A DNA stretch of 37,721 bases from NCBI GenBank assembly GCA_951801955.1, contig CATOOV010000031.1, positions 1 to 37,721 of the forward strand, read 5' to 3'. Position 1 is the stretch's first letter, and each line of letters begins with the position of its first letter. The position numbers were made by a program, and so were the translations under genes. This stretch comes from an uncultured Lachnospiraceae bacterium (GTDB lineage Bacteria; Bacillota; Clostridia; Lachnospirales; Lachnospiraceae). This document shows, piece by piece, positions 1 through 37,721 of the stretch. The notes under the pieces were generated by a model. That model ran no database searches. It had not been told where the DNA came from and saw only the letters and a program-made list of their open reading frames with translations.

Positions 1-116
1 GTCTAAATTTCCATCTGCTACGTTGTCATCAATCGTTGTAGCACTCGCTACAACTCACTCTTCCGCCTTGCTGATGAAAATTTATTCTGCGTAAAATTCA
101 TCGACATTTAACCGCC
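1..116. repeat. Possible dispersed repeat at the window edge
   Basis: The first 116 bases contain a short inverted repeat (GTAGCACTCGCTAC, around 38-52) and no credible start codon. Positions 1-21 match, in inverted orientation and at about 18 of 21 bases, positions 20300-20320 in another gene-free stretch. From memory this style of sequence recurs in Lachnospiraceae genomes, but that cannot be confirmed here. It ends where the degraded reading frame from 117 begins. Confidence 0.3.
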
Positions 117-594
117 GGAGTAATAGTAAAAAATGGAGCTAATGAATATGAAATATTTGGAAAAACTTATGGATCTAATAAGTATGATACCAGTTTAATT
201 TGTTATGCAATAAGCAAATTAGCATGTATTCAGGATCAGATAACATTGTATGAGTATAATGAACAGGATTTAAAAGAATTGCCTGCATCCAGCTTGTCTG
301 TGATCCATTCTATGGGAAATATTAATGTGGTCAATATAGATGATGAAATAGAAAAACAAGATTGCATGGGCAACTGATAGTGAAAATGGTTTATGGATGT
401 GTCAAAACCATCATAAAATGTTTGAGTCCAATATACTTTTTTTGTCACCTTCAGGGCAAGTATCGTATAAAACTGATTTGTCGCAAGAGGATGAAGAATA
501 TATTGATTCGGTCACTACTGTTACGAATCTTCCTTCTAAATTAGTAACACCAACATATGTGAATTACATAAAAAAGCGATATTCAATTGTATAA
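117..594 (+). pseudogene. Frameshifted relic of an unrecognised protein
   Basis: Two reading frames join into one protein-like product. The first runs from about 117 to a TGA near 377 and the second is open from about 352 to the stop at 594. Frame is lost between about 352 and 362. The joined text is compositionally normal protein and ends in KKRYSIV. There is no start codon with a ribosome site at the front, so the gene is also 5'-truncated, apparently at the repeat-like sequence before it. I do not recognise the family. A strong terminator at 673-716 lies about 80 bases downstream, as expected for the end of a former transcription unit. Confidence 0.5.
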
Positions 595-672
595 ATGATA
601 TAATTTGTATATAATGAACCTATACTTTTAACTTTAGAATTGAGAAAATTCACGCAATCAAGGACATAAAGG

Positions 673-716
673 AAGCTGCCGCTTCACAATTTTCATTGTG
701 AAACAGCAGCTTTTTT
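673..716 (+). terminator. Strong intrinsic terminator
   Basis: Two arms of 18 bases (673-690 and 695-712) pair with one three-base internal mismatch around a TTTC loop and run into TTTTTT. The T run favours the plus strand, where it would close the relic gene at 117-594. On the minus strand it lies about 35 bases beyond the Cys-rich gene and may also stop that transcript. Confidence 0.75.
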
Positions 717-751
717 GGAATCGCCTGCCCGGAGTCAGGCATAATTGGGAA

Positions 752-982
752 TTAGCAGAATCCGCCGCCGCATCCGTTGCCCCATCCGCCGCAGCAGGAG
801 AGCAATAAGATAATCCACAGGCAGCTATTATTGCCGCAGCCTTCTCCACCGCCGAAGAATCCGCCGCCGCATCCGCCGCCGCAGCAGCAAAGCAGGATAA
901 TAATCCAAATAATGGAACTGCATCCTCCGTTGTTATTGGTTTCACATCCACATCCACAGTTTGTAGCAGCTAAATCACTCAT
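752..982 (-). CDS. Cys/Gly-rich small protein (chorion-class high-cysteine HCB-like)
   Basis: This 76-residue protein has 14 cysteines and 22 glycines. After a polar start (MSDLAATNCGCGC) come two similar units, each a hydrophobic stretch such as IIWIIILL or LWIILLL, then a CC or CCC cluster and a Gly-Cys tail ending GCGGGF. I chose the ATG at 982 because GGAGG lies 8 bases before it (990-994 on the plus strand). A longer frame from 1078 lacks such a site. It resembles a small family in Clostridia annotated from memory as 'chorion class high-cysteine HCB protein 13', whose function is unknown. The hydrophobic stretches suggest membrane association or self-assembly, and the cysteines metal binding or cross-linking, but both are inference. 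It diverges from the ATPase operon. Confidence 0.75.
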   Translation of the reverse strand: MSDLAATNCGCGCETNNNGGCSSIIWIIILLCCCGGGCGGGFFGGGEGCGNNSCLWIILLLSCCGGWGNGCGGGFC

Positions 983-1062
983 GTTAAATCCTCCATAATT
1001 TTGATTACACTGTATCATATGTAACCTGCTTGTATGTGTTTCTATTAGATTAAAAAAAATTT

Positions 1063-1091
1063 TTGTAAAATTTATCATAGTCTGTTATAAT
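1063..1091 (+). promoter_or_regulatory. Likely sigma-A promoter of the V-ATPase operon
   Basis: TTGTAA at 1063-1068 and TATAAT at 1086-1091 are separated by 17 bases, about 50 bases before the first operon gene. No terminator-like hairpin is seen from here to the end of the ATPase genes. Confidence 0.6.
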
Positions 1092-1141
1092 TTAAGTTAA
1101 ATGACAGGAAAAGGTGAGTAACTTTAGGAGGGAGGCATGTT

Positions 1142-2182
1142 ATGAATACTGTGGTAATGGTGGACAATGACGGCAAATGGCTCGCCAATTATAAACGGAT
1201 GCTGGCGCCATTGGGGGAGGAAATGAACTGTATGTATTTTAATCATTCAGAGGAAGCAATGGAATATATGACAGCAAATCCTACAGCGGTACTGGTCAGT
1301 GAAATGGATATGCCTGTAATGTCAGGAAGGGAGCTGTTTGAAATGGTGGATATGCTGTCCCCTGAAACAGTAAAGATTGCTGTAACCCAGGTGCGGGATG
1401 TGGCAGAGACATTGGATATTATCAATCATGGCAAAATTTATAGATTGATTTTAAAGCCTTTTTTTCTTGTGGAAGATCTCACAGTTCCCATACAGGCAGG
1501 ACTAAAACATTATGAAATCCAGAAGCGGGAAAAAGAATTCCATCAGAAGATCACAAGGAAACTGCAAAAACTGGATGGGGAAGCGGAAGTTCTCTTTCAG
1601 AAAATGGAAGAGAAAAAAAGGGGCTATGATATCATATGCCAGGCTGCCGCCAATATTATGAAAGAGAATCTTCGTGTTCCTGTATCTGAGTTTTCTTCTG
1701 AGGAAGGTCAAATTGTAGGGGATTTTTGCAAGAGGCTGCTGGAAGTATATATACAATATCACATGTATGAAAAACGCAATTTTATTTTTTATGTGAATGA
1801 TCTGAAAAATCAGTTCCATCATCCGGGAAAGGCACGTATTTTTCAAATTTACAATCAGACAGGGGAAGAGATTCCTATGGTGATCATGAATCGGATTGCC
1901 TATGGGGCATTTTTGATTGGGCACTTGTGTCAGCAATGTCTGCAAAGTTATCATGTAGAGATTGCAGTTGAGGCAACGGAGGACAATTATATATTGAAGA
2001 GTTTATGCCAGTATTCAGAACATGGACCTGGTTATAAAGTTAGCCATTCCAGGGTCCGCAAGCTGCTGAAGGATATTGTAAAAGAATTGGAGTATTCCAT
2101 ATCAGATCGTGTGGTAAGGGATGTGAAGGGTCAGAGGATGGCAGAGAAGCTATATTTTTTTAGAGAGGAGGGACAACGGTGA
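1142..2182 (+). CDS. Response-regulator-like protein with a Glu in place of the phosphorylated Asp
   Basis: 346 residues. Residues 1-120 read as a CheY-type receiver domain: acidic pocket D8-N9-D10, the strand ending in SEMDMPVMSG, the conserved Thr at 82 and the Lys-Pro pair at 105-106. The residue four before the conserved Pro58, normally the phosphorylated Asp, is Glu54, and the second pocket acid is Asn9. This domain is therefore probably not switched by phosphate and may be locked in one state. Residues about 120-165 are rich in charged heptads (coiled coil). The remaining 180 residues match no output domain I know: no HD-GYP, GGDEF or helix-turn-helix. A GGAGG site precedes the ATG. Its stop overlaps the next start (GTGA), so it is translationally tied to the ATPase genes. 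Role unknown; a regulatory or assembly role for the ATPase is inference. Confidence 0.75.
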   Translation: MNTVVMVDNDGKWLANYKRMLAPLGEEMNCMYFNHSEEAMEYMTANPTAVLVSEMDMPVMSGRELFEMVDMLSPETVKIAVTQVRDVAETLDIINHGKIYRLILKPFFLVEDLTVPIQAGLKHYEIQKREKEFHQKITRKLQKLDGEAEVLFQKMEEKKRGYDIICQAAANIMKENLRVPVSEFSSEEGQIVGDFCKRLLEVYIQYHMYEKRNFIFYVNDLKNQFHHPGKARIFQIYNQTGEEIPMVIMNRIAYGAFLIGHLCQQCLQSYHVEIAVEATEDNYILKSLCQYSEHGPGYKVSHSRVRKLLKDIVKELEYSISDRVVRDVKGQRMAEKLYFFREEGQR

Positions 2183-2490
2183 ATGAAGTTATCAGGGAAT
2201 TGCATGAAATAGAAGCACAAGCTGGAAAATTGATGGACAATGTTAATCTATCCAAACAGGCAATGCAGGAAGAAAAGAAAAGGCAGATGGAAGAAATCAG
2301 CGTGGGGCTGGACGCAGAGATGGAAGGAAGGCTGACGATTTTGCAGACTCGCCTGGAGGAACAAGCACAGGACGAGATTCGCCGCCTGGTGGAGAAAAAC
2401 CAACAGCAGATGGAGCGGTTAAATGAATTATATCAAAATAATCTCTCTAAATATGCAAAGGAAATTGTGAAAAGGATAACAGAGGTGTAG
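2179..2490 (+). CDS. V/A-type ATPase subunit G/H-like coiled coil
   Basis: 103 residues, almost entirely charged alpha-helical heptads, starting at a GTG that overlaps the previous stop. Length, composition and position before subunit C match the peripheral-stalk subunit (G or H), which pairs with subunit E to hold the catalytic head still during rotation. Sequence conservation in this family is low, so the assignment rests on coiled-coil character and operon position. It is followed after 3 bases by subunit C. Confidence 0.7.
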   Translation: MNEVIRELHEIEAQAGKLMDNVNLSKQAMQEEKKRQMEEISVGLDAEMEGRLTILQTRLEEQAQDEIRRLVEKNQQQMERLNELYQNNLSKYAKEIVKRITEV

Positions 2491-2493
2491 TGT

Positions 2494-3330
2494 ATGGCAG
2501 GAGGATTGCTTAAGTACAGTGGCTTGGTGACAAAGACCAGGGCAATGAAAAGCAGATTGCTGAAACGGGAAGATTTTGAACAGATCACAGAATTTCAGAC
2601 GGTACAAGAAACCATAGGCTTTTTGCGGGAACAGGAGAGCTATGGAAAAATATATGGCGGACATGAGGAAATTCAGCACCGTGGGCAGGTAGAAGCTTTG
2701 ATTCACCACTCTATACAAGAAGATTACCGCAAGTTGTATCGATTCAGCAATGGACAGCAGCGCAGGGCGCTGAAGCTGTATTATGGACAGCTTCAATTTG
2801 AGGAGGGGGTTCCCAAGGTTGAGATTTCTTATTTTGTACAGGTGTGGAAAGAGATCGGGAAATTTTCAGGGAAACAGATGCAGCAGGTATTGAAAGAAGT
2901 GTTTGGCACACAAATTGATTGGCTGAATATCCTGTGGATTTATCGGGCAAAGCAATTTTTCCATCAGAAACCGCAAGAAATAGAGGGCATGTTGATACCA
3001 GTCCATTATAAGTTGGGAAAGGAAGAGTTTGCCCAGCTTTTGGAGGCAGCCCATCCAGAAGAATTTCAAAGTATTTTGGGGAATACGGTATATTTTAAAG
3101 GAAAGGAAGCGTTGGTAAAACTACAGGATGAGATTTCATATCATTTTGTAATAGAGAAGATGTATCAAAGGGTTTGTCGGAAATATCCCTCTTCTATGGC
3201 GCCGGTTTTTTATTATTTTTATAAGAAAGAGCAGGAAATTGAGCATTTGACGGCAGCCTTAGAAGGAATACGTTACCAACTTCCGGCAAAAGATATCCGG
3301 GAACTGATCCTGATCAATATATCAGGTTGA
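2494..3330 (+). CDS. ntpC: V/A-type ATPase subunit C (rotor-docking subunit)
   Basis: 278 residues, all-helical, opening with LLKYSGLVTKTRAMKSRLL, which is typical of the bacterial/archaeal C (eukaryotic d) family. This funnel-shaped subunit seats the central stalk (D and F) on the membrane ring. Family members are commonly nearer 330 residues, so this is a short version with a reduced middle. It contains no membrane segment, as expected. It lies between the stalk subunit and subunit I. The final LINISG ends 48 bases before the next start. Confidence 0.8.
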   Translation: MAGGLLKYSGLVTKTRAMKSRLLKREDFEQITEFQTVQETIGFLREQESYGKIYGGHEEIQHRGQVEALIHHSIQEDYRKLYRFSNGQQRRALKLYYGQLQFEEGVPKVEISYFVQVWKEIGKFSGKQMQQVLKEVFGTQIDWLNILWIYRAKQFFHQKPQEIEGMLIPVHYKLGKEEFAQLLEAAHPEEFQSILGNTVYFKGKEALVKLQDEISYHFVIEKMYQRVCRKYPSSMAPVFYYFYKKEQEIEHLTAALEGIRYQLPAKDIRELILINISG

Positions 3331-3378
3331 GTATAGAAAAGTATTATATGTTACAATGTAAGGAATGGAGGAGACGCT

Positions 3379-5280
3379 TTGATAGAGAAAATGAAGCTGC
3401 TGCATATCGCCGGACCCAAGGACGATATTGACCGTGTGGTGAAAGTATACTTGAATAAGTATGAGATTCATTTTGAGAATGCAATGACCAGCCTTGGCAG
3501 CCTGAAAAATATCCGTCCATTTGTGGAGACAAATTTGTATAAGGATGCGGCACAGAAAGGGGAAGAATTAAAACAGCATCTAAATACATCTGCAAAAGGA
3601 ACGATAGTGATGCGGGCGGCCCAGGCACAGGAAATCATCTATGAAGTCTATGAGCAATTAAAAGATGTGAACAGCAGGAAAAAAGAGCTGCAGGAGGAAA
3701 TGCTGGAAATTAAAGAATGGATGGCACAGATCGCACCCTTTATCGGGCTGGATTTTGAGCTGAGCAAGATGAAGGATTTCCGGTTTATTGATTATCAGTT
3801 CGGACGGATTCGTGTGGTGGATTATCACAAATTAGAACAGTATATTTTTAAAAATCCCTATACATTATTTTATGAGTGCAACAATGACAGTGAATATGTC
3901 TGGGGGGTGTATTTTGTTCCCCATACCCATCGGTTGGAAGTGGAGGCAGTTTATGCCTCGTTCCATTTTGAAGCAATTGAGGTGTCAGAAGTTTTTGAGG
4001 AGACTCCAAAGAAGGTGTTCGACCAGGCAAAAGAACGCCTGGAAGAATGTGAACAGGAGCTGGAACGGCTGCAGATGCGGACGATGGAATGTATCAAAAG
4101 CCGGGAAAATGAGATTTTATCTGCCTGTGAGAGCCTGCAGAGCTATTGCAGAAATTTTGATATCCGAAAATATGCGGCATGTACCCAGTCGAAGGACGAA
4201 AGCGGCGAGTTTTATATTCTGTATGGATGGATGTCAAAAAGGGATGCAGCAAAGTTGGAACAGGAAATTGCAAAGGACGAAAAGATTCACTGGGTGGAGG
4301 AGGAAGGGGACCGCTCTGTGGTGCCCCCTACAAAACTTAAAAATCCTGGAATCTTAAAACCATTTGAAATGTTTGTGGAGATGTATGGGCTTCCCGCTTA
4401 TAATGAGATGGATCCCACTTTGTTTGTGGCGCTGACTTATACGCTGATGTTTGGCATTATGTTTGGAGATGTGGGACAAGGAGCCTGCCTTTTAATCGGC
4501 GGCGTATTACTTTATAAACTTAAGAATCTGCGGCTTGCCGGAATTGTGGGGGTGGCTGGGATCTGGTCTGTGATATTTGGATTTCTTTACGGCAGTGTCT
4601 TTGGATTTGAAGAACTGCTTCCGGCAATATGGATGAAACCCATGGATAACATTATGTCTACCCTGATGATGGCAATTGGGTTTGGCGCGGTACTGATCTT
4701 GATTGCCATGATATTAAATATGGTGAACGCTATTCGGGCAAAAGAGTATGGAAGGCTGCTGTTTCATCAGAGCGGGCTTGCAGGGCTGGTCTGCTATGGG
4801 TTTGTGGTGTTGTGTGCCTTGCTTTTTATCACAGGGCATGGGCTTCCTGCAACCATTATCATCGGCATTGCAGTAGGGGTGCCATTGGTGGCAATCTTGT
4901 TAAAAGAGCCTCTGACCCACCTTGTGGAGCATCACAGCCGGATTTTTCCAGAGGGAAGCAAAGTTATGTTTTTTGTTGAGGCATTGGTGGAAGGCTTTGA
5001 TGTGGTGTTAAGTTATGCAACCAACACCATTTCCTTTGTCCGTGTCGGCGCCTTTGCTTTGAGCCATGCCGGCATGATGGGGGTGGTAATGACCCTTGCC
5101 GGAATGGAAAAAGGAAATCCCAACTGGATTGTGATTGTATTAGGCAATCTTTTAGTTGCCGGACTGGAAGGTCTGGTGGTAGGGATACAGGTGCTTCGCC
5201 TGGAATACTATGAAATGTTCAGCCGTTTTTATACAGGGAACGGAAAACCATTTATCTCATTTAATAAAAGAAATCAATAG
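3379..5280 (+). CDS. ntpI: V/A-type ATPase subunit I (membrane stator, a-subunit homologue)
   Basis: 633 residues. The N-terminal half is soluble and rich in coiled coil (about 90-125 and 210-250). The C-terminal half, from about residue 345, has about seven to eight membrane spans. The segment TISFVRVGAFALSHAG carries Arg555, the best candidate for the essential arginine facing the rotor carboxylate. The subunit forms the two half-channels for H+ or Na+ and anchors the peripheral stalks. I chose the TTG at 3379 because GGAGGAG sits 5 bases upstream and the resulting MIEKMK start matches the family; an internal ATG at 3391 is less well placed. Confidence 0.93.
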   Translation: MIEKMKLLHIAGPKDDIDRVVKVYLNKYEIHFENAMTSLGSLKNIRPFVETNLYKDAAQKGEELKQHLNTSAKGTIVMRAAQAQEIIYEVYEQLKDVNSRKKELQEEMLEIKEWMAQIAPFIGLDFELSKMKDFRFIDYQFGRIRVVDYHKLEQYIFKNPYTLFYECNNDSEYVWGVYFVPHTHRLEVEAVYASFHFEAIEVSEVFEETPKKVFDQAKERLEECEQELERLQMRTMECIKSRENEILSACESLQSYCRNFDIRKYAACTQSKDESGEFYILYGWMSKRDAAKLEQEIAKDEKIHWVEEEGDRSVVPPTKLKNPGILKPFEMFVEMYGLPAYNEMDPTLFVALTYTLMFGIMFGDVGQGACLLIGGVLLYKLKNLRLAGIVGVAGIWSVIFGFLYGSVFGFEELLPAIWMKPMDNIMSTLMMAIGFGAVLILIAMILNMVNAIRAKEYGRLLFHQSGLAGLVCYGFVVLCALLFITGHGLPATIIIGIAVGVPLVAILLKEPLTHLVEHHSRIFPEGSKVMFFVEALVEGFDVVLSYATNTISFVRVGAFALSHAGMMGVVMTLAGMEKGNPNWIVIVLGNLLVAGLEGLVVGIQVLRLEYYEMFSRFYTGNGKPFISFNKRNQ

Positions 5281-5293
5281 GAGGATAGGAAAC

Positions 5294-5713
5294 ATGGCAA
5301 CAAAAATATTATTAGTGGTAATTTTACTTTGCAGTATGATCATTCCAGTGGGGGGGTTTTTACTGAGCAAACGGAAAGAGGGAGGATTTAAGGCGGCCCT
5401 TTTATGCAACATCTTTTTCTTCTTTGGCACAGTACTTGTGGCGGATATTTTGTTGTTCCGTGGAGATGTACATGCCGCGGAGGCAGCAGCAGGGGCAGCG
5501 GCGAATGTGGAAGGATGGCGGTATATAGCAGCAGCGCTGTCCACAGGATTGTCTTGTATCGGTGCAGGTATTGCGGTGGCAAGTGCGGCTAGTGCAGCGC
5601 TGGGCGCTTTAAGCGAGGATTCCAGCATTATGGGTAAGGCATTGATTTTCGTTGCGCTTGCAGAATCTATTGCCCTTTACGGACTATTAATTTCTTTCTC
5701 TATTTTGGGATAA
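5294..5713 (+). CDS. ntpK: V/A-type ATPase subunit K (rotor-ring proteolipid)
   Basis: 139 residues. The C-terminal half is one proteolipid hairpin: a Gly/Ala-rich helix (about 77-103) and a second helix with FVALAESIALYGL, in which Glu124 is the ion carrier. The front (1-60) has a signal-like helix and a further hydrophobic helix, so the protein is not a simple duplicated hairpin such as the enterococcal NtpK. The Glu-Ser pair occurs in sodium-binding rings, but the helper Gln usual in the first helix of such rings is absent, so the coupling ion cannot be decided by eye. The ATG follows AGGATAGGA; subunit I ends 13 bases earlier. Many copies form the rotor ring, so a high translation rate would be expected. 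Confidence 0.9.
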   Translation: MATKILLVVILLCSMIIPVGGFLLSKRKEGGFKAALLCNIFFFFGTVLVADILLFRGDVHAAEAAAGAAANVEGWRYIAAALSTGLSCIGAGIAVASAASAALGALSEDSSIMGKALIFVALAESIALYGLLISFSILG

Positions 5714-5728
5714 TTAAGGAGAAAGAGT

Positions 5729-6037
5729 ATGAAAATGTATTTGATCAGTGACAATCGGGACACTTACACTGGAATGCGTCTCGCAGGCGTGGAAGGTGTG
5801 GTGGTCCATGAGCGGCAGGAATTGAAGGAAGCATTGGAAACCGTATTTCAGGATAAAGAAATCGGAATCGTTCTTTTGACAGAAAAGTTTGGAAGGGAAT
5901 TTCCGGATCTTATTGACGATGCAAAACTGAATCGCCGTCAGCCTCTTTTGATTGAGATTCCAGACCGCCATGGAACTGGGAGAAAAGAAAACTTTATAAC
6001 AGACTATGTCAGTGAAGCAATTGGACTAAAGCTCTAG
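5729..6037 (+). CDS. ntpF: V/A-type ATPase subunit F (central stalk)
   Basis: 102 residues with the alternating strand-helix pattern of subunit F: MYLISDNRDTYTGMRLAGV at the front, IGIVLLTEKFG in the middle and LLIEIPDRHG near the end. Subunit F binds subunit D in the central stalk and in some relatives tunes ATP hydrolysis through its movable C-terminal helix. The ATG lies 8 bases after AAGGAG. About 120 bases without a convincing gene separate it from subunit E, the largest gap inside the ATPase set. Confidence 0.88.
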   Translation: MKMYLISDNRDTYTGMRLAGVEGVVVHERQELKEALETVFQDKEIGIVLLTEKFGREFPDLIDDAKLNRRQPLLIEIPDRHGTGRKENFITDYVSEAIGLKL

Positions 6038-6157
6038 TACAATGGATCGTAAATTTTGGATTTATTTACGCAGAATACAAGTGGATGTGCCAGCTATTTA
6101 TGATTGGTTGTATGGGATGCGTTGTACCTGGTTTCGCAGAAACAGAAGGGAGAAAGT

Positions 6158-6718
6158 ATGCAGATCAAGGAAAAAATGGAAGTATTCCGCAATTTTACCA
6201 TTGATGTGGCAAAGAATAAAAGTGAAGAGCTGATCACCCAGTATGAAAGCTCCTGTAAGCAGGAGGTGGAGGAGTTCCGGCAGAACAAACAAAAAGAAAT
6301 GGAACATAGGATCCAGATAGAAGAACGAAATATCCGCAGGCAGGTCAACAGTAGAATTTCAGGGGAAATGCTGCGCCAGAAACACCTCCTGGACGAGTGT
6401 AAACGCAAATGGCGCAAAGAGCTGTCAGAACAAGTGAAGGTTTTACTGGCACAATACCAGGATACAGAGGAATATCAAAAATATTTGATGGCAAAAATCC
6501 GTATGGCAAAGGAAGTGGCAGGAAAAGAACAAGTCATTATCTATATCAATCCTTCCGATGAGGGTAGAAAGGCAGAGCTGGAAAAGCTCACTGAAGCGGA
6601 ACTTACCGTCAGCAGCATTGATTTTGGCGGCGGAATTCGTGCTGTGATCCGTTCCAGGAATATTTTAATTGATGAATCCTTTGTGACGAAACTGGAACAG
6701 GAGGAGACTTATCTATGA
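6158..6718 (+). CDS. ntpE: V/A-type ATPase subunit E (peripheral stalk)
   Basis: 186 residues from the ATG at 6158. The first 100 or so residues are a long charged helix; the tail (GGIRAVIRSRNILIDESF) is the globular head-binding domain of subunit E. The upstream in-frame ATG at 6104 is rejected because AGGGAGA stands 6 bases before 6158 and the extra 18 residues look unlike the family. It pairs with subunit G to form the rigid stalks linking the catalytic head to subunit I. The stop overlaps the start of subunit A (ATGA). Confidence 0.85.
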   Translation: MQIKEKMEVFRNFTIDVAKNKSEELITQYESSCKQEVEEFRQNKQKEMEHRIQIEERNIRRQVNSRISGEMLRQKHLLDECKRKWRKELSEQVKVLLAQYQDTEEYQKYLMAKIRMAKEVAGKEQVIIYINPSDEGRKAELEKLTEAELTVSSIDFGGGIRAVIRSRNILIDESFVTKLEQEETYL

Positions 6719-8481
6719 GTGTATCAGGAAATATCTATGGAATCAATGGACCAATTATTACCATTAAGGGTAATCTGGGATTTAAAATGTCAGAAATGGT
6801 CTATGTGGGTAAAGATCGGCTGGTAGGAGAAGTCATTGGGCTTAACAAAGAAGAAACAACCATACAGGTGTTTGAGGAAACTACCGGGCTGCGTCCAGGG
6901 GAACTGGTAGAGGGAGCTGGAAAGGCAATCAGTGTTACGCTTGCACCTGGAATTATTACAAATATTTTTGATGGGATTGAACGTCCCCTCCAATTGATTG
7001 GAGAAGAGAATGGAGCCTACATCCCCAGGGGAGTCAATGTGGATTTGTTAGATAAGGATAAGAAGTGGGAGACTACCATCTGTGTAAAACCTGAGGATGT
7101 TGTTGGCGGTGGTTCTGTCATTGCCGAAGTGCCTGAAACACCGGCAATTCTTCACAAAATCATGGTTCCGCCAGAGATGGATGGAACCGTTGTGTGGGCT
7201 GCCGAAAATGGCATGTATACCATTGAGGAACCATTGGTAAGGATTCAAAGGGCGGATGGCATACAAGAAACACTGACCATGACCCAGCAGTGGCCGATCC
7301 GAATTCCCCGCCCGATTCAAAAGCGGTATCCGGCAGATCGTCCCTTGGTGACAGGACAGCGTATTTTGGACACGCTGTTTCCCATTGCCAAGGGCGGCAC
7401 AGCGGCAATTCCCGGCGGGTTTGGAACAGGGAAAACGATGACCCAGCATCAGCTTGCAAAATGGTCCGATGCAGACATTATTATATATATTGGCTGTGGA
7501 GAGCGTGGAAATGAGATGACCAATGTATTGGAGGAATTTTCCCAATTAGTGGATCCGAAAACAGGAAATCTTTTGATGGATCGGACAACCCTGATTGCCA
7601 ATACTTCCAATATGCCTGTGGCGGCGAGGGAGGCGAGTATTTATACAGGGCTGACGCTGGCAGAATACTACCGGGATATGGGCTACCATGTGGCAATTAT
7701 GGCTGATTCTACCTCACGGTGGGCGGAGGCGCTTCGGGAGCTTTCCGGAAGATTGGAGGAAATGCCTGCCGAAGAAGGCTTTCCAGCATATTTAGCTTCC
7801 CGTTTGTCTGCATTCTACGAGCGCGCTGGATATGTAGAAAATTTGAATGGAACAGACGGAAGTGTAACCATCATTGGTGCAGTGTCTCCCCAGGGCGGAG
7901 ATTTCTCAGAACCGGTTACACAGAATACCAAGCGTTTTGTGCGCTGTTTTCTTGCCTTGGACAAGGCGCTTGCTTATGCCAGGCATTACCCGGCAATTAA
8001 TTGGCTTACCAGTTATACAGAGTACTTGGGAGATTTAGAAAACTGGTATGGAGCAAATGTGGGAGCGGATTTTATTCCCTGCAGGAATGAACTTTTAAAT
8101 ATCCTTACCACAGAGAGCCGGTTAAATGAGATTGTAAAGCTGATCGGAAGCGATGTTCTTCCAGACGACCAAAAACTGATTTTAGAAATTGCCAGGGTTA
8201 TCCGTCTTGGATTTTTACAGCAGAATGCGTTTCATGCAGAAGATACCTTTGTACCTATGGAGAAACAGCTCCAGATGATGAAAGTCATTTTGTACCTTTA
8301 TGAGAAATGTAGGGATCTGATTAACATAGGGATGCCGATGGCAATGCTTCGGGAAAACCGGATTTTTGAGAAGATTATTTCTATTAAATATGATGTGCCA
8401 AACAAAGAACTGCATAAATTTGAGGAATATCGGCAGATGATTGATGAGTTCTATCAAGGACTGCTGCAAACCAATGCATAG
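6715..8481 (+). CDS. ntpA: V/A-type ATPase catalytic subunit A
   Basis: 588 residues, normal for the family. The ATP-binding loop PGGFGTGKT has its lysine at residue 240, where GPFGSGKT is usual, so Gly replaces the canonical Pro after the first Gly. The 'non-homologous' insert that separates A from F-type beta lies at about 115-190. The [14 protein letters not shown] segment carries the conserved arginine-containing motif. Three copies alternate with subunit B to hydrolyse or make ATP. In strict fermenters such as this, the enzyme most likely hydrolyses ATP to pump ions, but the sequence does not show direction. Confidence 0.97.
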
Positions 8482-8491
8482 GAGGGTGGAT

Positions 8492-9865
8492 ATGGCGATT
8501 GAATATTTAGGTTTAAGTGAAATCAACGGTCCTCTGATTGTGCTGGAGGGTGTGCAGGATGCGTTTTATGAAGAGATGGTAGAATTTGTAGTGGAAGGGA
8601 ACCGCCGCAAAAAAGGCAGGATTGTTGCCGTGGATGAGGATAAGGCAGTCATCCAGGTGTTTGACAACACGGATGAAATGTCTTTAAAAAATACCCATAC
8701 CAGGCTGAGCGGACATCCGATGGAGATCGGATTGTCACTGGAGATTTTGGGAAGGACCTTTAATGGGCTTGGGGAACCTATTGACGGGCTTGGGAAGATT
8801 GAGCCGGAGGTGGTCCGTGATGTGAACGGGCTGCCGTTAAATCCCTGTACCAGAGAATATCCAAGAAATTATATTCGCACAGGAGTTTCGGCAATTGATG
8901 GGCTGACGACGTTGATTCGTGGTCAGAAACTCCCTATTTTCTCAGGGAATGGACTGCCGCATGACCAGTTGGCTGCGCAGATTGTGGAGCAGGCGTCTTT
9001 GGGGGATGATTCAGAGGAAGAGTTTGGCATTGTCTTTGCAGCGATGGGTGTAAAATACGATGTGGCAGAATTTTTCCGCAGGAAATTTGAGGAGAGCGGA
9101 GTCAGTTCGCATGTAACAATGTTTTTGAATCTCTCCAACGACCCAGTGGCAGAGCGTTTGATTACCCCCAAGATGGCTTTGACAGCCGCAGAATATCTTG
9201 CTTTTGAGAAAAATATGCATATTTTGGTAATCTTGACAGATATGACTTCCTATGCTGAGGCAATGCGTGAAGTGTCTGCTTCCAAAGGGGAAATTCCCAG
9301 CAGAAAAGGTTATCCAGGTTATCTGTACAGTGAGCTTGCGACTCTGTACGAGCGTGCCGGAATTGTCCAAGGCAGGGAGGGCAGCGTAACCCAGATTCCA
9401 ATTCTGACCATGCCAAACGACGATATCACCCATCCCATTCCAGATTTGACTGGGTATATTACGGAGGGGCAGATTGTGCTGGAACGTTCCCTGCATCAAA
9501 AAAACATCTATCCGCCGATCAATGTCCTGCCTTCCCTTTCACGTTTAATGAAAGATGGGATTGGGGCAGCGTATACCAGGGAAGACCACCAGGATGTGGC
9601 AAACCAGCTCTTTTCTTCCTATGCGAGAGTGGGGGAGGCAAGAGACTTGGCAAGTGTCATCGGTGAGGATGAGTTGTCGCAGACAGATAAAAAATATTTG
9701 GAATTTGGCGTGGGGTTTGAGCAGGAGTTTGTGGCGCAGGGTGTCAATGAGAACCGTACCATTGAAGAAACCCTGGATATTGGCTGGCAGCTTTTGCATA
9801 TTTTGCCCAAAGAGGAGCTGGACCGAATCGATACCAAAATCCTGGAGAAATATTATGACCGTTAA
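8492..9865 (+). CDS. ntpB: V/A-type ATPase subunit B (non-catalytic)
   Basis: 457 residues from the ATG at 8492, preceded by GGAGG. A frame open from 8441 is an unlikely extension. The position of the P-loop is occupied by [16 protein letters not shown] without the GKT triad, as in all B subunits, so the site is regulatory. SRLMKDGIG near residue 350 and the [17 protein letters not shown] segment are typical. It forms the head ring with subunit A. Its last 11 bases overlap the start of the phosphoesterase gene, which points to translational coupling. Confidence 0.97.
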
Positions 9866-10856
9866 ACACCAGGCGCCAGGGAGGGGAAGCCGCTGGCATA
9901 GGGCACTGCAGATCCTGGCAATTTGTCTTTTTCTGTGCTGCCTTGCTGCGGATGCAAGGCAGCATAGGGGCGGCAAACCCCAAGATATACCAGGGGGCAA
10001 GGAAGAAAAAAATGTTCCGGTTTTAAAGGAAGAACAGGTTTCTGTCCATATTCCAGGGCTAAAGAACCATTATACATTTATTTTTATGTCTGATGTGCAT
10101 ATTATTGTGGAAAATGATGAAATTTCGCCAGACGACCTGGAAACTGTTCGGGCTCGGCGGGAGGAATTTTGTTCCTCAGATGGGAGGTATGCCTCAGAAC
10201 TTTGGAAAGATATGCCGGAATTGTTTCATTCCTGGGATGCCGATGCGGTTTTGTTAGGGGGCGATATGATAGATTTCGCTTCCACTTCCAATATCAATTG
10301 TTTGAAAGAAGGTATTGACAGAATCGATGTCCCGGTTTTATATGTCCGGGCAGACCATGACTATAATCCATATCATTGTGAAGGGTTAGACAAAAAAGAA
10401 ATGAAAATACTCCATCAGTCCATAGATGGATACGAAGGTGTTTCACTGCTGGAGTTTGAGGATTTGTGCCTGGTTGGGCTCAACAACAGCACAGAGCAGG
10501 TTTCTTCCAGACAGCTCAAGCGAATCAAAGAAATATTTGAAATTGGAAAACCAATTATTTTGCTTACACATGTTCCGATAAATTCCATTGTGGATGCAAG
10601 CCTTTCTGAACAGTCCAAAGCAGTCTGGCAGGATCGGGCGCTGGTATGGGGAAAAGGCTGTTATTATGAGCCAAATAAAAATACGGACGAGTTTTTAGAA
10701 TTGGTGTATGCAGAGGACAGTCCCGTAAAAGCGGTTATGAGCGGGCATCTGCATTTTACTTGGGAGGGACAGTTGACGCAGAATTGTATGCAGCATGTGT
10801 TTTCTGCAATGTATCCAGGCAGTGTGGGAATGATTACAGTAAATGGAGAGGAATAA
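9855..10856 (+). CDS. Membrane-anchored calcineurin-like metallophosphoesterase inside the ATPase operon
   Basis: 333 residues. One hydrophobic segment (about 17-32, [14 protein letters not shown]) follows a basic start, so the protein is probably anchored with the enzyme domain outside the cytoplasm. The metallophosphoesterase motifs are present in order: D80-V-H82, GGD137, the third motif as A166-D-H-D169, H239, and GH298-L-H300. The third motif normally reads GNH(D/E); the bridging-metal Asn is Asp167 here, which may alter metal choice or rate. The gene overlaps subunit B by 11 bases and ends 15 bases before subunit D, so it is an integral operon member although no V-ATPase subunit. The substrate is unknown. 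The start is fixed by overlap and by the basic-hydrophobic pattern; the frame is open further upstream. Confidence 0.85.
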
Positions 10857-10871
10857 AATGAGGTGATATAG

Positions 10872-11492
10872 ATGGATCCGAATACATTTCCGACAAAAGG
10901 AAATCTGATTTTGGCAAAGAATTCCCTTGCCCTGTCCAAACAAGGGTATGAATTGATGGATAAGAAGCGAAACATATTGATTCGGGAATTGATGGAGTTA
11001 ATCGAGCAGGCGACAGATATCCAAAAGGAGATTGACGTTACGTTTACCAGCGCTTATCTTGCCTTACAGAAAGCAAATATCCAGATGGGGATTCATGAGG
11101 TTGAGGCGCTTAGCCAAAGTGTTCCGGTGGAAACTTCCATTATCATCAAAAGGCGGAGCGTTATGGGTACAGAAATCCCAAAGGTAGAGTATGACAGTAA
11201 GGAGTTAAAGCCAGCATACCCGTTCTATGGCACTAAAATGTCACTGGATGAGGCAAGTGAAAAATTTCAGAAGGTGAAAGAACTGACGATCCGACTTGCC
11301 CAGATTGAGACAAGCGCCTATCGGCTGGCATATAATATCAAAAAAACGCAAAAGCGTGCCAACGCTTTACAAAATATTACCATTCCAAAATATGAATCTT
11401 TGACAAAGAGCATCCAGAGTGCTTTAGAGGAAAAGGAACGGGAAGAATTTACCAGGTTAAAAGTGATTAAGCGGATGAAACAGAGGAACTAA
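10872..11492 (+). CDS. ntpD: V/A-type ATPase subunit D (central shaft)
   Basis: 206 residues, beginning with FPTKGNLILAKNSLALSKQG, the family's conserved N-terminal helix, and ending in a long C-terminal helix (about 130-200). These two helices form the rotating shaft inside the A3B3 head. The ATG follows GAGGTGAT. It closes the ATPase gene set; the next gene starts only a few bases later, so transcription probably continues. Confidence 0.94.
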   Translation: MDPNTFPTKGNLILAKNSLALSKQGYELMDKKRNILIRELMELIEQATDIQKEIDVTFTSAYLALQKANIQMGIHEVEALSQSVPVETSIIIKRRSVMGTEIPKVEYDSKELKPAYPFYGTKMSLDEASEKFQKVKELTIRLAQIETSAYRLAYNIKKTQKRANALQNITIPKYESLTKSIQSALEEKEREEFTRLKVIKRMKQRN

Positions 11493-11497
11493 GAGTG

Positions 11498-12442
11498 ATG
11501 GAGACAGAAAAATATATGCAGCAGAGTCCTGCATTTTTAGTAATAAATGAAGTAAAAAAGGCAGTGATCGGAAAAGATGAATGTATTGTCAAAGCAGTTG
11601 CAGCGATTCTTGCCGGCGGGCATATTTTGCTGAATGACATTCCTGGTGTGGGAAAAACAACTCTTGCCATGGCATTATCAAAATCCATGTCCCTGAAACA
11701 GAATCGCGTACAGTTTACGCCAGATGTACTGCCTTCAGATTTGACGGGTTTTTCCATGTATCAAAACGATACGGGGAAATTTATATACCAGCCGGGAAGT
11801 ATCATGTGTAATTTGCTTTTGGCGGATGAAATTAACCGGACTTCACCGAAAACCCAGTCAGCACTTTTGGAAGTCATGGAGGAGCAAAAAGTTACGGTGG
11901 ATGGCATTACCCATGAAGTCCCTTCCCCCTTTATTGTGATCGCTACCCAAAACCCATTTGGAAGTGCGGGAACCTGGATGCTGCCGGAGGCGCAGCTTGA
12001 CCGGTTTATGGTGTGTTTGAAGCTGGGATATCCTAATATGGAGGATGAGATCCATATTTTAAAGGGAACACAGAAGAAAAGGGAGGTACAGGCAGTAATC
12101 CGAAAAGAAGAGCTGCTTGCCATGCAGAAGTCAGCAGATCAAATTTTTGTACAGGAAGAATTGTATCAGTACGTGGGAAATTTAGTTAGCCAGACAAGAA
12201 AACATCGGATGATAGATTTGGGAATCAGTCCCAGGGGCACCATGAATATACTTCAGATGGCAAAAGCAGTGGCATTTTTGAGACAGCGAGATTACGTGGT
12301 TCCAGATGATGTGAGGGATATTTTTACTGCTGTCTGCGGGCATCGCATTATTTTAAATGTCAAGGCACGTGCCGCGCATATGGATGAAGAACAGATTTTA
12401 ACAGAAATTTTAGAGCATACATCGGCGCCTAAAAGTATCTGA
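11498..12442 (+). CDS. MoxR-family AAA+ ATPase
   Basis: 314 residues. The P-loop is PGVGKTT with Lys53; Walker B is LLADEINRTSPKTQSALLEVMEE with D110-E111; the ATQNPFGSAGTW sensor segment follows, and the C-terminal lid has GISPRG. MoxR proteins act as chaperone-like ATPases for partner proteins, very often a DUF58 protein, as encoded next. The GTG at 11495 just before the chosen ATG is an equally possible start; AGAGGA serves either. It starts only 5 bases after subunit D stops, so it is probably read on the ATPase transcript. Confidence 0.93.
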   Translation: METEKYMQQSPAFLVINEVKKAVIGKDECIVKAVAAILAGGHILLNDIPGVGKTTLAMALSKSMSLKQNRVQFTPDVLPSDLTGFSMYQNDTGKFIYQPGSIMCNLLLADEINRTSPKTQSALLEVMEEQKVTVDGITHEVPSPFIVIATQNPFGSAGTWMLPEAQLDRFMVCLKLGYPNMEDEIHILKGTQKKREVQAVIRKEELLAMQKSADQIFVQEELYQYVGNLVSQTRKHRMIDLGISPRGTMNILQMAKAVAFLRQRDYVVPDDVRDIFTAVCGHRIILNVKARAAHMDEEQILTEILEHTSAPKSI

Positions 12443-12456
12443 CAGGAGTAGGTAAA

Positions 12457-13554
12457 ATGGGAAAAAAGATTCTGTATGTGCTGGGAACAGCAGGGATATT
12501 TTATTTAGCGGTTTTGTACCAGAGCAGGGCATTGCTGGCAGTCAGCGGGGCGGCTGTTTTGTTATTTTTCTTTTTTCTGTGTGCATTGATTTATGCAAAA
12601 CAAAAGCTGCAATACGAGCTTTTGTTTTTTTGTCATACAAAAGATTCTAATCTGGATGATACAGAAACAGTTGCAGGAATCCAGGTACAAAACCACAGCC
12701 GAATTTACCTTCCCAGGGTGGAGGCAAAAATTCGGCTGGAACATATGGGGAATGGAAGAACGCAGTGGGTGGAGGTAAAAGGGAAAATTCCAGCAAAATC
12801 TTCCGTTCAGCTAACCGGGAAGCTTGCCAAACCAGAGTTTGGTTTATGGCATGCCATGTGCAAACATATCAAATGTTATGAATGGATGGAGTTCTTTTAT
12901 TTGAAGAAAAAAGCGCCTGCACAAACCCAGCTTTTGATTGTTCCTTCTTCCTATGAGACGAATATCAAAATCGGAATCCGAACTCGACTGTTTCTTGCCG
13001 GAGGGGAGGACTATCATCCTCAGTTCAGCGGGGATGATCCGTCAGAGACTTTGAAATTGCGGGAATATCAAAAAGGGGATCCGTTAAATCGGATCCATTG
13101 GAAACTCTCGGCAAAAAATGAAAAATTGATTGTGGCAGAAATGAGTATGCCTCTGGGATGTAATGTGGTGTTTTTTTTAGATTCAGAAGGCACTTTTCAA
13201 AATCAAAAGAAAGAACGGGTTTACTGGGAAGTGGTGCATACAATTTCCCAGGAATTATTGGTACAGGAATGTGGGCATTATCTGGTATGGCAGGAAAAGG
13301 GGCGGGAAAAACTATGCCGTAAGGCAATTCGCTGCTGGGAAGATTTGTATGAGTTTTGGAGTGAAATTTCCATTTTTCAAATGCGCCAAGGAGCAGGACC
13401 AGAACAATATGCAAAAGCATTTCCAGGGGAAGTGTATGCCTCCTGGATTGTGTGGAGTCAAAAATTTGAGATTTCCAGTAATGGTCAGTTTACTGAAAAA
13501 ATAGAGCTGGAACAGGCGAGGCGGCAAATGATGGAATTGGAATTTTCATTATAG
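12457..13554 (+). CDS. DUF58 membrane protein, partner of MoxR
   Basis: 365 residues. Two membrane helices at about 4-22 and 26-48 are followed by a beta-rich region. The DUF58 hallmark FSGDDPSETLKLREYQ plus GDPLNRIHWKLSAK lies at about 190-220. The rest resembles the von Willebrand-A-like fold that follows in this family (MSMPLGCNVVFFLDSEG). DUF58 proteins are regularly encoded between MoxR and a transglutaminase-domain protein and are thought to act with them at the envelope. The ATG follows GGAGTAGG, 14 bases after the MoxR stop. Confidence 0.88.
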   Translation: MGKKILYVLGTAGIFYLAVLYQSRALLAVSGAAVLLFFFFLCALIYAKQKLQYELLFFCHTKDSNLDDTETVAGIQVQNHSRIYLPRVEAKIRLEHMGNGRTQWVEVKGKIPAKSSVQLTGKLAKPEFGLWHAMCKHIKCYEWMEFFYLKKKAPAQTQLLIVPSSYETNIKIGIRTRLFLAGGEDYHPQFSGDDPSETLKLREYQKGDPLNRIHWKLSAKNEKLIVAEMSMPLGCNVVFFLDSEGTFQNQKKERVYWEVVHTISQELLVQECGHYLVWQEKGREKLCRKAIRCWEDLYEFWSEISIFQMRQGAGPEQYAKAFPGEVYASWIVWSQKFEISSNGQFTEKIELEQARRQMMELEFSL

Positions 13555-13579
13555 TATAGGGAAATGAAAGGCAGTCGTT

Positions 13580-16096
13580 ATGAAGAAAGCATCAGCAAAA
13601 GATAAAATTGGATGGGTAAGGCGAATCCAGGAAATTATCTGTTTCCTTTTGATCTTTTTTGGTATGGTTGTGTGTGTGGAGAGTATTTTGGATATCCAGA
13701 TACCTTTCCTTTTTTCTGTGCCAGCAGTTGTGGGACTTGCCTTGTGCGTATGGATTATGGGGCTTGGCGAGAAATACAAGCTTGCGCTGGTAACTGTTTT
13801 TATCGGACTGATGATTTTTGTATGGAAAAAATATCAGGAAATTTTGTTGGTGTACTGGAAGGAAATTGAAAATAAGATACTGGAATTGATCAATCATTAT
13901 TACAGGACAGACTATGTGCTTTGGTACCTGGAAGACAAAGTGAACAATACATGGATTTTGCTTTTGCTTGCGTGTGTTCTGCTTGGAATACTGGAAGGGA
14001 TCCTATTATTGAAAGGGAGAAATAGAAAAAGCCATGTTTGGTTTACGGCGTTTCTTCCAGTGTCAGTGATTGCGGCAATTCTTTTGGTGGGCAAGGCGCC
14101 ATCTTCTCTTGGAGTTTTGCTGATTCTGGCAGGCATATTGGCAGAAGTACTGGATTTTCGGCAGCGTGGGACAATCTTGATGGGAGGGGCAATTGTGTTT
14201 AGTGTCAGTTGTTCCATCCTATTGGTTCAAAATGAAGCTTTGTGGAAGCAGATACAAACCTGGCATGAAAAGTGGCAGGTAAAGCAGCTTGCATTGGAAG
14301 ACCGGATGTTGGAAGCAATGGAGGAAGTTGGGAAAATATCTTTGTTTTCCAATAAGGAACAGTCAAAATATCATGTAAATAATGAAGAGCCAAAATATAC
14401 TGGAAAAGAAGTTTTTGAGATTACCGTAGATTATCCAATTTCACAGAATCTGTATATCAAAGGGTTTGTCGGCGGCGAGTATGAGGATGGAAATTGGACA
14501 AAAGTATCGAGACAGGAATTTTCTGACTGGGCACAAAAGCAAGGCGGTACGGAGGAGGAATATTCGAAAATTGTCCATTCGTTTCCCTATGAATTTTTGA
14601 CGGATGCGCCGGATACAATTTCTATGAATTTGGGAAAGAACATGAAAGTTTCCATAGAATTGAAAGATGAGGTGAAAGGTTTTTCCTTAATGCCTTATTT
14701 TACCCAGATTCCAGAAGAGCAGCCAGTGAGGGCAGATGGGACGGTTTCTCCTGGGAAACAAAAAAAGTTTTACTGGAACAGTTATATGAAATTGAGCGAT
14801 CATGATATCGAATATGCAGGAGCTTCTTTTGATGAAAATTATCTTTTGCAATATACGCATTTAGAACCAGATCAAGTAAGAAGGTACCAAATCTTTCAAG
14901 CTTACCAGGATTATGCCAAGGAAATGTATACTAAGCTCCCAGAACAGGGGTTAGAGAGGCTGCGCGCTTATGCCAAAGAACAAAAGGAGCAGGAGGAGGA
15001 GTTTGAAAGAACACAGGACGCTATTTTTGAAAAATTAACGTCATCCTCACAAGTTGGATGGACAGAAGATGTATTAAAGCAGATTTTGACAGAAAGTGAA
15101 TTGCAGGTTTTTCAATCGACCCAAAGGCAGCGTACCAACCAGATGATACAGCAGATGTTGTGGGAAGATAACTGGTACAGTCTGGATTTGGACAAGGTTC
15201 CAAAGGATAAGGACAAGATAGAATATTTTCTTTTTGAACAGCATAAAGGCTTTTGTGTCCATTTTGCTTCAGCGGCAACGCTGCTCTTTCGAATGAATGG
15301 GGTTCCGGCAAGATTTGTCAGCGGTTATATGGTAAAACCTTCCGACTTCAGCAAAAATGAAGATGGTACTTGGACGGCGGTTGTAACAGATGAACAGGCA
15401 CATGCATGGACAGAAATTTTTCAGGATAATATCGGCTTTTATCCGTTGGAAACAACGCCTCCTTCTTATACAGAACTGTTGGCAAATTTAAAAGAGGGAG
15501 AAATACTTTCCAATGCAGTTAAGCAGAAGGAAGAGGAGGAACATCCAAAGAGCCAAAAAGAGCAGAATCTAGAAGCAAAAGAAAAGAAAGCGTCAGGGGA
15601 ACAAAAGGAACCAGAGGAATCCAAGAAGGAAATCAAAGGAACAAAGCAGGCAAAAGACAATAGCCAAGAGGAGAATATCCATCCAGTTCTCTATCTGTCT
15701 CTTATTGTGGCAGGAACCATGATTCTTTTCCTGGTTGTGCTGTATTCCAGAAAGAATATAAAAAGAAAGCGACTGGAAAGGTGTTTGCAAACAGATCGTA
15801 CCAGGGCAGTAAAGGAGATTGCAAAAGAACTGCATAAAATATTATGCCTGCTTGGGCAATCGCGCAGAAAGGGAATGGCTGACCTGGAATATCGCAAGAT
15901 GTTGCAGCAAGAGCTGCCAGAAGTCAAATGGGAACAGGCATTTTCTATCTTTCAGAAGGCGGCATTTTCAAAAAATGGAGTTGTAGAAACAGAGTACCAG
16001 GAGGTATTTTGCGTATATGAAAAACTGAAAGGGAAGCTCATGGAAAAAAGAGGTGTCAAAAGCTGGTATTTCAGGTATATAAAAATTTACCCTTGA
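13580..16096 (+). CDS. Membrane protein with extracytoplasmic transglutaminase-like domain
   Basis: 838 residues. About seven membrane helices fill residues 14-217, then comes a large outside region. The transglutaminase-like core contains HKGFCVHFASAATLLFR with Cys559, the DEQAHAWTEIF segment with His608, and FYPLETTPP where Glu624 takes the place of the usual third-site Asp. A Lys/Glu-rich linker (about 650-695) leads to a final membrane helix (about 698-718) and a cytoplasmic tail of about 110 residues. Proteins of this layout (TgpA-like) are found with MoxR and DUF58. They may act as proteases or crosslinkers of cell-surface material, which is not provable here. Glu in the third position is common in Bacillota members, to my memory. 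No terminator follows; the next promoter overlaps its last codons. Confidence 0.88.
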   Translation: MKKASAKDKIGWVRRIQEIICFLLIFFGMVVCVESILDIQIPFLFSVPAVVGLALCVWIMGLGEKYKLALVTVFIGLMIFVWKKYQEILLVYWKEIENKILELINHYYRTDYVLWYLEDKVNNTWILLLLACVLLGILEGILLLKGRNRKSHVWFTAFLPVSVIAAILLVGKAPSSLGVLLILAGILAEVLDFRQRGTILMGGAIVFSVSCSILLVQNEALWKQIQTWHEKWQVKQLALEDRMLEAMEEVGKISLFSNKEQSKYHVNNEEPKYTGKEVFEITVDYPISQNLYIKGFVGGEYEDGNWTKVSRQEFSDWAQKQGGTEEEYSKIVHSFPYEFLTDAPDTISMNLGKNMKVSIELKDEVKGFSLMPYFTQIPEEQPVRADGTVSPGKQKKFYWNSYMKLSDHDIEYAGASFDENYLLQYTHLEPDQVRRYQIFQAYQDYAKEMYTKLPEQGLERLRAYAKEQKEQEEEFERTQDAIFEKLTSSSQVGWTEDVLKQILTESELQVFQSTQRQRTNQMIQQMLWEDNWYSLDLDKVPKDKDKIEYFLFEQHKGFCVHFASAATLLFRMNGVPARFVSGYMVKPSDFSKNEDGTWTAVVTDEQAHAWTEIFQDNIGFYPLETTPPSYTELLANLKEGEILSNAVKQKEEEEHPKSQKEQNLEAKEKKASGEQKEPEESKKEIKGTKQAKDNSQEENIHPVLYLSLIVAGTMILFLVVLYSRKNIKRKRLERCLQTDRTRAVKEIAKELHKILCLLGQSRRKGMADLEYRKMLQQELPEVKWEQAFSIFQKAAFSKNGVVETEYQEVFCVYEKLKGKLMEKRGVKSWYFRYIKIYP

Positions 16097-16120
16097 CAAG
16101 AAAAAGTGTAGTTGTATAAA
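16093..16120 (+). promoter_or_regulatory. Probable promoter of the GntR-icd operon
   Basis: A perfect TTGACA (16093-16098) and TATAAA (16115-16120) are spaced by 16 bases. The -35 element overlaps the stop region of the transglutaminase gene. The following 90-base leader contains direct GTATAAAA-like repeats that could serve as the regulator's binding sites, which is a guess. Confidence 0.6.
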
Positions 16121-16210
16121 ATTGTTAATGGTATAAAAGATAGTGTAGTATATTGATTACTGCTGGCAGGCTGAAAACAGAAGATCAACATAAAGTCAGG
16201 AGGGATTCTC

Positions 16211-16891
16211 TTGAACAGAGAAAATCATTCACTGGGGCAAAAAGTGTTTCAGAGAATCCGGGGAGATATACTAAAAGGGAATTATAAAAGGGGAGAAGAG
16301 TTGAAAGAAAAGGCAATCTGCGAAGAGATGGGTGTCAGCAGGACACCAGTCAGGGAAGCGCTGCGCCAGTTGGAGTTGGAAGGCCTTGTGAATATTATAT
16401 CCAATAAAGGGGCTTATGTGGTAGGATTTACTCCAAAGGATATCAAAGATATTTATGAGATACGTACCGTATTGGAGAGCCTGTGCGCCAGATGGGCGGC
16501 AATTCGTGCAGAAGAAGAGCAGATTGAAGTGCTGGAGGAGATTATATATCTGACAGATTTCCATGTAAGAAAGGGAAATATGGATCAGGTTATGAAACTG
16601 GGTGGTAAGTTCCATGAAATTTTATATGAGGCAGGAGGCAGCAGGATTTTAGAACAAGCATTACAGAATTATCATCACTATCTGGAACGGGTGCGCACAA
16701 TCAACCTTTTATCTTACCAGCGCGCGGTGGAATCCAACGAGGAGCACAGAAGGATTCTGGAGGCTATTAAGGAACAGGATGCAAAAAAAGCAGAAGATGC
16801 TATAACGTTGCATTTGGCAAATTCAGTCAGAGACATAGATTCCTATGAATGGGAGAACATAACAGGAGGAGAAAAACATGAACAAAATTAA
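16211..16891 (+). CDS. GntR-family regulator with FCD ligand domain
   Basis: 226 residues. The winged helix (about 8-72) has the family segment [20 protein letters not shown] followed by the wing NKGAYV. The C-terminal all-helical FCD domain (about 80-215) carries [10 protein letters not shown] and spaced histidines typical of a metal-assisted pocket for small organic acids. Family precedent suggests a carboxylate ligand; with isocitrate dehydrogenase behind it, citrate or 2-oxoglutarate would be a sensible guess. The start is a TTG at 16211, 7 bases after AGGAGGG. Its last 14 bases overlap icd, so the two are co-translated. Confidence 0.9.
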
Positions 16892-18086
16892 AATGACAAC
16901 ACCTTTGGTAGAGATGGACGGAGATGAAATGACCCGGATCCTCTGGAAAATGATCAAGGATGAATTGTTAAATCCTTTTATTGAATTAAAGACAGAATAT
17001 TATGACCTTGGTCTGGAGCACCGGAATGATACAGATGACCAGGTAACGTTTGATTCTGCAAATGCAACCAAGAAATATGGCGTTGCAGTAAAATGTGCAA
17101 CCATTACTCCAAATGCGGCACGTATGGAAGAGTATGATTTAAAGGAAATGTGGAAAAGTCCCAACGGGACCATCCGTGCCATTTTGGATGGTACCGTTTT
17201 CCGTACCCCTATTACGGTGAAGGGAATTGAGCCATGTGTAAAGAACTGGAAAAAACCAATCACGATCGCACGTCATGCTTATGGTGATGTGTATAAAGCA
17301 AGTGAGATGAAAATTCCAGGAGCAGGAAAATGTGAATTGGTGTATACTGCTGAGGATGGAACAGAAACCAGGGAATTGATCCATAACTTTACAGGAGCAG
17401 GCATTGTGCAGGGACAGCACAATTTGAATGATTCCATAGAGAGCTTTGCAAGAAGCTGTTTTAACTATGCTTTGGACACGAAACAGGATTTGTGGTTTGC
17501 CACAAAAGATACCATTTCAAAGAAGTACGACCATACGTTTAAAGACATTTTCCAGGAGATTTACGATAAGGAATATGATGAAAAATTCCAGGTGGCAGGG
17601 ATTGAATATTTCTACACGCTGATTGATGATGCGGTAGCACGTATTATGAAGGCAGAAGGTGGGTTTATCTGGGCATGTAAGAATTATGACGGGGATGTAA
17701 TGAGCGATATGGTAAGTTCTGCATTTGGTTCCCTTGCCATGATGACTTCTGTACTGGTTTCCCCAGAAGGATATTACGAATATGAGGCGGCACATGGAAC
17801 GGTACAGCGCCATTATTATAAACATTTAAATGGAGAAGAGACTTCTACCAACTCTGTTGCCACGATTTTTGCATGGACAGGGGCGCTGCGCAAAAGAGGG
17901 GAACTGGATAACCTCCCAGAGTTGTCAAACTTTGCTGGAAAGCTTGAGAAGGCATGCTTATCTACCATTGAAGCTGGTAAAATGACAAAGGATCTTGCAC
18001 TGATTACTACTTTGGAGAATCCTACCGTCTTAAACAGTGAAGGCTTTATCAAGGAGATTCGCAAGGCTTTGGAGGAACTCTTGTAA
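16878..18086 (+). CDS. icd: NADP-dependent isocitrate dehydrogenase (eukaryote-like type)
   Basis: 402 residues, matching the homodimeric class related to eukaryotic cytosolic and mitochondrial enzymes and not the E. coli type. Visible family segments: [13 protein letters not shown] at the N-terminus, DGTVFRTPI and [14 protein letters not shown] for isocitrate and cofactor contacts, [11 protein letters not shown] with the metal-binding aspartates, and EAAHGTV. It converts isocitrate to 2-oxoglutarate with NADPH, feeding glutamate synthesis in an organism that probably lacks a full citric acid cycle. The ATG follows AGGAGG and overlaps the GntR gene. A terminator follows within 20 bases, so the operon is two genes long. 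Confidence 0.96.
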
Positions 18087-18103
18087 AAGATAACTATGGT
18101 GGG

Positions 18104-18136
18104 TTATTCTGGCAGGGAAATAGCCAGAATAATTTT
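18104..18136 (+). terminator. Terminator after icd
   Basis: Perfect 10-base arms (18104-18113 and 18123-18132) with a 9-base loop and a short TTTT tail. The tail is short, so some read-through into the ABC-F gene 50 bases on is possible. Confidence 0.65.
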
Positions 18137-18186
18137 AAAAACTCCAACAGCAGGAGAAGACTGAGGAAAGCGGAGGAATATTTATT

Positions 18187-20097
18187 ATGATTTTAGCATG
18201 CCAAAATATCAGCAAAGCCTTTGGCACAGAGGAAATCATACATCAGGCGTCTTTTCATATTGAGGAAAATGAAAAGGCGGCAATCATAGGTATTAACGGA
18301 GCAGGGAAGACCACCCTGCTTCGGGTTATTATGGGCGAGCTGGATGCAGATTCTGGAGAGGTTATTTTGGCAAAAAACAAGACGATTGGCTATTTGCCCC
18401 AGAATCCAGAGATCGAGGGAGATACTACGATCTATCAGGAAGTTCTTTCTGCGAAGGAAGAACTTATTTCCATGCAGGAAACACTGGTTTCTATGGAAGA
18501 AACCATGAGCAGTTATGCAGGAGCCGAACTGGAACAGTTTATGGAACGATATAACCGTCTGAACCATGAATTTGAGATGAAAGGCGGATCTTCTTATAAG
18601 AGTGAGATCATTGGCGTTCTCAAGGGACTGGGATTTTTGGAAGAAGAGTTTGGGAAACATATGCAGGAATTGTCTGGAGGACAGCGTACCAGGGTGTGCC
18701 TGGGAAAATTATTGGTGACAAAGCCAGATGTGATTTTGCTGGATGAGCCTACCAACCATTTGGATATTGGTTCCATTACTTGGCTGGAAAATTTTCTGCT
18801 GAATTATAAAGGCGCTGTGGTGATTGTCAGCCATGACCGGTATTTTCTTGACCGTGTGGTACATAAAGTGGTGGAATTGGACCGGCACCAGGTATCTGTC
18901 TTTTCTGGAAATTACAGTGAGTATGCAATCAAAAAGGCACAGGTGCGCCAGGCACAGTTAAAACAGTATTACAACCAGCAGCGGGAAATCAAACACCAGG
19001 AGGAAGTGATTGCAAAGCTGAAATCCTTTAACCGGGAAAAGTCTGTGAAGCGTGCCGAAAGCCGGGAGAAAATGTTGGATAAGGTCGAACGCCTGGAGAA
19101 GCCCATAGAGGAAAATACAGACATACATTTGAATCTGGAACCTCGGATTGCCAGCGGGAATGATGTGCTTAAGGTGGAGCATTTTGCAAAATCATATCCA
19201 GGACAGGATTTATTTTCCGATATCTCCTTTGAAATCAAGAGGGGGGAACGTGTAGCGCTGATCGGGGATAACGGCACGGGGAAAACTACGATCTTAAAGA
19301 TAATCAATGATATGGTAGAACCTGACCAGGGAACGCTGACCTTGGGCGCCAATGTGCATATCGGTTACTATGACCAAGAACATCAGGTGCTCCATATGGA
19401 TAAGACACTGGTGGAAGAGATTTCGGATGCCTATCCAAACCTTACCAACACAGAAATTCGAAATGTGCTTGCGGCATTTCTCTTTACTGGCGATGAAGTA
19501 TTCAAGCGGATCTCCGATCTCAGCGGCGGGGAACGGGGACGGGTTTCCCTTGCAAAGCTGATGCTTTCAGAGGCAAATTTTCTGATTCTGGACGAGCCCA
19601 CCAATCATTTGGACATGGTCTCAAAAGAGATTTTGGAACAGGCATTGAATCGTTATACAGGAACCGTGCTTTTTGTGTCCCATGACAGATATTTTATCAA
19701 TAAGACCGCAACCCGGATTTTGAATCTGACAGGACAAACCATTGTAAATTATATTGGAAATTATGATTATTACTTGGAAAAGTGCAGGGAACTGACCCGG
19801 ATTTATGTACAAGATCAGGAGAAACCTGTAAAAACACAGGCAGAGAGCGACGGCAAAAACGATTGGAAACAGCAGAAAGAAAAACAGGCACGCCTTAGAA
19901 AGTTGGAAAATGACCGAAAGAAAACAGAGAATGCCATCGAAGTAATAGAACAGCGGCTCCACGAACTGGAAGAGGCTTTTGCAGATAGCGAGATTGCCAC
20001 CAATTCGGCAAAACTCCAGGAACTTCACCAGGAATACGCCGAAAAACAGCAGAGGTTAGAGGAGTTGTATGAGAAATGGGAAGGATTGATGGAGTGA
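18187..20097 (+). CDS. ABC-F family ATPase (ribosome-associated type)
   Basis: 636 residues with two ABC domains and no membrane segments. Domain one has GINGAGKTT, LSGGQRTRV and DEPTNHLD; domain two has GDNGTGKTT, LSGGERGRV and DEPTNHLD. The linker between them is the charged helical pair typical of ABC-F, and a C-terminal coiled coil (about 550-636) follows. The length and C-terminal extension resemble Bacillus YdiF and E. coli Uup more than the shorter antibiotic-protection members. ABC-F proteins act at the ribosomal E site to relieve stalled translation. No drug-resistance role can be read from the sequence. It is apparently a single-gene unit. Confidence 0.92.
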   Translation: MILACQNISKAFGTEEIIHQASFHIEENEKAAIIGINGAGKTTLLRVIMGELDADSGEVILAKNKTIGYLPQNPEIEGDTTIYQEVLSAKEELISMQETLVSMEETMSSYAGAELEQFMERYNRLNHEFEMKGGSSYKSEIIGVLKGLGFLEEEFGKHMQELSGGQRTRVCLGKLLVTKPDVILLDEPTNHLDIGSITWLENFLLNYKGAVVIVSHDRYFLDRVVHKVVELDRHQVSVFSGNYSEYAIKKAQVRQAQLKQYYNQQREIKHQEEVIAKLKSFNREKSVKRAESREKMLDKVERLEKPIEENTDIHLNLEPRIASGNDVLKVEHFAKSYPGQDLFSDISFEIKRGERVALIGDNGTGKTTILKIINDMVEPDQGTLTLGANVHIGYYDQEHQVLHMDKTLVEEISDAYPNLTNTEIRNVLAAFLFTGDEVFKRISDLSGGERGRVSLAKLMLSEANFLILDEPTNHLDMVSKEILEQALNRYTGTVLFVSHDRYFINKTATRILNLTGQTIVNYIGNYDYYLEKCRELTRIYVQDQEKPVKTQAESDGKNDWKQQKEKQARLRKLENDRKKTENAIEVIEQRLHELEEAFADSEIATNSAKLQELHQEYAEKQQRLEELYEKWEGLME

Positions 20098-20547
20098 TTA
20101 TAGTAAGAAAGGCTTTGTTGTGATGACTGAAATGCGCACTCGCACAACGGGAAAATACTGTTTGGCAATTATGCATGGTGTATAGAATAAAAGATGCATT
20201 CAAAAAATTGATTAGTTACAAAAGTTGTGAAATACACTTTTGTTATAAAAAGAGTAACTTTGTTAATACTATTATTAAAATATTTTTCAAAAAACTAGCA
20301 TAGTAGATGGAAATTTGGACAAGTAATTTGTTTGATTTCTAGGTGGTGTTTTGAAAAATATTGACGCAAAAAATGCAACATTTTGCTGACAAATGTTGTA
20401 TTTTTTTGTTACATTCATTATATTGGAATAAATTTTTAAATCTTTATAGTAAAAATAATTTTTTTCTTTTTTACATTCCCATTTTATCCAGGGATTGGGA
20501 GGTTTACCATGCCTGCGAAAGCTGGAATGAATCCCATGAACGGAATC
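20098..20547. other. Gene-free, AT-rich stretch between the ABC-F gene and the recombinase
   Basis: About 450 bases with no credible gene. It holds a long AT-rich section, an imperfect inverted repeat around 20214-20262, the repeat-like 21-mer at 20300-20320 that matches the window start, and a terminator at 20374-20407. A 14-codon frame from an ATG at 20510, preceded by GGGAGG, is open but too short to support. Confidence 0.5.
20374..20407. terminator. Bidirectional-looking terminator
   Basis: Arms 20374-20383 and 20391-20400 pair with one G-T pair around a 7-base loop. A run of T follows on the plus strand, and six A precede, giving a T run on the minus strand. It may close both the ABC-F gene and the recombinase gene that points towards it. 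Confidence 0.6.
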
Positions 20548-21129
20548 TTATAAATCTATTCCCCAAAATACGTCGTCTTTCTCATCCTGTTCAATACACA
20601 GATAACGTTTTGTAATCTGGTAAGGTGAGTGATTAAAAATTTCCATAATCAGCGCAGGGGGCGTTCCGTTTTTCCAGGCATGATAGCCAAAGGTTTTCCG
20701 CAGGGAGTGGCAGCTAATAGGCTCAGGCAGTTGTGTATCAACAGCGGCTTTTTTGATAATGCGGTAAGCCTGGCAGCGGCTGATGGGCTTCTTTTGATTC
20801 TTGTGGCTGGTGAAAAGGAAATTGTCTTTTTGACCACCAGAAGAGGCATTTCGAAGAGATTCCAGTGTATGGGTGACAGCATGGTTTAAAGGTATTACCG
20901 TGTTTTTTCCCGTTTTTTGTTCCCGCAGATACAAATGGTCGCGGTATCGTTGATTTTCAAAATTATATACCATATCCCAAGTAGTTTTTAAAATGTCGCT
21001 GATGCGCAATGCCGTATTCAGTCCAAAGATGATCAGTGCATAGTTTCTTGGGTTTGAATGTTCTCTTAAATAATAGTTTTTAAATTCCGCCAACTGGTCA
21101 GTTTGGCGTATTGGTTGTGTCCTGCTCAT
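20548..21129 (-). CDS. Short tyrosine recombinase (catalytic domain only)
   Basis: 193 residues, all catalytic domain; there is no arm-binding or full core-binding domain, as in FimB/FimE-size recombinases and a widespread Bacillota family of about 190 residues. The catalytic set is present: Arg42 (TALRISD), Lys72 (EQKTGK), His141-x-x-Arg144 (HSLRKT), His167 (IFNHSP) and nucleophile Tyr176. The start at 21129 gives MSRTQPIR, like its family, but the bases before it are antisense flagellin with only a weak AGGGA 12 bases away; the frame stays open through that antisense region to 21282. The gene therefore seems to have lost its own promoter and ribosome site, or its neighbour was brought to it by recombination. 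The target site is unknown. Confidence 0.85.
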
Positions 21130-21133
21130 CAAA

Positions 21134-21358
21134 CAGCGTTCTTCCCTGGGTGCAATCCAGAACCGTCTGGAGCATACCATTGCTAACTTAGATAACGTTG
21201 TAGAGAACACCACGGCTGCTGAATCCAGAATCCGTGATGTGGATATGGCAGAAGAGATGGTGGAATACAGCAAGAACAACATTTTTGCACAGGCTGGACA
21301 GTCTATGTTTGCACAGGCGAACCAGTCAAACCAAGGCGTCCTGTCTTTGCTTGGTTAG
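21134..21358 (+). pseudogene. 3' remnant of a flagellin gene
   Basis: The frame reads [20 protein letters not shown], continues through an [14 protein letters not shown] segment and ends QGVLSLLG. This is the textbook C-terminal D0/D1 helix of bacterial flagellin, 74 codons with a proper stop. The front three quarters of the gene are absent. Similarity starts at the CAG at 21134; the preceding in-frame codons are the recombinase 5' end read backwards. No disabling mutation is seen within the remnant, so the event is recent or the segment is under selection. A terminator-like hairpin still follows at 21443-21477. No other flagellar gene is in the window. Confidence 0.9.
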
Positions 21359-21442
21359 TTCCTGTTATAACAGATTGGCGCTTGGTACAACCTGAAAAGA
21401 AATTTCTGTCAAAAATAAATGTCAAAAAGCGAAGGGGGCAGA

Positions 21443-21477
21443 CCTGCGGATTTATTCCGTGGGCTTGTCTCATTTTT
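21443..21477 (+). terminator. Probable former flagellin terminator
   Basis: CCTGCGGA (21443-21450) pairs with TCCGTGGG (21456-21463) with two G-T pairs and a TTTAT loop. A T-rich tail reaches 21477. It lies 85 bases after the flagellin stop. Confidence 0.5.
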
Positions 21478-21588
21478 CTGCCAAAAAAGACCGATAAATT
21501 ACCAGAATGGAAGTAACTTATATTCACATGATCAGAATGCGGCAAGTGTCTGTGCATTCTGAAGTCAATATCACAATATAAATTTCTT

Positions 21589-21606
21589 ATGTTAAATTTT
21601 TCACAC
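21589..21606. promoter_or_regulatory. Candidate Rex operator
   Basis: This 18-base near-palindrome agrees at 14-15 of its positions with the clostridial Rex site pattern TTGTTAA-N4-TTAACAA. It ends two bases before the -35 element of the rex promoter, which would suit autoregulation by the NADH/NAD ratio. Inference only. Confidence 0.45.
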
Positions 21607-21607
21607 A

Positions 21608-21636
21608 TTGACATCTGCCGTTGGATTTATTATAAT
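21608..21636 (+). promoter_or_regulatory. Consensus sigma-A promoter of rex
   Basis: Perfect TTGACA (21608-21613) and TATAAT (21631-21636) are separated by 17 bases, about 40 bases before the rex start. Confidence 0.8.
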
Positions 21637-21678
21637 AAAATGGTATATGCAGGAAAGACATGTGTAGGAGGAAAGGCA

Positions 21679-22317
21679 ATGGAGAAGGAGATATCCCAGG
21701 CGGTTATTCGAAGAATACCAAGGTATTACAGGTATTTGGGAGAACTGATAGATGATGGGGTGGAAAGGATTTCATCAAATGAACTGAGTGCCAGAATGCG
21801 TGTCACTGCATCTCAGATCCGGCAGGATCTGAACAATTTTGGAGGGTTTGGACAACAGGGCTATGGATATAATGTGAAATATCTTTATGATGAGATCGGA
21901 AATATCCTTGGAATCAACCAACAGCACAATATCATTGTGATTGGCGCCGGCAATCTTGGGCAGGCGCTTGCCAATTATGTGAAGTTTGAAAAAAGGGGAT
22001 TTGTGATTATAGGGCTTTTTGATGTAAACCCCGCGTTAAATGGGATTTCTGTGAGAGGCATCAAGGTGCGTATGATGAATGAGTTGGAAGCCTTTGTCAA
22101 GAAAGAACGAGTGGATATTGCAGCGCTTACCATGCCAAAGGAAAAGGCTGATGAAACGGCAAATATGTTAGTAAGCCTTGGCATTAATGCTATCTGGAAT
22201 TTTGCACATCTGGATTTGGAATTGCCAGAACATGTAGTGGTGGAGAACGTACATCTTTCTGACAGCCTGATGCAGTTATCCTACAATATTGCAAAACAAA
22301 GAAAACGAAAAGAATAA
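21679..22317 (+). CDS. rex: Redox-sensing transcriptional repressor Rex
   Basis: 212 residues. The N-terminal winged helix has RIPRYYRYLGEL, RISSNELSARM and TASQIRQDLNNFGGFGQQGYGY, all near-invariant in Rex. The Rossmann part has VIGAGNLGQAL for NAD(H) binding and ends with the domain-swapped helix. Rex leaves DNA when NADH is high, releasing fermentation and NADH-reoxidation genes. I chose the ATG at 21679 because TAGGAGG lies just before it; an upstream frame from 21589 covers the promoter and is rejected. The next gene begins 11 bases downstream. Confidence 0.96.
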   Translation: MEKEISQAVIRRIPRYYRYLGELIDDGVERISSNELSARMRVTASQIRQDLNNFGGFGQQGYGYNVKYLYDEIGNILGINQQHNIIVIGAGNLGQALANYVKFEKRGFVIIGLFDVNPALNGISVRGIKVRMMNELEAFVKKERVDIAALTMPKEKADETANMLVSLGINAIWNFAHLDLELPEHVVVENVHLSDSLMQLSYNIAKQRKRKE

Positions 22318-22328
22318 GAAGTGATAAT

Positions 22329-22955
22329 ATGGGAAAAAAGAAAAACACGATTCCTGGGTTTGAGAGAATCATACATAACAGAAAGATTCCACTTTTAGTC
22401 CTAGATCAGAAATGGCATCATTTGTTTTCTCAGGACAGCAAACCCAAAGAAGTGGTAAAACTGGAACAAAAGCTGAATAAGCAGCTAGCAGGCCAGGGCA
22501 GGCTGAACCAGGAGATGAAGGAATTAAAAACCTTAAAAACCCGGTTGATGAAAAATATTGTAGTAAATATGGATGAAATCGGTACATATGGGCAGGAGTC
22601 GAAAAAATTGCAGGAGGATCGTCGATTGATCACAGAAATCAATGAGAAGATGGAAGAGAAGGAAACAGAACTTCGAAACCTGCAGGATGAGATGGAAAAA
22701 GATAATGCCCTTTTGATGGTACAAACTATGGAATTCTGTTACCGGATTATGAGCAGTAATGAGACGGAACGGGAGAGGCTTGCTTCCTGGATTGAGGGAA
22801 TGCGGGAGGAATTAAAGAGAAAGATTGTCCGAAAAGAAACCATAGACGAAAAGAACCGGGAAATTTATACTTATCTGCATGATATTTTCGGTGCGCAAGT
22901 ATTGGAAGCGTTTGATCTGAAATATAAAGATGAATATAAAATAACCAAGGAATAA
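22329..22955 (+). CDS. Coiled-coil protein of unknown function, co-transcribed with rex
   Basis: 208 residues. After a basic start (MGKKKNTIPGFERI) there is a segment PLLVLDQKWHHLF, then long charged helices (about 40-180) that should form coiled coils. There is no signal peptide, membrane helix or catalytic motif that I recognise. Similar proteins next to rex occur in related Clostridia, from memory, without a known role. The spacing of 11 bases from rex and the terminator after its stop make a two-gene rex unit. Confidence 0.75.
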   Translation: MGKKKNTIPGFERIIHNRKIPLLVLDQKWHHLFSQDSKPKEVVKLEQKLNKQLAGQGRLNQEMKELKTLKTRLMKNIVVNMDEIGTYGQESKKLQEDRRLITEINEKMEEKETELRNLQDEMEKDNALLMVQTMEFCYRIMSSNETERERLASWIEGMREELKRKIVRKETIDEKNREIYTYLHDIFGAQVLEAFDLKYKDEYKITKE

Positions 22956-22996
22956 AGGCGATCTTAGCAAGGAAAGTGTTAGGGGGCCTTTTTTCT
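22954..22996 (+). terminator. Terminator of the rex unit
   Basis: A stem formed by AAGGC/GCCTT and CTTAGCA/TGTTAGG (with G-T pairs) is followed by TTTTTT. It overlaps the last codon of the coiled-coil gene. The next 150 bases to nnr hold a weak TATAAT at 23124-23129 but no gene. Confidence 0.6.
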
Positions 22997-23151
22997 GTAT
23001 TAAGAAATTCTGAAAATTCATCATACAGGAAAATTAAATTTGCGCCCGCACAATTACCATGTCTCGTGCCAAGAACTGAGGGACAAGAACGTCGATGGCG
23101 TTTTTTATGTCTGTTCGCAGTTTTATAATCCAAATAGAATAGGAGAAGATT

Positions 23152-24681
23152 ATGGATATTTTGGTTGACAGCAGGCAAATGAAACAATGTGATAAAAATA
23201 CAATCGAGTATTTTGGCGTGCCTTCCCTGGTTCTTATGGAACGTGCCGCACTGGGGGTAGTAGAGGAAATTGAAGAATTTATTCAGTGTATTGGCGGAGT
23301 GGGGCATCAACAGAGGGAGGGATATGACAAGGGGCAACAAGTGCTTGTAGTGTGTGGTTTTGGAAATAACGGCGGAGACGGGCTTGTGGTTGGGCGCCTG
23401 CTTTGGCAGAAAGGGTTCTCTGTTACGATTGTGATGCCTCCAGAGGGCAGAATGTCAAAAGAGACAAAGATGCAGAGAGAGATTCTGGGAAAATATGGGA
23501 TTCCCATTGTCAGCCAGATACCAGATCAGAAATATGATGTTGTGGTGGATGCATTGTTTGGAATTGGTCTTGCCAGGGATTTGGAAGGTATCCATCGGGA
23601 ATTAATTGTGAAAATGAATGAAATGCCAGGTTATAAGGTGGCGGTGGACATACCGTCTGGGCTCCATGCAGATACGGGGGCAGTGATGGGGGTTGCTTTT
23701 CAAGCAGATTTGACCATTACCTTTGCTTATGCAAAGATTGGTCTTTTATTGTTTCCAGGAGCAGAATATGCAGGCAGGATTGCCGTGAAAGACATTGGAA
23801 TCGACGGTCATAGTTTTCTTGGGGAACAGCCAGCATGTTTTCATCTGACGCAGAAAGATTTGAAAAAGGTTCCGTCGCGGAAAGCCTATTCCAATAAGGG
23901 AAGCTATGGGAAGGTGTTGGTAGCAGCAGGGCAGAAAAATATGGCGGGTGCGGCGTTTTTTACTGGAAAAGCCGCATATCACACGGGAGCCGGGATGGTA
24001 AAAGTCATGACCGAGGAGGAAAATCGGATCATTCTCCAACAGCTTTTGCCGGAAGCGATTCTGGAAACGTGGACAGAAACAGAAATAACAAAGAAATTAA
24101 AAGATTCTTTCGCCTGGGCTTCTGTAATAGCCGCAGGACCGGGAATCGGTACAGATGAAAGCGCAGAATGTGCGATCCAATGTATTTTGGAACAGTCTGG
24201 ACTTCCGGTTATTTTGGACGCAGACGGATTAAATATTGCAGCGAAGCATTTGGATTGGCTGAAAAAGGCAAAAACATCTATAATTATAACCCCCCATCTG
24301 GGAGAGATGGCAAGGCTTGTAAAAATGGATATTAAAATGGTTCAGGAACAATTTTTGCAGGTTGCAAAAAATTTTTCAAAGGAATACAATGTAATATGTG
24401 TGCTCAAAGACGCACATACTGTGACAGCGCTACCTGATGGCAGGATTTGGATGAATACCAGCGGGAATCACGGCATGGCTACTGCAGGTTCCGGGGATGT
24501 TTTAACAGGAATTCTTGCCGGGCTGGTTGCCCAGGGAATGGAACCGCAAGAGGCAGCCCCCATGGGTGTATTTCTTCATGGGCTTGCCGGGGATATCCAG
24601 GCGGCGCAAAAAGGGGCTTATGGGCTTACAGCACAGGACATTTTGGAAGGAATACCAAAGGTACTTCGGGATGTGGGATAA
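23152..24681 (+). CDS. nnr: Bifunctional NAD(P)H-hydrate epimerase / ADP-dependent dehydratase
   Basis: 509 residues made of two repair enzymes in one chain. The N-terminal half (about 1-220, YjeF_N) has FGNNGGDGLVVGRLL and the PSGLHADTG segment; it interconverts R and S forms of hydrated NAD(P)H. The C-terminal half (about 225-505, kinase-like) has NKGSYGKVLVAAG, AAGPGIGTDESA, LDADGLN, ITPHLGEMARL and the ATAGSGDVLTG signature; it restores NAD(P)H at the expense of ADP or ATP. The ATG follows AGGAGAAG. The last 17 codons are the first unit of a 56-57 base tandem repeat running into the alr leader. Confidence 0.95.
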   Translation: MDILVDSRQMKQCDKNTIEYFGVPSLVLMERAALGVVEEIEEFIQCIGGVGHQQREGYDKGQQVLVVCGFGNNGGDGLVVGRLLWQKGFSVTIVMPPEGRMSKETKMQREILGKYGIPIVSQIPDQKYDVVVDALFGIGLARDLEGIHRELIVKMNEMPGYKVAVDIPSGLHADTGAVMGVAFQADLTITFAYAKIGLLLFPGAEYAGRIAVKDIGIDGHSFLGEQPACFHLTQKDLKKVPSRKAYSNKGSYGKVLVAAGQKNMAGAAFFTGKAAYHTGAGMVKVMTEEENRIILQQLLPEAILETWTETEITKKLKDSFAWASVIAAGPGIGTDESAECAIQCILEQSGLPVILDADGLNIAAKHLDWLKKAKTSIIITPHLGEMARLVKMDIKMVQEQFLQVAKNFSKEYNVICVLKDAHTVTALPDGRIWMNTSGNHGMATAGSGDVLTGILAGLVAQGMEPQEAAPMGVFLHGLAGDIQAAQKGAYGLTAQDILEGIPKVLRDVG

Positions 24682-24797
24682 TTGCCGCACAAGATATATT
24701 GGGAAGGGAAACCAAAGGTATTTCGGGAAGGGGGATAATTACCGCACAGGATATATTGGGAAGGGAAACCAAAGGTATTTCGGGATGTGGGATAATT
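24631..24797 (+). repeat. Three tandem copies of a 56-57 base unit at the 3' end of nnr
   Basis: Copy 1 (24631-24686) is the true 3' end of nnr with its stop codon. Copies 2 (24687-24743) and 3 (24744-24797) follow head to tail. Copies 2 and 3 share changes such as GATATATTGGGAAGGGAAA that copy 1 lacks, so one duplicate was itself duplicated later. They are one base longer than copy 1, and nnr already ends in copy 1, so they are not part of the protein. They form most of the nnr-alr gap. Confidence 0.9.
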
Positions 24798-24823
24798 TTT
24801 ACAGGAAAAGGAAGGATCATGAA

Positions 24824-25993
24824 ATGGGAAGATACAGCAGGGTCTATGCAGAAATCAATTTGGACGCAATTCTTCACAATATGGCACAAATGCAGCAGAA
24901 GATTCAGAAACATACAAAGATTATGGGAGTAATTAAAACAGATGGTTATGGTCATGGGGCGATTCCAATCGGAAAGGAACTGGAGCAGCTTGACGTTACC
25001 TGGGGATATGCCACAGCAACAGTGGAGGAGGCAAAGATTTTGCGCAGAAACGCCTTAAAGAAGCCAATTCTGGTATTGGGCGCTGTTTTTGAGGAGCAGT
25101 ATCATGCTTTGGCAGAAGAAGATATACGTGCCACGGTATATTCATTGAAGCAGGCAAAGGAATTGGAAACATTCGCTGCAGGTCTGGGAAAGAAAATCAT
25201 AATCCATGTGAAAATTGATACAGGGTTAAGCCGTCTGGGATTTCAGGTTACAGAAAAAGCAGCAGATGAAATTGCACAGATCGCTGGTATGCCGCATATC
25301 ATAATAGAGGGAATGTTTACCCATTTTGCCAAATCTGACGCGCGGGATAAAACGATGGCAAAGGGGCAAATGGAGCAATTTCAAAAAACAAAAGAAATGC
25401 TGGCACAGAGAAATGTCAGAATCCCCTTGATCCATTGTTCCAACAGCGCAGCAATTATTGATATGCCCAAGGCAAATATGGACATAGTGCGTGCCGGAAT
25501 CAGTTTATATGGCATGTGGCCCTCAGATGAGGTAAAAAAAGAAAATTTAAATCTGAAACCGGCGCTGTCCTTAAAGAGCCAGATAATCTTTTTAAAAGAG
25601 CTGGAAGCAGGCAGGACAATCAGTTACGGCGCAACATATAAGACCAGCGGAAAGCAAAGGATTGCAACGGTGCCAGTAGGCTATGGGGATGGTTATCCCA
25701 GAAGCCTTTCAAATAAAGGATATGTATTGGTTCATGGCAAGAAGGCGCCAATCTGTGGCAGGATCTGTATGGACCAGTTTATGGTGGATGTAACCCATAT
25801 TCCAGAGGCAGCGGAGGGTGACACTGTCGTTTTGGTGGGAAGTGACGGTGCAGAGCACATTTCCATGGAAGACATAGGAGAACTTTCCGGCAGATTTAAT
25901 TATGAATTTTCCTGCGGTCTGGGCAGGCGGATCCCAAGAGTTTATATCAAGGGAGGCAGAGTCACAGAAACCAAGGACTGGTTTGGAGAATAA
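24824..25993 (+). CDS. alr: Alanine racemase
   Basis: 389 residues, fold-type III PLP enzyme. The cofactor lysine lies in VIKTDGYGHGA near residue 38, where AVVKADAYGHG is the more familiar form. The opposing catalytic tyrosine is in ISYGATYKTS near 270, and the CMDQFMVDVT segment near 315 is conserved. It makes D-alanine for peptidoglycan. I chose the ATG at 24824 (AAGGAAGG upstream, family-like MGRYSRVYAEINL); an ATG 5 bases earlier is out of frame, and the open frame reaching 24515 is only read-through of the repeats. Gene order alr-mazF is as in Bacillus, minus the antitoxin. Confidence 0.95.
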   Translation: MGRYSRVYAEINLDAILHNMAQMQQKIQKHTKIMGVIKTDGYGHGAIPIGKELEQLDVTWGYATATVEEAKILRRNALKKPILVLGAVFEEQYHALAEEDIRATVYSLKQAKELETFAAGLGKKIIIHVKIDTGLSRLGFQVTEKAADEIAQIAGMPHIIIEGMFTHFAKSDARDKTMAKGQMEQFQKTKEMLAQRNVRIPLIHCSNSAAIIDMPKANMDIVRAGISLYGMWPSDEVKKENLNLKPALSLKSQIIFLKELEAGRTISYGATYKTSGKQRIATVPVGYGDGYPRSLSNKGYVLVHGKKAPICGRICMDQFMVDVTHIPEAAEGDTVVLVGSDGAEHISMEDIGELSGRFNYEFSCGLGRRIPRVYIKGGRVTETKDWFGE

Positions 25994-26067
25994 AATCTGA
26001 ATACACACGAAAAAATTGGGAAGAATAGGAAATGAAAGAACCTATAAAGTTTTGGAGTGTGAGAAGA

Positions 26068-26415
26068 GTGATTATTCATAGAGGAGATATTTTTTATGCA
26101 GATCTGCGTCCAGTAGTTGGCTCTGAGCAGGGGGGGATCCGACCAGTTTTGGTAATACAGAACGATATTGGAAACCGCCACAGCCCCACGGTAATCTGTG
26201 CAGCAATCACATCAAAAATGAACAAGGCAAAGCTTCCTACCCATGTAGAACTGGATGCAGAAAAATATGATTTAATGAAGGATTCTGTCGTATTGTTAGA
26301 GCAGCTTCGAACCATTGATAAACAGAGGTTGAAGGATAAGGTCTGTCGTTTGGACAGCGAAATACTGAAAAAAATAGACAGGGCGCTTGAAATAAGTCTG
26401 GAATTGTATACATAA
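26068..26415 (+). CDS. MazF/EndoA (PemK)-type endoribonuclease toxin, without adjacent antitoxin
   Basis: 115 residues from the GTG at 26068. The sequence is canonical: [20 protein letters not shown] at the front, [32 protein letters not shown] and [13 protein letters not shown]. The Arg and Ser/Thr residues used for RNA cleavage in EndoA are present, so the protein looks active. An ATG at 26032 would add 12 residues outside the family consensus; GGAG at 26054 supports the GTG. Only a 74-base gap separates it from alr, with no room for the MazE-type antitoxin found there in Bacillus. Control may come from an unlinked antitoxin. Confidence 0.88.
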
Positions 26416-26418
26416 ATC

Positions 26419-26447
26419 TTGACTAATATACTGCAAAATGGTATATT
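26419..26447 (+). promoter_or_regulatory. Probable promoter of the CNNM/CorC gene
   Basis: TTGACT (26419-26424) and TATATT (26442-26447) lie 17 bases apart. The same bases can form a hairpin (CTTGA...TCAAG arms), so a structural role is also possible. Confidence 0.55.
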
Positions 26448-26537
26448 TCAAGTGTTTGCTGGAAAATGTGTCTGTTTTTGGTAAGAATGGAAACAGGTTG
26501 AGAACAAAAAGTACAAAGGGAAAAAGGAGTCAAAAGA

Positions 26538-27923
26538 ATGGATGATGGCGGGAGTCCGGTCATAGGACTGATAGTATTTTTGGTGTTGACAATCGTAAAT
26601 GGTTGTCTGTATGGATTTCTCACAGCATTGGAAGAAACCAGTGAGAATCTTTTGCAAAAACAGGCAGAAGAGGGAAATAAGCAGGCTGTATGGCTGCTAC
26701 AGGTGAAGGATCTTCCATATGAAACCAAACATACAATACAGATTATGACAACTTTTGTCAGCGGTATTTTTGGAATCTACCAGATCAGGCAGATTGGAAC
26801 TATTTTGTTCCAAATGCGGGAAAATTTGCTGGCGCAAAGCTTTCTTGAAAAAGGGACGGAACCATATATTCAAATACTGTGTTATGCATTGGCGGCTGTG
26901 ATTGGAGTTTTTTTATTTGCAGTTTTGGGCATTATTGCACCGCAGAAAATTGCAGCAAGAAAAACGGAAATGTGGTTGTCAAGTTTTGCCGGCTTTATTC
27001 ATGGAATGATCTCTATTATGAAGCCCTATACATTCCTTGCAGAGAAGGTTTCGAATCTTGTGGTCAGGCTTGCCGGAGTGGATCCACATGCCAGTATTGA
27101 TGATGTCACAGAAGAAGAAATCATTTCCATGGTCAATGAGGGGCATGAACAGGGCGTCTTACAGGCAAGTGAAGCGGAGATGATTCATAATATATTCGAG
27201 TTTGATGATAAAGAAGCAAAGGATATTATGACTCATAGAAAAAATGTTGCCGCAGTGGATGGTACCATGAAACTGCGCCAGGTGCTCGAATTTGTATTAG
27301 ATGGAAGTAATTCCAGATTCCCGGTTTATCGGGAGGATATTGACAATGTTATCGGTATCATACATATGAAGGATGTGATGATTGAGAGCAGGAAAGGACA
27401 GTACTTGGACTGTGCAGTGCAGGAGATTCCAGGGCTTGTGCGGGAAGCAGTGTTTATACCTGAGACAAGGAATATTAATGACCTGTTCAAGGGAATGCAG
27501 TCTCAGAAAAACCACATGGTGATTGTTGTAGATGAGTATGGACAGACAGCAGGAATTGTTGCCATGGAGGATATTCTTGAAGAAATTGTGGGAAATATTT
27601 TTGATGAATTTGACGAGGAGGAAACTGCGATTGTTTCTCAGGCGGACGGAAGTTACCTCATAAGCGGAATGGCGTCATTTGATGAGGTTTGCGGGCTTTT
27701 GCAGATTTCTTTTGAAGAAAAAAATTTTGAGACATTAAACGGATTTCTGATCTCTCTGATTGGAAAAATACCAGGTGAACATGAAACGTTTGACCTTCCT
27801 TGCCAGGGCTGGAACTTTCATGTGTCGGCTGTGAGGGATAAGATGATCCATACAGTAAAAGTTACAAAGCTTCCAGAAGATAGCCTGGAAGATGAAACTG
27901 TATACCCCAATGGCGCCCCATGA
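26538..27923 (+). CDS. CNNM/CorC-type membrane protein with CBS domains ('hemolysin family')
   Basis: 461 residues. The DUF21 (CNNM) membrane domain covers about 1-190 with three to four helices. The paired CBS domains (about 205-335) include DIMTHRKNVAAVDG and VIVVDEYGQTAGIVAMEDILEEIVG, the family signature. A CorC_HlyC domain (about 360-445) closes the protein. The family is linked to magnesium or other divalent cation export; 'hemolysin' in the old name is not supported by structure. The start follows AAAAAGGAG. The stop overlaps a short downstream ATG that leads to no recognisable protein. Confidence 0.9.
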   Translation: MDDGGSPVIGLIVFLVLTIVNGCLYGFLTALEETSENLLQKQAEEGNKQAVWLLQVKDLPYETKHTIQIMTTFVSGIFGIYQIRQIGTILFQMRENLLAQSFLEKGTEPYIQILCYALAAVIGVFLFAVLGIIAPQKIAARKTEMWLSSFAGFIHGMISIMKPYTFLAEKVSNLVVRLAGVDPHASIDDVTEEEIISMVNEGHEQGVLQASEAEMIHNIFEFDDKEAKDIMTHRKNVAAVDGTMKLRQVLEFVLDGSNSRFPVYREDIDNVIGIIHMKDVMIESRKGQYLDCAVQEIPGLVREAVFIPETRNINDLFKGMQSQKNHMVIVVDEYGQTAGIVAMEDILEEIVGNIFDEFDEEETAIVSQADGSYLISGMASFDEVCGLLQISFEEKNFETLNGFLISLIGKIPGEHETFDLPCQGWNFHVSAVRDKMIHTVKVTKLPEDSLEDETVYPNGAP

Positions 27924-28013
27924 TGGATCATTGGGTTACATCACAAGGCATATCGGATGAGAGTGAAGAAACGCGCAAAAAAACTTGTCATGCGATGCAT
28001 GATGTGCGCTTTG

Positions 28014-28073
28014 CAGCAAGAACGCTGCCAGCGTTCTTGAATATCAATGAGGTTTGGCAGCGAAATTGCCAAA
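28014..28073. promoter_or_regulatory. Structured leader before yebC
   Basis: A 23-base perfect inverted repeat (28017-28039, 11-base arms, one central base) is followed by a TTTGGCA/TGCCAAA hairpin at 28053-28073. There is no T run after either, so these are not ordinary terminators. Confidence 0.5.
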
Positions 28074-28112
28074 ATACGAAACTAAATGACAAAAAAGAAA
28101 AGAGGAGAACAT

Positions 28113-28844
28113 ATGTCAGGACATTCTAAATTTGCGAATATTAAACATAAAAAGGAAAAGAACGATGCCGCAAAAGGAAAAATTTTTACCATTATCGGGC
28201 GAGAAATTGCAGTTGCTGTAAAAGAAGGCGGAGCAGATCCGGCAAATAACAGCAGGCTGCGCGACGTTATTGCAAAAGCGAAGGCAAACAATATGCCAAA
28301 TGATACCATTGACCGGGGAATCAAGAAGGCGGCAGGAGATGCCAATTCTGTAAATTATGAATTTGTGTCTTATGAGGGCTATGGACCAAATGGAACGGCA
28401 ATTATTGTGGATGCGCTGACAGATAATAAAAATCGTACCGCTGCAAACGTGAGAAGTGCATTTACCAAAGGAAATGGAAATGTGGGAACTCCAGGTTGCG
28501 TATCTTATATGTTCGATAAAAAAGGGCAGATTATCATTGACAAGGAAGAATGTGACAGGGATCCAGATGATTTGATGATGACAGCATTGGATGCCGGGGC
28601 AGAAGACTTCTCTGAGGAGGAGGACAGCTTTGAAATCATTACAGATCCAGATGTATTCAGCGAGGTCCGCCAGAAGTTGGAGGAGGAAAGCATTGCCATG
28701 GCTTCAGCAGAAGTGACAATGATTCCACAGACTTGGGTGGAATTGACAGACGAAACGGCAATCAAGAATTTGCAGAAAACCTTGGATCTTCTGGAAGAAG
28801 ACGATGATGTGCAGGCAGTATACCATAACTGGGAGGAAGCATAG
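28113..28844 (+). CDS. yebC: YebC/PmpR-family protein
   Basis: 243 residues, beginning [20 protein letters not shown] and carrying [22 protein letters not shown] and [13 protein letters not shown], all hallmarks of the family. YebC proteins were long called transcription regulators. Recent work on some members ties them to translation through stall-prone proline runs; which applies here cannot be told. The three-domain layout and length are normal. The ATG at 28113 is supported by AGAGGAG; a start at 28086 lies upstream of that site. Its leader contains strong hairpins. Confidence 0.95.
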
Positions 28845-28880
28845 GGGTTTGAAGATTTTTCTTGCAATTCCTCAAAAGGA

Positions 28881-28908
28881 TAAACTATCGTTGTGTATTT
28901 GCCGATAT
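28881..28908 (+). promoter_or_regulatory. Flagellar sigma-28 (SigD/FliA) type promoter
   Basis: TAAA (28881-28884) and GCCGATAT (28901-28908) are separated by 16 bases, matching the SigD consensus TAAA-N14-16-GCCGATAT at every defined base. It lies 75 bases before the start of the following gene. No good sigma-A promoter was seen in the same gap. Confidence 0.75.
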
Positions 28909-28982
28909 AAGTATAAGAACTATAAATATGGTTGAATGATTGAAAAGGATGTCAATCAAATACAGAATCAAGGAGGAATTGC

Positions 28983-29966
28983 ATGTCATTAACATTGAAA
29001 GTAACACAGAACAATGCAAACAACACAGTCATAGCTGCCAATTCGGCTGTCTCCAAACAGGCTGAAAATAAAGGAAAATCATTGTTTGCAGGAAAGGTAA
29101 ATTCCAAAACAGACGCGCTGATAGATCAAAAGCGTAAGGATGCAAAAAAACAGGCTATGAAGCTGGTCAGCGACGCATGGGGAAAAGAACAGGCGAAAGA
29201 CAAGAAAACGGATGACAAGAGGAAGCTCAGGGACAATCTTTTGACACAGATCAAAGATTCCAAAGGGCGCTTGGCAGATATTGATGAGGCGAAGGGAAGG
29301 CTTCAGCAGGAATATGAAATTGACCCAGAGTCACAGGAACAAAAAGATTTAGAACTGCTGGAAAAATACCAAGATTACTTAAATGGTGTTCTGGATGGAG
29401 AATTTTCCGATGAGGAGATTGACCGAATCAAAGAACTCCAGTTTGAAACAAGAAGCGAGTACCAGGTTGAAGCACTGAAATTAAATAAAGACGCCGCGAA
29501 TGAGAAGAAAAGCATTCGGAAATTAGAGTGGAATGAATCATTAGTAAGAGGATCGATCTCTAGCGATAAATTTGATAAGTTAAAAAACAAAGACATGGTG
29601 AACGCCAATGATGCGGCGGATGAACTTAAAGAGGCGTCCAAGAAAGAGATTCTGAATCTGTTGATCCAGGAAGGCAAAGACAACGTGGACGAGAAGACCG
29701 AGGAGGATCAGGAAAAGGTACAGCAGGCACAGGAGAAGAAGGAAGAACAGCAGGAACGCATTGATAAGGCAAAAGAGGATAAAAAAGACCAAGAAGAAAT
29801 CATTGAGGGAGAGATGGAAAAAAGTAAGCTGGATATGGAATCCTCTGTGAAACAAAACAGTGTAAGCCATATGGAAATTGCACAGAAAAATGTCAGCAAA
29901 ATCCTGAAAGAGAATCATCTTGTGGTTGAAGATCTTAAAGGAATTGAGATTGATTTTGGTTTTTAG
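28983..29966 (+). CDS. Unrecognised, charged coiled-coil protein with SigD-type promoter
   Basis: 327 residues. The N-terminus (TLKVTQNNANNTVIAANSAV) is Asn/Thr/Ala-rich and polar without a signal peptide. A LFAGKVN segment and KRKDAKKQAMKLVSDAWG follow. Residues about 75-290 are almost wholly charged helix, with a long Glu/Lys/Gln run at 235-275. It closes with ILKENHLVVEDLKGIEIDFG. From memory, proteins with a FAG-N motif, such a helical body and an ending like LKGIKVD are frequent in Lachnospiraceae and have no assigned role. The start follows AAGGAGG. The promoter suggests co-regulation with flagella or chemotaxis. Absence of a signal peptide argues for a cytoplasmic or type-III-exported protein; the latter is speculation. 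Confidence 0.8.
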   Translation: MSLTLKVTQNNANNTVIAANSAVSKQAENKGKSLFAGKVNSKTDALIDQKRKDAKKQAMKLVSDAWGKEQAKDKKTDDKRKLRDNLLTQIKDSKGRLADIDEAKGRLQQEYEIDPESQEQKDLELLEKYQDYLNGVLDGEFSDEEIDRIKELQFETRSEYQVEALKLNKDAANEKKSIRKLEWNESLVRGSISSDKFDKLKNKDMVNANDAADELKEASKKEILNLLIQEGKDNVDEKTEEDQEKVQQAQEKKEEQQERIDKAKEDKKDQEEIIEGEMEKSKLDMESSVKQNSVSHMEIAQKNVSKILKENHLVVEDLKGIEIDFGF

Positions 29967-30072
29967 ATGGAATGTAATATAACATAGTGGCCTTTGTTAT
30001 TTGTATTTCCTTAATTTTTGCCTTGACATTAAAGATTTTTTTATAATAAATTATTTAAGTCGAGCAGCAAAG

Positions 30073-30110
30073 CGAGCGTAGAATCACGACGATTCTGTGC
30101 TCGTTTTTTT
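30073..30110 (+). terminator. Strong intrinsic terminator
   Basis: Thirteen-base arms (30073-30085 and 30091-30103, with G-T pairs) and a 5-base loop are followed by seven T. It lies about 105 bases after the SigD-linked gene and right before the MATE relic. A TTGACA at 30023 has no well-spaced -10 partner. Confidence 0.75.
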
Positions 30111-30112
30111 AT

Positions 30113-30702
30113 GTTCTTCGTAGTATTGTCTGCTTTATACCATTAATCCTTGTTTTGCCAATGTTCCTGGGAATTGAGGGGATATTATTTGCTGCGCCTA
30201 TTGCAGATTTTATCGCAATGATTGTAGCAGCATCATTGACGGTATCATTTTTTAAATCATTAGATATGGATTACGATGAAAAAAAGAGGGAGACAGTTTT
30301 AATGCCTTCAAGACAGGGTATTATTATCACAATTGCCAGAGAACATGGCTCATCGGGCAAACAGATTGGGAAGTTAGTTGCACGAGAGTTAGGCATTCCT
30401 TTTTATTACAAAGAAATGATGGTATTTGCCGCACAGGAAAGCGGGCTTGACCGTAAATTTATTTCCGAATTTATGATCCAGAGACATACCAAACCGAGCG
30501 TGTTATGGAGGTTTATGGGGATAGTATGGGAGAGGCTAAAAGAAATATCCATCGTCCTGATGAGGTGAGAGCGGCGTATTACAAGAACATTTCGGGAAAA
30601 CTCTGGGGCGAACGACAAAATTATGATTTTCTCATAGACAGCTCTATTGGCATTGAAAATTGTGTAAAGGTAATATGCGGCTATATCGCAAGCTGTGTAT
30701 AG
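30113..30702 (+). pseudogene. Relic of a MATE transporter fused to a cytidylate-kinase-like domain
   Basis: The open frame from 30113 starts in mid-protein with the last membrane helices of a MATE exporter (FIPLILVLPMFLGIEG, IADFIAMIVAASL). It continues with ITIAREHGSSGKQIGKLVAR, the nucleotide-binding front of a cytidylate-kinase-like domain. After about 30490 the frame goes wrong. Its continuation (TERVMEVYGD, then YYKNISGKLWGERQNYDFL, then IDSSIGIENC) sits in another frame to 30702. The lost part corresponds to the middle of the kinase domain, so an internal deletion with frame loss has occurred, besides the loss of the transporter's N-terminal part. MATE-kinase fusions of this order occur in Clostridia, as I recall. 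No product is expected. Confidence 0.75.
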
Positions 30703-31049
30703 AAGGCAAAGTTATTATTAAGTAAACTTTTCCAGAAGATGTGTTGAAACAAAATTAACGCATATCCTGCCTTTTGTTGTCACGTTCAAGGATCCAAACG
30801 TATTCCTGGCTCCTGAAAAGCAAACAAATTTGCTCGGTCCAGAAAGGTCATACTGCCTGCCATTATAGGTATAGCGCTGCTTGAGCTGTTTGACTATGCC
30901 GGTCACATGAGAAAGCAGAGAAGGTTTTCCCTTGGAATACCAGCAGCAGAAAATTCATTTTTTTATTTTGCACCCAACTTTTTTGCAACTGAATCAATTT
31001 TTTAACGGGATATATAGTGAAGGCATTCGAAAAGGAAGGAGGGGGACAT
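30703..31049. other. Gene-free stretch with a degraded minus-strand frame and the sigma operon leader
   Basis: On the minus strand a frame ending at 30718 is protein-like (KQRYTYNGRQYDLSG and GARNTFGS are readable) but has no start with a ribosome site and matches no family I know; it may be a relic. From 30965 on, two CAACTTTTTTG-like blocks and GCAACT (30985-30990), with CGGGATATAT about 15 bases downstream, could be an ECF-type promoter for the sigma gene. Confidence 0.4.
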
Positions 31050-31610
31050 ATGCAGGATGCACAGATTGTCGCATTGTATTTTCAAAGGGATGAAAATGCG
31101 ATCCGTCAGACAGAAAAAAAGTACAAGCGTTATCTTTCAAAAATTGCCTATAATATTCTTGCTGATTATGGAGACAGTGAAGAGAGCGTCAATGATACCT
31201 ACTGGAAAGCATGGAATTCCATACCGCCCCATAAACCAAATATTCTGGCAATTTACTTGGGCAAGATTACCAGGCAGTCGGCAATCGATATTTTTCGAAG
31301 GAGGCATAGGGTGAAACGGCAGGCATGTGAATATGCCTTGTCTTTGTCTGAACTAGAAGATTGTGTTTCTGGGAAAGACGAAACAGTCCAAAGTATAGAT
31401 CTCTGTCTTCTGGCAGAGGCGATAGGGACTTATCTTGCTCAACTGCCTCCAGAAGCACGCAACATGTTTATAGGCAGGTATTATTATATGGATTCCATCC
31501 GGGAAGTTGCCGCATATTATAAGATGACTGAATCAAAAGTAAAAAGCATGTTGTACCGGACACGGAAAGGATTGAAAATTTTTTTGGAACAGGAGGGATT
31601 TGAAGTATGA
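31050..31610 (+). CDS. ECF-like sigma-70 family RNA polymerase sigma factor
   Basis: 186 residues. Region 2 spans about 10-95 (AYNILADYGDSEESVNDTYWKAWNSIPP, then ITRQSAIDIFRRRHRVKR). Region 4 spans about 130-183 (LPPEARNMFIGRYYYMDSIREVAAYYKMTESKVKSMLYRTRKGL). No region 1 or 3 is present, as in ECF factors. Its YYYMDSIREVA helix-turn-helix matches the group seen in Clostridia with a partner gene overlapping at ATGA. I chose the ATG at 31050 after AAGGAGG; an ATG at 31017 lacks such a site. It probably directs its own operon and a small envelope-stress set. Confidence 0.9.
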   Translation: MQDAQIVALYFQRDENAIRQTEKKYKRYLSKIAYNILADYGDSEESVNDTYWKAWNSIPPHKPNILAIYLGKITRQSAIDIFRRRHRVKRQACEYALSLSELEDCVSGKDETVQSIDLCLLAEAIGTYLAQLPPEARNMFIGRYYYMDSIREVAAYYKMTESKVKSMLYRTRKGLKIFLEQEGFEV

Positions 31611-32773
31611 ATGGAGAACAGGTCAGCGATGCATTGAATTTGCTGCCAGATGAGTTGTTGGAAGAAACGGAAAAAGTGCGCAGCAGGAGGAGACAAAAGA
31701 AGATAAGGTTGCAGTGGATGGCAGCAGCGGCATGTATGGTTTTGGTGTTTTATACAGGGCTCCACATGATTTCATGGAATTTATTTTTAGAAAATGAAAA
31801 AGAACTTCCCCTGCTTCCCGTTAACTGTGAATGGACAGGAGGAGACAGGGGCGGGGGATTTGCAGGGGTTGAGGCTTTTGACAGTTCCGAGTTGGTAAGC
31901 GGGAACCCATGGGGTAAAGAGGCTGAAATTACCACATTGCCAGTATATAAGAACGTGTTTTTTGATACTTATAAAAAACATGCGGAAGCATACGGCGGCG
32001 ATTTCAACCAGATGGAATCTGTCGTGAGAGATGTTGCATATAAACTGGGATTGGATGGGGACAACTTTGAGGTCGAAGAGAAAAAAGGCGGCTATTACCT
32101 GAATGCATACCTTGGGGGAGAGGAAGATGGAATATCCATTGAAGTGGGACATGACTTGGAAACTACGATTGAGTTTGATCCTGCAGTTACCATCCCTGAT
32201 CAATATCATTTTGCCTACCATTCCTCTTATGAAGAACTTGAACAGGTGGCAAAATATTTGAAAAAGAAATATCAGGCATTGCTTGGAATGGAGGAACCCA
32301 AAGAAAATATTGATGGCGGGGACTATGGTTATAATCTGAAACAATTGTACGATCTGTACTTCTATGAGGGAAAGGGGGATTTGGAAGAGCAAATCATCAA
32401 TTATAATTTTAACCATGTGGAATTTTACGGCGATAAAAATAAACTTCAGATGATAAGGATTTCCCAGCCCGATTTATCACAAAAAGTTGGAGATTATCCC
32501 ATTCTCACAGCAAAAGAAGCAACCGAGCTTTTATTGAATGGAGAATGCATTACCACTGTACCTTATAAGGTGGCAAAGAAAGAATATGTGAAAAAAGTAG
32601 AACTTGAGTATTGGACAGAGCTGAGGGAAGAATATTTTATGCCATATTATACATTTTATGTGGAAGTGCCGCAAGAAGAGCAGGAAAACGGAATGAAAAC
32701 GTATGGACTGTACTATGTGCCTGCGGTGGAAGAAAAATATATCTCCTATCAGGGAGAAGCGCATTTTAATTAG
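31607..32773 (+). CDS. Putative membrane anti-sigma factor
   Basis: 388 residues; the start overlaps the sigma stop (ATGA), so both are made together. Residues 1-35 are cytoplasmic (LNLLPDELLEETEKVRSRRR) and could hold the sigma factor. One membrane helix (about 37-58) is followed by an outside domain of 330 residues rich in Tyr, Glu and Asp. The outside part has no domain I can name and no Cys-based redox switch. No zinc-binding HxxxCxxC motif is present, so it is not a ZAS-type factor. The function is inferred from position and topology. Confidence 0.72.
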   Translation: MNGEQVSDALNLLPDELLEETEKVRSRRRQKKIRLQWMAAAACMVLVFYTGLHMISWNLFLENEKELPLLPVNCEWTGGDRGGGFAGVEAFDSSELVSGNPWGKEAEITTLPVYKNVFFDTYKKHAEAYGGDFNQMESVVRDVAYKLGLDGDNFEVEEKKGGYYLNAYLGGEEDGISIEVGHDLETTIEFDPAVTIPDQYHFAYHSSYEELEQVAKYLKKKYQALLGMEEPKENIDGGDYGYNLKQLYDLYFYEGKGDLEEQIINYNFNHVEFYGDKNKLQMIRISQPDLSQKVGDYPILTAKEATELLLNGECITTVPYKVAKKEYVKKVELEYWTELREEYFMPYYTFYVEVPQEEQENGMKTYGLYYVPAVEEKYISYQGEAHFN

Positions 32774-32877
32774 GTTCCAGTAAAAATGATGTAATATAAT
32801 ATCATGGGAAAATGCCATAGGAATGCCTTACATCCTTTTGACTGGGGTAATAGGAATAAAAAATCCCTCTAAAACGA

Positions 32878-32907
32878 TTGACAATATATCCACCGCCATG
32901 TTATTTT
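32878..32907 (+). promoter_or_regulatory. Possible tetR promoter
   Basis: TTGACA (32878-32883) is followed, 17-18 bases on, by the weak TTATTTT (32901-32907). The palindrome at 32917-32929 would overlap the transcription start. Confidence 0.45.
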
Positions 32908-32916
32908 TAAAAGGGG

Positions 32917-32929
32917 ATAACGGCGTTAT
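32917..32929. promoter_or_regulatory. Probable TetR operator 1
   Basis: ATAACGGCGTTAT is a perfect 6-1-6 palindrome. It shares the ATAAC-N-G-N-GTTAT pattern with the site at 33629-33641 before the ABC genes. It lies 33 bases before the tetR start. Confidence 0.65.
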
Positions 32930-32962
32930 GTTGTGCTGTGTCAAAGAAAGGAGGGGGACATT

Positions 32963-33577
32963 ATGCCTGATGAGAGTGCCACGAGGGAAAAACTGGTGGA
33001 ATGCGCCAGGCAGGAATTTCTGGAAAAAGGCTATATGAAAGCCTCCCTGCGAAGTATTTGCAAAAAGGCGGGCGTGACGACGGGCGCCCTGTATTTCTTC
33101 TTTCAAAACAAGGAGGATCTGCTTTCCGCAGTTGTGGGAGAAACGCTTGGGGGGCTGATGGAACTGATTCAGTCCCACTTTTCCAAGGAGCTTGACACAG
33201 AGGCAAAGATGGCATTGAACGGCGATGCGTCAGAGGACATCCGCGCTTCAAAAGAAATTCTGCATTATCTGTATCAACATTATGATATCGTTCTGATTTT
33301 GCTGGCCAAAAGTCAGGGAAGCGTGTATGAAACTATCGTGGATCGCTTTGTAGATGTTTTGGAGCAGCATTATGATAAGCTGACAGAACAGATTTCTGCA
33401 AAGTTGGGACAGCCAAAGCCAGACAGATATATTATACACTGGGCATCCCATATGCAGATCGATGCGTTTGTCCATCTTCTGACGCATGAGAAAGACGAAG
33501 AGAAGGCGCTTAAGAATATCGAACAAATTGTTGCTTATCTGGTGGCGGGATGGGTGGGGGCGTTTGCCCGCAAATAA
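32963..33577 (+). CDS. TetR/AcrR-family transcriptional repressor
   Basis: 204 residues. The N-terminal helix-turn-helix (about 7-55) reads TREKLVECARQEFLEKGY and ICKKAGVTTGALYFFFQNKE, a clear TetR signature. The rest is an all-helical ligand and dimer domain of low conservation. I chose the ATG at 32963, after AAAGGAGGGGG; a start at 32933 would lie upstream of this site. It precedes a two-gene ABC exporter in the same direction, and the paired palindromes suggest that it represses both itself and the exporter until a toxic ligand binds. Confidence 0.92.
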   Translation: MPDESATREKLVECARQEFLEKGYMKASLRSICKKAGVTTGALYFFFQNKEDLLSAVVGETLGGLMELIQSHFSKELDTEAKMALNGDASEDIRASKEILHYLYQHYDIVLILLAKSQGSVYETIVDRFVDVLEQHYDKLTEQISAKLGQPKPDRYIIHWASHMQIDAFVHLLTHEKDEEKALKNIEQIVAYLVAGWVGAFARK

Positions 33578-33590
33578 CTCAGGCTATATG

Positions 33591-33646
33591 GCAGGCAAAG
33601 CTGTATAGCCTGTCATAAGGCATACAACATAACAGTGTTATGCCTT
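33591..33646. promoter_or_regulatory. Two inverted repeats between tetR and the ABC genes, including operator 2
   Basis: The first hairpin has AGGCTATA/TATAGCCT arms (about 33591-33611). The second pairs AAGGCATA (33617-33624) with TATGCCTT (33639-33646). Inside the second lies ATAACAGTGTTAT (33629-33641), a perfect palindrome of the same pattern as operator 1. Confidence 0.65.
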
Positions 33647-33683
33647 AGATAGATAAAAAATTAGAATATTTGGAGGAAAAAGT

Positions 33684-34385
33684 ATGTACTTGGAAGTCAG
33701 CAAATTAAAGAAAAGCTACGGCGAGGGCGGCAGCTTCATAGAGGTACTGAAAGGCATCGACCTGTCAGTGGAAAAGGGTAATCTGTGTGTGATACAAGGA
33801 ACCAGCGGCAGCGGAAAATCTACGCTCCTAAACGGTATCGGCGGACTTGACCAGATGGATTCCGGTTCCATCAGGGTGGATGGGAAAGAAATCTGCGGTC
33901 TGGGGCAGGATGGGCTGTCTGATTACAGACGGAAAAATTTAGGATTTATTTTCCAGTTTTATCACCTTGTGCCGAACCTTACCGTAAAGGAAAACATCCA
34001 GGTGTGCGAATATCTTTCTGAACATCCGCTGGACCTTTTAGAGCTTCTGGAAACGTTGGGGCTTACAGAGCATCAAAACAAATATCCTTCCCAGCTTTCC
34101 GGCGGTCAGCAGCAGCGGTGCGCCATTGCAAGGGCTCTCATAAAAAATCCTAGGCTGCTTCTCTGTGATGAGCCGACTGGCGCACTGGATTCTGAAACTT
34201 CCCAGGATATTCTGGTTCTTCTTGAGAAGGTAAACAAAAAATATGGTACGACCATACTCATCGTTACCCATAATAATTCTATCAAAAACATGGTAGACCA
34301 AGTGGTTTTCATAAAGGATGGGAAGATTCAAAAAAATTACCGCAATGAACAGAAGGTACCTGCGGCACAACTGGAGGATTTATAA
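33684..34385 (+). CDS. ABC exporter ATP-binding subunit (MacB/LolD type)
   Basis: 233 residues with GTSGSGKSTL, a Q-loop in FIFQFYHLVPNLTV, the signature LSGGQQQRCAIARAL and Walker B LLLCDEPTGALDSETS. This is the MacB/LolD/BceA class, whose ATPases drive FtsX-fold permeases without a translocation path through the membrane. The ATG follows TTGGAGG. It ends just before the permease start. The class is often linked to peptide or drug export and to extraction of molecules from the membrane; the substrate cannot be read here. Confidence 0.94.
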   Translation: MYLEVSKLKKSYGEGGSFIEVLKGIDLSVEKGNLCVIQGTSGSGKSTLLNGIGGLDQMDSGSIRVDGKEICGLGQDGLSDYRRKNLGFIFQFYHLVPNLTVKENIQVCEYLSEHPLDLLELLETLGLTEHQNKYPSQLSGGQQQRCAIARALIKNPRLLLCDEPTGALDSETSQDILVLLEKVNKKYGTTILIVTHNNSIKNMVDQVVFIKDGKIQKNYRNEQKVPAAQLEDL

Positions 34386-34386
34386 T

Positions 34387-36717
34387 ATGCAGAAGATATT
34401 GGGGAAACGGATTCTAAGAGATTTTAAGGACAATCTGCCACGCTATCTGGCATTGGGGGTTATGGTCGTATTGGGGATGTATATTGTAATCAGCTTGGTT
34501 GCCGCTGCAGATACCATTATAATGGGAAGCGCTGACGCGGCAAAGGCACAGTCTGTCGAAGACGGGCAATTCAGCTTGTTTGTGCCAATGATCGGCATGG
34601 AGAGGCAGAAACTGGAGGAAACTGGGATTATTGTAGAGGAACATTTTTATATGGACTATGAGGCAGAGGATGGTTCTGTGCTGCGTGTGTCTGCCATAAG
34701 GCAGAAAATCGACAGGGCACGGGCAGATGCAGGGAGGCTGCCTGAAAGAAATGGAGAAATTTTTTTGGAAAAACGCTATTGCGAGGAACATGGCATTTTT
34801 ACAGGGGATGAGATATGGATTGGCGGTCATTTCTTTACTGTGTGCGGAATTGGAACCTCGCCGGATTATGACACGCCTTACCAGAATCTATCGGACAGTG
34901 CTGTGGACAGCAGCCAGTTTGGAACCGCGTTTGTAAACAGCCCAGATTATGAATTACTGAAAGAGGAAGGATGCAGCATGAAGTCGGAAGAATATGTCTA
35001 TGCATTTCTTCTGAACAATAAGCTGACAGACAAGGAACTGAAAGAACTGCTGCAGGATTTTGCCTTATCCGCAAATGATCTCGATAACGAATATTTTCAG
35101 GAGTACTGGGAACGGACAGGCGGCAGGCTGGACGATAATTTTGATACCAGTCTTTCCAAGCTGACGCAGTTTCTTACTGCAAACAACAATATCCGTATTG
35201 GCGGTGCGGCAGATGATGTTGTCATCAATAAAGCGACAGGGCTTTTTGCGGGTGTATTGCTTATTATTTTGATTTCCTATGTAATTTCTGTTTTTGTGGT
35301 ACATACGATTGAAAGGGAGTCCGAAGTTATTGGAACGTTATATGCCCTTGGGGTGAAAAGAACAGAATTATTACTTCATTATATGTTTTTGCCTGTCATG
35401 CTTACCCTGGTAGCGGGAACCATCGGCACACTCCTTGGCTACAGCAGCTTTGGCGTAAAAATGCAGATGCAGGATGTTTACCATTATTTTTCTATACCAG
35501 ATTTTCCAGTGGCATACAAACTATATCTATTTGTCTACGGCATTGTGATGCCCCCGGCTGCTGCGGCTTTTACAAATCTTTTGGTCATTCATGGGAAACT
35601 GAAAAAGCCTGTCCTTGCCCTGATCCGCAGGGGGCAGAAAAATGTAAGGACAAGGAAGGTAAATATTCCGAATATAGGATTTGTCCGCACGTTCCAGATT
35701 CGTCATTTTTTCAGGGAAAAGCGTACTGCCGCCACTGTATTTTTCGGAATGTTCCTTGCCTTGCTGGTCTGCATGATCGGTCTGAACTGCTATGTGCTTT
35801 GTGAACACATACGGACGGACAGTGTGGCAGATACCAGATATGAATATATGTATACTTATAAATATCCACAGGAAACAGTGCCGGAAGGTGGGGAAGAAGC
35901 CTGCGGCATAATGCTGAAAAAAGAAGTGCTTGGATATAACCTTGATGTGACGCTGCTTGGAATCCATCCAGATAATCCATACTTTGATGCTTCGGTGGAG
36001 CGGGGGCAAAGCCATGTGCTGATCTCTTCCGCTATGGCGAGTAAGTATGGACTGGAGACAGGGGATGCCCTTGTATTAAATGATGAGGAAAATGACAAAA
36101 GTTATGCCTTTACGGTAGACGGGATTGTGCCTTATTTTGCTGGAATGTTCGCCTTTATGGAGATCGGCAGCATGAGGGAGCTGCTGGGTGAAAAAGAGGA
36201 TTACTATAACATGGTATTTGCCGATCATGCACTAGAGATTGATTCTGGCAGATTATATGCCACATCTTCAAAAGCAGCAGTGGAAAAGAGTGCTGCTGTC
36301 TTTGTGGAGAAGATGTGGTCTTTGATTATAATGATGGTCATTGTTTCTGCCTTGATTTTCGTGGTTGTCATGTACCTGATGCTGAAGGTGATGGTTGACC
36401 GTTGCGCTGCGTCTATTTCCATGATGAAAATTTTTGGATATCGCAAAAAAGAAATCAGGAAACTCTATCTGGATGGAAACCTGGTTATTGTGGCTGTCAG
36501 TGCCGCGGTTGGGATTCCTGTGTCAAAGGCGCTTATGGACGCAGCATATCCTTATATGGTGTCCAATGTAGCGGTTGGGTTAAATCTGACCTTTGACTGG
36601 CGGATGTACGCAGGGCTGTTTGTATCCATCCTTATATTATATCTAATCAGTACTCCGCTTTTGATGAGGAAGGTAAACAGGATACCTCCAGCAGAGGTGC
36701 TGAAAAACAGGGAATAG
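34387..36717 (+). CDS. FtsX-like permease of the ABC exporter
   Basis: 776 residues. Membrane helix 1 (about 18-40) is followed by a large outside domain (45-280). Three helices lie at about 285-402, a fifth at 447-471, then a second outside domain (475-635) and three final helices (641-762). The two FtsX units each have the family pattern (ESEVIGTLYALGVKRTELL and SISMMKIFGYRKKEIRKLY). This is the double-FtsX layout with ten or fewer helices. The start at 34387 is chosen because GGAGG stands 10 bases before and the next helix fits an N-terminal position. The open frame from 34318 is read-through inside the ATPase gene. Confidence 0.9.
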   Translation: MQKILGKRILRDFKDNLPRYLALGVMVVLGMYIVISLVAAADTIIMGSADAAKAQSVEDGQFSLFVPMIGMERQKLEETGIIVEEHFYMDYEAEDGSVLRVSAIRQKIDRARADAGRLPERNGEIFLEKRYCEEHGIFTGDEIWIGGHFFTVCGIGTSPDYDTPYQNLSDSAVDSSQFGTAFVNSPDYELLKEEGCSMKSEEYVYAFLLNNKLTDKELKELLQDFALSANDLDNEYFQEYWERTGGRLDDNFDTSLSKLTQFLTANNNIRIGGAADDVVINKATGLFAGVLLIILISYVISVFVVHTIERESEVIGTLYALGVKRTELLLHYMFLPVMLTLVAGTIGTLLGYSSFGVKMQMQDVYHYFSIPDFPVAYKLYLFVYGIVMPPAAAAFTNLLVIHGKLKKPVLALIRRGQKNVRTRKVNIPNIGFVRTFQIRHFFREKRTAATVFFGMFLALLVCMIGLNCYVLCEHIRTDSVADTRYEYMYTYKYPQETVPEGGEEACGIMLKKEVLGYNLDVTLLGIHPDNPYFDASVERGQSHVLISSAMASKYGLETGDALVLNDEENDKSYAFTVDGIVPYFAGMFAFMEIGSMRELLGEKEDYYNMVFADHALEIDSGRLYATSSKAAVEKSAAVFVEKMWSLIIMMVIVSALIFVVVMYLMLKVMVDRCAASISMMKIFGYRKKEIRKLYLDGNLVIVAVSAAVGIPVSKALMDAAYPYMVSNVAVGLNLTFDWRMYAGLFVSILILYLISTPLLMRKVNRIPPAEVLKNRE

Positions 36718-36792
36718 GGTGTTACTTATCAAAAGACAATATCTGTCCTTGAAGCTGGTTCGAATCCTGTATTAAAACGCACGGGCGAGTCT

Positions 36793-36948
36793 TCAATCTT
36801 CGATTTTTCTTTCTAAGGTTGCAATAACACCCATTCCCTTTGCGTGATTCGGCACCATTGTGACAAGGCGCCAACCTTCTTTTGCAGCCTGGTTGAGTTT
36901 GTCTTCACTTTGTCTTACGCTTAAAACTAAAACTTTGTATTCGTACAT
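36793..36948 (-). CDS. DUF4177-like small protein
   Basis: 51 residues, too short for many gene finders. It begins MYEYKVLVLSVRQSEDKLNQ and continues AAKEGWRLVTMVPN, ending in IATLERKIED. The start MYEYKV, the AAKEGWRLV centre and the final strand with a basic end match DUF4177, a family of tiny beta-alpha-beta proteins of unknown role. GGAGG stands 7 bases before the ATG, and a promoter (36992-37020) lies just upstream, so this appears to be a real single gene, opposite to its neighbours. Confidence 0.85.
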   Translation of the reverse strand: MYEYKVLVLSVRQSEDKLNQAAKEGWRLVTMVPNHAKGMGVIATLERKIED

Positions 36949-36991
36949 ATTGATACCTCCACTTTGTATATTTCAAATTATTGCAGGTTTT

Positions 36992-37020
36992 ATTATACGG
37001 TATTTATCCATTATCAGCAA
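36992..37020 (-). promoter_or_regulatory. Promoter of the DUF4177-like gene
   Basis: On the minus strand TTGCTG (37015-37020) and TATAAT (36992-36997) are separated by 17 bases, 44 bases before the start codon. Confidence 0.6.
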
Positions 37021-37154
37021 GAACGATTATTTCCTGTTATATCAGATGGGGGATGGTCAAAATTTGTCGAAATTGAGAAATTTTACTTGCAAGATATTGA
37101 AAAAGATGTTATAATGATTGCCAGTGATAGTATTACCCTTTGGGTACCTTTATG
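37021..37154 (+). other. Open reading-frame tail, possibly a gene relic
   Basis: The plus-strand frame that reads GGWSKFVEIEKFYLQDIEKD and ends IASDSITLWVPL is protein-like and closes just at the terminator. Its front lies in the divergent promoter and has no ribosome site. It may be the end of a lost gene. I cannot name a family. Confidence 0.3.
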
Positions 37155-37190
37155 AAAAACCGCTCTGGTTGTTTTCCAGAGCGGTTTTTC
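37154..37190. terminator. Symmetrical bidirectional terminator
   Basis: Perfect 15-base arms (37154-37168 and 37176-37190) with a 7-base loop. A run of T follows on both strands. Confidence 0.85.
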
Positions 37191-37299
37191 ATTTGCCAAC
37201 ATATCAAGTTGTATTTATATTACATGATTTTAGAGTTTCCCAAATTTTAATTTAGAATTAATTCACTACAATGTCATCATATCCGCAAAACGATTCATA

Positions 37300-37470
37300 C
37301 TAAACCGGGACTGATACAGAAGTTATCCAACAGTAATATGCACATTCAGATTCGATATCATCTTTTTCCTCTTGCGTGTGGGCATCAAATTCCTGCTGGC
37401 TATAATTTACCTTTGCGAATCCCTGTGTATCAAAAGCGTAGATATAAAAATATGTCTTGCAAAAAATGAA
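37300..37470 (-). pseudogene. 3' remnant of an unrecognised protein
   Basis: On the minus strand a frame opens near 37470 and stops at 37300, reading IYAFDTQGFAKVNYSQQEFD, then AHTQEEKDDIESECAYYCWI and the end TSVSVPV. It looks like a genuine protein tail but has no start codon or ribosome site. The family is not recognised. It lies beside an insertion element, which may explain the loss of the rest. Confidence 0.4.
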
Positions 37471-37615
37471 TATAGGAATATAATAAATGGGTTAAACCAG
37501 GTAAGGATAAAAATAGGTATGTATCAGCAGGAGCATAAATTTTCTCCTGCCACGCCTATATTTAGGCGGTTTGACGTGTAGTAGTTCGCTGCATATATTG
37601 GTGTTAGTATATAAA

Positions 37616-37721
37616 TGTGGACAGAAAAAGTTGAACAACCTATACTATCAAATGAAAGGGCAAAGGAGATGAAGGGCATGGCGAAAAATCAAAAATCTTA
37701 CACTCCGGAATTTAAACAGCA
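37616..37721 (+). mobile_element. Left end of an IS3-type insertion sequence (cut by window edge)
   Basis: TGTGGACAGAAAAAG at 37616 is a plausible terminal inverted repeat with the TG start common to IS3-family ends. It stands 62 bases before the first transposase codon. The right end is outside the window, so length and target duplication cannot be checked. Confidence 0.55.
37678..37721 (+). CDS. Start of IS3-family transposase OrfA (partial)
   Basis: Only 14 codons are present: MAKNQKSYTPEFKQ. The KSYTPEFKQ motif opens the helix-turn-helix of IS3-family OrfA proteins (consensus YTxEFK). AAAGGAG stands about 10 bases before the ATG at 37678. The rest lies beyond the edge. Confidence 0.7.
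   Translation, partial: MAKNQKSYTPEFKQ

Follow-up and report, generated by a model that had tools for sequence, protein, structure and literature searches.

The central question raised by this locus is why the tail of a flagellin gene should lie head-to-head with the gene for a small tyrosine recombinase. The two meet within a stretch of 37,721 nucleotides (hereafter the window) from an uncultured Lachnospiraceae bacterium (contig CATOOV010000031.1 of assembly GCA_951801955.1). A sequence-only reading of the window had left two explanations: the junction could be a dead relic of an insertion or deletion, or it could be one state of a locus in which a flagellin 3′ cassette is moved by a dedicated recombinase. 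We consider it very probable that positions 20374-21358 of the window derive, by deletion, from an invertible flagellin switch.

The abrupt join that had been noticed is real: recombinase sequence ends at 21129, in-frame flagellin begins at 21130, and the boundary is sharp in a search of the genus. On the minus strand, positions 20548..21129 hold an open frame for a recombinase of 193 amino acids, as defined by the ORF list, Pfam and alignment with paralogues. The mechanical ORF runs on to 21282 through antisense flagellin, and the paralogues set the start at 21129. The sole Pfam family in the protein is PF00589, matched at 88 bits (gathering cut-off 27.1). Residues R42, K72, H141, R144, H167 and Y176, which we take to be the catalytic set R-K-H-R-H-Y of tyrosine recombinases, are all present and are common to the paralogues on contigs C104 and C41 of the same assembly. 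Thus, the protein belongs to the tyrosine recombinase superfamily, and the earlier statement that its catalytic residues are complete holds under this assignment. On the plus strand, the flagellin 3′ remnant (21130..21358; Pfam and genus search) covers the C-terminal helical region and keeps its stop codon. As had also been stated, no internal stop interrupts its frame, which is open from 21131 to 21358 and matches PF00700 at 96.7 bits (profile positions 13-86 of 86). Of the two flagellin domains, PF00669 and PF00700, only the latter is present in the remnant.

When positions 20900-21400 were used as a query against 29 genomes of the genus, its own included, nine recombinase matches outside the window reached the junction. 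Seven end at query position 230 (21129), one ends at 232, and the C104 paralogue ends at 234. Flagellin matches start at 231 (21130) at the earliest and mostly at 234-235 (21133-21134). Except for the window itself, no match in these 29 genomes spans 21129/21130, and with a single match across the junction in none of the 28 other genomes, there is no sign that any of them shares the deletion. The suspicion that the recombinase lacks a ribosome site is likewise borne out, since AAGGAGGA, which in the C104 and C41 paralogues lies directly 5′ of the ATG and is followed by the right recombination site, is replaced by flagellin in the window.

A DNA search of the bacterium's own genome located recombinase/csrA/flagellin units on C104 and C41, whose recombinases share 71 and 69% amino acid identity, respectively, with the window protein. 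In both, the order is recombinase (minus), a gap, a csrA-like gene (plus) and flagellin (plus). The C104 flagellin has both PF00669 and PF00700, and the C41 flagellin is truncated where its contig stops. The C104 and C41 recombinase genes are enclosed by inverted repeats of 29 nt (100%) and 31 nt (97%), respectively, with a site core of TGCAACnTTn-7 nt-nAAnGTTGCA. Five sites in the assembly lie within one mismatch of this pattern: C104 and C41 carry two apiece, and the fifth is that of the window. Allowing up to three mismatches raises the count to 31, versus 11 for a reversed control pattern. The window site (20374..20400), TGCAACATTT-TGCTGAC-AAATGTTGTA, comprises a 10-bp arm, a 7-bp spacer and a 10-bp arm, has one mismatch to the pattern, and has a spacer identical to that of related loci L015 and L016. 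At 20420..20446 on the minus strand, motif scoring placed a SigD-type promoter, TAAA-N16-CCAATAT, that reads away from flagellin and is one base off, with CCAATAT where relatives have CCGATAT.

Several other features of these contigs can be recorded here. A 75-nt inverted repeat (72%; positions 135-209 and 3481-3555 of the C104 locus, L009), with copies 3.3 kb apart, flanks the whole C104 unit, and a Cas9 gene with all main domains begins ~380 bases past the C104 flagellin and continues to the contig end. The end of C41, the start of C45, the start of C91 and the end of C105 all fall in flagellin C-terminal sequence, as if two near-identical copies broke the assembly. Within the window, three 57-bp tandem copies (24626-24797; 87% matches) span the end of a presumably nnr-like gene ahead of a presumably alr-like gene, and an open frame passes through them into the next ORF.

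The same genomic position in a relative reveals what is missing from the window. The junction lies between two syntenic anchors, a gene for an ATPase on the left (18187..20097, plus; PF00005 and PF12848) and a gene for a repressor on the right (21679..22317, plus; PF06971 and PF02629), which we take beyond their Pfam domains to be ABC-F-type and Rex-like, respectively. In Lachnospiraceae isolate B57_57_RB_H (locus L014), the same neighbours stand in the same order (isocitrate dehydrogenase, 92%; ABC-F, 86% aa; Rex-like, 89% aa; and the next three genes too), and between them lies a whole unit, in which two inverted 27-bp sites enclose the recombinase gene and are accompanied by a csrA paralogue and a complete flagellin. 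The window site aligns with an L014 site and is the counterpart of the far site of the whole unit. From there, the alignment extends as far as the start codon of the recombinase (window 21129, L014 reversed 6579), breaks off, and picks up again within the C-terminal part of flagellin (21147 and 8581, respectively). Approximately 2 kb of L014 are absent from the window, comprising the right site, csrA, and the N-terminus and centre of flagellin. Assembly-wide pattern and csrA searches likewise placed neither a second recombination site nor a csrA gene in the window. Because the genome is 88.8% complete in 164 contigs, the lost parts could be unassembled. With the breakpoint at 21129..21130 from both the L014 alignment and the genus search, the junction is best read, on this comparison of sequences, as the deletion scar of a whole switch unit. 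The syntenic comparison therefore supports, for the window copy, the first of the two original explanations, a relic left by deletion.

In this scenario, an ordinary deletion would have begun at the recombinase start codon and ended within the coding region for the flagellin C-terminus. Given the loss of the second site, csrA and most of the flagellin, the window copy should be able neither to invert itself nor to encode a filament protein. A deletion made by the recombinase itself is disfavoured, because the break sits at the recombinase ATG rather than at a recombination site. The pN/pS of the window recombinase is 0.16-0.18 against L014, L015 and L016, with dS saturated. Nonsynonymous to synonymous changes on the window lineage versus the relative are 15:29 versus 19:24 (L014), 19:20 versus 13:22 (L015), 15:24 versus 30:30 (L016), 28:31 versus 14:21 (L017) and 20:23 versus 27:16 (L018), and these comparisons, also subject to saturated dS, give no consistent or clear sign of relaxed selection, as would suit a young deletion.

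Even if the deletion is real, the window recombinase might have been kept for work in trans on the C104 and C41 sites or elsewhere. Its open frame, low pN/pS and lack of a consistent excess of amino acid changes would suit such a role, and RecV of C. difficile is described as serving two switches (PMC5386303). However, the 5′ region has been lost together with its ribosome site, the arms and spacer of the window site differ from those of the C104 and C41 sites, and these two loci each carry a recombinase of their own, which makes a trans role improbable. We also consider it very unlikely that misassembly fused two flagellin loci into a chimeric junction. Contigs C41, C45, C91 and C105 do end inside flagellin copies, but the remnant is identical to no other copy found (the best is 88% over 116 bases), neither an orphan csrA nor a second site with the window spacer was found in the assembly, and both flanks of the window locus are syntenic with L014.

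The second of the original explanations, a locus that shuffles flagellin 3′ cassettes, retains hardly any credibility. A dedicated recombinase family does adjoin flagellin genes, but a DNA search of the assembly found neither another copy of the junction nor an alternative one, no other site among those with up to three mismatches has the window spacer, the break lies off any recombination site, and the repeat pairs of whole units flank the recombinase and not the flagellin. What does look right, for the whole relatives, is the notion of a dedicated recombinase for flagellin variation, although the segment that would invert is that of the recombinase and promoter rather than a flagellin cassette. 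It seems similarly far-fetched that the integrase of a mobile element was inserted in a flagellin gene. The recombinase matches phage integrase family phrog_216 at 164 bits, yet many genomes share the recombinase-csrA-flagellin order, and at the syntenic position L014 has it whole. Deletion of a formerly whole switch is the reading that we retain.

We propose that a whole unit consists of a recombinase gene and a SigD-type promoter between two inverted 27-bp sites, with the promoter behind the 3′ end of the recombinase gene and aimed out of the segment. The recombinase would invert the segment that carries its own gene. In the OFF orientation, the promoter would fire away from the adjoining csrA-flagellin operon. 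In the ON orientation, it would fire into this operon, and therefore a secondary flagellin would be made together with the CsrA paralogue. The anatomy of the units, their synteny, the stretch missing from the window and the presence of both orientations among relatives can be read directly from the sequences, and from these we infer inversion by this recombinase itself, use of the promoter by SigD and a function for the CsrA paralogue.

A scan of genome contigs with three recombinases yielded 331 relatives. The best 80 of these 331 were kept, and their titles are mostly Lachnospiraceae or genera that we place there, with a few Clostridium, Bacillus or simply bacterium. Named relatives that carry such a unit include Petralouisia muris (L018), Eubacterium sp. 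14-2 (L033) and Lachnospiraceae bacterium A2 (L055) and 3-1 (L058). Together with C104 and C41, the 80 fetched loci make 82 scored loci. An inverted repeat pair surrounds the recombinase in 56 of the 82; the script found none in the other 26, some of which are cut by contig ends, and others of which may be locked or differ. The counts among the 56 loci are not independent because some are near-duplicates (e.g. L029/L036/L041). Fifty-two of the 56 are scorable: one of the repeats adjoins csrA or flagellin, and the segment holds a promoter that scores 10/11 or better. The remaining four are L019 and L020, which have repeats and promoter with different neighbours, and L065 and L066, which have repeats only. 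At E ≤ 1e-40 the recombinase is present in 23 of the 29 genomes of the window's genus, its own included, and with the L059 protein as query at E ≤ 1e-50 it is present in 27 of 397 genomes drawn evenly from the family, again including its own.

The four exceptional loci hint at wider use of this arrangement. In L019, the same segment and promoter lie between genes for two large proteins that start like exported ones, with Big_2 on one side and polysaccharide deacetylase plus weak choline-binding repeats on the other, and L020 has a similar layout. The L065 segment is beside a NusG-domain gene (PF02357) and apparent polysaccharide genes, and L066 is alike by eye. The recombinase family thus gives the impression of a switch of general use that inverts itself, and that most of these loci employ for flagellin. 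Five loci (L073, L079 from isolate B63, L059, L042 and L050) have several tandem flagellin genes, some with their own csrA, and the fetched stretch of L079 holds six flagellin heads. It is possible that such regions provide alternative filaments.

The promoter consensus, TAAA-N15/16-CCGATAT, is located directly 3′ of the recombinase gene and reads out of the segment; it agrees with the sigma-28 consensus given in PMC3720852. Scores are 11/11 in 27, 10/11 in 24 and 9 or less in 5 of the 56 loci, and promoters of at least 10/11 thus occur in 51 of 56, whereas Markov shuffles of the 3′ region (2750, from 55 loci) reach 10 in 11 cases. On the opposite strand and the 5′ side, L074 alone among the 56 attains a score of 10. 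The C41 locus has an 11/11 promoter in the expected place plus a 10/11 match on the opposite strand, and for L069 the match that the script scored, at 10/11, lies inside the gene, in the same direction as a 10/11 match 3′ of the gene. In the variant represented by L074, L134 and L182 (sites GTAACACAA...TTGTGTTAC), the promoter is at the 5′ side of the recombinase, which is codirectional with csrA, and the state is nonetheless OFF.

Of the 52 scorable loci, 48 are OFF, their promoter being directed away from csrA-flagellin, and four are ON (L044, L046, L059 and L061), with the promoter directed into it. A second locus set, whose genomes overlap the first, gave 31 OFF and 0 ON among 58 loci. A third, also overlapping the first, gave two ON among 43 loci, again L046 and L044, and 28 OFF, one of which (L206) is based on a long repeat unlike the site.

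A first line of evidence for inversion comes from the sites themselves, given that strand exchange by tyrosine recombinases requires spacer identity. Mismatches between the two sites of one locus amount to 96 of 560 cells in the outer arm, 24 of 560 in the inner arm and 3 of 392 in the spacer, and two of the three spacer mismatches are a register slip in L038/L039. The arm figures are inflated, since the script chose the site register and the ends of the 27-mer lie partly beyond the repeat alignment. Positions 7, 8 and 10 beside the spacer, with 21, 21 and 15 mismatches, give a contrast with the spacer that is free of this bias. Spacers differ between loci, with 36 kinds among the 56, but are nearly always identical within a locus.

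Pairs of genomes in opposite states provide the second line of evidence. When seven candidate loci, ON or codirectional, were compared by the genes of their outer flanks, no ON/OFF pair with clear synteny emerged from the 80 loci; searches within genera then gave three pairs, each made up of different genomes of one genus with 69-73% identity over the segment. Between L046 (Roseburia sp. SUG84, ON) and L187 (same genus, OFF), the segment between the sites is inverted, csrA-flagellin is colinear from the inner site, and purM-purN-purD is colinear on the other side; the 2.5 kb from purD to the outer site are unaligned and hold different genes. The L044/L213 pair has an inverted segment, colinear csrA-flagellin, the same spacer and 26 aligned bases of outer flank. 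In the L061/L215 pair, the segment is inverted relative to colinear csrA-flagellin, the outer flank is unaligned, and the L215 sites are unmatched by the pattern. Both orientations are thus found as comparisons between genomes only (4 ON and 48 OFF loci; three inverted pairs), and inversion within one strain is predicted on that basis.

The csrA genes of the C104 and C41 units match PF02599 at 57.3 and 56.8 bits (cut-off 27), and therefore qualify as CsrA by Pfam. They are nevertheless divergent, scoring only 24-31 bits versus the equivalog cut-offs of 70-73 (TIGR00202 and PRK01712). Three csrA genes are present in this genome, on C45, C104 and C41, and the C45 copy, which lies beside fliW, scores higher than the switch copies. 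A hairpin with ANGGA in or at its loop is found in 124 of 158 rows of flagellin leaders and therefore in ~62 of 79 leaders, each leader being scanned twice. The stems vary in sequence, and the hairpins are mostly upstream of a ACAAGGAGG-like SD. Plain letter shuffles of the leaders, which do not keep the ANGGA word, gave the hairpin in 43 of 3160. The main flagellin leader on C45 has a GCAGC-ATGGAA-GCTGC hairpin and a CAAGGAGGA SD. Because the switch and C45 leaders carry a similar hairpin and SD, the alternative and main flagellins both look like CsrA targets. The switch CsrA paralogue might either silence the main flagellin, as FljA does fliC, or tune its own.

Another RNA element occurs at C104, where positions 1-124 (minus) match the Rfam TwoAYGGAY RNA at 86.6 bits (clan CL00106) and end with the contig. 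This RNA is on the far side of the outer site, in the direction in which the SigD-type promoter reads as assembled, and with its GGA loops it might serve, when the switch is OFF, to antagonize CsrA. It was not found in the window or at 13 other loci examined, including L010 and L014.

The closest functional parallel is the Hin/fljBA system of Salmonella, which likewise places a recombinase and the promoter of a second flagellin in a segment bounded by short inverted sites. There, the flagellin is co-transcribed with the regulator FljA, a repressor of fliC (PMC9368917), and Hin, which belongs to the serine recombinases, works with an enhancer bound by Fis (PMC3798978). In contrast, the present units have a tyrosine recombinase, 27-bp sites with a 7-bp spacer and a CsrA paralogue before the flagellin gene, and they occur in a Gram-positive family. 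The C104 and C41 units and the relatives share the Hin-like layout of a recombinase and an outward promoter within a repeat-bounded segment beside flagellin, and the window locus, with one site, does not. The switch is not a Hin member, because its recombinase is of tyrosine type; PF00589 is the only domain found and the serine recombinase catalytic domain of Hin/Gin invertases is lacking. We tentatively entertain, while leaning somewhat against it, the idea of a Lachnospiraceae counterpart of Hin-fljBA, in which a self-inverting segment turns on an alternative flagellin plus a CsrA paralogue that takes the role of FljA by silencing the main flagellin via its leader.

The flagellar switch of C. 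difficile and its recombinase RecV resemble these units in combining a tyrosine recombinase, inverted repeats and flagella within the Clostridia. As described, that switch is a segment of 154 bp that has 21-bp repeats and precedes the flgB operon, and RecV operates at least two switches (PMC5386303). Such a segment is too short for a recombinase gene, whereas here the segment holds both recombinase and promoter and precedes one flagellin operon. E. coli FimB and FimE are similar in size and catalytic domain, and PRK09871 is the second-best NCBIfam model, at 49-55 bits. The window protein reaches only 48.9 of 222 bits for PRK09871 and 31.1 of 221 bits for PRK09870, models of a 'tyrosine-type DNA invertase' that we take to be FimB/FimE-type, and hence lies outside that type. 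A further difference is that fimB and fimE sit outside fimS. The ANGGA hairpin and SD in many switch flagellin leaders, as well as the second csrA beside fliW on C45, recall CsrA-FliW control of flagellin translation, from which the switch differs in that its csrA is a divergent copy within the flagellin operon itself.

In a search by title or abstract start, which reached neither preprints nor most subscription papers, we found no description of an invertible flagellin switch in Lachnospiraceae. Invertible promoters were reportedly the subject of Jiang et al. 2019. The 2013 study of Roseburia and Eubacterium flagellins makes no mention of recombinase, integrase or phase in the portion considered here, and it reports that a promoter could not be found for some flagellin genes (PMC3720852).

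Taken by itself, the window copy is broken and a modest finding, and serves as an example of how such a switch can be lost. The whole units, however, look like an undescribed and widespread flagellin phase-variation switch. It offers what appears to be an independent answer, based on a tyrosine recombinase, to the one of Salmonella, and its operon includes an RNA-binding regulator. Flagellins of Lachnospiraceae have a prominent place among the antibody targets in Crohn's disease and ME/CFS. More generally, flagellins of the gut microbiota are reported as antibody targets in both conditions (PMC11285207, PMC11580831). If many such flagellins are phase-variable by DNA inversion, then antigen exposure, motility and immune recognition would vary within a strain, and the orientation of the segment could be read from existing metagenomes. 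Furthermore, if the counterpart reading is true, tandem or multiple switches per genome would let one commensal show several alternative filaments.
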